From positions 1-49,114 of the forward strand of contig NZ_JSZE01000013.1 of the NCBI RefSeq assembly GCF_000802365.1: a DNA stretch of 49,114 bases, written 5' to 3'. The translations under genes were made by a program, and so were the position numbers. The notes below the pieces were generated by a model. It did not search any database. It saw only the letters and a program-made list of their open reading frames with translations, and was not told the origin of the DNA. Below are positions 1 to 49,114 of the stretch, piece by piece. Position 1 is the stretch's first letter; each line of letters opens with the position of its first letter. This stretch comes from Xanthomonas cannabis pv. cannabis (GTDB lineage Bacteria; Pseudomonadota; Gammaproteobacteria; Xanthomonadales; Xanthomonadaceae).

Positions 1-304
1 CCACCAGGGTCTCGGTGTCGGCGCGCGGGATCAGCGTCGCCGGCGAGACTTCCAGATCCAGCGTCCAGAACCCGCGCGAGCCGGTCAGATACGCCACCGG
101 TTCACCGGCCTGACGCCGCTGCACCAGTGCGTCGAAAGCAGCGGCGACGGCGCTGGGCACCGGGTCGCGGCCATGGGCGAAGAGCCAGGCGCGGTCGCGG
201 CCCAGCGCGTGCAGCAGCAGGGGTTCGGCATCGCCGCGCTCGATCCGCGCCGCCGCCAGCCGCAGCAGCTGTTCGCCGGATAGGGCGGCAGGATCGTGGC
301 TCAT
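1..304 (-). CDS. prmC: Release factor glutamine methyltransferase PrmC (HemK), N-terminal part
   Basis: The gene runs off the left edge; only the first 101 codons are present. The start is the ATG at 304-302, and translation begins [16 protein letters not shown]. The product methylates the glutamine of the GGQ motif of peptide-chain release factors 1 and 2 using S-adenosylmethionine. The family signature around the end of the helical N-terminal domain is visible ([14 protein letters not shown] followed by LIPRADTE, about residues 67-98). The catalytic NPPY motif would lie outside the window. The gene is divergent from ahpC, with about 200 bp between the two starts. The identity rests on the N-terminal domain only, but the motif is highly characteristic. 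Confidence 0.9.
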
Positions 305-393
305 ACGGATCGTTCACTCATGCGAAACATCGGCTGACCATTATCGGAGACGGAGCATCGCCGCTGCAGCACCAGATGCCGCCTGCAAAATCG

Positions 394-430
394 ATAGCCA
401 AAACCTATCTATCCAATTCCATCAATCGAT
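394..430 (+). promoter_or_regulatory. OxyR-binding site of the ahpC promoter
   Basis: A 37-bp element fits the OxyR consensus of four spaced tetranucleotides. ATAG at 394-397, 7 bases, CTAT at 405-408, 7 bases, ATTC at 416-419, 7 bases, CGAT at 427-430. The left half-site is perfect and the right half is degenerate. It lies 78 bases upstream of the ahpC start and abuts a candidate -35 box. OxyR itself is encoded two genes downstream. The consensus is established for OxyR; its use here is inferred from position. Confidence 0.75.
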
Positions 431-459
431 TTGAGGAATCTATCGATCCTGCCTACCAT
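431..459 (+). promoter_or_regulatory. Candidate sigma-70 promoter of ahpC
   Basis: TTGAGG (431-436) and TACCAT (454-459) are separated by exactly 17 bases, directly after the OxyR site. Each box matches 4 of 6 consensus positions. A weak -35 box touching an activator site is the expected geometry for a class of OxyR-activated promoters. No transcription start is known from the sequence alone. Confidence 0.5.
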
Positions 460-507
460 GGCGACTGTTCCATCCCCCGCCCCCCTTTCATCGCACGAGG
501 AAACTCA

Positions 508-1071
508 ATGTCTCTCATCAACACTCAGGTCCAGCCGTTCAAGGCGAATGCGTACCACAACGGTAACTTCATCGAAGTCACCGAGGCCAGCCTGAAGGGC
601 AAGTGGTCGGTGCTGATCTTCATGCCGGCCGCGTTCACCTTCAACTGCCCGACCGAGGTGGAAGACGCCGCTGATAACTATGCCGCCTTCCAGAAGGCAG
701 GCGCCGAGGTCTACATCGTCACTACCGACACGCACTTCTCGCACAAGGTGTGGCACGAAACCTCCCCGGCCGTGGGCAAGGCGCAGTTCCCGCTGATCGG
801 CGACCCGACCCACAAGCTGACCCGCGCCTTCGGCGTGCACATTGAAGAAGAAGGCCTGGCCCTGCGTGGCACCTTCATCATCAATCCGGAAGGCGTGATC
901 AAGACCCTGGAAATCCACGACAACTCCATCGCCCGCGACGTCACCGAGACGCTGCGCAAGCTGACCGCGGCGCAGTTCGTGGCCAACAATCCTGGCCAGG
1001 TCTGCCCGGCCAAGTGGAAGGAAGGCGCCAAGACCCTGGCTCCGTCGCTGGACCTGGTCGGCAAGATCTAA
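508..1071 (+). CDS. ahpC: Alkyl hydroperoxide reductase peroxiredoxin subunit C
   Basis: This 187-residue typical 2-Cys peroxiredoxin reduces H2O2, organic hydroperoxides and peroxynitrite in the cytoplasm. The peroxidatic cysteine is Cys47 in FTFNCPTE and the resolving cysteine is Cys166 in GQVCPAKW, the same numbering as E. coli AhpC. The start ATG at 508 follows a GAGGA ribosome binding site; a longer open frame upstream is non-coding. The gene is followed by two strong hairpins and then ahpF, which encodes its dedicated reductase. An OxyR site lies upstream, so peroxide-inducible expression is expected. Confidence 0.97.
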   Translation: MSLINTQVQPFKANAYHNGNFIEVTEASLKGKWSVLIFMPAAFTFNCPTEVEDAADNYAAFQKAGAEVYIVTTDTHFSHKVWHETSPAVGKAQFPLIGDPTHKLTRAFGVHIEEEGLALRGTFIINPEGVIKTLEIHDNSIARDVTETLRKLTAAQFVANNPGQVCPAKWKEGAKTLAPSLDLVGKI

Positions 1072-1084
1072 GCCGGCTGTCACT

Positions 1085-1132
1085 TCCGACCTGTCATCAG
1101 GTCGGAGCATCTCCGGCCCGCACGGGCCGGAG
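1085..1132 (+). promoter_or_regulatory. Two tandem RNA hairpins between ahpC and ahpF
   Basis: Hairpin one has arms TCCGACCTG (1085-1093) and CAGGTCGGA (1098-1106) around the loop TCAT. Hairpin two has arms CTCCGGCCC (1111-1119) and GGGCCGGAG (1124-1132) around GCAC. Neither is followed by a T tract, so they look more like a processing or stabilising structure, or a partial attenuator, than a classical terminator. They would allow ahpC to be expressed in excess over ahpF. Confidence 0.6.
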
Positions 1133-1284
1133 GTGAACCGGAGCCGGTGCCGGGCTGCCCGCCAGCCATCGCCAGCACGCACTCCGACCTTGCGCCGGCT
1201 GCGGTTCACCTCCTTCCTCTCCCGGCGACCTGCCTCAGCGCAGCGACGCCACGCCCTCCCCTTGCCCATTCCCAGGAGTTCTCC

Positions 1285-2877
1285 ATGTTGGATGCCAACC
1301 TCAAGACCCAGCTGACCGCCTACCTGGAACGGGTCACGCGGCCGATCCAGATCAATGCGTCCATCGACGACAGCCCGGCTGCGCGCGAGATGCTCGACCT
1401 GCTCGAAGACCTGGTGCTGCTCTCGGACAAGATCAGCCTGGACATCCACCGCGACGACAACCAGCGCAAGCCGTCCTTCGCGCTGACCACGCCGGGCCAG
1501 GACATCTCGCTGCGCTTTGCCGGCCTGCCGATGGGCCACGAGTTCACCTCGCTGGTGCTGGCGCTGCTGCAGGTGGGCGGCCACCCGTCCAAGGCCACTG
1601 CCGAGCTGATCGAGCAGGTGCAGCACCTGGACGGCGATTACCAGTTCGAAACCTATTTCTCGCTGTCGTGCCAGAACTGCCCGGACGTGGTGCAGGCGCT
1701 GAACCTGGCCGCCGTGCTCAATCCCCGCATCAAGCATGTCGCCATCGATGGCGCGCTGTTCCAGGATGAGGTCGAAACCCGCCAGATCATGTCGGTGCCG
1801 ACGGTGTACTTGAACGGCGAACTGTTCGACCAGGGCCGCATGACGCTGGAGCAGATCGTCGCCAAGCTCGATACCAATGCCGCCAAGCGCGATGCCGCAA
1901 AAATCGCCGCCAAGGATGCCTTCGACGTGCTGGTGGTGGGCGGTGGCCCGGCCGGCTCGGCAGCGGCGGTGTATGCCGCACGCAAGGGCATCCGCACCGG
2001 CGTGGCCGCCGAACGCTTCGGCGGGCAGGTGCTGGACACCATGTCGATCGAAAATTTCATCTCCGTGCCGGAAACCGAAGGCCCGAAGATGGCTGCAGCG
2101 TTGGAGCAGCACGTGCGCCAGTACGACGTGGACATCATGAACCTGCAGCGTGCCGAGCAATTGGTGCCGGCCGGTGCCGATGGCCTGATCGAAATCAAGC
2201 TGGCCAATGGCGCCTCGCTCAAGAGCAAGACGGTGATCCTGTCCACCGGTGCGCGCTGGAGGCAGATGAACGTGCCGGGCGAGGACCAGTACAAGAACAA
2301 GGGCGTGGCCTATTGCCCGCATTGCGACGGCCCGCTGTTCAAGGGCAAGCGCGTGGCGGTGATCGGCGGCGGCAACTCCGGTGTGGAAGCGGCGATCGAT
2401 CTGGCCGGCATCGTGGCGCATGTCACGCTGATGGAATTCGACGACAAGCTGCGCGCCGACGAGGTGCTGCAACGCAAGCTGCGCAGCCTGCACAACGTGC
2501 GCATCATCACCAGTGCGCAGACCACCGAAGTGCTGGGCGACGGGCAGAAGGTCACCGGACTGGTCTACACCGACCGCACCGGCGGCGACAGCCAGCATGT
2601 GGAACTGGAAGGCGTGTTCGTGCAGATCGGCCTGCTGCCCAACACCGAGTTCCTGCGTGGCACGGTGGAGCTGTCTCCGCGCGGCGAGATCATCGTCGAT
2701 GACCGTGGCCAGACCAGCGTGCCAGGCGTGTTCGCCGCCGGCGACGCCACCACGGTGCCGTACAAGCAGATCGTGATCGCGATGGGCGAAGGTTCCAAGG
2801 CCGCCCTGAGCGCATTCGATTACCTGATCCGCTCCAGCGCCCCGGTCAGCGCCGAGAGCGTCGCGCAGGCCGCATAA
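1285..2877 (+). CDS. ahpF: Alkyl hydroperoxide reductase flavoprotein subunit F
   Basis: This 530-residue FAD enzyme moves electrons from NADH to AhpC. The N-terminal double thioredoxin-like domain (about 1-200) carries the dithiol CQNC. The thioredoxin-reductase-like part has the FAD-binding [17 protein letters not shown], the active dithiol CPHC, the nucleotide-binding [10 protein letters not shown] and the C-terminal FAD motif [10 protein letters not shown]. The length is close to E. coli AhpF (521). The ATG at 1285 is preceded by AGGAG (1274-1278); the open frame extends further upstream without support. ahpC lies 213 bp upstream and oxyR 91 bp downstream. Confidence 0.97.
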
Positions 2878-2893
2878 GCGCAGCGGCCGCCAA

Positions 2894-2912
2894 CGCCCGG
2901 CCCAGCCGGGCG
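2894..2912 (+). promoter_or_regulatory. GC hairpin between ahpF and oxyR
   Basis: A perfect 8-bp stem, CGCCCGGC and GCCGGGCG, encloses the 3-base loop CCA. There is no following T run, so it is probably an attenuating or RNA-stabilising structure within an ahpF-oxyR transcript. Confidence 0.4.
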
Positions 2913-2968
2913 CTAAGCTGGCTGTACGCGTCCGTCGTCCATCGTCAACGCCATGAGGGCTGCTGCAC

Positions 2969-3910
2969 ATGAATCTGCGTGACCTGAAATATCTGGTAGC
3001 CCTGGCCGACCACAAGCACTTCGGTCGTGCTGCGACGGCATGTTTCGTCAGCCAGCCGACGCTGTCCACCCAGATCAAGAAACTCGAAGACGAGCTTGGC
3101 GTGTCGCTGGTGGAACGCGCGCCGCGCAAGGTCATGCTGACCCCGGCCGGCCGCGAAGCTGCCGTGCGTGCGCGCAGCATCGTGGCCGAGGTCGAACAGA
3201 TGAAGGAAGCCGCACGGCGCAGCCAGGACCCGGAAGCGGGCACCGTGCGGCTGGGCATCTTTCCCACCCTGGCACCGTACCTGTTGCCGCATGTGGTGCC
3301 GCGCATCCGCGAGCGGTTCCCACGCCTGGAACTGCTGTTGATCGAAGAGAAAAGCGATCAGCTGATGCACCAGCTGCGCGAAGGCCGCCTGGACGCTGCG
3401 TTGCTGGCGCTGCCATTGCAGGACGACCAGCTGCATGCCGAATTCCTGTTCGAAGAACCCTTCGTACTGGCCGTGCCGGAAGGCCACCCGCTGTCGCGCC
3501 ATGACAGCATGACCCTGGACGATCTGTCCGAGCAGCGCCTGTTGCTTTTGGAAGACGGCCATTGTCTGCGCGAGCAGGCACTGGATGTCTGCCACCTGGC
3601 CGGCGCGCTGGAGAAATCCGAATTCCAGGCCACCAGCCTGGAAACCCTGCGCCAGATGGTGGCGGCCAATGTCGGCGTGACCTTGCTGCCACTGCTGGCG
3701 GTCAAGCCGCCGGTGGCGCGTTCGGACAACATCCGTCTGATCCGCTTCCGCGAAGACAAGCAGCCCAGCCGCCGGATCGCGATGGCATGGCGCCGTAGCT
3801 CGGCCATGACCGGATTTCTGGAGCAACTGTCGCAGTTGTTCAAGGAATTGCCCGACACCCTGTTTGCGCTGGATCAGCCTGCGACCGGACCGAAGGCCGT
3901 AGCTGCCTGA
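2969..3910 (+). CDS. oxyR: Hydrogen peroxide sensor and regulator OxyR
   Basis: This is a 313-residue LysR-type activator. The N-terminal winged helix-turn-helix (about 1-60) reads LKYLVALADHKHFGRAAT and SQPTLSTQIKKLEDELG. The regulatory domain contains the redox pair in EDGHCLREQALDVCH, matching Cys199 and Cys208 of E. coli OxyR, which form the sensing disulfide. It is expected to activate ahpC through the site at 394-430. The start ATG at 2969 follows a GAGG 11 bases upstream. Published Xanthomonas work describes an ahpC, ahpF-oxyR-orfX arrangement; I cannot tell from sequence whether the downstream rnk gene is that orfX. Confidence 0.96.
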   Translation: MNLRDLKYLVALADHKHFGRAATACFVSQPTLSTQIKKLEDELGVSLVERAPRKVMLTPAGREAAVRARSIVAEVEQMKEAARRSQDPEAGTVRLGIFPTLAPYLLPHVVPRIRERFPRLELLLIEEKSDQLMHQLREGRLDAALLALPLQDDQLHAEFLFEEPFVLAVPEGHPLSRHDSMTLDDLSEQRLLLLEDGHCLREQALDVCHLAGALEKSEFQATSLETLRQMVAANVGVTLLPLLAVKPPVARSDNIRLIRFREDKQPSRRIAMAWRRSSAMTGFLEQLSQLFKELPDTLFALDQPATGPKAVAA

Positions 3911-3914
3911 AGGC

Positions 3915-3974
3915 GGGGAATCGGGATTCGGGGATCGGGATCGGGATCGGGATCGGGATCGAGAATCGTAAAAG
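3915..3974 (+). repeat. Tandem GGGATC/GGGAATC repeat after oxyR
   Basis: Successive units read GGGAATC, GGGATTC, GGGGATC, four copies of GGGATC, then GAGAATC and GTAAAAG. It begins 5 bases after the oxyR stop codon. A shorter copy with the same ATCGTAAAAGCG ending follows rlmM at 18731. Unit-number variation between strains would be expected. Confidence 0.8.
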
Positions 3975-3998
3975 CGTATCGCGGTTGCGGTCGCTTTT
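3970..3998 (+). terminator. Bidirectional terminator-like hairpin
   Basis: AAAAGCG (3970-3976) pairs with CGCTTTT (3992-3998), with an inner CGC/GCG pairing. The A-rich and T-rich flanks suit termination on either strand. The stem is short, so support is moderate. Confidence 0.4.
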
Positions 3999-4023
3999 AT
4001 CGCCGGGTGGAGGTTTGAATTGG

Positions 4024-4046
4024 GCGGCGCGCGAGCGTCGCTTTTT
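4024..4046 (+). terminator. Rho-independent terminator candidate for oxyR
   Basis: GCGGCG (4024-4029) pairs with CGTCGC (4036-4041), with one G-U pair, across a 6-base loop. It is followed by five T residues. It lies 114 bp after the oxyR stop codon. Confidence 0.45.
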
Positions 4047-4436
4047 GTTTGCCTGTGTGCGCAGCACTCTTGCCAGACGGTTAGCTGCGCATCAACTCGC
4101 CGCTGCGTGCTGGGCTGGCTGGAGCCGGCAGCCCGGCCAGCCCGCCCCCGCGATTTGCAAACGGCGTTTTGATTCGTTTGCTTGGGCCTCGGAGCGCGGC
4201 GTTTGCAGCATGCGTCGGCAGAGCGGGCTCGTCCAACAGCAGCTGTCATGCCCTGCCCCTGCGGCTAGTTCATCTGGAACACTTGCTCGCTGCACCAGGC
4301 CTGCAGCGCCTGCCTGGCGGCACGTGCCGGTGCCTTGGTTTCTCAACACGTCCATGCATTGCGATCAGCCGCCGGCGCCCTCATCTTGTCAGTGCCGCTT
4401 GCCATGACGGCGAGCCGTTTCTGTCAGGAGATCGCC

Positions 4437-4877
4437 ATGACTTCGCAACACCACAGCGGCTTGCCGCCGTCCATCCTTGTGTCCAGCCACGACCTCGCCC
4501 GGCTTGAGGCGTTGCTCGATTCGCCCGCCTTCCACAAGCATCCCGCCGCCACCGCGCTGAGCGACGAACTGGGCCGCGCCCGTGTGCTGCCGCCCGATCA
4601 GATTCCCGGCGATGTCGTCACCATGCACTCCCGCATCGACTGCGAAGATGAGCTGCATGGCGAACGACATACGCTCACCCTGGTGTACCCGCACGAGGCC
4701 GATGTCCAGCACAGCCGCATCTCGGTGCTTGCGCCGGTCGGCAGTGCCCTGCTTGGCCTGTCGGTCGGCCAGAGCATCGACTGGCGCACGCCCGACGGGC
4801 GCAACTTGCGCCTGCGCGTGACCGCCGTGCACGATCAACCCGCCGTTGCGGGCGACTTCCAGCGCGCGGCGCGCTAA
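4437..4877 (+). CDS. rnk: Rnk-type GreA/GreB-family nucleoside diphosphate kinase regulator
   Basis: This is a 146-residue protein. The C-terminal half (about 55-135) shows the GreA/GreB C-terminal FKBP-like fold as found in Rnk, with GDVVTMHSRI, LTLVYPHEAD, ISVLAPVGSALLGL and GQSIDW. The N-terminal part is a short helical hairpin, shorter than the Gre coiled coil. Rnk proteins bind RNA polymerase in the secondary channel without the antipausing activity of GreA. The ATG at 4437 is chosen because AGGAG lies at 4426-4430; an upstream in-frame start has no such site. tal follows after 51 bp and may be cotranscribed. Confidence 0.85.
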   Translation: MTSQHHSGLPPSILVSSHDLARLEALLDSPAFHKHPAATALSDELGRARVLPPDQIPGDVVTMHSRIDCEDELHGERHTLTLVYPHEADVQHSRISVLAPVGSALLGLSVGQSIDWRTPDGRNLRLRVTAVHDQPAVAGDFQRAAR

Positions 4878-4928
4878 CGTAGCGCGCCGCGTCATCCCCG
4901 ACCCGTTCCACGATTCGAGAGAACCCGC

Positions 4929-5897
4929 ATGACTGCATCCCCCTCCAAGCTTGCCCAACTGCGTGAGTTGTCCGTTGTTGTCGCCGACACCGGCGATTAC
5001 GACGCCATCAAGCGCCTGAAGCCGGTCGATTGCACCACCAACCCCACCCTGGTCAAGAAGGCGCTGGACCTGCCGGTCTATGCCGACCTGATCGAACGCG
5101 AGCTGGCCTGGGGCCGCGAGCACGGTGGCGAAGACCGCACTGCCACCGTCAACGAAGTCGCCGACCGCCTGACCATCGGCGTGGGCGTCAAGCTGGCCGA
5201 ATTGGTGCCGGGGCGCGTGTCCACCGAAGTCGACGCCGATCTGGCGCACGATACCCAGGCCACCATCGCCAAGGCGCGCAAGTTCATTGCAATGTACGCC
5301 GAGCGCGGCGTGTCCAAGGACAAGATCCTGATCAAGATCGCCGCGACCTGGGAAGGCATCGAAGCCGCCCGTCAGCTGCAGAAGGAAGGCATCGACTGCA
5401 ACCTGACGCTGATCTTCAACCGCTCGCAGGCACTGGCCTGCGCAGAGGCCGGCGTGTTCCTGATCTCCCCGTTCGTGGGCCGGATCCTGGATTACTACGT
5501 CGCCCAGGGCCAGACCCCGGCCACGATCGATGAAGATCCGGGCGTGGTGTTCGTCCGCACCGTCTACAACGAGTTCAAGCAGCGCGGCTCGTCCACCGTG
5601 GTGATGGGGGCCTCGTTCCGCTCCACCGCCCAGATCGAAGCGCTGGCCGGTTGCGACCGCCTGACCATTTCGCCGGACCTGCTGGAAAAGCTCGATACCG
5701 AACACGGCGAGCTGCCGCGCAAGCTCTCGCCGGCCAAAGCCAACGACGCGCAGATCACCCCGATCGACAGCGACAGCTTTGCCACCGATCTGGCGGCCGA
5801 TGCGATGGCCACCGAAAAGCTCGCCGGCGGCATCGACACCTTTGCCAAGGATCTGCAGGCCCTGCGCAAGACCATCGCCGACAAGCTCGCCGGCTGA
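4929..5897 (+). CDS. tal: Transaldolase
   Basis: This 322-residue protein belongs to the classical TalB family. It transfers a dihydroxyacetone unit between sedoheptulose 7-phosphate and glyceraldehyde 3-phosphate in the pentose phosphate pathway. The Schiff-base lysine is Lys136 in [11 protein letters not shown]. The motifs DCTTNPTL near residue 34 and [12 protein letters not shown] near residue 98 are also diagnostic. The start ATG follows a GAGAG sequence. A strong hairpin terminator lies 24 bp after the stop. The protein is cytoplasmic and the gene ordinary for the genus. Confidence 0.97.
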
Positions 5898-6237
5898 TAG
5901 CGGCAGGGTGCTTCTGCGATACGACGTCCGCAGCCCGATGGCTGCGGGCGTTGTCGTTTGTGGAGGTGGCAGCAACATCGCCTGCCCCGAGGCAACAGCG
6001 ATGGATGCGACACCATGGCGCCTTCCATCCTCGACCGCGCGCCATTCGCGCAGGCCTCACGCCCCGTGCCACGACAGCTGCGACCTTGCGCTCTTGGCCA
6101 CTGCAAATGCCCTGGCCCGGTGGGGAACGCGCCGCATGATTGCCGAGCACGGCCCGCCACTGCTCTCCACACGCCGCTTACACCCGCCACGCGCGCACTG
6201 CCTAGAATCCGGATTCCCTCAACTGGCGTAACGGACA
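5898..6237. other. Intergenic region tal to DJ-1-family gene
   Basis: These 340 bp contain the tal terminator at 5921-5954. Beyond it I see no gene; the open frames have no ribosome binding site or family resemblance. The promoter of the downstream gene is expected near 6190-6230 but is not obvious. Confidence 0.6.
5921..5954 (+). terminator. Terminator of tal
   Basis: A 15-bp stem (5921-5935 with 5940-5954), including two G-U pairs, encloses the loop CGAT and is followed by CGTTTG. It is the strongest hairpin after tal. Confidence 0.7.
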
Positions 6238-6807
6238 ATGGCAAACATTGCAGTGGTGATGGTCGACGGCGTCGCCGATTGGGAAATCGGCGTGGTGCTA
6301 CCGGCGGCACGCGAATGGTTCGGCGACCAGGTCGCCATCGCCAGCATCGACGGGCAACCGGTACAGTCCATCGGCGGCCTGCGCATCACGCCGGAATTTG
6401 CGCTGTCCGATCTGGCGCCGCTTGAGGCCGATCTGTGGATTCTGCCCGGCAGCGAACGCTGGCAAGCCGGCGAGATTCCCGGCCTGAGCGGCCTGCTGGT
6501 CGAGCGCGTGCAGCAACAGCGCCCGGTCGCGGCCATCTGCGGCGCCACCATTGCCCTGGCCTATGCCGGCCTGCTCGATGAGCGTGCGCACACCAGCAAC
6601 GCGCTGGCGTTCCTGCAGGAACACGTCGTGCCATATGCGGGCGCAGCGCACTACCGCCATGAAAAGGTCGTCAGCGCCGATGGCGTCATTACCGCACCGG
6701 GCACCAGCCCGGTGGGCTTCGCCCTGGCGTGCATGCGCTTGCTGCATCCGGAGCGCACCGACACGTTGGCGCAGTTGCGCGGCATGTTCGCCGGCGAATT
6801 CGTGTGA
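6238..6807 (+). CDS. DJ-1/PfpI family protein
   Basis: This is a 189-residue single-domain DJ-1/PfpI (class I glutamine amidotransferase-like) protein. The nucleophile elbow is AAICGAT with Cys101, and the acidic partner typical of the family is Glu16 in DGVADWEIG. No signal peptide or membrane segment is seen. Members include glyoxalases, deglycases, isonitrile hydratase and many proteins of unknown role, so the substrate cannot be assigned. The length and lack of a DNA-binding domain argue against a GATase1-AraC regulator. It is transcribed alone, toward msrA. Confidence 0.85.
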   Translation: MANIAVVMVDGVADWEIGVVLPAAREWFGDQVAIASIDGQPVQSIGGLRITPEFALSDLAPLEADLWILPGSERWQAGEIPGLSGLLVERVQQQRPVAAICGATIALAYAGLLDERAHTSNALAFLQEHVVPYAGAAHYRHEKVVSADGVITAPGTSPVGFALACMRLLHPERTDTLAQLRGMFAGEFV

Positions 6808-7224
6808 TCCAGCGGATCCAGGCGCGCACAGCTGATGCCTGGCACCGACGCGCCGTGCCGATGCACTGAACCCGGTCTGCGCTCCGTTGGCTGTAGCGAT
6901 GCACCCGCAGTGATTCGCCACCGCGTCGTTGCGGCGAGTGCATCCACTTTCTGCATTGCTCGCCGCAGCAACTCACCAACACTGATTGCGGCACAGCTTC
7001 GTCAGCCGATTCGCCGTCCACACACACGGCGCCATCGCCAGCCCGTATTGCGAACACCCCCCCAAAAAAAGATGGCCACGTCGTCTCCGACGTAGCCATT
7101 CAAGTTGCCTGGCATGCACTCCCATGCGCTGCCTGATCGTGATAACGCTGCCGGTCACTGTCGGCCATCGGCGCACTGCCACGATCACGTGGATGACAGC
7201 GCTTCAATCCGGCCCGCCTTTCCG
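6808..7224. other. Convergent intergenic region
   Basis: These 417 bp lie between the plus-strand DJ-1-family gene and minus-strand msrA. They hold the terminator at 7064-7099. I see nothing else: no supported open frame and no RNA gene. Confidence 0.6.
7064..7099 (-). terminator. Terminator of msrA
   Basis: On the minus strand a 12-bp stem with one mismatch (7088-7099 with 7072-7083) and a 4-base loop is followed by seven T residues (7070-7064). This is a textbook rho-independent terminator, about 125 bp after the msrA stop codon. Confidence 0.8.
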
Positions 7225-7875
7225 TCAGGCATCCAGCCCGATCGGGCAGCTCACTCCCGTTCCGCCAAGCCCGCAATAGCCGTGGGGATGCTTGGCGAGA
7301 TATTGCTGGTGATCGTCTTCGGCGTAATAGAACGTGGGCGCCGGGAAACGGATCTCCGTGGTGATCGCGCCATACCCGGCTGCAGTGAGTTGCTGCTGGT
7401 AGGCATCGCGGCTGGCCAGTGCCGCGTCGTATTGCTCCTGCGTCGTGCAGTAGATGGCCGAGCGGTATTGCGTACCGACATCGTTGCCTTGCTGCATGCC
7501 CTGGGTGGGGTCGTGGCTTTCCCAGAACGTGCGCAACAACTGGGTGAACGACACCGCCTGCGCGTCGTACACCACCAGCACCGCCTCGGTATGGCCGGTC
7601 TGCCCCGAGCACACTTCCGAGTAGGTTGCGTTCGGTGTCTCGCCCCCGGCGTAGCCCACCGCCGTGGTGTACACCCCGGGCACGTTCCAGAACTTGCGTT
7701 CCGCGCCCCAGAAGCAACCAAGCCCGAACTGCACCTGGGCCAGGCCGGTGAATTCACCGCGCAACGGATGACCGTTGATCAGGTGCGTGTTGTGCAGCGG
7801 TAGTGCCTGCTCGCGTCCGGGCAATGCCTCGCCCGGACGTGGCATGCGTTGTTTGAAGGCGCCGATTCCCAGCAT
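7225..7875 (-). CDS. msrA: Peptide methionine sulfoxide reductase A
   Basis: This 216-residue MsrA reduces the S-epimer of methionine sulfoxide in proteins with thioredoxin as reductant. The catalytic cysteine is Cys54 in GCFWGAER. Two recycling cysteines, Cys201 and Cys210, lie near the glycine-rich C-terminus, as in the three-cysteine E. coli type. The first 45 residues form the family's N-terminal extension; no signal peptide is apparent. The ATG at 7875 follows GGAG on the minus strand. It fits the oxidative-stress theme of the nearby ahpC-ahpF-oxyR cluster, though it is not linked to it transcriptionally. Confidence 0.97.
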
Positions 7876-7971
7876 GGTGCAACTCCGCGATCGTGAGGAT
7901 TGCCTGCTGGATGGCGCCGGCCGCGGCAGCTTTCAAGCCTGCACGGCCGGCGCACGGTCGCCGGAGGGCAC

Positions 7972-8487
7972 TTACTTGGTCTTGGCAACCGCCGAACGCG
8001 TATCGACTTCCGGCATCGCCGAGCTGTGGTGGTTGATGATCAACCACTTGCCGTCGCGCTTTTCGTACACGAAGGTGTAGCGCGCCTGCACGTCGCTCTT
8101 CTTGCCGTTCTTGTCGGTCAGCGTGAAGGTGTAGACGCCGGCGTCCACGGCGCTGTCGTCATCGAGCACGCGCACGGTGCGGTAATTGACCACGCCCTTG
8201 GGCTTTTTGGCCAGGAACATCTCGAAGTACTTTTCGATCTGCTCGCGCGAGGCGCGCACTTCATTGGATACGGTCGGCAGCAACACGCCATCCGGTGCGT
8301 ACAGATCGGCCACCTTGTCCGGGTTACCGGTTGCCAGTGCGGCGTTCCAGGTGTCGAACAGTGCAGCGACTTCGCGCTCTTCGCCGCCAGCCGGCAGCTT
8401 GGCCTTGTCGGTGTAGTGCATCACGCCGCCAGCCAGCGCCGGGGTGGCAGCCAGAGCCAGAACCATAGAGAACAGAGTGCGACGCAT
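7972..8487 (-). CDS. Secreted NTF2-fold (SgcJ/EcaC or DUF4440-like) protein
   Basis: This 171-residue protein begins MRRTLFSMVLALAATPALA, a signal peptide probably cleaved after ALA. The mature domain resembles the SnoaL/DUF4440 cone fold: EVAALFDTWNAALATGNPDKVADLYAPDGVLLPT followed later by YTFVYEKRDGKWLIINHHSS. These domains can be enzymes or binding modules, and the function here is unknown. The ATG at 8487 is chosen over an upstream in-frame ATG because GGAG precedes it and the signal peptide then starts at residue 1. It is divergent from the LuxR-type gene. Confidence 0.8.
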   Translation of the reverse strand: MRRTLFSMVLALAATPALAGGVMHYTDKAKLPAGGEEREVAALFDTWNAALATGNPDKVADLYAPDGVLLPTVSNEVRASREQIEKYFEMFLAKKPKGVVNYRTVRVLDDDSAVDAGVYTFTLTDKNGKKSDVQARYTFVYEKRDGKWLIINHHSSAMPEVDTRSAVAKTK

Positions 8488-8572
8488 GGGAATCTCCGTT
8501 GGGTTGTTGTGGGGTGCCTCATCGGGCGAGTTCAGTATCGAAATCAAGCGGCCCCAACAATTCTGCCGACTG

Positions 8573-8590
8573 GCATATACTTAAATATGC
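8573..8590 (+). promoter_or_regulatory. Operator-like palindrome upstream of the LuxR-type gene
   Basis: The arms GCATAT and ATATGC are separated by 6 bases, in an AT-rich stretch ending 21 bases before the LuxR-type start. The position suits a repressor or autoregulatory site, or it may overlap the promoter. The binding protein is unknown. Confidence 0.35.
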
Positions 8591-8611
8591 TGATCGGCCT
8601 AGAGCGAATCC

Positions 8612-9319
8612 ATGGAAACCCCTACCAGTGCTGGTGATTGGCGGCTTGCCTTGCGCCGCGAGGCCTCCGATGGCGCACGCTGGCAGGCGCTCTGGGAAGC
8701 AGCCGTGGCGCTGCGTCAGGCACACACCCCCGAGCAGGCCTGCGATGCCGTGCTGGGGCGCGTGCTGCTGTTGCTGGGCCTGGAGCACGGCGCGGTGCTG
8801 GCACAGCGCGGGCCGCGTACGCAGGTGCTCGCCAGCCGTGGGCAGGCCCTGCCGCCCGGGGCCAGTGCGGCCGGCGACAGCCACGACGCAGCCTGGCTGA
8901 TGCCGCCGCGCCCGGTCGACATCCGCGAGGCCAGGGTGCCGATCCATGCACTGGGCACTACCCACGGCATGGTCTGCGTGGCCTGGAACGACGGCCGTCC
9001 TGCCCCCGGCAACGATGACGTGCAGGCGTTGCAGGCCTTCGCCCTGTTGCTGCCGGCGATGGTGGCCGAACCGGCCAAACCGGTTGCCACGCGGCGGCGC
9101 AAACCGCTGCAGGACGATCGCCTGAACGCGCTGAGCAAGCGCGAGAAACAGGTGCTGTCGTTGCTCCCGCGCGGACTCACCAACGCGAGCCTCGCAGCTG
9201 AACTGGGGATTTCTCCCGGCACGGTGAAAGTGCATGTGGAGCGAATCCTGCAGAAACTTGAGGTAAAAGATCGCACCCAGGCCGCGGTGTACGCGGTCCA
9301 AGCCGGACTCGCGCTATGA
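8612..9319 (+). CDS. LuxR-family transcriptional regulator with N-terminal GAF-like region
   Basis: This is a 235-residue protein. Residues 171-235 form a LuxR/FixJ helix-turn-helix: LSKREKQVLSLLPRGLTNASLAAELGISP then GTVKVHVERILQKL. The N-terminal part (about 25-150) looks like a degenerate GAF/sensor domain rather than a receiver; no phosphoacceptor aspartate motif is seen. The stop codon overlaps the ATG of the histidine kinase (ATGA at 9316-9319), implying coupled translation. It probably is the output of the adjacent signalling proteins, either by direct interaction or by binding its own ligand. No good ribosome binding site precedes the start. Confidence 0.85.
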   Translation: METPTSAGDWRLALRREASDGARWQALWEAAVALRQAHTPEQACDAVLGRVLLLLGLEHGAVLAQRGPRTQVLASRGQALPPGASAAGDSHDAAWLMPPRPVDIREARVPIHALGTTHGMVCVAWNDGRPAPGNDDVQALQAFALLLPAMVAEPAKPVATRRRKPLQDDRLNALSKREKQVLSLLPRGLTNASLAAELGISPGTVKVHVERILQKLEVKDRTQAAVYAVQAGLAL

Positions 9320-11226
9320 ATGCATTGGCAGTGCGTTGGAACGATTGGCCGATCACCCGCAAGAGCCTGGCGGTCGTCACGTTGCCGTTGTTGCTGCTGG
9401 CCGTCGCATTGATGGCGATCTACAGCGTGGAGCGGCAGAACATCGCCGCCGAAAACGACGTGCGCCAGACGCTGGAGGTGTTGAGCGATCTGTACGAAGC
9501 GCATGCGCTGCTGGCCGAAACTGCGGCCGGTGTGCGTGGCTACCGGCTGGTGCGCCGCGATGAATTCCTCACCCCGTATCGCGATGCCGAGCCACGCCTG
9601 CAGCGGGTGGCCGAGCGCTTGTCGCAACGCATCACCGACCCGGGCCAGGCGCAGCGGTTTGCGCGCATCAAGCCACTTTTTGCCGAAAAAATGCAGGGGT
9701 GGCGCCGGCTGCTGGCGCCGGATCTGAGCCGCGAGGAAGAAATCCGCCAGCTCTGGGATGGCAAGTACAAGCTCGACATCCTGCGCGCGGAACTGCGCGA
9801 GCTGCGCAATTACGAAACCGCGCAATTGCAGGTGCGCACGGCCAAGGCGCAAGGGCTGCGCCAGCGCAATCTCATCATCACCCTGAGTGCAGCCATGCTC
9901 GGCGGCCTGGGCGCGGTGTTTGCCGTGGCCTGGTTTGCCTCGGCGCTGTCCGGGCGTCTGCGCACGCTGGCGGCAAATGCGGACCGCCTGGGCGAAGGCC
10001 TGCCGCTGGCACCGCAACCGCGCGCCGGCGACGAGCTGGGCCAGGTCGGTCAGCGTCTGGCGCAGGCCAGCGAACTGCTGGCCGCGCGCGCGGCCGAAGC
10101 GCAGCTGGCGCGGCGCGAAGCAGAAACCGCCAACCGCGCGAAGACCGAGTTCCTCTCGCGCAGCAGCCACGAACTGCGCACTCCGCTCAATGCCATCCTG
10201 GGCTATGCGCAAGTGCTGGAAATGGACCTGCCCGAGCCCGGCCACCGCCGCCACCTGCAACACATCCTGGGCGCCGGCCGGCACTTGCTGGGGCTGATCA
10301 CCGAGCTGCTGGACATCGCGCGCATCGAGGCCGATCAGCTGGATCTGAGCCCGGAACCAATCTCGGTGCGCGCGGCCGTGCACGAGGCGCTGGGCCTGAT
10401 CGCACCGGATGCGGACCGATACGGCATTGCCCTGCAACCGCCGGCCATCGAAGCGACGTGGACGGTGCGCGCCGACGCGCAGCGGCTGCGGCAGGTCCTG
10501 CTCAACCTGTTGTCCAATGCAGTGAAGTTCAATCGTCCCGGTGGCCAGGTGCAGGTGAGCGCACACGCCGGCGACGAGCAGGTGCGCATCACCGTGGCCG
10601 ACCAGGGCGCGGGGCTCACCCCGGCGCAGATCGAGCGGCTGTTCACGCCGTTCGAGCGGCTGGGTGCCGAGCGTTCCGCCGTGGAAGGCACCGGCCTGGG
10701 GCTGGCGCTGAGCAAGCGCCTGATCGAGGCGATGGGTGGGCAGATCGGGGTGGACAGCAGTCGCGATGGCGCGCGCTTCTGGATCTCGCTGCCGCAGGGC
10801 GAGCCGCAACGCAGCGAGCCCGCGCGGACCCTGCTGCCGCCCAGCGCCACCGGCAGCGGCGTCTGCCGCCTGTTGAGCATCGAGGACAACCCCTCCAACC
10901 AGGCGTTGATCCGCACACTCACCGAGCGCCGCCCGCAATGGCAGCTGCTGGAAGCGGCCAGCCTGGCGCAAGCGCGCGAACTGCTGCGGCAGGGCGTGCC
11001 GGACCTGATCCTGCTGGACCTGCACCTGAGCGACGGCAACGGCGAAGAGTTGCTGCGCGAGTTGCAGGCGCAGCCGGCCACCGCGCAGGTCCCGGTGGTG
11101 GTGATCAGTGCCGATGCCACCACCGCCACGCTGGCGCGCGTCGGCAATCAGGGCGTGCGTGCGTATCTGACCAAGCCATTGGACGTGGCGGAATTCTTCA
11201 CCGTGATCGACAGGTTGCTGGCATGA
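9316..11226 (+). CDS. Hybrid sensor histidine kinase (CHASE3-HAMP-HisKA-HATPase-REC)
   Basis: This 636-residue inner-membrane kinase has transmembrane segments at about 18-38 and 185-210 enclosing a helical periplasmic CHASE3-like domain. A HAMP linker follows, then the dimerisation domain with SHELRTPLNAILGYA (phosphoacceptor His285), the ATPase domain (NLLSNAVKFN, DQGAGL, GTGLGLALSK) and a C-terminal receiver (IEDNPSNQALI, phosphoacceptor Asp568 in LLDLHL). It starts within the stop of the LuxR-type gene and ends within the start of the receiver gene. The signal is unknown. With the downstream receiver it could form a branched phosphorelay; no Hpt domain is encoded nearby. Confidence 0.93.
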   Translation: MNALAVRWNDWPITRKSLAVVTLPLLLLAVALMAIYSVERQNIAAENDVRQTLEVLSDLYEAHALLAETAAGVRGYRLVRRDEFLTPYRDAEPRLQRVAERLSQRITDPGQAQRFARIKPLFAEKMQGWRRLLAPDLSREEEIRQLWDGKYKLDILRAELRELRNYETAQLQVRTAKAQGLRQRNLIITLSAAMLGGLGAVFAVAWFASALSGRLRTLAANADRLGEGLPLAPQPRAGDELGQVGQRLAQASELLAARAAEAQLARREAETANRAKTEFLSRSSHELRTPLNAILGYAQVLEMDLPEPGHRRHLQHILGAGRHLLGLITELLDIARIEADQLDLSPEPISVRAAVHEALGLIAPDADRYGIALQPPAIEATWTVRADAQRLRQVLLNLLSNAVKFNRPGGQVQVSAHAGDEQVRITVADQGAGLTPAQIERLFTPFERLGAERSAVEGTGLGLALSKRLIEAMGGQIGVDSSRDGARFWISLPQGEPQRSEPARTLLPPSATGSGVCRLLSIEDNPSNQALIRTLTERRPQWQLLEAASLAQARELLRQGVPDLILLDLHLSDGNGEELLRELQAQPATAQVPVVVISADATTATLARVGNQGVRAYLTKPLDVAEFFTVIDRLLA

Positions 11227-11687
11227 CACGCGACGAAATTCTCGGCTCCCGCATCCTCATCGTCGACGACGAGCCGGCCAATGTGCGGCTGCTGGAAGAC
11301 CTGCTGCAGCGCGAAGGCTTCCAGCAGGTCATCGCCACCACCGATCCGCTGCGGGTCATGGGCCTGGTCTCGGCATTTGCACCGGATCTGATCTTGCTGG
11401 ACCTGAAGATGCCGGAGCTGGACGGCTACGCCCTGCTGGAACAGCTGGCCCGGCTGTCCGACCCGGCGCATTTCCTGCCGGTGATCGTGCTCACCGCCGA
11501 TCCCAGCCGCAGCGCGCGCCACCGTGCATTGGGGCTGGGGGCAAAAGACTTTCTGACCAAGCCGCTGGACACCTTCGAGGTGGCGCTGCGGGTCTGGAAC
11601 GTGGCTGAAACCACCGTGCTGTTCAAGCGCCTGCGTGCATTGGCCGCGCCGGAGGCTGCGCCGCCCGGGTGGCGCCAGCCGGGATGA
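11223..11687 (+). CDS. Stand-alone response regulator receiver protein
   Basis: This 154-residue protein is essentially one receiver domain: RILIVDDEPANVRLLEDLL, phosphoacceptor Asp60 in LILLDLKMP, LTAD and the lysine of LTKPLD. The sequence resembles the receivers of RpfG-like HD-GYP regulators, but no output domain follows; the last 30 residues are Ala/Pro rich. The ATG overlaps the kinase stop (ATGA at 11223-11226). It may act as a phosphate shuttle or sink for the kinase, or through protein contacts. REP-like repeats begin 13 bp after its stop. Confidence 0.9.
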   Translation: MTRDEILGSRILIVDDEPANVRLLEDLLQREGFQQVIATTDPLRVMGLVSAFAPDLILLDLKMPELDGYALLEQLARLSDPAHFLPVIVLTADPSRSARHRALGLGAKDFLTKPLDTFEVALRVWNVAETTVLFKRLRALAAPEAAPPGWRQPG

Positions 11688-11699
11688 TGCCTGCACAGC

Positions 11700-11814
11700 G
11701 TAGGAGCGCACCCGGGCGCGACGGGGGCTTGCCGATAACGCCAGCGCAGGAGCGCACCCGGGCGCGACGTGACGTTTATCGGCCCAGCCTCGTCGCGCCC
11801 GGGTGCGCTCCTAC
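11700..11814. repeat. Cluster of three REP-like (GTAG) elements
   Basis: Three copies of a 24-mer headed GTAGGAGCGCACCC occur: 11700-11723 (plus), 11746-11769 (plus, with GCAG in place of GTAG) and 11791-11814 (inverted). The flanks also mirror each other (GCCGATAACG near 11731 and CGTTTATCGGC near 11774). GTAG-headed REP elements mobilised by RAYT transposases are known in Xanthomonas and Stenotrophomonas. The cluster sits between convergent genes and can form large hairpins that would protect or terminate transcripts. Confidence 0.85.
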
Positions 11815-11827
11815 AACTGGCGCTGCG

Positions 11828-12058
11828 CTACAGCGCGCGGGTGACCTCGCCGCACAGGCCGATGTCTGCCAGCACCGCCTGCGCCTGGCTCAGGTGCAGG
11901 TCGGCGACGCAGACCTGCAGCACGCCGAAGGCCGGCAGTTCGCCGGCACCGCCCAATAGCGACTCGCCGAACACGAATGCGGTGATGCCGGCATCTTCCA
12001 GCGCGTGCTTGGCCAGATGCGCGTCGATGATGTGACTGGCGCGATACGCGATCTGCAT
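11828..12058 (-). CDS. DUF2007-family small protein
   Basis: This 76-residue protein, beginning MQIAYRASHIIDAHLAKHAL, fits the DUF2007 'putative signal transducing protein' family: an alpha-beta domain with GVLQVCVADLHLSQAQAVLAD-type strands. The function is unknown. The ATG at 12058 lies one base after the TGA of the upstream GST gene, so translation is probably coupled. The end of the gene lies close to the REP-like cluster. Confidence 0.8.
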   Translation of the reverse strand: MQIAYRASHIIDAHLAKHALEDAGITAFVFGESLLGGAGELPAFGVLQVCVADLHLSQAQAVLADIGLCGEVTRAL

Positions 12059-12059
12059 G

Positions 12060-12701
12060 TCAGCCGCGCTCCAGGCGTTCGCGCTCGGCGCCCTGCTTCC
12101 ACTCGCGCAGCGCCGGCAGTGCATCCAGTGCGGCCAGGTAATCGCCGGCGGCTTCGAACAGCGGCACGCCATAGCTGGTAAAGCGCAACGCCACCGGCGC
12201 GTACATCGCATCGACAATGCCGAACTCGCCGCACAGAAACGGCCCGGTGTGGCCGTGCTCGGCGCGCAGGCTGGCCCACAGCGCCTGGATGCGGGTGATA
12301 TCGCGCTCGACGGCGGCGTCCCACTGCGCGGGCGCGGGCGTGCGGGCCAGGTCCATCGGCAATTGGGTGCGCAGCGCGCCAAAGCCCGAATGCATCTCCG
12401 CCGCGGCCGCGCGCGCCTGCGCACGCACGGCCAGCCCGGCAGGCCAGCCGCGTCCATCCAGCCAGCGCTCGTTGACGTACTCGCAGATCGCCAGCGAATC
12501 CCATACATGCAGGGTGTCGTCCCACAGCACCGGAACCTGGCGCGTCGGCGAATACCCGGCGATGCGGGTCTGGAATTCCGGCGTATCGAGCGGCAGCGCG
12601 ACTTCCTGGAACGGCACCTGGAAGTGCCGCAACAGCAGCCACGGCCGCAACGACCAGGAAGAAAGCGTCTTGTCGCCGATCACCAGGCGGGGCAGTGACA
12701 T
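12060..12701 (-). CDS. Glutathione S-transferase family protein
   Basis: This 213-residue soluble protein has the GST N-terminal thioredoxin fold (LVIGDKTLSSWSLRPWLLLR, with a serine-type active site region near residues 13-16, and the cis-proline segment RQVPVLWDD then WDSLAICEYV). An all-helical C-terminal domain follows, with FLCGEFGIVDAMYAP. It resembles YfcF/maleylacetoacetate-isomerase-like GSTs. The substrate is not predictable. The start ATG at 12701 matches the family N-terminus (MSLPRLVIG); the open frame continues upstream without homology. It is followed at once by the DUF2007 gene. Confidence 0.88.
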   Translation of the reverse strand: MSLPRLVIGDKTLSSWSLRPWLLLRHFQVPFQEVALPLDTPEFQTRIAGYSPTRQVPVLWDDTLHVWDSLAICEYVNERWLDGRGWPAGLAVRAQARAAAAEMHSGFGALRTQLPMDLARTPAPAQWDAAVERDITRIQALWASLRAEHGHTGPFLCGEFGIVDAMYAPVALRFTSYGVPLFEAAGDYLAALDALPALREWKQGAERERLERG

Positions 12702-13126
12702 GGGTGGGGCGCTCCAACGGGGTTGGCGCAGCGTACGCGTCGCGACCGATGCCCGCCAGCCGCGCCCGGCCGCACGTGGGGACAACCGCCTTGCAGCGCG
12801 CTGCGACGGGGCGGCGCTTGGGCAGGGCCTGGGCGACCGGTGCCAGGCATTGCATGGCCGCAGCCACGCAATGCGGTTGCGGCGCACCGATGGCGGCAAC
12901 CGCGCACTGGTCGCCGGGCATGCGGACCACGCGATGCGCCGGTGGGTTGCATGGTGCCAAACCGGGCCACGGCTACGCCAGGCATTGCCAGCACAGCCTG
13001 CAGCGGTGACGAACCGCCTGGTCGATACACCCGAACTGCCGGCCCGACGCGCCCCGCTGCCCCGCCGCCTACCCCTAACCGGTGCCACCGCCTAAACTTG
13101 CGGTTTACCTAATGCCGATGCCCCGC
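12702..13126. other. Divergent intergenic region GST-glnS
   Basis: These 425 bp are GC-rich, with overlapping open frames on all strands that look non-coding. They should hold the promoters of the GST operon and of glnS. AT-rich bases near 13094-13111 are the likeliest glnS promoter/leader region. No RNA gene was recognised. Confidence 0.5.
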
Positions 13127-14866
<1,740 letters not shown>

Positions 14867-14875
14867 CGGGTGTCT

Positions 14876-14898
14876 GCACCGGATCAAGGCGCCGGTGC
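14876..14898 (+). terminator. Terminator candidate of glnS
   Basis: GCACCGG (14876-14882) pairs with CCGGTGC (14892-14898) around a 9-base loop, 10 bp after the stop codon. Only a short T run (CCTTT) follows, so it is a moderate candidate. Confidence 0.4.
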
Positions 14899-15068
14899 GG
14901 CCTTTGCACTGCGCAACACGTGGCTACCGATGCAAACGGAGGGGCCACATGGCATTGCGCACCCCGCACAGGGCTGTCAAGACGCGTCGCGTTCTGAGCT
15001 GATGCACACGCGCAGGGAGCTGCGCCCGGCCGTGGCCTGCATGCTGCACGACTGACAGGAGCAACACG

Positions 15069-15998
15069 ATGCGTGAGCGCTTGATGGTGGGGGTTGCCTG
15101 CGGCGTCGGCGCGGGCGCGCTGTGGGGGCTGGTGTTTCTGGCACCGCAGTTGTTGTCGGCGTTCACGCCCCTGCAACTGGCGGTGGCGCGCTACCTGTCG
15201 TACGGCGCGGTGGCGGCGGTGGTGCTGGCACCACGCGCGCGCCAGACCGCCGCCCGGCTGGGCCGCGCCGAGTGGTGGGCGCTGGGGCGCCTGAGCCTGA
15301 TGGGGAATCTGGTCTATTACGTGCTGCTGGGCAGCGCGGTGCAATGGGCCGGCAGCGCCGCCACCGCGCTGATCATCGGCCTGTTGCCGGTGGTGGTGAC
15401 CGTCGTCGGGACGCGGGCGGCGGGCGCGGTGCAATTACGGCGGCTCGCTGCCCCGTGCGTGCTGTGCGTCATCGGCGTGACGCTGGTGGCGCTGGACACC
15501 GTGCAGGACGATTCGGGGCAGCAGGCGAGCGACCGTCTCACCCGTATTGCCGGCCTGTTGTGCGCCGTCGGTGCACTGGTCTCGTGGTCGGCCTATTCGA
15601 TCGTCAATGCACGCTGGTTGCGGCGCCGCCCCGATCTGTCCGGCGGCGACTGGTCGCTGCTGACCGGCGTGGTCACCGGCGCACTGGCGGCGCTGCTGGC
15701 GCCGGCCGCGCTGATCGGCAGCGCGCCGCATGCGCCGATCGACTGGGCCGGCTTCTGGGGCGTCTCGCTGTTGCTGGGCATCCTGGCCTCGGTGATCGGC
15801 AACGCCCTGTGGAACCGCGCCAGCCGCGTGCTGCCGTTGACGCTGGTCGGGCAGATGATCGTGTTCGAGACCATCTTTGCACTGCTGTACGGCTTTGCCT
15901 GGGAAATGCGTCTGCCCACGCCGCTGGAACTGGCAGCGATCGCGTGCCTGCTGGTCGGCGTGCTGTGGTGCGCAGCACTGCATTCGGAAGCGAATTGA
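15069..15998 (+). CDS. EamA/DMT-family permease
   Basis: This 309-residue inner-membrane protein has about ten hydrophobic helices in two EamA repeats (about 8-140 and 160-305). The second repeat has the family-typical GILASVIGNALWNRASRVLP and a final helix ELAAIACLLVGVLWCAAL. Members export metabolites or amino acids; the substrate is unknown. The ATG at 15069 follows AGGAG (15057-15061). It stands alone between glnS and a small lipoprotein gene. Confidence 0.88.
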   Translation: MRERLMVGVACGVGAGALWGLVFLAPQLLSAFTPLQLAVARYLSYGAVAAVVLAPRARQTAARLGRAEWWALGRLSLMGNLVYYVLLGSAVQWAGSAATALIIGLLPVVVTVVGTRAAGAVQLRRLAAPCVLCVIGVTLVALDTVQDDSGQQASDRLTRIAGLLCAVGALVSWSAYSIVNARWLRRRPDLSGGDWSLLTGVVTGALAALLAPAALIGSAPHAPIDWAGFWGVSLLLGILASVIGNALWNRASRVLPLTLVGQMIVFETIFALLYGFAWEMRLPTPLELAAIACLLVGVLWCAALHSEAN

Positions 15999-16058
15999 CG
16001 CCCAGCGCTGTCGAGGCGCTGCGCCTAGATTGCAGGCCGTGTCCACTGGAACGCCGCC

Positions 16059-16298
16059 ATGTGCCTGCCACGCCCCAGACCGCGGACGCTGTATGGCGCC
16101 GTGTTGGCGCTCTCCATCGGGCTGACGGCCTGTTCGCCGCCGCCGCACAACGCGCAAGCGGTGACGCCGGCCGAGGCATTGTGCCTGTTCGTTCCGCACC
16201 CGCCGGACGACGAACTGCCCAGCGATCGCCGCGACGAAAGCATGCAGCAACTGGCGCTGGCCAGCCGTTGCGGTTCTGCACTGACCCGAGGTCGCTGA
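16059..16298 (+). CDS. Small putative lipoprotein
   Basis: This 79-residue protein has a basic N-terminus, a hydrophobic stretch and the lipobox LTAC, placing the lipidated cysteine at residue 25. The mature part is only about 55 residues, with no recognisable domain, and contains the acidic segment PHPPDDELPSDRRDES. GGAA precedes the start at a fair distance. The lipobox and its spacing support it as a real gene, but conservation would have to confirm it. Confidence 0.5.
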   Translation: MCLPRPRPRTLYGAVLALSIGLTACSPPPHNAQAVTPAEALCLFVPHPPDDELPSDRRDESMQQLALASRCGSALTRGR

Positions 16299-16564
16299 CC
16301 ACGCGCTTGCAGTACAGCGAGCCGTGGATGGGACCCGTGGTCTTTGCATGACCGCGGCAGCCGGTGCCGCCGGTCCCCGCCCATCGGCGGCCCTACCAGA
16401 CGTGGCCCACCTCAGTGGTCACGCTGCGCGCGGCAACGCCCGTTGACGCCAGCGACATGCAGTCGCGAAACGCGCAGCGATCAACGCCTGGGACGCCTGG
16501 CCGCACCCCAGGGCGCGCCCAAGGCTTACCATGACCTCTCACCTGTCCTGATCGGAGCAACCGC

Positions 16565-16903
16565 ATGTCCCGTGCCTTGTCCTGGTGTCTGAGCAGCCTG
16601 TTGCTGTTGGTAGTGTTCACGTTGATCGGTTGTGTCGCCGCACCGCCGACCGAGGCCGCCACGCCACCTGCGGCGACCGCCAAACCCGTCACCGTCATCA
16701 CCACGTGCAAGGTCGATGCCGATTGCACGGTAAAGAACGTCGGCAACTGTTGCGGGGCGTTCCCGGCCTGCGTCAACGTCAACAGCGCCACCGACCCCAA
16801 GGGTGTGATGGCGCAATGCCAGTCCAGCGGCATGATGAGCGTGTGCGGTTTTCAGGACATCAGCGGCTGCCAATGCGTCTCCGGCCAGTGCGCCGCCAAG
16901 TAG
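16565..16903 (+). CDS. Cysteine-rich lipoprotein
   Basis: This is a 112-residue protein with a hydrophobic N-terminal segment ending in the lipobox TLIGC (lipidated Cys23). The mature domain has ten further cysteines at 48, 54, 62, 63, 69, 85, 94, 102, 104 and 109, in a pattern of CKVDADC, NCCGAFPAC and CQCVSGQC. An even number suggests five disulfides formed in the periplasm. A short Ala/Pro/Thr linker separates lipid anchor and domain. The start ATG follows GGAGC. I do not recognise a function; the spacing recalls small disulfide-rich secreted modules such as protease-inhibitor-like folds. Confidence 0.8.
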   Translation: MSRALSWCLSSLLLLVVFTLIGCVAAPPTEAATPPAATAKPVTVITTCKVDADCTVKNVGNCCGAFPACVNVNSATDPKGVMAQCQSSGMMSVCGFQDISGCQCVSGQCAAK

Positions 16904-17100
16904 GACCACGGCAGGGCCCCTGGGTGCAGTGAAGCGGCTGCCGCCGGTAGCGATCGCGTACGTTGGTTGCCGCCTGGCGTGCAGCAGCCCGTGGCCGGCA
17001 GTGACGGCATTCATCTCCGGCCACCTCCTGGTGTTGCGCGCTGCCCCCGGGCCGATACACTGCGCCGCCCCTTCCCCCCTCTCCTACCGGTCGTCACGTG

Positions 17101-17661
17101 ATGCTCTACGCGCAAGTCCACCTCACATTGCCCGCCTGGATCCATGATTTCGTGGATGCCAGTCGCGCCTATCCCAGCGACGACGAGAAGGTGGCGCTGG
17201 CGATCGCGTTGTCGCGGATGAACGTCGAAGCACGCAGCGGCGGCCCCTTTGGCGCCGTGGTGTTCGGCCCGGACCATCACATCATTGCCGCAGCCGTGAA
17301 TCGTGTGGTGCCGCAGACCACCTCGCTGGCGCACGCCGAAAACATGGCCTACATGCTGGCGCAGCAGCGCCTGCAGACCCCGCGCCTGAATGATGTGCTG
17401 TCGCCCATCACCCTGGCGACCTCCGCGCAACCGTGCTGCCAGTGCTACGGCGCCACGGTATGGGCGGGCATCGACCGGCTGCTGATCGGCGCCCGCGCCG
17501 AAGACGTGATGGCCCTGACCGAATTCGACGAAGGCCCGCTGCCCGCCGACTGGGTGGGCGAGCTCACCCGCCGCGGCATCGATGTGGTGCGCGACGTACA
17601 GCGCGAGCAGGCGTGCGCGGTGCTGCGCAGTTACGGCGAGGGCGGCGGTGACCATTATTGA
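17101..17661 (+). CDS. Nucleoside/cytidine deaminase-family protein
   Basis: This 186-residue zinc deaminase of the CMP/dCMP deaminase superfamily has the signature LAHAENMAY (zinc histidine and catalytic glutamate) followed by TSAQPCCQCYGA, the PCxxC zinc motif. FGAVVFGPDHHIIAAAVN precedes them in the expected place. It is longer than TadA and lacks clear tRNA-binding features; guanine deaminase or another nucleobase deaminase is plausible. A GTG directly before the ATG is an alternative start. rlmM begins 21 bp after its stop, so the pair may form an operon. Confidence 0.85.
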   Translation: MLYAQVHLTLPAWIHDFVDASRAYPSDDEKVALAIALSRMNVEARSGGPFGAVVFGPDHHIIAAAVNRVVPQTTSLAHAENMAYMLAQQRLQTPRLNDVLSPITLATSAQPCCQCYGATVWAGIDRLLIGARAEDVMALTEFDEGPLPADWVGELTRRGIDVVRDVQREQACAVLRSYGEGGGDHY

Positions 17662-17682
17662 CCTCTCCCTGCGAGCGCTGCG

Positions 17683-18726
17683 ATGAGCGGGCTGCTGTGT
17701 TACTGCCGCCAGGGCTTCGAGCCGGAACTGGCCGCAGAACTGAGCGCGCGCGCCGCGTTCGTCGGCATCACCGGCTATGCGCGCACGCAGCGCAACGATG
17801 GCTATGTGGTGTTCGTCTGCGATGAAGCTGCGCAACTGGCCGCCAGGTTGCAGTGGCGCGAGCTGATCTTCGCGCGGCAGAAGCTGGTCGTCCTGGCAGA
17901 ACTCAAGGGCATCGACCCGACCGATCGCATCACCCCGATCCTGGCCGCACTGCACGGGCAACCGCGCTTTGGCGACCTGTGGGTGGAGCATCCGGATTCG
18001 GATGCCGGCAAACCGCTGGCAGGCCTGGCGCGCAGCTTTGGCAATGCGTTACGCCCGGCCCTGCGCAAGGCCGGCCTGCTCACCGACAAGCCGCAGCCGC
18101 GCCTGCCACGGCTGCATGTGTGTTTCCTCGATGGCGACCACGCAGTGCTGGCGGTGGCCGATGCCGACGACAGCGCGCCCTGGCCCTTGGGCATTCCGCG
18201 GCTCAAATTGCTGCCCGACGCACCGTCGCGTTCGGCGCTCAAACTCGACGAAGCACTGCTCACCTTGCTGACGCCCGACGAGCGCGAACGCCTGGTCAAG
18301 CCCGGCATGCGCGCTGCCGATCTGGGCGCCGCGCCCGGCGGCTGGACCTGGGTGCTCACCCGCCAGCACCTGCATGTCACCAGCGTGGACAACGGCCCGC
18401 TGCGCGAGCACGTGCTGGACACCGGCCTGGTCGAGCACCTGCGCGCCGATGGCTTCCACTGGAAACCGGCACAGGCGCTGGACTGGATGGTCTGCGACAT
18501 GGTCGAGCAACCGCGCCGCGTCGCCGAGCGCATGGCCACCTGGGTGCGCGAAGGCTGGTGTCGCCACACCCTGTTCAACCTCAAGCTGCCGATGAAAAAA
18601 CGCTGGGACGAGACCCGCCTGTGCCTGGATCTCTTCGAGCAGCAGGCCGAAAAGTCGCTGACCGTGCGGGCCAAGCAGCTGTATCACGATCGCGAAGAGA
18701 TCACGGTGCTGGCGATGCGGGACTGA
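17683..18726 (+). CDS. rlmM: 23S rRNA (cytidine-2498-2'-O)-methyltransferase RlmM
   Basis: This 347-residue protein modifies C2498 of 23S rRNA. An N-terminal THUMP-like domain (about 1-170) precedes an RrmJ-type Rossmann methyltransferase domain. The SAM-binding motif is ADLGAAPGGWTWVL near residue 210, WMVCDMVEQP carries a catalytic aspartate and LFNLKLPMKKRW a catalytic lysine. The length matches E. coli RlmM (366) with small losses. It follows the deaminase gene closely. A GGGAATC repeat begins 4 bp after its stop. Confidence 0.95.
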   Translation: MSGLLCYCRQGFEPELAAELSARAAFVGITGYARTQRNDGYVVFVCDEAAQLAARLQWRELIFARQKLVVLAELKGIDPTDRITPILAALHGQPRFGDLWVEHPDSDAGKPLAGLARSFGNALRPALRKAGLLTDKPQPRLPRLHVCFLDGDHAVLAVADADDSAPWPLGIPRLKLLPDAPSRSALKLDEALLTLLTPDERERLVKPGMRAADLGAAPGGWTWVLTRQHLHVTSVDNGPLREHVLDTGLVEHLRADGFHWKPAQALDWMVCDMVEQPRRVAERMATWVREGWCRHTLFNLKLPMKKRWDETRLCLDLFEQQAEKSLTVRAKQLYHDREEITVLAMRD

Positions 18727-18730
18727 GGCT

Positions 18731-18759
18731 GGGAATCGGGAATCGGGAATCGTAAAAGC
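18731..18759 (+). repeat. GGGAATC tandem repeat after rlmM
   Basis: Three exact GGGAATC units are followed by GTAAAAGCG. It is the short counterpart of the repeat after oxyR (3915-3974) and likewise lies directly after a stop codon. The rest of the gap to 18987 shows nothing recognisable. Confidence 0.8.
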
Positions 18760-18987
18760 GCGGATTGGTGGCGTTGTTGCTGTGGGTGCGGGCGGGTATC
18801 GCGGGAGCTGGTGTGGTGATTCACCTGCGCCAGTCGCGCTGATGGCAGTCCGGTGTGATTGCTGGGCAGCCGCTTTCGGTGCTGGACTGCATGTTCGTGG
18901 GGACTTCATCGTGGCAGGCTGGTGCGCGCCAGCCTGCTCGCCTGGCCCCGGCGGGTCAACTCCGTCGATTGACGGAGCTGGGCGCGA

Positions 18988-20097
18988 TCAGAGCACGATG
19001 CGCTTGCTGCCCTCGCGGGCCGAGCGGTAGATCGCATCGACGATGCGGATATCGCGCAGGCCTTCTTCGCCGGGCGCGCGCAGCGGCGTGCCATTCATGA
19101 TGGCCAATGCGTCTTCGTCCATCTGCAAGGCCTGCTGGTGCGGCACCTTGGCATCGAACACACGGCCATCGCTGGCCTTGCCGGTGACGCCTTGGTAGCT
19201 CTGAAACGGCGACAGTTCATACCAGCCGCGCTCGCAGTCGGCACGCAGCACATTCATGTTGGCACCGAAACTGGTCTTGCACGCCGCACGCACGGCATTG
19301 GGGAATTCCAGCGTGAAATCCATATGTTCGTCCACTTCATCGAACAGTTCGGGACGGTCGGTCCAGCGCTTGGCGGTGACTGCCAGCGGCTCGGCACCCA
19401 CGGTGTAGCGTGCGGCATTGAGTGGATACACGCCCATGTCGTACATCGCGCCGCCTCCGAATTCCGAGCGCAACCGCCATGGGCGGTCGGCCTTGGTCGT
19501 ATCGCGATACCCGTTGTAACCGGCCTCGGCACGCACGCGCTGCATGGCGCCGAACGGCTTCTCGCTGGCCATCGCAATCAGCCGCCGCGTGTTGGGCTCG
19601 TGCTGCATGCGGTAGCCGATCGTCAGCGCCACCTTGTTGCGCTTGCAGGCGGCAATCATCGCCTCGCATTCGCCGGCATGCATCGCCATCGGCTTTTCGC
19701 ACCACACGTGCTTGCCGGCTGCCGCTGCGCGCAGGGTCAGCGGCGCGTGGAGATGGGTCGGGGTGACGATGTACACCACGTCGATATCGTCGTTATCGGC
19801 AATCTTGTCGAAGTTCTCGTAGCTGTAGACATTGCGATCGGCGATGCCGTACTTGGATTGCCATTGCGGAATCTTCGACGGCGTGCCGGTGACGATGCCG
19901 GCCAGCTTGCAGTGCTTGGTCAAGGCCAGACCCGGCGCGAGTTGTTCGCTGGCATAACTGCCGAGACCGGCCAGGGCGACATTGAGCGGCTTTCCCGGCT
20001 TCTTTTTGGGCAGCGTCCAGGCCGGCGCGCCGAGCAGGATGCCGGCACTGCCGAAGGCGGCGAGCAAGCGGCGACGTGTCAAGGATTCCACGGACAT
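18988..20097 (-). CDS. Tat-exported Gfo/Idh/MocA-family oxidoreductase (glucose-fructose oxidoreductase-like)
   Basis: This 369-residue NAD(P)-dependent oxidoreductase has a twin-arginine signal, LTRRRLLAAFGSAGILLG, so it is exported folded with its cofactor. The Rossmann part begins VALAGLGSYASEQLAPGL near residue 40, and the family motif HVWCEKPMAMHAGECEAMI follows near residue 135. Zymomonas glucose-fructose oxidoreductase is the best-known Tat-exported relative. The start at 20097 is set by a perfect AAGGAGG on the minus strand; the open frame extends 17 codons further upstream. It is divergent from an exported SMP-30-like protein that could hydrolyse its lactone product. Confidence 0.88.
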   Translation of the reverse strand: MSVESLTRRRLLAAFGSAGILLGAPAWTLPKKKPGKPLNVALAGLGSYASEQLAPGLALTKHCKLAGIVTGTPSKIPQWQSKYGIADRNVYSYENFDKIADNDDIDVVYIVTPTHLHAPLTLRAAAAGKHVWCEKPMAMHAGECEAMIAACKRNKVALTIGYRMQHEPNTRRLIAMASEKPFGAMQRVRAEAGYNGYRDTTKADRPWRLRSEFGGGAMYDMGVYPLNAARYTVGAEPLAVTAKRWTDRPELFDEVDEHMDFTLEFPNAVRAACKTSFGANMNVLRADCERGWYELSPFQSYQGVTGKASDGRVFDAKVPHQQALQMDEDALAIMNGTPLRAPGEEGLRDIRIVDAIYRSAREGSKRIVL

Positions 20098-20351
20098 GCA
20101 AACCTCCTTCAAGTGAGAATGGCGACCAGCACTGGCAAGCGACGTCATGCAGGCAGCGGTGACATCGCGATGTCATGCGGCACGCAGGACACGTATGCGT
20201 CACGCCATCGCCTGCCGGAGCAGAAGCTGCCCCCTGCACCTTGCACTGGTTCGGTACCGCCCGCGCACCTTACTTGATCGCGCGTGAGTACCGCCATGGT
20301 CGCGGCGCACGTTCTGGCACACTGCGCACGATCTCGCCTGGAGCATTCCGC

Positions 20352-21257
20352 ATGATGGCTATTGCACGCGCCCGCTACCTGACGTTGGCGTTGTTGTTGT
20401 CCAGTTCGCTCGCTGCCGCGGCCGACGCGCCCTTCGTTGCGCGTGATCTGATCGGCGATGGCGTCTTCACGCATAACGCAGAAGGCCCGGCCACCGGCCC
20501 GGATGGCGCGCTCTACGCCGTGAATCTGGGCAAGGATGGCACCATCGCGCGCATCACCCTGCAGCCGGACGGCAGTGCCCACGCGCAGGTGTTCGTCACC
20601 TTGCCGGCAGGCAGCACCGGCAACGGCATCCGCTTTCGCGATGGGGCGATGTACGTGGCCGATTACACCGGCCACAAACTGCTGCAGGTGAACATGCAGA
20701 CGCGTGCCGTGACCACGTTCGCTGCGTTGCCCGACGCCGATGGTCCCAACGATCTGGCGCTTGCACCCGATGGCAGCTTCTACGCCAGCGACCCGAACTG
20801 GAAGGACAACAGCGGGCGCTTGTGGCACATCGGGCGCGACGGCGCGGTGCGGCTGCTGGAGTCCGGCATGACCACCCCCAACGGACTGGACGTCAGCCCG
20901 GACGGCAAGCGGCTTTACGTCAACGAAAGCATGTCGCGCAAGGTGTGGGTGTATGACCGTGGCGATGACGGCAGCCTGCGCAACAAGCGCCTGCTGATCG
21001 CGTTCCCCGATTTCGGCATGGATGGCATGCGCTGCGATGCCGATGGCAATCTGTACATCGCCCGCTACGATGCGGGCCAGATCGCCGTGGTGTCGCCGAC
21101 GGGCAGGCTGCTGCGCACGGTTGCGCTGAAGGGGCGCAAGGCCAGCAACGTCGCCTTCGGCGGCAGCGACGGCAAACAGGTCTTTGTGACGCTGCAGGAT
21201 CGCGGCGCAGTTGAAACGTTCAGATCCGACCGCCCCGGGCGCGAAACCGGACACTGA
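20352..21257 (+). CDS. Exported SMP-30/gluconolactonase-like beta-propeller protein
   Basis: This 301-residue protein has a signal peptide (MMAIARARYLTLALLLSSSLAAAA) and a six-bladed propeller of the SMP-30/gluconolactonase/LRE type. Repeated blade motifs include EGPATGPDGALYAVNL, NDLALAPDGSFYASDP, NGLDVSPDGKRLYVNES and DGMRCDADGNLYIARY. The Glu of EGPA and the Asn/Asp of NDLA, NGLD and DGMR match metal-ligand positions in the family. GGAG lies 8 bases before the ATG at 20352. Periplasmic sugar lactone hydrolysis is likely, fitting the divergent Tat oxidoreductase. Other SMP-30 esterase activities are possible. Confidence 0.85.
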   Translation: MMAIARARYLTLALLLSSSLAAAADAPFVARDLIGDGVFTHNAEGPATGPDGALYAVNLGKDGTIARITLQPDGSAHAQVFVTLPAGSTGNGIRFRDGAMYVADYTGHKLLQVNMQTRAVTTFAALPDADGPNDLALAPDGSFYASDPNWKDNSGRLWHIGRDGAVRLLESGMTTPNGLDVSPDGKRLYVNESMSRKVWVYDRGDDGSLRNKRLLIAFPDFGMDGMRCDADGNLYIARYDAGQIAVVSPTGRLLRTVALKGRKASNVAFGGSDGKQVFVTLQDRGAVETFRSDRPGRETGH

Positions 21258-21338
21258 AACTGCTGTGCGCGTCGCATCGGTTCTCAGCCCGCGCAACCGG
21301 GTGCTGGCATTGTGCAGGTCACCTGCGGAGGACTCCCC

Positions 21339-22061
21339 ATGCAACCGATCGAACTCAAGGACGCAGCCGCCTTCGGCAGCGAATTCCTGCGACTGACCCT
21401 GTTGCAGGGGTTTCAGTCATTGACCAAGCGCGACCTGGAATTGTTGATCTTCGTGCTGCTCGAACGCGATGGCGCCATCTCGCGCAACAGCGCCAATGCC
21501 GTGGTCGCACTGCAGTTGCGGGTCACCTCGGCCAAGGTCAAGGCGCTGCGTCGCGATGGCTATGCGCGCTGGCGTGCGCTGGTGCCCGAGGAAGGCGACG
21601 CGGCCATGCAGCGCATCGTGGCCAACGTGCTGACCGAGGACAACCTGCGCTCGGGTGCCAAGCACGTCAGCGAACGCAGCCGCAAGGAAGGCTTCCTGGC
21701 AGTGCGCATCGAACACCCCGACGATGCGCAACAGTTCGAGCAGGCAATCCTCGACGTTGGCGCATTGCCGGTGTACGAACGCAATCGCGAAGTGGTGGCG
21801 GTGCGTTTCGACACGCTGTTGAAGATTGCCGAACGCTGGGGCTATCTGCAGCAGGACCCGCAGGCGGCCATCCGCGCGCTGCAAAAGCTCACCCCCACCG
21901 CCGAAGAAGTGTCGGACCTATTGAAGAAAGACATCGCCCAGCTGCGTTGGGACGATGTGCGCCGCGCACTCAACAGCCTGGGCGCCAAGGCCGTGGCCAG
22001 CACCGCCGAGGGCGGACTGAAGGGGTTGCTCAAGATCGTGTTTCCCTTCATTCCCGGCTGA
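21339..22061 (+). CDS. Protein of unknown function, winged-helix-like N-terminus
   Basis: This 240-residue protein is not recognised. The N-terminal 80 residues resemble a winged-helix domain (LTKRDLELLIFVLLERDGAI, then a helix SAKVKALRRDGYARW). The centre, with GAKHVSERSRKEGF and DVGALPVYERNREVVAVR, is alpha-beta. The C-terminus ends with the hydrophobic stretch GLKGLLKIVFPFIPG, which may be amphipathic or a contact helix. No signal peptide. AGGA precedes the ATG at 21339, 81 bp after the SMP-30 gene. A sequence-reading or effector role is possible, but I assign none. Confidence 0.75.
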   Translation: MQPIELKDAAAFGSEFLRLTLLQGFQSLTKRDLELLIFVLLERDGAISRNSANAVVALQLRVTSAKVKALRRDGYARWRALVPEEGDAAMQRIVANVLTEDNLRSGAKHVSERSRKEGFLAVRIEHPDDAQQFEQAILDVGALPVYERNREVVAVRFDTLLKIAERWGYLQQDPQAAIRALQKLTPTAEEVSDLLKKDIAQLRWDDVRRALNSLGAKAVASTAEGGLKGLLKIVFPFIPG

Positions 22062-22209
22062 GCGACGTGCAGGACAGCGGCCACACGCCGTTGCCCTGCA
22101 CGCTGGCGGTCGCCCGCGTGGCGCGCAGCGGCAAGCGTGCAAGCGGTGCCCACCGCAATCGGCTCGACACCCACTATCCTTACCGGCTGTTCCGCATCAG
22201 GGGGATCTG

Positions 22210-22605
22210 ATGACCACCAGCCGTAGTGCCACACTCATTGCCATGCTGCTCGCGTGCGGCGCCGCGCCCGCACAGCAAGCACCCTCACCAGCCAGCAGCA
22301 TGCCGCTGATCGAGGTACCCAACGTCATCCGCACCCAGCCGCTGGCCAGCGGCGAGGTCACCCATCAGACCCAGCTGGAGCGCCCGCGCGGCGAATCCAG
22401 CGTGATCGTGCGCTCGATCCAGCCCAGCAGCGTGGCGGGCAGCTACCGCATCGATTTCCAGGGCATGGACGTGGACGGCGATGGCCGCATCAGTCGCACC
22501 GAAGCCCAGGCCAACCCCGCACTGGCCGACGAATTCGATGCGCTGGATAGCCGTCACAGCGGCTATCTCACCCGCGAACAGCTGGCCGGCTGGCTGATCC
22601 AGTAG
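22210..22605 (+). CDS. Exported EF-hand protein
   Basis: This 131-residue protein has a signal peptide ending near APAQQA. The C-terminal part holds a canonical 12-residue calcium loop, DVDGDGRISRTE (residues 87-98). A second loop (DSRHSGYLTREQ) lacks several ligands and is degenerate. A strong GGGGGA ribosome site precedes the ATG. Such proteins are common in Xanthomonas periplasms, but the role is unknown. Confidence 0.82.
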   Translation: MTTSRSATLIAMLLACGAAPAQQAPSPASSMPLIEVPNVIRTQPLASGEVTHQTQLERPRGESSVIVRSIQPSSVAGSYRIDFQGMDVDGDGRISRTEAQANPALADEFDALDSRHSGYLTREQLAGWLIQ

Positions 22606-22632
22606 CCCTGGCGCACATCCGCATGGCAGTCA

Positions 22633-22674
22633 CGCGCGCCGGTGCTACGCAGGCGCGCGCCGGCCTTCGTTTTT
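22633..22674 (+). terminator. Terminator candidate after the EF-hand gene
   Basis: CGCGCGCC (22633-22640) pairs with GGCGCGCG (22652-22659). A GC-rich tail and five T residues (22670-22674) follow. The gap before the T run is longer than ideal. Confidence 0.45.
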
Positions 22675-22715
22675 GACACACCACCCCCTTGCAGCGCTCG
22701 CTTCGCTCGGCTAGA

Positions 22716-22734
22716 TTGTATTTAACGGATACAA
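22716..22734 (+). promoter_or_regulatory. Operator of the MarR-family regulator
   Basis: A perfect inverted repeat, TTGTAT and ATACAA with a 7-base spacer, ends 13 bases before the regulator ATG. The geometry is typical of MarR operators. A weak promoter, TTGCAG (22689-22694) with a 17-base spacer to TAGATT (22712-22717), overlaps it, so binding would block transcription of the whole hydroxycinnamate operon. Confidence 0.65.
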
Positions 22735-22747
22735 TTTGGATGGATCG

Positions 22748-23221
22748 ATGACCGCTCGCCTGGCACTTGCCGCCGACCTCGGCTACCAACTGCAACTGGC
22801 CACCCTGGCCTCCAGCCACGCTGCGCGCCAGGAGCTGGCCGAACTGCACCTGACCCCGGCGCGTGTCACCGCGTTGATCCATATCCGCGACCAGCCCGGC
22901 TGCGACCAGACCGAACTCGGCAATCGCCTGTTGGTCAACCGCGCCGCCGGCATGAAGATCGCCAATGCGCTGGCCGAGCAGGGCCTGATCGAACGCCTGG
23001 CCGGCCGCGACCGCCGCAGCAAGGGCCTGTACCTGACCGAGCACGGCCAGCGCACGCTGGAAGTGGCGCAGGGCTGCCTTGCGCGTGCCGTCGAACGCAC
23101 CTGCGCCGGCCTGCAGGCCAGCGAGCAGCAGACCCTGCTGCGCCTGCTATGCAAATTGAACGCCAGCGCCACGCTGGAACGGACGACCGCGCCGGACCCC
23201 GCGCTGGCCGAAGACTTCTGA
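22748..23221 (+). CDS. hcaR: MarR-family regulator of hydroxycinnamate catabolism
   Basis: This 157-residue winged-helix regulator of the MarR family has a recognition region TPARVTALIHIRDQPGCDQTELGNRLLVNRAAGMKIANAL and a wing AGRDRRSKGLYLTEHG. The ATG at 22748 is preferred to an in-frame TTG at 22736 that would sit next to the operator. It is the first gene before hydroxycinnamoyl-CoA hydratase-lyase. MarR regulators of such operons (HcaR, FerR, CouR) respond to hydroxycinnamoyl-CoA thioesters; that ligand is inferred from context. The gene symbol is by analogy. Confidence 0.82.
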   Translation: MTARLALAADLGYQLQLATLASSHAARQELAELHLTPARVTALIHIRDQPGCDQTELGNRLLVNRAAGMKIANALAEQGLIERLAGRDRRSKGLYLTEHGQRTLEVAQGCLARAVERTCAGLQASEQQTLLRLLCKLNASATLERTTAPDPALAEDF

Positions 23222-23254
23222 TCCCCGCAGCCCCCGACTTGAAGGAGACGCCGC

Positions 23255-24082
23255 TTGAACGAGCATGACGTGGTATCGGTTCGCATCGAAAACCGCATTG
23301 CCTGGGTGAAGTTCGCCCGCCCTGACAAGCGCAACGCGATGAGCCCGGCGCTCAACCGCCGCATGATGGATGTGCTGGACGAGCTGGAGTTCGACGACAA
23401 CGTCGGCGTGCTGGTGCTCGGCGGCGAAGGCACCGCCTGGTCGGCCGGCATGGATCTGAAGGAATACTTCCGCGAAACCGAAGCGCAGGGCCTGCGTGGC
23501 GTGCGCCGTTCGCAACGCGAATCCTATGGCTGGTTCCGGCGCCTGCGCTGGTATCAGAAGCCGACCATCGCGATGGTCAACGGCTGGTGTTTCGGCGGTG
23601 GCTTCGGCCCGTTGTTTGCGTGCGATCTGGCCATTGCCGCCGACGAGGCGCAGTTCGGCCTGTCGGAAATCAACTGGGGCATCCTGCCCGGCGGCGGGGT
23701 GACCAAGGTGGCGGTGGAACTGCTGTCCATGCGCGATGCGATGTGGATGACGCTGACCGGCGAAATGGTGGATGGCAGGAAGGCCGCCGAGTGGCGCCTG
23801 GTCAACGAAAGCGTGCCGTTGGAGCACCTGGAAGCGCGCACCCGCGAAGTGGCCGAGCTGCTGCTGCGCAAGAACCCGGTGGCGCTGAAATACGCCAAGG
23901 ATGCGGTGCGTCGCGTGGGCACCATGACCTACGACGAAGCCGAAGACTATCTGGTGCGCATGCAGGAAGCGGCCAATTCCTTCGACAACAACGCGCGCAA
24001 GGAAGGCATCCGTCAGTTCATCGACGAGAAGAGCTACAAGCCCGGCCTGGGCGAATACGACCTGACCAAAAAGAGCACCTGA
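23255..24082 (+). CDS. hchl: p-Hydroxycinnamoyl-CoA hydratase/lyase
   Basis: This 275-residue crotonase-fold enzyme hydrates feruloyl-, caffeoyl- or coumaroyl-CoA and cleaves it to the aromatic aldehyde and acetyl-CoA. The oxyanion-hole segments are WSAGMDLKEYF (about 62-72) and NGWCFGGGFGPLFACD (about 109-124). The catalytic glutamate is Glu138 in LSEINWGILPGG, equivalent to Glu143 of the Pseudomonas enzyme. The start is a TTG at 23255, fixed by AAGGAG 7 bases upstream; no in-frame ATG is suitable. It lies between the MarR gene and the aldehyde dehydrogenase. Confidence 0.93.
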   Translation: MNEHDVVSVRIENRIAWVKFARPDKRNAMSPALNRRMMDVLDELEFDDNVGVLVLGGEGTAWSAGMDLKEYFRETEAQGLRGVRRSQRESYGWFRRLRWYQKPTIAMVNGWCFGGGFGPLFACDLAIAADEAQFGLSEINWGILPGGGVTKVAVELLSMRDAMWMTLTGEMVDGRKAAEWRLVNESVPLEHLEARTREVAELLLRKNPVALKYAKDAVRRVGTMTYDEAEDYLVRMQEAANSFDNNARKEGIRQFIDEKSYKPGLGEYDLTKKST

Positions 24083-24165
24083 GCACGTCCAACGGCACCT
24101 GAAGCGCTGCGTGCACGCCACGCATCGCTGGCGCCGCCAGTGGTTTTCTGCACCGAGGAGGGAGT

Positions 24166-25635
24166 ATGGAAGCCTTATCCGCAACGCTGCGCGGAATCGC
24201 CGCGCGTGGGCCCCTGGGCCTGTTCATCGATGGCCAGTGGCGCGCGAGCAGCGGCGACCGGCATGTCGACGTGGTCGCCCCGCATAACGAAGAGCGCCTG
24301 CTGCGCTACACCGAACCCTCGCACGCAGATACCGAGGCCGCCGTGGCCGCGGCGCGTGCCGCCTTCGATACCGGCCCGTGGCCGCAGCTGTCGCCGTCCG
24401 AACGCGGCGCGGTGCTCAAGCGGGTTGCCGACCAGTTGCGTGCCCGCCTGCCGGAACTGGCCGAGGCCTGGACCGGCCAGGTCGGCGCCACCATCGGTTT
24501 CAGCCGCCGCGCCTCGCAGCAGGCGCCGGGGCTGTTCGACTATTACGGCGAGTTGATCACCACCCACCCGTTCGTCGAACCGCGCGCACGTGCCAATGGC
24601 GGCCGCGTGCATGTGGTGCAGGAACCGGTTGGCGTGGTCGCTGCCATCACGCCCTGGAATGCGCCGCTGGTGCTGCTCTGTTACAAGGTGGCCGCCGCGT
24701 TGGCCGCCGGTTGCACGGTGGTGGCCAAGCCATCGCCGGAAACCCCGATCGATGCCTACATCCTGGCCGAATGCATCAGCGCCGCCGGTGTGCCCGATGG
24801 CGTGTTCAACCTGCTGCCGGCCGGTCGCGACGTTGGCGAACAGCTGATCCGCCATCCGCTCGTCGACAAGGTGAGCTTCACCGGCTCCACCCAGGCGGGG
24901 CGGCTGATCGGTGTGGCCTGCGCCGAACGGCTGGCCCGGGTCGGCCTGGAGCTGGGCGGCAAGTCGGCCGCCATCGTGCTCGAGGACGCCGACCTCACCA
25001 AGGTGCTGCCCAGCCTGGTGCCCTATTCCATGCCGATCACCGGCCAGGTGTGTTTCTCGCTGACCCGGGTGCTGGTCCCGGCGCAACGGCGCGAGGAAAT
25101 CCTGCAGGCGTATTGCGCGGCCCTGGGCGCACTCAAGCTCGGCGACCCGTTCGCCGCCGACACCGGCATGGGCCCGTTGGCGCTCGGCCGGCAGCTGGAG
25201 CGCGTGCAGTCCTACATTGCGCAGGGCAGCGCCGAGGGCGCGCAGCTGGTGATGGGCGGCAACCGGCCAGCGCATCTGCCGCGCGGGTTTTTCCTCGAAC
25301 CGACGGTGTTCGCCAATGTCACGCCCGACATGACCATCGCACGCGAGGAAATCTTCGGCCCGGTGGTCAGCTTCATCGACTACCACGACGAGGCCGACCT
25401 GATCGCCAAGGTCAATGCCAGCGATTACGGCCTGCACGGCACCGTCTACAGCGAGGATGTCGACCGCGCGTACCGCATCGCACGCCGCGTGCGCAGCGGC
25501 AGCCACTCGATCAACGGCATGTGGGTGGACATCGACATGCCGTTCGGCGGCTTCAAGCACTCCGGCGTCGGCCGCGAAGGCGGCATCGAAGGGCTGCATG
25601 CCTTCCTGGAAACCAAAACCGTCTATCTCAGCTAG
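24166..25635 (+). CDS. vdh: Aromatic aldehyde (vanillin/4-hydroxybenzaldehyde) dehydrogenase
   Basis: This 489-residue aldehyde dehydrogenase has the cofactor motif AITPWNAPLVLL, FTGSTQAGR, the catalytic base Glu262 in LELGGKS and the nucleophile Cys296 in ITGQVCFSLTR. The position in the operon after the hydratase-lyase implies oxidation of vanillin, protocatechualdehyde or 4-hydroxybenzaldehyde to the acid. Strong GGAGG precedes the ATG at 24166. A very long antisense open frame covers this gene but is a high-GC shadow. Confidence 0.92.
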   Translation: MEALSATLRGIAARGPLGLFIDGQWRASSGDRHVDVVAPHNEERLLRYTEPSHADTEAAVAAARAAFDTGPWPQLSPSERGAVLKRVADQLRARLPELAEAWTGQVGATIGFSRRASQQAPGLFDYYGELITTHPFVEPRARANGGRVHVVQEPVGVVAAITPWNAPLVLLCYKVAAALAAGCTVVAKPSPETPIDAYILAECISAAGVPDGVFNLLPAGRDVGEQLIRHPLVDKVSFTGSTQAGRLIGVACAERLARVGLELGGKSAAIVLEDADLTKVLPSLVPYSMPITGQVCFSLTRVLVPAQRREEILQAYCAALGALKLGDPFAADTGMGPLALGRQLERVQSYIAQGSAEGAQLVMGGNRPAHLPRGFFLEPTVFANVTPDMTIAREEIFGPVVSFIDYHDEADLIAKVNASDYGLHGTVYSEDVDRAYRIARRVRSGSHSINGMWVDIDMPFGGFKHSGVGREGGIEGLHAFLETKTVYLS

Positions 25636-25839
25636 CCGGGCACCACCCGAGCGCGTACCTGCCAGCGGTGCGCGCCCGCCTCGCGGCGATAGCACTGCGG
25701 CTCTGCCGCTCTCCTGCAACCGGTTCACGCCATCGCTGGTGAATGCCCGCTGCGTCATCGGGCGTGCGCGTGAACCTTCTGCCGTTGCCGTCGCACTCAC
25801 GCCAGCCACTCCCCCAAACCGCATTCGGAAGACAGCGCC

Positions 25840-27318
25840 ATGACCATGCCGACTGACTCGATTTCCTTCCATGCCCGCCTCACACCGCAACGCCTCGCCG
25901 CGCGCGACCTGTTGCTGGATCAGCAATGGACCTACGCCGAACTGGACGAGCTGATCGGCCGCCTCGCCGCCCTGCTGCAACTGCGCGGCTGCATCGACGG
26001 CGAACGGCTCGCCGTGCTCGCCCGCAACTCGGTCTGGCAGGTGGCGTTGCACTTCGCCTGCGGACGCGTGGGCGCGATCTACGTGCCGCTCAACTGGCGC
26101 CTGAGCGCCACCGAGCTGGATGCCCTGTTGCAACGCGCCGAGCCGCGCTTGCTGCTGGGCGATGATGTCGCCGCCGGGCGCGCGCATGTCGAAGCGCTGA
26201 CGGACTTCATCGAGACCGCCAAAGGCCTTGCGCCGGCCGAGACGTCCTACATTCCGCCGGACCGCGTCAGCCTGATCCTGTTCACCTCGGGCACGTCCGG
26301 CCAGCCCAAGGGCGTGATGCTGAGCGAGCAGAACCTGCAGCAGGTGGCGCACAACTTCGGCGTCACCACCCGTGTGGATGCAGGCAGCAGCTTCCTGTGC
26401 GAAGCACCGATGTTCCACATCATCGGCCTGGCCACCAATGTGCGGCCGGCACTGGCGGTGGGCGGGTCGATCCAGGTCTCCAGCGGTTTCGAGCCGCAGC
26501 GCACGCTGGGCTGGCTCGGCAATCCGGCGCTGGGCATCACCCACTACGTCGGTGTGCCGCAGATGATGCAGGCCTTCCGCGCTCAACCGGGTTTCGACCC
26601 TGCAGCGCTGCGTCACCTCACCGCCCTGGTCAGCGGCGGTGCGCCGCACGCCAGCGACGACCTGCTGGGCTGGGTGGACGACGGCATTCCCATGGTCTGC
26701 GGCTTCGGCATGAGCGAGGCCGGCACGGTGTTCGGCATGTCGGTCGATTGCGAGGTCATTCGCAACAAGCTGGGCGCGGCCGGCATCTGCTCGCCGACGG
26801 TGCAGACCCGCATCGTCGATGGCGACGGCAACGACTGCCCGACAGGGGTTCCCGGCGAGCTGTTGTTGCGTGGACCCAATCTCAGCCCCGGCTACTGGCG
26901 CGACCCCAAGGCCACTGCGGAGATGCGCGATGCGCAGGGCTGGTTCCGCACCGGCGATATCGTCAAGCGCGATGCCGATGGCTTCTTCTTCGTGGTGGAC
27001 CGCAAGAAGGACATGTTCATTTCCGGCGGCGAAAACGTCTACCCCGCGGAGATCGAAGCCGTGCTCGCCGACCACCCGCAGATCCGCGAATGCGCGGTGG
27101 TGGGCATGGCCGACCCGCAATGGGGCGAGGTGGGGTATCTGGCGATCGTGCCAGCCTCCGAGGACCCGGATCTGGAGCAGATCCGCAGCTACCTGATCGA
27201 GCGCCTGGCCAAGTACAAGGTGCCAAAGCATCTACGCGTGGTGGAGGCGTTGCCACGCACGGCGACAGGCAAACTGCAGAAGGCGCGCCTGAAGGATGCG
27301 CTCGCGAACGACGCATAG
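25840..27318 (+). CDS. fcs: Hydroxycinnamate-CoA ligase (feruloyl-CoA synthetase)
   Basis: This 492-residue acyl-adenylate-forming ligase has the ATP motif LILFTSGTSGQPKGVML, GFGMSEAGTVFG, the hinge WFRTGDIVKRDADGFFFVVD and the catalytic lysine region PRTATGKLQK. It should activate ferulate, coumarate or caffeate to the CoA thioester used by the hydratase-lyase. It is last in the operon, 204 bp after vdh. A second in-frame ATG at 25846 is possible. Substrate is assigned by context, since the family is broad. Confidence 0.9.
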   Translation: MTMPTDSISFHARLTPQRLAARDLLLDQQWTYAELDELIGRLAALLQLRGCIDGERLAVLARNSVWQVALHFACGRVGAIYVPLNWRLSATELDALLQRAEPRLLLGDDVAAGRAHVEALTDFIETAKGLAPAETSYIPPDRVSLILFTSGTSGQPKGVMLSEQNLQQVAHNFGVTTRVDAGSSFLCEAPMFHIIGLATNVRPALAVGGSIQVSSGFEPQRTLGWLGNPALGITHYVGVPQMMQAFRAQPGFDPAALRHLTALVSGGAPHASDDLLGWVDDGIPMVCGFGMSEAGTVFGMSVDCEVIRNKLGAAGICSPTVQTRIVDGDGNDCPTGVPGELLLRGPNLSPGYWRDPKATAEMRDAQGWFRTGDIVKRDADGFFFVVDRKKDMFISGGENVYPAEIEAVLADHPQIRECAVVGMADPQWGEVGYLAIVPASEDPDLEQIRSYLIERLAKYKVPKHLRVVEALPRTATGKLQKARLKDALANDA

Positions 27319-27728
27319 CGCCTGCTGATGCACGTCGGACGCAGAGCAGCTGACAAAACGACTGCATGGCCGCTGCCCGGAACCCGCATGTACCACGCGT
27401 CCACGCCGGTCCCTCCGCGCCATCCGCACCCGCCTGGCGGCGCTCGCTACGTTTTTTAGCCACTCTTGGGCGGACACGTTGCCCGGCGGCGACGTGCACG
27501 CCGACTGGCCTTGGCAGCGTGTGTGTGTCGCTGCGCGTCCCTGACTCCAGCACTCGCCCTGCGCGTGCCCTGCATCCAACGCACGCGCAGGGGGAATGCC
27601 GAAGACGCCGTCGTGGGCACCACTGTCCCAATATGCACATCGGGCAGCCCTGGCTGCCCGATGTGCGTTACTCAGACCGCCTGCATCGTGCCTTTCACTG
27701 CAGCACGAGCAGACAGGCGCGCCAGCGC
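27319..27728. other. Convergent intergenic region fcs-LysR
   Basis: These 410 bp hold a perfect hairpin at 27635-27666. The remaining sequence has open frames on both strands with no ribosome site or family resemblance. It marks the border between the hydroxycinnamate operon and the Lig locus. Confidence 0.6.
27635..27666. terminator. Bidirectional terminator hairpin between fcs and LysR
   Basis: A perfect 15-base inverted repeat (27635-27649 with 27652-27666) is separated by only 2 bases, so 14 bp can pair around a 4-base loop. It lacks long T tracts on either side. Its place between convergent operons suggests shared termination. Confidence 0.65.
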
Positions 27729-28730
27729 TTACGCGGACGCATCCAGCAGGATGTCGTCTTCGCCGACATGGTCGTCCACCCACACCGCGCCCTGCTCGGC
27801 CATGAGCGCCAACTGGTGCTCCAGCTCGCGCATCAGCAGGCGCACGCCCGGCTTGAGAATGGCATTGTTGTCGCGGTAGATCACCCCACCTGCGCGCGCC
27901 TGCGACGGCTGCTGCAGCTGGAAGGCGCGCAACTCGCCACGTGCGATGTCGCCGGCCACCATCATGCTCGGCATCACCGCGATGCTGTCGGTGCCGAGCA
28001 GAATCTCGCGGGTGAAGCTGGCCGAGCTGGAACGCAGCTGGTCGCGCGTGGCCAGCCCATGCTCGCGCATGACCTGCGCCACGTCACGCTCCACGTGCTG
28101 GCTCAGCGTCGGCAGCACCTGGCGATATGCCGCGGCTTCGGCAATGCGTACCGGGCCGTTCGCAAACAGGGGGTGGTCGCTGCGCGCCACCAGGGCGATC
28201 GGATCCTGGTACAGCACCTTGCGGACCAGTGCGTCGTAGCGTGCCAGCGGATAGAGCCGGCCCACGACCAGATCGACTTCGTTGCCGGCCAGCTTGGGCA
28301 GCAGTTCGTCGGTACGGCCATGCAACAGCCGCACCCGCAGCGTGGGCTCGGCGCGGTAGAGCGCCGCCAGCACGGCCGGCAACAGGCCGCTTGCCGCCAC
28401 CGGCAGGGCGCCCACGGTGATCGTGAGCGCGTCGTCCTGCAGCAGACCCTCGAAGGTGTCCTGGGCGCGGCGCAACTGGCCCAGCACCACATGCGCGGTC
28501 TGCACCAGCACCTCGCCCATGGCGTTGGGGCGCACACCGCGTGAGTGACGTTCGAACAGCGGTGCCCCGACGATCTCTTCGATCTCCTGCAGGGCACGCG
28601 TGAGCGCAGGTTGGGTCACATTCAAGACGCGCGAGGCGCGGAGCAGGCTTTTTTGCCGGTCCAGCGCCTCGATGACACGTAGATGCCGGACCTTGATGCG
28701 GTGTTCGAAGAACACGGAGGACATGGTCAT
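27729..28730 (-). CDS. LysR-family regulator of the lig locus
   Basis: This 333-residue LysR-type regulator has its helix-turn-helix at about 14-72: HLRVIEALDRQKSLLRASR then VTQPALTRALQEIEE. The effector domain follows (LTITVGALPVAASGLLPAVL). It resembles PcaQ/GbpR-type regulators that sense aromatic intermediates. It lies downstream of ligB-ligA on the same strand, after a very strong hairpin that may separate its expression from them. Starts at 28730 or 28724 are both possible; neither has a clear ribosome site. The effector is unknown. Confidence 0.87.
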   Translation of the reverse strand: MTMSSVFFEHRIKVRHLRVIEALDRQKSLLRASRVLNVTQPALTRALQEIEEIVGAPLFERHSRGVRPNAMGEVLVQTAHVVLGQLRRAQDTFEGLLQDDALTITVGALPVAASGLLPAVLAALYRAEPTLRVRLLHGRTDELLPKLAGNEVDLVVGRLYPLARYDALVRKVLYQDPIALVARSDHPLFANGPVRIAEAAAYRQVLPTLSQHVERDVAQVMREHGLATRDQLRSSSASFTREILLGTDSIAVMPSMMVAGDIARGELRAFQLQQPSQARAGGVIYRDNNAILKPGVRLLMRELEHQLALMAEQGAVWVDDHVGEDDILLDASA

Positions 28731-28766
28731 GGGGGATGGGCCTTACGTTGGGAAGTCGGTGACAGC

Positions 28767-28820
28767 ACCCGGCAGGTGCCCGAGGCGCGCAGTTCAGCGC
28801 GCCTCGGGCACCTGCCGGGT
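28767..28820. repeat. Perfect 24-bp inverted repeat spanning the ligA stop codon
   Basis: The arms 28767-28790 and 28797-28820 are exact reverse complements over 24 bases, with the 6-base loop AGTTCA. On the minus strand the upstream arm encodes the last eight codons of ligA, the loop contains its TGA, and the second arm lies in the 63-bp gap before the LysR gene. The RNA hairpin would be exceptionally stable. It may terminate or attenuate transcription, or protect the ligBA mRNA 3' end. Confidence 0.9.
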
Positions 28821-29153
28821 CTGCATGAACGCTTCGAACGATTCGCCGCGCATGATGGCGTAGACCTGCAGATTGGTCATGCGCACCACACGGGCGAACT
28901 TTTCGATGACGAAAAAATTGGCGCCGTACTGCACCAGGCCAAGCCAGTCGCGTGCGCGGATCAGCGCCTTCTCCTGCTCGGTGAGCCCGGCCTCCTGCAT
29001 CAGCACTTCTGCATCCTGCAAGAAGCGGTCGCGCCACGGCGCGCGGATCATCTGCCAGAAAAAGCGATTCAGGCGCAGCGCGCGGTTGCTGGTGCGCAGA
29101 TCGAACAGATAGGTCCCGTCGATCTTGTCCATGCCGTTGACTTGCGGATTCAT
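28794..29153 (-). CDS. ligA: Protocatechuate 4,5-dioxygenase alpha subunit (LigA-like)
   Basis: This 119-residue helical subunit is of the LigA family: FDLRTSNRALRLNRFFWQM, then EQEKALIRARDWLGLVQYGANFFVIEKFARV. LigA caps the active site of LigB in extradiol type-II dioxygenases. The ATG at 29153 follows GAGGG; Met8 (MDKIDGTYL) is an alternative. The gene is 10 bp downstream of ligB, the reverse of the ligA-ligB order in Sphingobium. The final codons lie in one arm of a perfect inverted repeat. Confidence 0.9.
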   Translation of the reverse strand: MNPQVNGMDKIDGTYLFDLRTSNRALRLNRFFWQMIRAPWRDRFLQDAEVLMQEAGLTEQEKALIRARDWLGLVQYGANFFVIEKFARVVRMTNLQVYAIMRGESFEAFMQTRQVPEAR

Positions 29154-29163
29154 GTGCAGGCCC

Positions 29164-30060
29164 TCATGCCGCGTTGGCGGTACGCGCCAACAGCTCTGCC
29201 GAACGCGGCGCATCGGCCGCCTCTTCGCCCGGCTCGTACACCACCACGGTCATCGCGGTGGTGGTCATCAGGTAGTAGTTCTGATGCAACTTGCGGATCG
29301 GACCCTCCAGCGCGCCACGCATGGCCAGCCACATGATCTGCTCCACGCTCTCGGCCCCGCCCAGGCGCACGTAATCGGTGTGGGTCAGGTCGGTCAGCGT
29401 CTCGGGGGCATGCTGGAAGCGGTCCAGAAACTCCATGTCCCACTCGGTGTTGTTGAAGCCGGTGCGCTCGCCATGGATCTGGTGCGACAAACCGCCGGTG
29501 CCGACCACCACCACCCTGAGATCTTCCGGATACGACTCGATGGCACGCCGCACCGCCTGACCCAGCCGGTAGCAGCGGCGCGCGGTCGGCAGCGGGTACT
29601 GCAGCACGTTGATCGCGATGGGCACCACCGTGCCGGGCCAGTCGGGCACATGCGGCCATAGCAGCGGCAAGGGTGCCGCGCAGCCATGGTCGATGGGCTT
29701 GTCCTGGAACACGGTCAGGTCGAATTCGTCATTGACCAGGCACTCGGCGATATGCGACTGCAGCTGCACATCGCCGCGAATGGGCGGCAGGTTGCGCAAG
29801 CCCGCTCCCTCGTCGGCCACCGGGAAACGCTCGCCCACGCCCAACGCGAAGGTCGGGTACAGATCGAAAAAGAACGTGGTGCAGTGATCGTTGTAGAAAA
29901 ACACCAGCACGTCGGCCCGTTGCCGGGCCAACCACTCGGCGACCGGCGCGTAGCCGTCGAACAACGGTTTCCATATCGGATCCTGTTGTTTGCCCTTGTC
30001 GTAGGCCACCCCGATGGTAGGAACGTGCGAGGTTCCGATGCCGCCGATGATGCTTGCCAT
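29164..30060 (-). CDS. ligB: Protocatechuate 4,5-dioxygenase beta subunit (LigB-like)
   Basis: This 298-residue catalytic subunit of a type-II extradiol dioxygenase opens a catecholic ring next to the hydroxyls using Fe(II) and O2. Iron ligands are expected at His12 (IGTSHVPTIG), His59 (FFYNDHC) and a glutamate in NNTEWDMEF; the conserved GTGGLSHQIHG carries the catalytic histidine. The length is close to Sphingobium LigB (302). The ATG at 30060 is fixed by AGGAG; the frame extends upstream into the divergent promoter. Protocatechuate is the likeliest substrate, but gallate or a related catechol is possible. Confidence 0.9.
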   Translation of the reverse strand: MASIIGGIGTSHVPTIGVAYDKGKQQDPIWKPLFDGYAPVAEWLARQRADVLVFFYNDHCTTFFFDLYPTFALGVGERFPVADEGAGLRNLPPIRGDVQLQSHIAECLVNDEFDLTVFQDKPIDHGCAAPLPLLWPHVPDWPGTVVPIAINVLQYPLPTARRCYRLGQAVRRAIESYPEDLRVVVVGTGGLSHQIHGERTGFNNTEWDMEFLDRFQHAPETLTDLTHTDYVRLGGAESVEQIMWLAMRGALEGPIRKLHQNYYLMTTTAMTVVVYEPGEEAADAPRSAELLARTANAA

Positions 30061-30136
30061 GCTGCGCTCCTGCGACGCGGCGCCGCCGAGGAAGGCCGGG
30101 CGCGCGTCATTGATTGGGTCGGGACCGGCGATGCAA

Positions 30137-30146
30137 TGGATCCCAA
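30137..30146 (+). promoter_or_regulatory. GntR operator candidate, copy 1
   Basis: The decamer TGGATCCCAA is the exact reverse complement of copy 2 at 30188-30197. Known VanR-type GntR operators carry ATTGGATCCAAT-like cores, which this resembles. It lies 77 bp upstream of the ligB start. Confidence 0.5.
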
Positions 30147-30187
30147 CAGGGACGATCGAGCACTCCGGATTACCAAAGAAGGTATCC

Positions 30188-30197
30188 TTGGGATCCA
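30188..30197 (+). promoter_or_regulatory. GntR operator candidate, copy 2
   Basis: TTGGGATCCA, continuing AAT, is the inverted partner of copy 1; the centres are 51 bp apart, about five helical turns. It lies midway in the ligB/GntR divergent region. Two inverted sites on the same DNA face would suit cooperative binding or looping. Confidence 0.5.
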
Positions 30198-30302
30198 AAT
30201 TGCCATCAAGCGATCTCGTCCGCAAGGTTTTTATACACGCATTTGCGAGTTTTCCCCTTCCAAGGAACGTGCGCTGCGGTACGGCGCGAGAGAATGGAGC
30301 CA

Positions 30303-30968
30303 ATGGCGAACAACCACCGATTGCAAGCGGTCCAGCAGCTACGCGAATTGATCCTGTGCGGCACCTTTGCCCCGGGCGAACGCATCACCGAAGCGGCCCT
30401 GGCCGAACGCCTGGCGATTTCGCGCACGCCCATCCGCCAGGCCCTGCCGGCGTTGTGCCAGGAAGGCCTGCTGGCACAGACAGGCAACCGCGGCTATGCG
30501 GTGCGCCGCTTCAGCCAGCAGGAAAGCCTGGATGCCCTGGCCGTACGCGCCCTGATGGAAGGTTTGGCGGCGCGCACGCTGGCCGAGCAGGGCGCGTCGG
30601 CCGAGGTGCTTGCCACCCTGCACGGCTGTCTTGGCGAAGGCGACCGCCTGTTCGCCAAGCGCAGCCTCGATGCCGGTGACGAGCAGGCCTATGCCGCGAT
30701 GAATGCCCGCTTCCATCGCACCATCGTGGTGGCGGCCAACAAGCCCATCCTCACCGAAACCGTGGACCGCTGCACGGTGGTGCCGTTCGTCAGCCCCAGC
30801 CATGTGGTGTTCGGCCAGCGCTCGGCCACCGTGGCCTACGACGATCTGTATTACGGGCACCGCCAACATGGGGCGATCGTCTCGGCGATCGAACAACGCG
30901 ACGGAGCACGTGCGGAACTGCTGTTCCGCGAACATGCGCATACGCAACGCCACAGCATGGGAATGTGA
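30303..30968 (+). CDS. GntR-family (FCD/VanR-like) regulator
   Basis: This 221-residue protein has an N-terminal winged helix (LQAVQQLRELILCGTFAPGER then RLAISRTPIRQALPALCQEGLL). The C-terminal FCD domain has metal-type histidines in ARFHRTIVVAA, GHRQHGAIVSAIEQRD and FREHAHTQRH. It is divergent from ligB with 242 bp between starts and probably represses it, in the manner of VanR in vanillate pathways. ATGs at 30294 and 30303 are both in frame; neither has a well-spaced ribosome site. The ligand is unknown. Confidence 0.87.
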   Translation: MANNHRLQAVQQLRELILCGTFAPGERITEAALAERLAISRTPIRQALPALCQEGLLAQTGNRGYAVRRFSQQESLDALAVRALMEGLAARTLAEQGASAEVLATLHGCLGEGDRLFAKRSLDAGDEQAYAAMNARFHRTIVVAANKPILTETVDRCTVVPFVSPSHVVFGQRSATVAYDDLYYGHRQHGAIVSAIEQRDGARAELLFREHAHTQRHSMGM

Positions 30969-31093
30969 CTACCGCGCCCCGGAGCTGAGCACGACGCACC
31001 TGCGCCAACACCGCAGACGCGCCACGCGGCACCCATTGAGCGACCAGCTTGCTACCCGCTCGTGCAGGTGGCAACGGCAGTTAACCCGCCACA

Positions 31094-31119
31094 CGCAGCG
31101 CCCCGTCGCAGGCGCTGCG
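31094..31119. terminator. Hairpin between GntR gene and outer-membrane transporter gene
   Basis: CGCAGCGCC (31094-31102) pairs perfectly with GGCGCTGCG (31111-31119) around an 8-base loop, between convergent genes. No T tract follows on either strand. Confidence 0.4.
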
Positions 31120-31137
31120 CATGGCGGCGGTGGACGC

Positions 31138-32172
31138 CTATAACGAATGCACGAACATCAGATTGAAGTTATTGCCAGCGACCGAATTTTCCACATCCAC
31201 CGGCAGGTACACATTGAAGTTGAACAGGTTCTTTTCGTTCATGCGCCAGGACAGACCGGGGCCGATATAGAACTGCCTGCGTTTGCTGTCCGGCACACGC
31301 TGGTCATTGGTGCGGTTGTCCTTCAACTGCTGCAGGTAGTACCCATTGAGCCCCACCCGCCACTGCTCGTTGAGCTTCAGCGAGGTGGCGAAGTTGAGCC
31401 AGACCAGGTCGCCGGCCTGCCCGTTGCGGAAACGGAAGCCGGGAATCGGCGGCACGCCGCCGGCGCGGCTGGTCCGGAAGTTGTACAGATAATTCAGGCG
31501 CCCGCTGATTTCCCAGCGATCGCTGGGTTGCACGGTGAATGCCCAGTGCGGGGCCACCGACCAGAACCCGGTGCTCTGGTTGATCGCGGTATCACGATCG
31601 AACTTGCCGACCGGCGCAAAGGCGTCGATTGCAAAGCGCTGGAAGAAGAACACGCGCCCGTCGCGCATGACCGGCGGCATCTGCAAGGCAGGCCCGAACG
31701 AGATATCGCCCATGCCGAACCCATTGCTGCTCAGCTGCACGGGGCTGTCTGCGGCAAATGCGGTGTCGTAATTGACCAACGGCACGATGGCATTGAAGCT
31801 CAACGAACCTCCCTTCCAGGTATAGGGCGTGACATAGATCATCTGGGTCAACAGCACGCTGACGTCCACTTGCGGGTCGCGAAAGGCCGGCGAATCGTCG
31901 CCGCTGGCATTCCGGATCGAATTGAAGTGGTAATGGCGCAGGTATTCGATGACGGTCCAGCCGGGCGTCAGCGAGCCAAACCCGTCCATGAAACTGGTGC
32001 CCCCCACATTGATGCCCTGCGGCGGTGCCGCCGTTTCCGGTACGGCCTGCGCCATCACCGTGCCCGGCAACACCGCAGCGAGTGTGGCGCCGACAATCCA
32101 TGACCGTTGCCGACGCGACAGGGCGCACAGCAACACCGAACGACAATGAGCAGACAAACGGACGCGTTCCAC
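31138..32172 (-). CDS. SphA/MetA-pathway-type outer-membrane transporter
   Basis: This 344-residue protein has an N-terminal signal region (about residues 20-42, ending GTVMAQA) followed by a beta-barrel of the 'phenol MetA-pathway degradation' type, with alternating hydrophobic strands and a terminal NFNLMFVHSL ending. Members sit in aromatic-degradation clusters and are thought to admit hydrophobic or aromatic substrates across the outer membrane. The start is a GTG at 32172, supported by GGAG 9 bases before it. It is the last gene of the hydrolase/NTF2/transporter group. Confidence 0.85.
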   Translation of the reverse strand: MERVRLSAHCRSVLLCALSRRQRSWIVGATLAAVLPGTVMAQAVPETAAPPQGINVGGTSFMDGFGSLTPGWTVIEYLRHYHFNSIRNASGDDSPAFRDPQVDVSVLLTQMIYVTPYTWKGGSLSFNAIVPLVNYDTAFAADSPVQLSSNGFGMGDISFGPALQMPPVMRDGRVFFFQRFAIDAFAPVGKFDRDTAINQSTGFWSVAPHWAFTVQPSDRWEISGRLNYLYNFRTSRAGGVPPIPGFRFRNGQAGDLVWLNFATSLKLNEQWRVGLNGYYLQQLKDNRTNDQRVPDSKRRQFYIGPGLSWRMNEKNLFNFNVYLPVDVENSVAGNNFNLMFVHSL

Positions 32173-32292
32173 TAGGCGAATCTCCGGTGCGGACAGGTGG
32201 GTGACAGCGGGCGCGGCGTGGGGGAGAAAGCGATACGACAGCGCGGCACGCCGATGGCGGCTGCAACGCTTCTGCGTGTTAGCGATGGCGGC

Positions 32293-32721
32293 TCAGCAAC
32301 CGATCTGCAGCAGCAACGCACCGAGCCGCTGCTTGAACAGCCAACGCTCCTGCTCGAAGACCAGCACGTCGTCGAAACTACCGAGCAAGGCCGGTGACTG
32401 CGCGGCGAACGGCGGTGGCGCAGAGGTCTGGCTGGCGGTGTAAAGCAGCACATTGCTATGCGCATGCGCCAGGGTCGACGATTGAACGGTGACCAGGGTA
32501 TTGAGCATCAGGTGGCAGGTGGTGCGCGGCGGACGCGTACGAAACGCCTGCAGGATGGCCTCGCGCCCACGCACCGGTGCGTCGGGTGCGCTGGGCCGTG
32601 CGAACACGCCATCGTCGGTGAACAAGGCAGCAAGCGCCTCGTAATCGTGGCGGTCGTTGTACAGCGCGAACCTGTGGATCAGTTGCTCGCAGGCAATGAT
32701 GGTCGATGCCTCGTCGTGCAT
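32293..32721 (-). CDS. NTF2-fold (SnoaL-like) protein of the lig locus
   Basis: This 142-residue cone-fold protein has the SnoaL/ring-hydroxylating-dioxygenase beta-subunit-like pattern: ACEQLIHRFALYNDRHDYEALAALFTDDGVFARP then GREAILQAFRTRPPRTTCHLMLNTLVT. The HDY-type region resembles catalytic SnoaL isomerases and dehydratases. It may convert a ring-cleavage product, but no activity can be fixed. A perfect AAGGAGG precedes the ATG at 32721. It is placed between the hydrolase and transporter genes. Confidence 0.82.
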   Translation of the reverse strand: MHDEASTIIACEQLIHRFALYNDRHDYEALAALFTDDGVFARPSAPDAPVRGREAILQAFRTRPPRTTCHLMLNTLVTVQSSTLAHAHSNVLLYTASQTSAPPPFAAQSPALLGSFDDVLVFEQERWLFKQRLGALLLQIGC

Positions 32722-32803
32722 GCAGCCTCCTTGGATTTCAGCAAAACCGATCGGCGTCGCCAGCGACCGCTGCGTCACCGCCGGTGGCGTGGCCCGCTGG
32801 CCA

Positions 32804-33523
32804 TCACGCGGCCTGCAGCCAGTCGCGCAGGGCGGCGGTCACCGCCGCCGGCGCCTCCACCGGCGCCATGTGCCCGCTGTCTTCGAACACCACCAGACGC
32901 GCCTGCGGGATGTGCCGCGCCATGTCCTGGTGCCGGGCCAACGGGCTCCAGGCGTCCTGGCGCCCGACGCCCAGCAAGGTGGGGCAGCGGATCCGTGCGA
33001 GCACCGGCGCGGCATCGGGGCGCTCCAGCAGGGCCGTGATCTGGCCGGCGAACCCCTTCGGGCTTTGACGCTGCACCATCGCCGTCAGGCGCTCCATCAA
33101 CGCGGCATCGTCGACACGGTCCGGGTGCAGCATCGGCGGCAGCCAGGCCGACGCCAGCGCCTGCATGCCCTGGGTGCGGGCCAGGTCCACCAGCGCCTGT
33201 CGCTCTTCGCGCTCGCCCTCGCGACGTGGGGCGACGCCGGTATCGAGCAATGCCAGCCGGGTCACGCGCTCCGGTGCCTGGCGCATGATCTCCAGCGCGA
33301 CGCGTCCCCCCATCGAGTGCCCGGCCAGTGCGAACTGCGGCGGTGCATCGGCCAGCACGTGGGTGGCCATCTGCACGATGCTGTCGAAACCGGGGAAGTC
33401 CAGCACCTGCACCTCCGCCAGGCCCTCCAGCGCCTCGCGCTGCGGCTGCCAGATGGCGGCATCGCAGAGCAGGCCGCAGAGCAGCAGCAAGGGGGGCTTG
33501 GGTGGGCGCGCAACCGAGGTCAT
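32804..33523 (-). CDS. Alpha/beta hydrolase of the lig locus
   Basis: This 239-residue alpha/beta-hydrolase has the nucleophile elbow AGHSMGGRVAL (Ser about residue 70), an acid in GVGRQDAWSP and the catalytic histidine in FEDSGHMAPVEAP. It resembles PcaD/MhpC-type hydrolases that cut enol-lactones or meta-cleavage products. In this locus it could process the LigAB product, replacing steps normally done by ligC/ligI. It is the first gene of the hydrolase-NTF2-transporter group. An AT-rich segment at 33565-33605 may hold the promoter. Confidence 0.85.
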   Translation of the reverse strand: MTSVARPPKPPLLLLCGLLCDAAIWQPQREALEGLAEVQVLDFPGFDSIVQMATHVLADAPPQFALAGHSMGGRVALEIMRQAPERVTRLALLDTGVAPRREGEREERQALVDLARTQGMQALASAWLPPMLHPDRVDDAALMERLTAMVQRQSPKGFAGQITALLERPDAAPVLARIRCPTLLGVGRQDAWSPLARHQDMARHIPQARLVVFEDSGHMAPVEAPAAVTAALRDWLQAA

Positions 33524-33648
33524 GCGCCGACTGTAGCTAGGCCGTGCGCGTCCGTCGTATGGAAGATGCGGCCTTCGCTATAAGTTTCTAGGCATAAAAC
33601 AAAGGCTGCGCCGGTTATCCGCGTTCACGCCGGCCGGCGCGGCGATGC

Positions 33649-34830
33649 TCACGCACCGCCAGAGGCGCGCTTCCACAACACATCGACCAGCGGCGGCAGC
33701 TTGCCGGCCAGGCCGAGCACCGTTCCGCGCAGCAAGGTCAGGTGCATCTCGTCATTGGAAAACACCCGATTGATCGCATCGAAGCCGTAGGCGGCGACGG
33801 CGTTGTCGCTGCGACGGGTTCGCGCCCACCGTTGCAGGCGGTGCGGCGCAGCCCAGTCGGCACGCTTGGCGCGCGCGTTGCGCACTTGCTCGCGCAGCGC
33901 AGCGACATCGCGCAACCCCAGATTGACGCCCTGCCCGGCAAGGGGATGCACCACGTGCGCGGCATCGCCCAGGGTCAGCACACGGCCGCTGACGTACTGC
34001 TCCACCAGTTGCCGCTGCAGCGGAAAGGCAGCGCGCGGCGAGGCCACCCGCACCTGGCCAAGGCGTGCGGCGAAGGCCTGGGTGAGCTCGCGCGAAAACG
34101 CCGCATCATCCAGGGCCAGCACACGTGCGGCGTCGGCATCCGGCAAGGTCCATACGATCGAACTGCGGCCTTCGGCAAACGGCAGGAACGCCAGCGGCCC
34201 GGTGGTCAAGAAGCGCTGCCAGGCGGTGGACTGGTGCGGCCGCTCGGTCTCCACGAAGGCCACCACGCCGCGTTGCGCGTAGGCGTGCCGCGAGACCGGC
34301 ACCCCGGCCAATTCGCGCAAGGTGGACGCAGCGCCATCGGCGGCGATCGCAATCGCCGCCTCCAGGCGGCTGCCATCGTCCAGCCGCAGGCGCACGCTGC
34401 CGCTGTCCTGCTCCAGTTCGACCACGCGCGCCGGACAATGCACCTCGATGCCGGCTGCGTGCACGGCCGCCCAGAGGCGATCGACCAGCAGCGCGTTTTC
34501 GACGATCCAGCCCAGCTGTTCGCGCCCCAGCGTGTCGGCATCGAACCCCAGCTCGCCGCCCCCGCCGGCATCCCAGACCCGCATCCGCCGGTAGGGCTGC
34601 ACGCGGGCGGCACGCACCGCCGACCACACGCCCAGACTGTCCAGCAACGCGGCGTTGTCGGCGGCGAATGCGTAGACGCGCAGGTCGGGTTGGTCGGCGT
34701 GCCAGTGCGCGGGTTCATGCCCTTCCACCAACGCGACCTGCAGCCCGGCATCGGCCAGCGCCAAGGCGCAGGCGGCGCCGACCACACCGCCACCGACGAT
34801 CACCGCATCACGCGGCGTGCGCCGGTTCAT
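33649..34830 (-). CDS. ubiI: UbiH/UbiF/VisC-family ubiquinone hydroxylase (second of pair)
   Basis: This 393-residue FAD monooxygenase has the dinucleotide motif AVIVGGGVVGAACALAL, the DG motif IAADGAASTLREL and the GD motif LTLGDAAHVVHPLAGQGVNLGLRD. It hydroxylates the ring of a ubiquinone precursor, most likely C5 as in UbiI or another position. The exact position cannot be read from sequence, so the symbol is tentative. The ATG at 34830 overlaps the stop of the upstream ubiH by 4 bases. The ATG is preferred to an upstream in-frame start. Confidence 0.85.
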   Translation of the reverse strand: MNRRTPRDAVIVGGGVVGAACALALADAGLQVALVEGHEPAHWHADQPDLRVYAFAADNAALLDSLGVWSAVRAARVQPYRRMRVWDAGGGGELGFDADTLGREQLGWIVENALLVDRLWAAVHAAGIEVHCPARVVELEQDSGSVRLRLDDGSRLEAAIAIAADGAASTLRELAGVPVSRHAYAQRGVVAFVETERPHQSTAWQRFLTTGPLAFLPFAEGRSSIVWTLPDADAARVLALDDAAFSRELTQAFAARLGQVRVASPRAAFPLQRQLVEQYVSGRVLTLGDAAHVVHPLAGQGVNLGLRDVAALREQVRNARAKRADWAAPHRLQRWARTRRSDNAVAAYGFDAINRVFSNDEMHLTLLRGTVLGLAGKLPPLVDVLWKRASGGA

Positions 34831-36035
34831 GCCACACCCCGGCACAGCTGCGGGACTTCGCCACGGAAGCCCATCGCGCCCCCGACCAGCATCGACTGCA
34901 ACGGAGCGGCCTGCGAGGTCGCCAGCAGGCCCAGGCTGCGCAGCGGTCGTAGCAAAGGCGCCGGATTGCCGGTCAGCCGCGCCAACCCGCTGGAGAAGCC
35001 GATCGTGTGTTCACGGTCCACGCGTCGACGCGCCAGATACGCATCCAGCCGCGCACCCGCACCGGCATCGCTGCGATCGTGTTCGATCAGTTCGGCCAGC
35101 GTCAGCGCATCGCGCAGCCCGAGATTGAAGCCCTGCGCGCCGATCGGATGCAGCGTCTGCGCGGCATTGCCCAGCAGCACCACGCGTTCGGCGATGAGGC
35201 TGTTCGCCAGCACCTGCACCAACGGGTAGGCGCTGCGCTCGCCACTGGCGATGAAGCGCCCGGCACGCCAGCCGGCCGCGCGCTGCAGCCGTGCCAGCCA
35301 GCCGGCCTCGTCCAGGGCCGCCACCGCTTCGGCATCGGCACGCGCCACGCAATGGATGGCGCCGTAATGGCGGTCGCCCCGCGGCAGCAATGCGGTTGGC
35401 CCGTGTTCGCCGAAGCGCTCCCAGGCAGTGCCATCGGGCGACCTGGCGGCCCGCACGCGCGCCACGAACAGGGTCTGCAGGAAATCGTGCGCGTCGGTGC
35501 CGATATGCAGCAGCTCGCGCACCGCGCTGTGGCTGCCATCGGCGCCAACCACCAGCCTGGCGCGGACCAGTCGCTCGCCGTCGGCGGCCGCCAGGCGGAC
35601 TGCGCGCAGGCCGTCCTGCACCGGCTCCACGCCGATGCAGCGTGCCGGGCGATACCGGTGCAACCGGGTCAGCTCGTCCAGACGCGCCTGCAGGGCATCG
35701 CCGAAATCGCGCGCCACCACCACCTGGCCGAAGCTCTCGCGCCCGTAGTCGGCGGCGTCCAGCTGCACGCGCCCGAAGTCGCCTGCACGGCTGACGTGGA
35801 TGCGCCGAATCGGCCCGGGCGGGTTGCGCAACCTTGCCATGACCCCGAGCGCGCCCAATGCATTGACCGTGGCGGCGGCGAAACTCAGGTTGCGTTGGTC
35901 GAATACCGCCGGTGGCGCGCCGGCCGGGGTGGCTTCCACCAACCCGACATCCAGGCCGAGGCGGTCCAGCGCAATCGCCAGGCTGGAGCCGACCAGGCCG
36001 CCGCCAACGATCAAAACGTCATGTGGATGTGTCAT
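34827..36035 (-). CDS. ubiH: 2-Octaprenyl-6-methoxyphenol hydroxylase UbiH
   Basis: This 402-residue FAD monooxygenase acts in ubiquinone biosynthesis, at the C4 hydroxylation in E. coli. Motifs are VLIVGGGLVGSSLAIAL, VGADGSHSAVREL and LLGNAAQTLHPIGAQGFNLG; the Asn in GNAAQ, where most relatives have Asp, is characteristic of UbiH itself. The start is ATG at 36035; a GTG at 36041 is also in frame. The two hydroxylase genes overlap (ATGA) and are certainly cotranscribed. Confidence 0.88.
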   Translation of the reverse strand: MTHPHDVLIVGGGLVGSSLAIALDRLGLDVGLVEATPAGAPPAVFDQRNLSFAAATVNALGALGVMARLRNPPGPIRRIHVSRAGDFGRVQLDAADYGRESFGQVVVARDFGDALQARLDELTRLHRYRPARCIGVEPVQDGLRAVRLAAADGERLVRARLVVGADGSHSAVRELLHIGTDAHDFLQTLFVARVRAARSPDGTAWERFGEHGPTALLPRGDRHYGAIHCVARADAEAVAALDEAGWLARLQRAAGWRAGRFIASGERSAYPLVQVLANSLIAERVVLLGNAAQTLHPIGAQGFNLGLRDALTLAELIEHDRSDAGAGARLDAYLARRRVDREHTIGFSSGLARLTGNPAPLLRPLRSLGLLATSQAAPLQSMLVGGAMGFRGEVPQLCRGVA

Positions 36036-36183
36036 CGCCACATGATAAGCCCTGGCCCCAGGCAGGTTGCCGCCGGGCGTTGAGACAGATTGCCGCGCCC
36101 GGCCCGTTTTCCCCGCGTCGCCGGCACGGGCATGCCGGGTTCCACGCTACACTCCCCGGCCTGTGACCTGGCCACTTTCGCGC

Positions 36184-36762
36184 ATGACGTCTCGCTCGCA
36201 CGACACCTGGATTCTGAGTCTGCTCGCCCTCCTGATGGCGGCCACGCGGATCAATCACTTCCCGCCGGTCCCGGATGCGTCCTGGGCGGTGTTCTTCATC
36301 GGCGGCTTTCACCTGGCCGCGCGCACGCGGCTGGCGTTCCCGCTGTTGATGGGGCTTGCGGTGGCGGTGGACTGGCTGGTGATCACCCGCCAGGGCCTGA
36401 GCTTCTGGCAGCACTATTGCGTCTCGCCGGCCTACTGGTGCCTGATCCCAGCGTACTTCGCGCTGTGGGCCGGTGGCGTCTGGCTGCGCCGGCACTACCA
36501 CGGCGCCCATTGGAACGCGCTCGCCCGGCTGATGCCCGCCCTGCTGATCGGCGTGGCGCTGTGCCAGCTGATCGCCCAGGGCAGCTTCTACTGGATCAGT
36601 GCCAGCGTCAGTGAGCCCACGCTGGCCGGCTGGTTCAAGAACTACACCGACTGGCTGTGGCCCTACCTGCGCAGTGCGGCGCTGTATGTCGCCGCCGCCG
36701 CGTTGGTCCAGGTCGCGGCCGAGCGCCTGGCAGCGCCGCAGCACCATTCCCACGCCGGCTAG
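36184..36762 (+). CDS. DUF6580-like membrane protein, possible ECF-type substrate-binding component
   Basis: This 192-residue integral membrane protein has about six hydrophobic helices. The N-terminal MAATRINHFPPVPDASWAVFFIGG resembles the signature of DUF6580-type proteins, which are related to S components of energy-coupling-factor transporters. The gene ends 3 bp before a PduO cobalamin adenosyltransferase gene, so uptake of cobalamin or a corrinoid precursor is a reasonable inference. No ECF A, A' or T components are nearby. The ATG at 36184 begins the first helix region; upstream in-frame codons are not supported. Confidence 0.7.
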   Translation: MTSRSHDTWILSLLALLMAATRINHFPPVPDASWAVFFIGGFHLAARTRLAFPLLMGLAVAVDWLVITRQGLSFWQHYCVSPAYWCLIPAYFALWAGGVWLRRHYHGAHWNALARLMPALLIGVALCQLIAQGSFYWISASVSEPTLAGWFKNYTDWLWPYLRSAALYVAAAALVQVAAERLAAPQHHSHAG

Positions 36763-36765
36763 ATC

Positions 36766-37323
36766 ATGGGCAACCGGCTTTCGCGCATTTATACCCGCAC
36801 CGGCGACGATGGCAGCACCGGCCTGGGCGACGGCAGCCGTACCGGCAAGGACGCGCTGCGCGTCAATGCCTACGGGACCGTGGACGAGGCCAATTCGGCG
36901 CTCGGCGTGCTGTTGGCCGCGCCCGGCGTGCCTGCCCCGGTCGCCGACCTGCTGACCACCGTGCAGCACCAGCTGTTCGACCTGGGCGGCGAGCTGTGCA
37001 TCCCCGGGCATGCGGCGATCGAGGCGGCCGATATCGCCGCCCTGGAACGCCACTTGGACCATTACAACGACGGCTTGCCGCCGCTGCAGGAATTCATCCT
37101 GCCGGCTGGTGGCGAAGCGGCCGCGCGCTGCCACCTGGCCCGCACCATCGTGCGCCGGGCCGAGCGCGAGACCGTCGCGCTGTCCCGCCAGGAAGCGGTA
37201 CGCAGCGAGGCGATCGGCTATCTCAACCGGCTGTCGGACCTGTTGTTCGTCCTGGCGCGCGTGCTGGCACGGGTCGATGGCCAGCAGGAAGTGCTGTGGC
37301 GGCACGACCGCCGGCGCGGTTGA
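36766..37323 (+). CDS. pduO: Cob(I)alamin adenosyltransferase, PduO type
   Basis: This 185-residue trimeric enzyme attaches the adenosyl group of ATP to cob(I)alamin. The N-terminal ATP loop RIYTRTGDDGSTGLGDGSR and the YGTVDEANSALG motif are diagnostic. The C-terminal RRAERETVALSRQE and EAIGYLNRLSDLLFVLARV complete the five-helix bundle. It follows the membrane protein by 3 bp (TAG ATC ATG), so translation is coupled. Confidence 0.94.
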   Translation: MGNRLSRIYTRTGDDGSTGLGDGSRTGKDALRVNAYGTVDEANSALGVLLAAPGVPAPVADLLTTVQHQLFDLGGELCIPGHAAIEAADIAALERHLDHYNDGLPPLQEFILPAGGEAAARCHLARTIVRRAERETVALSRQEAVRSEAIGYLNRLSDLLFVLARVLARVDGQQEVLWRHDRRRG

Positions 37324-37361
37324 CCCTGTGCCCGGCACGGCGGAGAGGCTAGAGTCGTCCC

Positions 37362-38270
37362 ATGTTGGTCTTTACCCATCCCGCCTGCCTCGGTCACGAC
37401 GCCGGCCCCGAGCATCCTGAAAGCCCCGCCCGCCTGGAAGCGGTGGTCGACGCCCTGCGCGCCGCCTTTCCGGACCTGGACTGGCGCGAGGCGCCCCTGG
37501 CCAAGCTGGGCGACCTGTGCCGCGTGCATGAGCGCGAGCAGGTGGACGCGGTGCTGGAAACCGCTTTCGACGGCTATCGCCAACTGGATGTGGACACGCG
37601 GATGGTGCCTGCCTCGCGCGCGGCCGCCCTGCGCGCCGCCGGCGCCGGCATCGCCGCGGTGGACGCGGTCATGCAGGACCAGACCCGCACTGCCTTCTGC
37701 GCAGTGCGCCCGCCCGGCCACCACGCCACCGCCCAGGTGTCGATGGGCTTTTGCCTGTTCAACAACATCGCCGTGGCCGCCGCCCATGCGCGCGACCGGC
37801 ATGGGCTGGAGCGGATCACCATCGTCGATTTCGACGTCCACCACGGCAACGGCACGCAGGCGATCTTCGAGCGCGACCCGGCCGTGCAGTATCTGAGCAC
37901 CCATCAGTCCGGGCTCTATCCACACTCGGGCAGCGTCCACGAACGCGGCGTCGGCAACGTCCACAACCTGCTGCTGCCGCCGGGCAGCGACGGGCTGCGC
38001 TTCCGCAATGTCTGGGAGGACGAGATGCTGCCGCTGATCGATGCCTTCCGCCCGCAGCTGATCCTGATCTCGGCCGGTTTCGATGCGCACCTGCGCGATC
38101 CGCTGGCCGACCTGATGCTGGACGACGACGATTTTGCCTGGCTGACCGGCGCGCTGCGCACCCTGGCCGAGCGCCATGCGCGCGGTCGGGTGGTGTCCAT
38201 GCTGGAAGGCGGATACGACCTGCAGGCGTTGCGCGAGAGCAGCGTGGCCCACGTCGCCGCCCTGCGCTGA
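37362..38270 (+). CDS. Histone deacetylase-family (acetylpolyamine amidohydrolase-like) protein
   Basis: This 302-residue zinc amidohydrolase of the arginase/deacetylase fold has the tandem histidines H120-H121 in RPPGHHATAQ, the zinc ligands Asp158 and His160 in DFDVHHGNGTQ, the further Asp in ISAGFDAHLRDPLA and the transition-state tyrosine Tyr285 in LEGGYD. In bacteria these enzymes act on acetylated polyamines, acetoin-related or small-molecule amides, or lysine. The substrate is unknown. It lies 38 bp after pduO and may share its transcript. Confidence 0.9.
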   Translation: MLVFTHPACLGHDAGPEHPESPARLEAVVDALRAAFPDLDWREAPLAKLGDLCRVHEREQVDAVLETAFDGYRQLDVDTRMVPASRAAALRAAGAGIAAVDAVMQDQTRTAFCAVRPPGHHATAQVSMGFCLFNNIAVAAAHARDRHGLERITIVDFDVHHGNGTQAIFERDPAVQYLSTHQSGLYPHSGSVHERGVGNVHNLLLPPGSDGLRFRNVWEDEMLPLIDAFRPQLILISAGFDAHLRDPLADLMLDDDDFAWLTGALRTLAERHARGRVVSMLEGGYDLQALRESSVAHVAALR

Positions 38271-38395
38271 CCCCGTCGGCACGCCTGGCGCGCGGCCGCC
38301 GGCGATGAACCTCGCCCGCGCGGCGCAGCCGCTCTTCATTGCCCCTATGCGGGGTATACGGCAAGCTAGTCGCCATTTTATTGGTTGAACCACGC

Positions 38396-40828
38396 GTGCG
38401 CCGAGCTCTCCGCCTGCTGCCCCTGCCCTTGAGCATTGCCATCTGCCTCCCGGCCATGGCTGCCGACAAGCCGTTGAACTGGGGATTGTGCCCGGCCGTG
38501 GACCCGCTACCCGGCTTCGACGGCGCGCCCGCCGCGGACCCCAAGGCGGCCGAGATACGCCCGCAGTTGCCGACCGACATCGAAGGCGACCAGCTGTCCG
38601 GGACCAGTACCACTCCGCAATACCAGGGCAACGTGGCGCTCAAGCGCGGCGACCAGTTCCTGGGCGCAGACAACTTGCGCATGGACACCGAGACCGGCAA
38701 CTACATCGCCGAAGGCAACGTGCGGTACCAGGACAGCTCGTTCCGGATGATTGCCGACCGTGCCGAAGGCAATCAGGACACCGACGCCCACAAGGTCACC
38801 AACATCCAGTACCAACTGGTGGACCGGCGCGGCAACGGCGGTGCGGAATCTGTGGACCTGCAGGGCCAGGTCGGCCAGATGCATCGCTCGACCTATACCA
38901 CCTGCGATCCGTCGCAGCCGATCTGGCGCGTGCGTGCGCCCGAGATCGACGTCGACAATGAAGAAGGCTTCGGCACGGCACGCAATGCCGTGCTGCAGAT
39001 CGGCAAGGTGCCGGTGCTGTATTTCCCCTGGTTCAAGTTCCCGATCGACGACCGCCGTCAGACCGGCCTGCTGTTTCCGCAGTTCGGCCTGTCCGGCCGC
39101 AATGGCTTTGATTATCTGCAGCCGATCTATCTCAATCTGGCGCCGAACTACGATGCCACCCTGCTGCCGCGCTACATGAGCAAGCGCGGTTTCATGTTCG
39201 GCACCGAATTCCGTTACCTCTACGAGGGCGGTCGCGGTGAGATCACCGGCAATTACCTGCCCAATGACAACCTGCGCAAGAAAGACCGCGGCAGCGTCTT
39301 CTACACCGGTTATCACAACATCAACGATCACTGGCAGGCGCGCAGCAGCATCTCCTGGGTCAGCGACACGCGCTATGTGGAGGACTTCACCAGCCGCCTG
39401 AACGGCATGGGCTCGGCCTCCAGCCTGCAGAGCACCATCGGCATCTACGGCACCGGTGAAACCTGGACTGCAGGTTTGATGGCCGACCGCTGGCAGTTGA
39501 CCGACTACACGCTGGATGAGACGGCACTCCCCTATAACCGCCAGCCGCGCGCGTATTTCACGTGGGAGAAGCCATTTGGCTTCTTCGAGGCCGGGGTGTA
39601 TGCCGAGGCGGTGCGCTTCACGCACGACGATTCGTACCAAGTCTTCCGCGACGTCAATGACACAGACGGCGACAACGATACGGACGAATTCATCCGCACC
39701 AACGTCCGCAATTTCAACTACGCCGGCGGAACACGCCTGGACGTGAAGCCCTATATCTCGATGCCGCTATCGGGCGCAGCATGGTTCATGACGCCGACGG
39801 TCGCATGGCGACACACCGCTTATCAGCTGGACAGGGACCTTGCCAACACCAGCCCCCTGACAGGCGATCGCTCGCCCAGCCGCAGTCTGCCGATCGCCTC
39901 GCTGGATGCAGGCCTGTATTTTGACCGCGAAACCTCGCTGTTCGGGACCAACTATCTCAATACGCTGGAACCGCGCATGTACTACCTGTACGTGCCCTAC
40001 CGCGATCAGGACGATCTGCCGGTCTTCGATACCCGCCCGTTCACGTTTAGCTATGGCCAGCTGTTCCGCGACACCCGTTACACGGGCGCCGACCGCCAGA
40101 ACGATGCCAATCAGCTGACTCTGGCAGTGACCTCGCGCTGGCTGCGCCAGGACGACGGGCGCGAGAAGCTGTCGTTGAGTGCCGGCCAGATCCTGTATTT
40201 CAACGACTCGCTGGTCACCATCAACAACAGCACTAATCCGGCGACAAGCGGCGGTGAGCAGCCGATCGAACAAGGCAAGTCCGCCTGGGTGGCCGATGCC
40301 AACTACATGATCAACGACCGCTGGTCGATGGGCGCCACTTACCAGTGGAACCCGAACTCGCGCAAGGAAGATCTGGCCAGTGTGCGCACGCGCTATCTGC
40401 TGGGCAACGACGGCATCGTCAATCTGGCGTATCGCTACCGCCGCAATCCCACCGACAACAGCGATCAGCTCGAACAGGCCGACTTCTCGTTCCTGTACCC
40501 GATCAACCCCACCTGGAGTGCGGTCGGCCGTTATTACTACTCGCTGCTGGATCGCGAGCCGCTGGAGATGATCGGTGGCGTGCAGTGGGACAGCTGCTGC
40601 CTGGCAGTGCGCGCGCTGGTGCGCCGGTTCGTGCGCAACCGCGATGGCGAGATGGACAACTCCATCCAGTTCGAGTTCGTGCTCAAGGGCTTGAGCTCGT
40701 TTGGCCAGAACACGGACCGCACTTTGCGCCGTGCTATTCTCGGCTATTACCGCGACGACCTGTACCTGGTCCCGCCCAGCAACACCACGACCAATCCGGA
40801 CGATTACGATCCGAACCTGATTCCATGA
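38396..40828 (+). CDS. lptD: LPS-assembly outer-membrane protein LptD
   Basis: This is an 810-residue protein. A signal peptide ends at PAMAA; an OstA/LptA-like periplasmic jellyroll (about 70-230) is followed by a large barrel. The four cysteines needed for the paired disulfides are present: Cys32, Cys170 and adjacent Cys734-Cys735. With LptE it inserts lipopolysaccharide into the outer leaflet. The start is a GTG at 38396 (MRRALRLLPLPLS), giving a proper signal peptide; the longer frame begins with TTG. It overlaps surA by 4 bases. Confidence 0.97.
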   Translation: MRRALRLLPLPLSIAICLPAMAADKPLNWGLCPAVDPLPGFDGAPAADPKAAEIRPQLPTDIEGDQLSGTSTTPQYQGNVALKRGDQFLGADNLRMDTETGNYIAEGNVRYQDSSFRMIADRAEGNQDTDAHKVTNIQYQLVDRRGNGGAESVDLQGQVGQMHRSTYTTCDPSQPIWRVRAPEIDVDNEEGFGTARNAVLQIGKVPVLYFPWFKFPIDDRRQTGLLFPQFGLSGRNGFDYLQPIYLNLAPNYDATLLPRYMSKRGFMFGTEFRYLYEGGRGEITGNYLPNDNLRKKDRGSVFYTGYHNINDHWQARSSISWVSDTRYVEDFTSRLNGMGSASSLQSTIGIYGTGETWTAGLMADRWQLTDYTLDETALPYNRQPRAYFTWEKPFGFFEAGVYAEAVRFTHDDSYQVFRDVNDTDGDNDTDEFIRTNVRNFNYAGGTRLDVKPYISMPLSGAAWFMTPTVAWRHTAYQLDRDLANTSPLTGDRSPSRSLPIASLDAGLYFDRETSLFGTNYLNTLEPRMYYLYVPYRDQDDLPVFDTRPFTFSYGQLFRDTRYTGADRQNDANQLTLAVTSRWLRQDDGREKLSLSAGQILYFNDSLVTINNSTNPATSGGEQPIEQGKSAWVADANYMINDRWSMGATYQWNPNSRKEDLASVRTRYLLGNDGIVNLAYRYRRNPTDNSDQLEQADFSFLYPINPTWSAVGRYYYSLLDREPLEMIGGVQWDSCCLAVRALVRRFVRNRDGEMDNSIQFEFVLKGLSSFGQNTDRTLRRAILGYYRDDLYLVPPSNTTTNPDDYDPNLIP

Positions 40829-42216
40829 CCAAGCCTTTCTCTGTTGTTCTTGCCTCGCTGCTGGTGATCACCAGCACGGTCTCGCCGCTGGCCTCGGCGC
40901 AGCAATCCCAGCCGCTGGATCGTATCGCCGCCATCGTGGACGAAGACGTGGTGCTGCAGAGCGAGCTCGATCGCGCTGTGCGCAACGTCAAGTCGCAATA
41001 TGCGGGCCGCGAAAACCAGCTGCCGCCGGACGATGTCCTGCAGCGCCAGGTGCTCGAGCGCCTGGTCCTGGTCAAGTTGCAGGTGGGCCGCGCCGACGGC
41101 AGCGGGATCCGCGTCAGCGACGAGGAACTCAACCGCGCCATCGCCAGCATCGCCCAGCAGAACGGCACCACCGTCGATGGCCTGCGCCAGAAGCTGGCGG
41201 CCGACGGCATGGCATACGGCGACTTCCGCTCGTCGGTGCGCGAGGAGATCATCGTGCAGCGCCTGCGTCAGAGCTTTGCGCAGAGCCGCATCAGCGTGAG
41301 CGAAGGCGAAGTGGACACCGCGCTGGCCCAGCAGGCCACGACCGGTAGCCAGTATCACCTGGCCCATATCCTGGTCGGCCTGCCTGAAGGCGCGACCGCC
41401 GACCAGATCGCCACCGGCCAGAAGAAGGTCGATGGCGTCAAGGCGTTGATCGACAAGGGCGAGCTGGATTTCTCGGCAGCGGCGGTGCGTTATTCGGATA
41501 GCCCGAATGCGCTGGAAGGCGGCGACCTGGGCTGGCGCAGCCTGGACGAGATTCCCAACGCGTTTGCCCAGCTGATTCGCGACATGCAGCCTGGCCAGGT
41601 GGCCGGCCCGCTGCGTGGCCCCAGCGGTTTCCAGTTGCTCAAGCTGGTGGAAATGCGCGACGCCAATGCCGGCGGCGAGAAGAAGATGGTCACCGAGTAC
41701 AACGCGCGCCACATTCTGGTCCGCATCGGCGACAACCAGACCGACGCGCAGGCCAAGGCCAAGATCGACACGCTGCGCGCCCGCATCGTGGGCGGCGCGG
41801 ACTTCCAGGCGACGGCCAAGGAGTCCTCCGAGGACACCAACAGCCGCAGCCAGGGCGGCGACCTGGGCTGGTTCCCGGCCGATGCGTTCGGCCCGGACTT
41901 CGGCAAGCAGGTCGAGAGCCTGGCCGATGGCGCCGTGTCCGAGCCGTTCCGCACCCAGGCCGGCTGGCATATCGTGCAGCGCGTCGGCAGCCGCCAGACC
42001 GATGTCAGTTCCGAAAACCAGCGTGCGCAGATCCGTGAAACGATCGGTCGCCGCAAGCTGGAAGAGGAATACAACCGCTACCTGCAGGAACTGCGTGGCG
42101 AAGCGTACGTGAGCTACCGCACCGGCGATCGTGCCGACGGCAATGCCACTGCAGAGCCGACCAAGCCGGCCGAACCGGCTGCCCCGACCCCGCCGCCGGC
42201 ACAGCCGGCGCGCTGA
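40825..42216 (+). CDS. surA: Periplasmic chaperone and prolyl isomerase SurA
   Basis: This 463-residue protein has a signal peptide (to about residue 25), an N-terminal chaperone domain (DRIAAIVDEDVVLQSELDR) and two parvulin domains beginning near residues 176 (YHLAHILVGLPEG) and 293 (NARHILVRIGDN). It is longer than E. coli SurA (428) because of a Pro/Ala-rich tail of about 25 residues. SurA escorts outer-membrane proteins including LptD, encoded just upstream with an ATGA overlap. Confidence 0.97.
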   Translation: MTKPFSVVLASLLVITSTVSPLASAQQSQPLDRIAAIVDEDVVLQSELDRAVRNVKSQYAGRENQLPPDDVLQRQVLERLVLVKLQVGRADGSGIRVSDEELNRAIASIAQQNGTTVDGLRQKLAADGMAYGDFRSSVREEIIVQRLRQSFAQSRISVSEGEVDTALAQQATTGSQYHLAHILVGLPEGATADQIATGQKKVDGVKALIDKGELDFSAAAVRYSDSPNALEGGDLGWRSLDEIPNAFAQLIRDMQPGQVAGPLRGPSGFQLLKLVEMRDANAGGEKKMVTEYNARHILVRIGDNQTDAQAKAKIDTLRARIVGGADFQATAKESSEDTNSRSQGGDLGWFPADAFGPDFGKQVESLADGAVSEPFRTQAGWHIVQRVGSRQTDVSSENQRAQIRETIGRRKLEEEYNRYLQELRGEAYVSYRTGDRADGNATAEPTKPAEPAAPTPPPAQPAR

Positions 42217-42220
42217 GTCG

Positions 42221-43192
42221 ATGGGGGTCCCCTCGCTCGCGCTGGTGCCGGGCGAGCCGGCCGGGATCGGGCCGGAACTGTGTGTGCGGCTCGCCCAACG
42301 GCCGCGCACGGATGCGCACCTGATTGCCTACGCCGATCCTGACACCCTGCACAGCGCCGCACAGGCGCTGTCGCTGTGTGTGCGCCTGCTCGATCCGGAC
42401 CAGCCGGCGCGTCGCCCCGGCGACCTGCCGTTGTTTCCGGTTCGACAGGCGGCGCCGACCCGCTTCGGCCATGCCGATCCCGCCAATGCCGCGGCGGTGA
42501 TTGCCGGCCTGCGCACGGCCGCCGGCGACTGTCTGGCCGGGCGCCTGCGAGGCATCGTGACCGGCCCGGTGCACAAGGCGGTCATCAACGCCGGCGGCAT
42601 CGCCTATACCGGCACCACTGAATTGCTGGCCGAACAGGCCGGCTGCCCGGTAGTGATGATGCTGGCCAACAGCATCGTGCGCGTGGCGCTGGTGACCACG
42701 CACCTGCCGCTACGCGCGGTCGCCGATGCGATCAGCGCCGACGCGCTGATGCAGTGCCTGCGCATCACCCATACCGCCTTGCAGCGCGACTTCGGCCTGC
42801 CGACGCCGCGCATTGCCGTGCTCGGCCTCAACCCGCATGCGGGCGAGGACGGCCATCTGGGCCGCGAAGAACTGGATGTGATCATTCCGGTTCTGCAGCA
42901 GTTGCGCGGCGAGGGCCTGCAGCTGATCGGGCCATTGCCGGCAGATACCGCCTTCCTGCCGCAGAAACTGAGTGGCTTCGACGCGGTGGTGGCGATGTAC
43001 CACGACCAGGGCCTGCCGGTGCTGAAGTACAGCGGTTTCGAGCAGGCGGTGAACATCACCCTGGGCCTGCCCTACCCGCGCGTGGCGGTGGATCACGGCA
43101 CCGCGCTGGAACTGGCCGGCCGCGGAATCGCCGACCCGTCCAGCCTGATGGCGGCCACGGCGTTATGCGCGCGGCTGGCGGCGCGCGGCTGA
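42221..43192 (+). CDS. pdxA: 4-Hydroxythreonine-4-phosphate dehydrogenase PdxA
   Basis: This 323-residue NAD-dependent enzyme acts in pyridoxal 5'-phosphate biosynthesis. The metal-binding histidines lie in GPVHKAVINAGG, GLNPHAGEDGHLG and VAMYHDQGLPVLK. The start ATG at 42221 is 4 bp after the surA stop; there is no strong ribosome site, so coupled translation is likely. The order lptD-surA-pdxA-rsmA is conserved in gammaproteobacteria. Confidence 0.96.
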   Translation: MGVPSLALVPGEPAGIGPELCVRLAQRPRTDAHLIAYADPDTLHSAAQALSLCVRLLDPDQPARRPGDLPLFPVRQAAPTRFGHADPANAAAVIAGLRTAAGDCLAGRLRGIVTGPVHKAVINAGGIAYTGTTELLAEQAGCPVVMMLANSIVRVALVTTHLPLRAVADAISADALMQCLRITHTALQRDFGLPTPRIAVLGLNPHAGEDGHLGREELDVIIPVLQQLRGEGLQLIGPLPADTAFLPQKLSGFDAVVAMYHDQGLPVLKYSGFEQAVNITLGLPYPRVAVDHGTALELAGRGIADPSSLMAATALCARLAARG

Positions 43193-43307
43193 GCCACCAT
43201 CCCGGCAGGGCATTGCGAAGCTGCGTGCGCGTCACTGGCCGTGGCGGCACACGCCGCGCACGTCGCACCACACGGCGTGCAGCCGCCGGCTCCGTTAAAC
43301 TGCGCAG

Positions 43308-44096
43308 ATGAATTCTTCCTTCAGCGCACCGGCCAAGAAGTCGCTTGGCCAGCACTTTCTTGCCGACCGGTATTACATCGACCGGATCGTGCAGGCGGTG
43401 GGCCCGCGCGCCGGCCAGCACCTGGTCGAAATCGGCCCCGGTCAGGGCGCCATCACCTTCCCGCTGCTACGCACCCATGGCGCGTTGACCGTGATCGAGT
43501 TCGATCGCGACCTGATCGCTCCATTGACCGACGCTGCAGCGCCGATCGGCGCACTGAGCATCATTCATCGCGACGTGCTCAGCGTGGATTTCACCGCACT
43601 GGCCAACGGCACGCCGATCCGCCTGGTCGGCAACCTGCCCTACAACATTTCCTCGCCGATCCTGTTTCATGCGCTGGACCATGCCGCGGCCGTGGCCGAC
43701 ATGCATTTCATGCTGCAGAAGGAAGTGGTCGACCGCATGGCGGCCGGCCCCGGCAGCAAGGTGTATGGCCGGCTGAGCGTGATGTTGCAGGCGTACTGCG
43801 AGGTCACCGCGTTGTTCGTGGTGCCGCCAGGCGCGTTCCGGCCGCCGCCGAAGGTGGACTCGGCCGTGGTGCGACTGGTGCCGCGCGACCCGGCCACGGT
43901 GCAGATCAAGGACCGCCGCCGCTTCGCCGATGTGGTGCGCGCCGGTTTCGGGCAGCGCCGCAAGACCCTGCGCAATGCCTTGTCCAATGTGTGCGAACCA
44001 GCGCATTTCGAGGCCGCCGGCGTGCGTCCGGATGCCCGCGCCGAGCAGCTCGAGGTCGCCGATTTCATCCGGCTGGCCAATGTCGAGCTGGCTTGA
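43308..44096 (+). CDS. rsmA: 16S rRNA dimethyladenosine transferase RsmA (KsgA)
   Basis: This 262-residue methyltransferase dimethylates A1518 and A1519 near the 3' end of 16S rRNA. It shows KSLGQHFLAD, the SAM motif VEIGPGQGAITFPLL, the catalytic NLPYNISSPIL and the C-terminal helical domain with GQRRKTLRNALSN. The gap to pdxA is 115 bp, and the sequence just before the ATG (TTAAACT) may act as a promoter. Confidence 0.97.
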   Translation: MNSSFSAPAKKSLGQHFLADRYYIDRIVQAVGPRAGQHLVEIGPGQGAITFPLLRTHGALTVIEFDRDLIAPLTDAAAPIGALSIIHRDVLSVDFTALANGTPIRLVGNLPYNISSPILFHALDHAAAVADMHFMLQKEVVDRMAAGPGSKVYGRLSVMLQAYCEVTALFVVPPGAFRPPPKVDSAVVRLVPRDPATVQIKDRRRFADVVRAGFGQRRKTLRNALSNVCEPAHFEAAGVRPDARAEQLEVADFIRLANVELA

Positions 44097-44132
44097 GCAC
44101 CGCTCCCACAGTGGTTTATTTGGACTTTTCCC

Positions 44133-44516
44133 ATGCACGATGATCCACGCTATCGGGTCGAGGTCGAGGTCTCGCCGCGCTTCCTCGCCCACCAATCGAC
44201 CCCGGAAGAAGGCCGTTACGCCTTCGCCTACAGCATCCGTATCCAGAATGCGGGCGCGGTGCCTGCGCGCCTGGTGGCGCGCCACTGGAAGATCACCGAT
44301 GCCAACGGTCGCACCGAACAGGTCGATGGCGAAGGCGTGGTCGGCGAACAACCCTGGCTGCGTCCCGGCGAAGCCTTCCAGTACACCTCCGGGGTGCTGC
44401 TGGAAACCGAACAGGGCCAGATGCAGGGCCACTACGACATGGTGGCCGACGATGGCACCGAATTCACCGCCCCGATCGCCGCCTTCGTGCTGAGCGTACC
44501 CAGGACGCTGCACTGA
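44133..44516 (+). CDS. apaG: ApaG (DUF525) protein
   Basis: This 127-residue protein forms a fibronectin-III-like beta sandwich typical of Apa[59 protein letters not shown]. The function in bacteria is not settled, with pyrophosphate or dinucleotide binding suggested. It lies between rsmA and apaH, as in many gammaproteobacteria. There is no clear ribosome site. Confidence 0.96.
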
Positions 44517-44544
44517 TGACTGCTGGATTGATGGAGCGTGCGCG

Positions 44545-45528
44545 ATGAGCGTCTGGGCAATTGGCGACCTGCAGGGGTGTTACGACATCACCCAGCGCCT
44601 GCTGGAAAAGGTGAACTTCGACCCGGCCCGGGACACGCTGTGGTTCTGCGGCGACCTGGTCAACCGTGGCGGGCAATCGCTGGAGACGTTGCGCCTGGTG
44701 CATTCGCTGCGCGCGCACAGCGTGGTGGTGCTGGGCAATCACGACCTCTCGCTGCTGGCGATCGGCGCACGCTCGGAAGAGGAGCAGCTCAAGGTCAACC
44801 CGGACCTGCAGCGCATCGTGCTGGCCGAGGACCGCGACGTGCTGCTGGACTGGCTGCGCATGCAGAAGCTGGCGCATGTGGATCGCGAGCTGGGCTGGAT
44901 GATGATCCATGCCGGGCTGGCCCCGAAGTGGACCACCCAGATGGCCGAGAAACATGCCCGCGAGGTCGAGCAGCAGTTGCAGGGCGGCGGTTATCGCAAG
45001 CTGTTGCGCAACATGTACGGCGATCAGCCGGGCTGGTCGCCGGGGCTGAGCGGCTATGAGCGCAGCCGCGCCATCATCAATCTGTTCACGCGCATGCGCT
45101 ATTGCACCCCGCGCGGGCGGATCGCCACCGACGACAAGGGCACGCCCGGCACCCAGGCGCAGGGCCTGTATCCCTGGTTCGAAGTGCCCGGCCGGGTCGA
45201 ACGCGATCTGAAGATCGTCTGCGGGCATTGGTCGGCGCTGGGCCTGACGATCACCCAGGGCGTGCACGCCATCGATACCGGCGCGGTGTGGGGCGGCAAG
45301 CTCACCGCCCTGCAGCTGGACACCGACGAACTACGTGTCGTGCAGGTCCCCGGGCGCGAAGTCCCCACTCCGGCAGCACCGGCAGCGCATGCGCCGCGGC
45401 GCCCGCGCGAAGGCCAGGGCCGCCAGCGCGGGCGTGGCCGTGGACGGGGCCATGGCAGTGGCGGTGGCGCGAACACGGGGGCCGACACAGCGGCGCCCAA
45501 CCGGCCGGCCACACCGGCAACGGAATGA
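44545..45528 (+). CDS. apaH: Symmetrical diadenosine tetraphosphatase ApaH with Arg/Gly-rich tail
   Basis: This 327-residue metallophosphatase has GDLQGCYD, GDLVNRG and GNHD motifs, and cleaves Ap4A symmetrically and removes Np4 caps from RNA. Compared with E. coli ApaH (about 280 residues) it has an extra C-terminal segment, residues 278-327. Its centre (about 285-304) is Arg/Gly rich with RGRGRGRG, followed by Gly, Ala, Pro and Thr. Such tails often bind RNA in other proteins. GGAG precedes the ATG, 28 bp after apaG. Confidence 0.95.
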   Translation: MSVWAIGDLQGCYDITQRLLEKVNFDPARDTLWFCGDLVNRGGQSLETLRLVHSLRAHSVVVLGNHDLSLLAIGARSEEEQLKVNPDLQRIVLAEDRDVLLDWLRMQKLAHVDRELGWMMIHAGLAPKWTTQMAEKHAREVEQQLQGGGYRKLLRNMYGDQPGWSPGLSGYERSRAIINLFTRMRYCTPRGRIATDDKGTPGTQAQGLYPWFEVPGRVERDLKIVCGHWSALGLTITQGVHAIDTGAVWGGKLTALQLDTDELRVVQVPGREVPTPAAPAAHAPRRPREGQGRQRGRGRGRGHGSGGGANTGADTAAPNRPATPATE

Positions 45529-45855
45529 TTCGCCAGCGAGGCGTGCGGCACAACGCGCGTCTGGCTGACTCTCGCAAGGTCGCGCGATGCGCGCCGCATG
45601 CAGCAGCGTGCGGCCTGTGACTCAGCACGGACGCTTCGCGTTCGTAGCATTCCAACGTTTCAATGCGCAGAAGAACGTAAGGGTCGCCAGGCTTACGCAT
45701 GGATCTGGTTCCGGTTCTGGGCCGGCATCAAACGCAGATGCCCCGCATGCCGGAACCTTTAAGCATCACGTCATTGCAGCTCTGCCGCTGACTCCGCCGA
45801 CGGATGAGCGGCCATGCCATTGCGGTGCTGGCGTGGCAGTTCCTGATGCATCGAG
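45529..45855. other. Intergenic region apaH to sigma-54 activator relic
   Basis: These 327 bp have no supported gene. They include an imperfect hairpin with outer arms at 45707-45714 and 45750-45757. Palindromic ATGCAT occurs twice at 45846-45861, just at the relic's first ATG. The rest is unremarkable. Confidence 0.5.
45707..45760 (+). terminator. Hairpin candidate downstream of apaH
   Basis: GGTTCCGG (45707-45714) pairs with CCGGAACC (45750-45757), followed by TTT. The 35-base interior can pair further (GGCAT with ATGCC). The distance to the stop codon is about 180 bp, so support is weak. Confidence 0.35.
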
Positions 45856-46242
45856 ATGCATAAGGAAACGCGCGCGAAACAGCGCGATTCCGTTGAGTCG
45901 CGCACTTTTTCATACGTCATCCACCACGCCTTGCTGATGCACCGCAACGGCGTGGTCCGCGCCGAGGACATCCAGCTGCCGCCACAGCGCCTGCCCTCCC
46001 GTCTCGGTGACGAGCCGCCCGCGGACGGCCAGGCGCTGCTTGCACGGGCCTTTGCCAGACTCTTCGAGACAGGCGAGGCCGCATTGCACGCAACGGTCGA
46101 AGAGCAGCTGTTCCGTGCGGCCTATCGGCACTGCGACCAGAATCAGGTCAGGACAGCTGCACTGTTGGGAGTCAGCCGCAACGTCGTGCGTGCACGGCTG
46201 ATCGCGCTGGGCGAACTGGTCGTGAACACGCGCTCCGGCTAA
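45856..46242 (+). pseudogene. C-terminal relic of a sigma-54-dependent activator (Fis-type helix-turn-helix)
   Basis: The open frame of 128 codons matches the end of an NtrC-type activator. YVIHHALLMHRNGVVRAEDIQLPP is the tail of the AAA+ domain, normally preceded by RELEN. LFRAAYRHCDQNQVRTAALLGVSRNVVRARLIALGEL is the Fis-type DNA-binding helix-turn-helix. The ATPase core with its Walker and GAFTGA motifs is missing, and the first 19 codons look unrelated. The closest kin are probably SfnR/AtsR-like regulators of sulfur-source use. It may be a decayed gene, or produce a DNA-binding fragment. Confidence 0.65.
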
Positions 46243-46337
46243 GGTGCGCCTGCCCGGCGCAGGATGACGGTGCCGAGCCACCGGCACGGCTGAGCGCACA
46301 TGCTGCAACGGCAAGATCGCAGCGTAACGGCCAAGGC

Positions 46338-46853
46338 TCAGCGGCGCCGGTAGTCCACGTACTCGAACGCAAACGCATGGCGCTCATCGGCCGCATGCGC
46401 CTGGCGCTGGACCGGTTCCCACACGGCGGGATCGATCGGCGGGAAATGCGTGTCGGCGCCGGCGACCACGGTATCCACTTCGGTCACTGCCAGCAGATCG
46501 GCATGTTCCAAGGTCAGCCGATACACCTCCCCGCCACCGATCACGCACAGCGCCTGCGCGCCCTCTTGCGCGGCACGCTCGATGGCCTGCTCCACCGATG
46601 CCACCGCCTGCATGCCCTCGAACGGCACGTGCCCCGAGCGCGTCAGCACCAGGTTCAACCGCCCCGGCAGCGCACGTCCCAACGACTGCGCCGTCTTGCG
46701 GCCCATCAGGATCGGCTTGCCCACCGTCAGCGCCTTGAAGCGCCTGAGGTCATCGGGCAATTTCCACGGCAAGTCGTTGTCGCGGCCAATGGCGTTGTTG
46801 CGGTCGAGGGCGACGATGAGGTGGAGCCGGGGCCGGCTGTCCCCCCGATTCAT
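46338..46853 (-). CDS. folA: Dihydrofolate reductase
   Basis: This 171-residue enzyme reduces dihydrofolate with NADPH. The signature [20 protein letters not shown] contains the catalytic acid Asp35 (Asp27 in E. coli), with [19 protein letters not shown] and the NADPH-binding VIGGGEVY following. The ATG at 46853 overlaps the thyA stop by 4 bases (ATGA). Coupling with thyA makes sense, since thymidylate synthase generates dihydrofolate. Confidence 0.97.
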
Positions 46854-47644
46854 ACCGCCACCGGCGCCTTGATCGCCGGATGCGGGTCGTAGCCTTCGAT
46901 GGCGATGTCTTCGAAGCGGAACGCGAACAGGTCGGTCACCTCCGGATTCAGGCGCAAGCTGGGCAGCGCGCGCGGTGTGCGCGTCAGCTGCTCGCGCGCC
47001 TGTTCGAAGTGATTCGAATACAGATGTGCATCGCCCAGCGTATGCACGAAATCGCCCACACTCAGGCCGGTGGCCTGCGCCACCATGTGGGTCAGCAACG
47101 CATAGCTGGCGATGTTGAACGGCACGCCCAGAAAAATGTCGCCACTGCGCTGGTACAGCTGGCAACTGAGCTTGCCGTTCACCACGTAGAACTGGAACAG
47201 GCTGTGGCACGGCATCAGCGCCATCTGCGGCAATTCGCCGACATTCCAGGCGCTGATCACCAGCCGGCGCGAATCCGGGTTGCGCTTGATCTCGTCCACC
47301 AGCCATTGCATCTGATCGATCTCGACGCCGTCCGGGCCGGTCCAGCGTCGCCATTGCTTGCCGTAGACCGGACCGAGATCGCCGTTGACGTCGGCCCACT
47401 CGTCCCAGATGCGCACCTGGTTGTCGCTGAGGTAGCCAATATTGGTGTCACCCTGCAGGAACCACAGCAGCTCGTGGATGATCGAGCGCAGATGCAGCTT
47501 CTTGGTGGTGACCAGCGGAAAGCCGTCGTTGAGGTCGAAGCGCATCTGCCAGCCGAACACGCTGCGCGTGCCGGTGCCGGTGCGGTCGGACTTCTCGGCG
47601 CCGTGTTCCAGCACATGCCGCAGCAGATCCAGATACGGCTTCAC
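46850..47644 (-). CDS. thyA: Thymidylate synthase
   Basis: This 264-residue enzyme, the same length as E. coli ThyA, makes dTMP from dUMP and methylenetetrahydrofolate. The nucleophile is Cys146 in [23 protein letters not shown] binds phosphate and [20 protein letters not shown] binds nucleotide. The start is a GTG at 47644 overlapping the lgt stop (GTGA). It sits in the middle of the lgt-thyA-folA operon. Confidence 0.98.
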
Positions 47645-48531
47645 TTGGCCGCCTCCGCCGTGGCGGGTGCTGCAACCACCGGCTGCAGCACCGGCGCGCG
47701 GCGCGACATCGCCAGCAACACCAGGCCCACGGCAATCAACGGCAGGCTCAGAATCTGCCCCATCGTCAGCCAGTTGAAGGCCAGGTAGCCGATCGGCGCA
47801 TCCGGCACGCGCACGAACTCCACGATGAAGCGGAACACGCCGTACAGCAGCGCGAACAGGCCCGACACCGCGTAACGGGCACGCGGCTTCATCGAGAACG
47901 CCCACAGCACCACGAACATCACCACGCCTTCTAGCGCCGCTTCGTAAAGCTGCGAGGGATGGCGTGCAAACTGATTCAATGCGCCGGCGGCGTACTGCGC
48001 CTGGATCTGCGCCGGCAACTGGTCGGCAAGCTCCGGCGCATGCGGAAAGATCACGCCCCAGCCAGCCTGCGTGAACTTGCCCCACAACTCGCCGCCGACG
48101 AAATTGCCGAGCCTCCCGAACCCAAGTCCCAGCGGCACCAGCGGCGCGACAAAATCCATGACATCGAAGAAATGCAGCCGGTGCTTGCGTGCCCACAGCC
48201 AGCAGGCGATCAGCACGCCGAGCAGGCCACCGTGGAAGCTCATGCCACCTTCCCACACCTTGAACAGGATCAGCGGGTTGGCCAGGAAGGTCTCGAAGGC
48301 ATAGAACAGCATGTAGCCGATGCGCCCGCCCAGCACCACGCCGAGCATGCCGTAGAACAGCAGGTCGGAAAAACCGTCCATGTCTACCCCGGGCAGGCGG
48401 CCGCGCAGGATGCGCGAGCGACCCAGCGCCCAGGCCGAGAAGAACGCCGCCAGATACATCAAGCCGTACCAGTGCACCTGTACCGGGCCGAGCGAGAAGG
48501 CGATGGGGTCGATGGCGTGCAGATAGATCAT
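47641..48531 (-). CDS. lgt: Prolipoprotein diacylglyceryl transferase
   Basis: This 296-residue inner-membrane enzyme has seven predicted helices. It transfers diacylglycerol to the lipobox cysteine of prolipoproteins, such as the two small lipoproteins of this window. Signature segments are [12 protein letters not shown] (His100), [16 protein letters not shown] and [13 protein letters not shown]. The tail is Ala/Pro rich. The gene is first of the operon with thyA and folA; its GTGA overlap with thyA is typical of gammaproteobacteria. Confidence 0.97.
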
Positions 48532-48584
48532 GCGGACCGCGGATCACATAGAGCGAGGCCGCTATTCTGACACCTTGGACGCGC

Positions 48585-49076
48585 TCAGCCTAAAAGCTGT
48601 GGCCGGTTGGGCAGCTCGTCTTCATGCGGCGCGTCGGCGCCGCGCGGGAAGTGAGCGACCAGCAGCTCGGTCACTGCCTCGATGCCCGCCAGCACCGCCA
48701 CCTCGTACTGCCCCTCGCGCAGGAACTGCTGCATGCGCCGGCACACCTCGTCCCACTGCGCCTGGGGCACACGGCTGCGCAGGCCGCGGTCGGCCACCAC
48801 TTCGATGGCGTGGTCGGCCAGCAGCAGATAGACCAGCACGCCGTTATTGCCTTCGGTGTCCCAGGCACGCAGTTGCGCGAACGCCTGTTCGGCGCGCTGG
48901 CGGGCCGTTTGCCCGCGCCACAGCGCCCCCAGCGGTAGATCCGCCTCGACCGCCACCACGATCTGGCCGGTGTGGCTGCGCTCGCTGTCGGCCACGGCGG
49001 CAGTGATGGTCTCCATGCACCTGGCGGGAAACCGACGCTGCGCCGAGGGCGCGAACAGATGCCTGAGCAGTCGCAT
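48585..49076 (-). CDS. TPM-domain protein (DUF477 family)
   Basis: This 163-residue protein is of the TPM_phosphatase/DUF477 type: [73 protein letters not shown]. No signal peptide or membrane helix is evident, so it is probably cytoplasmic or membrane-associated via its partner. The ATG shares one base with the stop of the upstream partial gene, implying tight coupling. The family is linked to membrane-associated functions and photosystem or envelope repair; its role here is unknown. Confidence 0.85.
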
Positions 49077-49114
49077 TACCAGCTCCCCGAGGCGCCACCG
49101 CCTCCCGATGATCC
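49076..49114 (-). CDS. C-terminal end of a YgcG-type TPM-domain membrane protein
   Basis: Only the last 12 codons are present, reading GSSGGGGASGSW before a TAA at 49078-49076. This glycine/serine tail ending in SGSW is typical of YgcG-like TPM proteins, which have a signal peptide, TPM domain, membrane helix and Gly-rich tail. The overlap with the next TPM gene supports that identity. Most of the gene lies beyond the right edge. Confidence 0.7.
   Translation of the reverse strand, partial: GSSGGGGASGSW

Follow-up and report, generated by a model that had tools for sequence, protein, structure and literature searches.

A perfect inverted repeat over the ligA stop codon of Xanthomonas cannabis, probably an old imperfect dyad completed by template switching

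The window analysed here, a 49,114-base contig of Xanthomonas cannabis pv. cannabis, carries the genes ligB, ligA and lysR in that order on its minus strand (Table 1). The start of ligA was placed where most of the listed database relatives begin, and most of the 120 LigA matches listed (of 236) are 119 amino acids long and cover 86% of our 139-residue query. The distance between the lysR ATG and the initial base of the ligA stop codon is 66 nt, and the related genome G034 has the same 66-nt gap. A family-level search for LigA matched 12 of 198 genomes, nine of them from the genus (our own included) and three weakly. At E values up to 1e-20, 3 of 369 genomes were matched in the class search and 13 of 398 in the phylum search, again counting this genome, the other matches having 37-56% identity. 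About 60 nt past the lysR stop, a perfect 15-bp hairpin with a 2-nt loop (27635-27666) was observed, a further gene-end hairpin in which, by eye, a T tract is absent. Between the 3′ end of lysR and a gene for an AMP-binding enzyme, positions 27388-27461 of the plus strand match the Xanthomonas small RNA family sX9 of Rfam (65.8 bits; gathering score 44).

Table 1. Features at the ligA-lysR junction and in its neighbourhood.
Feature	Position	Strand	Basis
LysR-type regulator (lysR), same strand as ligA	27729..28730	-	PF00126, PF03466
Remainder of the ligA-lysR gap, including a block of high conservation within Xanthomonas (here CCGACTTCCCAACGTAAGG)	28731..28766	-	alignment
3′ arm (gene strand), located between ligA and lysR; reverse-complements the final eight ligA codons without mismatch	28767..28790	-	repeat search
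6-nt loop TGAACT, of which TGA (28794-28796) is the ligA stop	28791..28796	-	repeat search, reading frame
5′ arm (gene strand), last eight ligA codons, ACCCGGCAGGTGCCCGAGGCGCGC, TRQVPEAR	28797..28820	-	repeat search, reading frame
ligA, 119 aa if the start is that of most listed database relatives; mechanical open reading frame to 29213	28794..29153	-	PF07746, E 1.7e-32
ligB, mechanical open reading frame, start provisional	29164..30303	-	PF02900, E 3.7e-82

At the end of ligA, an inverted-repeat search identified two 24-nt arms that are 100% complementary and separated by 6 nt. The preliminary description had reported an exact 24-bp inverted repeat with a 6-base gap and the ligA stop in its loop, and both the repeat search and the reading frame agree; the coordinates likewise agree with its assignment of one arm to the last eight ligA codons and of the other to the gap before the lysR gene. 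Read directly, the sequence after the hairpin has no T tract on either strand, and a consensus terminator scan of 27300-31300 returned two terminator-like sites, neither of them at the repeat. As regards intrinsic termination, a GC-rich stem-loop is present and a T (U) tract directly after the stem is absent. The RNA fold of 28740-28860 reaches -82.2 kcal/mol with a z-score of -9.27, as good as none of 200 shuffles, while the 70 nt starting 24 nt before the ligA stop fold at -62.2 kcal/mol. In the assembly the repeat is genuine, goes beyond chance and is no canonical terminator.

About 1.14 Mb in all was scanned for perfect hairpins whose arms measure 12 nt or more and whose loops span 3-20 nt; the scan covered 695,340 bases of the same genome in 40 stretches, 400,000 bases of G034 in 20, and the window itself. 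The 24-bp ligA repeat is the longest perfect short-loop hairpin in this sample, the runner-up having arms of 17 bp, which upholds the earlier claim of an unusually long stem. The same genome yielded 37 perfect hairpins (longest arms 17 bp), G034 yielded 19 (longest arms 15 bp) and the window four, the second longest with arms of 14. Straddling of a stop codon, as judged from mechanical open reading frames (ORFs), was seen in 1 of the 37 hairpins of this genome, with 12-bp arms, and in 1 of the 19 of G034, with 13-bp arms. Ten of the 37 lie at most 150 nt after a mechanical-ORF stop without a T tract and four with one; the T-tract rule overlooks T runs within the stem. T-less gene-end hairpins do occur in this genome; the 24-bp size is exceptional. 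At other ORF stops, taking the best pairing over loops of 3-12 nt, the maximum was 17 of 24 pairs among 489 stops in this genome and 15 of 24 among 275 in G034; this background, like the one used for folding below, consists of mechanical ORFs of at least 150 amino acids, and ligA itself thus lies outside it. Elsewhere in the window, at 11700-11814, nested long inverted repeats of 39 nt (87%) and 22 nt (100%) were seen, one of which begins with GTAGGAGCGC. We take them to resemble a REP-type element.

Comparison across the genus shows how the repeat is distributed. The ligA junction is present in all 35 Xanthomonas genomes, and its perfect 24-bp form in one of them. Three of the 35 junctions (L032, L033 and L035, from G019, G018 and G013) have lost the ligA stop; they pair at 2, 2 and 7 of 24 positions, the dyad being gone there too. 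A database protein from X. fragariae (P0082) was seen to read on past the usual end. Pairing was surveyed with the loop fixed at 6 nt in 30 distinct junctions of the 32 with a stop, leaving out the three stopless junctions and two duplicates and retaining the divergent L009, L023, L031 and L034. These junctions form on average 13.9 of 24 Watson-Crick pairs, or 13.55 (about 13.6) without this genome, compared with a mean of 8.0 for shuffled arms, for which the highest mean of 500 shuffles was 9.4; each of 13 other registers, with loop lengths of 0-13, gave fewer than 9 of 24. The loop reads TGANCT in 28 of the 32 stop-bearing species, this genome included, and the register is broken or near chance in four (L009 with 10, L023 with 8, L031 with 5 and L034 with 9 of 24 pairs). 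The six closest species by identity pair at 17 of 24 positions (G034), 16 (X. dyei, Leaf148, X. pisi and G007) and 15 (sp. 3793). X. codiaei, G010 and X. floridensis have 13, 14 and 10 pairs, and are placed as near to this genome as the G034 group in a tree built from one junction with the arm columns removed; of the 32 inner branches of this tree, 13 have good support and 11 are left open.

Combining arms of different species lowers pairing only slightly relative to arms of the same species (12.89 against 13.55 of 24), which indicates that the dyad is mostly shared inheritance and is not kept species by species. A weaker dyad with the same loop in most of the genus also implies that an old quasi-palindrome was perfected here, rather than that a fresh inverted duplication arose. 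Of the earlier suggestion that the gene end had undergone a recent inverted duplication, the recency and the inverted copying come close to the mark, and the fresh duplication gives way to the imperfect dyad found across the genus. In the same manner, the prospect that the second arm would be absent from all relatives was replaced by the finding that most of the genus has an imperfect arm in the corresponding position, with a loop of the same length. Judged from these comparisons, the two arms have a long history in most of the genus and their perfect match is recent. Outside Xanthomonas, the ligA end of Variovorax sp. dw_308 (L061) has a stop-straddling GCGCGC/GCGCGC dyad with 14 of 24 pairs and a 4-nt loop, and that of Paraburkholderia (L062) pairs at 10 of 24 positions at the ligA stop; two outgroup loci do not suffice to claim the dyad for other genera. 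Behind the Variovorax dyad, inspection by eye shows a GC hairpin and then a T tract.

The best explanation, and in our judgement a probable one, is that an old imperfect inverted repeat was perfected in this lineage by quasipalindrome correction, that is, by template switching. During replication the nascent strand would fold back or jump to the sister strand, copy one arm as the template for the other and then return, with the 6-nt loop and the stop codon preserved. The main visible outcome would be that the non-coding arm has become a mirror of the coding arm. If point changes occurred independently, at the level of divergence seen in the flanks, they would lead to 24 of 24 pairs with a probability of 8.5e-11 to 1.1e-18 from nine relatives, and of 1e-10 or less at 25% or 40% divergence, in a model that uses equal rates, starts from living relatives and was computed after the repeat had been noticed. 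Both arms differ from those of relatives in the alignment, where the 28767-28790 arm is an imperfect complement. Compared with G034, 7 of 24 aligned sites differ in the downstream arm, with 9% in the flanks and 6 of 35 sites in the remaining gap, and 2 of 24 sites differ in the coding arm. The coding arm has a Gln codon, CAG, where the other 31 stop-bearing species have an Arg codon. A single copying from the coding to the non-coding arm does not on its own explain this change, which calls for a prior point change or a further event; Gln occurs at that position in 18 of the 120 LigA matches listed (of 236), and the protein end therefore remains plausible. The correction would take one or a few events, and the same end state could also be reached in steps by selection for pairing. 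The weak pairing of X. codiaei, G010 and X. floridensis, which are near in the tree, counts against quasipalindrome correction. We infer the template switch and its direction, as we do all effects on RNA. In the ligBA mRNA, the 24-bp hairpin would be free to close once the ribosome that terminates at the stop has cleared the final eight codons, and not before; it may then form a passive obstacle, protecting the 3′ end of ligBA and reducing read-through into lysR.

Alternatively, the dyad may be a functional RNA hairpin maintained by selection, and strongest in this genome, which protects the mRNA 3′ end or separates ligBA from lysR as a terminator or attenuator lacking a T tract; we regard this as unlikely. 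Its register is held in most of the genus, its covariation score is above that of 500 of 500 shuffles, and the poor pairing of the three stopless junctions is consistent with such a role. The folding energy at the ligA stop has a median of -31.65 kcal/mol over 32 species including this genome, other gene ends being weaker, with medians of -22.7 kcal/mol in this genome (453 ends) and -23.4 kcal/mol in G034 (272 ends), and the -62.2 kcal/mol of this genome lies below the lowest of the other gene ends, at -46.6 kcal/mol in its own genome and -42.5 kcal/mol in G034. When corrected for composition with dinucleotide shuffles, however, the median z over the 32 species is -0.65, and z falls below -2 in 3 of 31 relatives (4 of 32 with this genome), a rate of about 10%, as at other gene ends. 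The consensus fold favours two small separate hairpins with two-sided change in 0 of 11 pairs, the hairpin has no T tract, and the register fails in the four species named above. No Rfam family reaches its gathering score at the repeat. On the absent T tract, the Rfam result and the relatives, which fold little better than shuffles, the regulated attenuator put forward in the preliminary description gains no support. Seven miRNA precursor models were returned at a relaxed Rfam threshold and rejected, all being below their gathering scores and expected of any perfect hairpin. Covariation was assessed in two ungapped alignments, A1 (28 rows) and A2 (27 rows), from which L009, L023, L031, L034 and the three stopless junctions were omitted; these rows, with indels or a divergent arm or stopless, are the least favourable, so the covariation figures flatter the dyad. 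Without this genome, 73.5% of cells pair, against 25-49% in slid registers, and the covariation score is 0.141 against at most 0.070. After letters were shuffled among species, 70.9% of cells were still paired, because many columns are conserved. Compensatory changes in both arms across Xanthomonas had been anticipated from an RNA role; two-sided changes were found in 3 of 24 pairs, and 441 and 351 of 500 shuffles were as high or higher. The number of cells with two-sided changes was equalled in 1 and 0 of 500 shuffles and the covariation score in 0 of 500, and relatedness can cause both. The pattern is more consistent with a quasi-palindrome that has persisted than with a conserved RNA device. 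Some hairpin may still be loosely required where the gene ends, and the hairpin may protect the 3′ end of the ligBA mRNA.

An artefact of assembly or library preparation, through fold-back or template switching in vitro, is very improbable. The genome is a draft of 257 contigs, the species is represented by one genome, and a fold-back yields exact complementarity of this kind, but the repeat lies at least 20 kb from either contig end and both flanks, including the length of the lysR gap, are colinear with relatives. An artefact would also need to strike exactly the old dyad, which is present in imperfect form in many other assemblies, and the coding arm retains the ligA frame, with an Arg-to-Gln variant already known among LigA proteins. 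The fold-back suspected from the sequence at the outset is accordingly judged unlikely. The insertion of a REP-like dispersed repeat at the gene end has next to no likelihood: other long inverted repeats do exist in the window, such as those at 11700-11814, but the site of the ligA repeat is that of the old dyad common to the genus. A search for a second genomic copy at E values up to 10 found nothing beyond short pieces, the best being 19 nt at E 0.01.

Template switching, the reading preferred here, may have acted at this stop in more than one lineage. X. euvesicatoria (L020, G016) has a different perfect repeat over the ligA stop, with 11-bp arms and a 7-nt loop, for which 0 of 200 shuffles were as good and whose tree neighbours L018, L019, L022 and L028 reach at most 6. 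Two lineages with different perfect repeats at one stop suggest a hotspot, though two is few. Tentatively, the ligA stop might be a recurrent hotspot of template switching in which the coding arm repeatedly acts as template, and replication errors, not RNA selection, rebuild stop-straddling hairpins. If true, this hotspot, with 24 bp here and 11 bp in X. euvesicatoria, would supply GC-rich bacteria with gene-end hairpins by mutation.

Among the titles and beginnings of abstracts listed in the literature search, none concerned this ligA repeat. The repeat is probably a clear case of a known mechanism, the perfecting of an inverted repeat by template switching, and not of a new one. As such it would provide a natural bacterial example in which one lineage has the perfect hairpin and related species carry imperfect versions. 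It also bears on the origin of T-less gene-end hairpins, which could stem from an error of copying between arms rather than from many selected point changes, and since one arm is coding, the last codons of a protein can shape the non-coding sequence behind them.

Quasipalindrome correction is established in E. coli according to the available part of PMC7202029, where the Ripley model and the E. coli thyA hotspot are recounted. The ligA case shares with these systems an imperfect, short-spacer inverted repeat that is perfected in one lineage while spacer and flanks stay. In contrast to the systems in that part of the source, it is deduced from the comparison of species rather than from an observed mutation, and its repeat straddles a stop codon, with one arm under coding constraint. 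In the accessible portion of PMC8794818, template switching is put forward as a process that generates and fixes RNA stems and retains the loop, and the same origin of a perfect stem with a retained loop is proposed here; that portion concerns rRNA and microRNA genes, whereas the ligA case is an mRNA end with a putative RNA role. A GC-rich perfect stem at a gene end is also common to the perfect inverted repeats that are enriched behind bacterial stops and the intrinsic terminators treated in the excerpts of PMC13155455 and PMC12207403, which locate the peak at 50-80 nt, and the majority of terminators at 25-75 nt, downstream of the stop. Unlike the cases in those excerpts, the ligA hairpin takes in the stop codon and the last eight codons of the gene, and is formed without a T tract.
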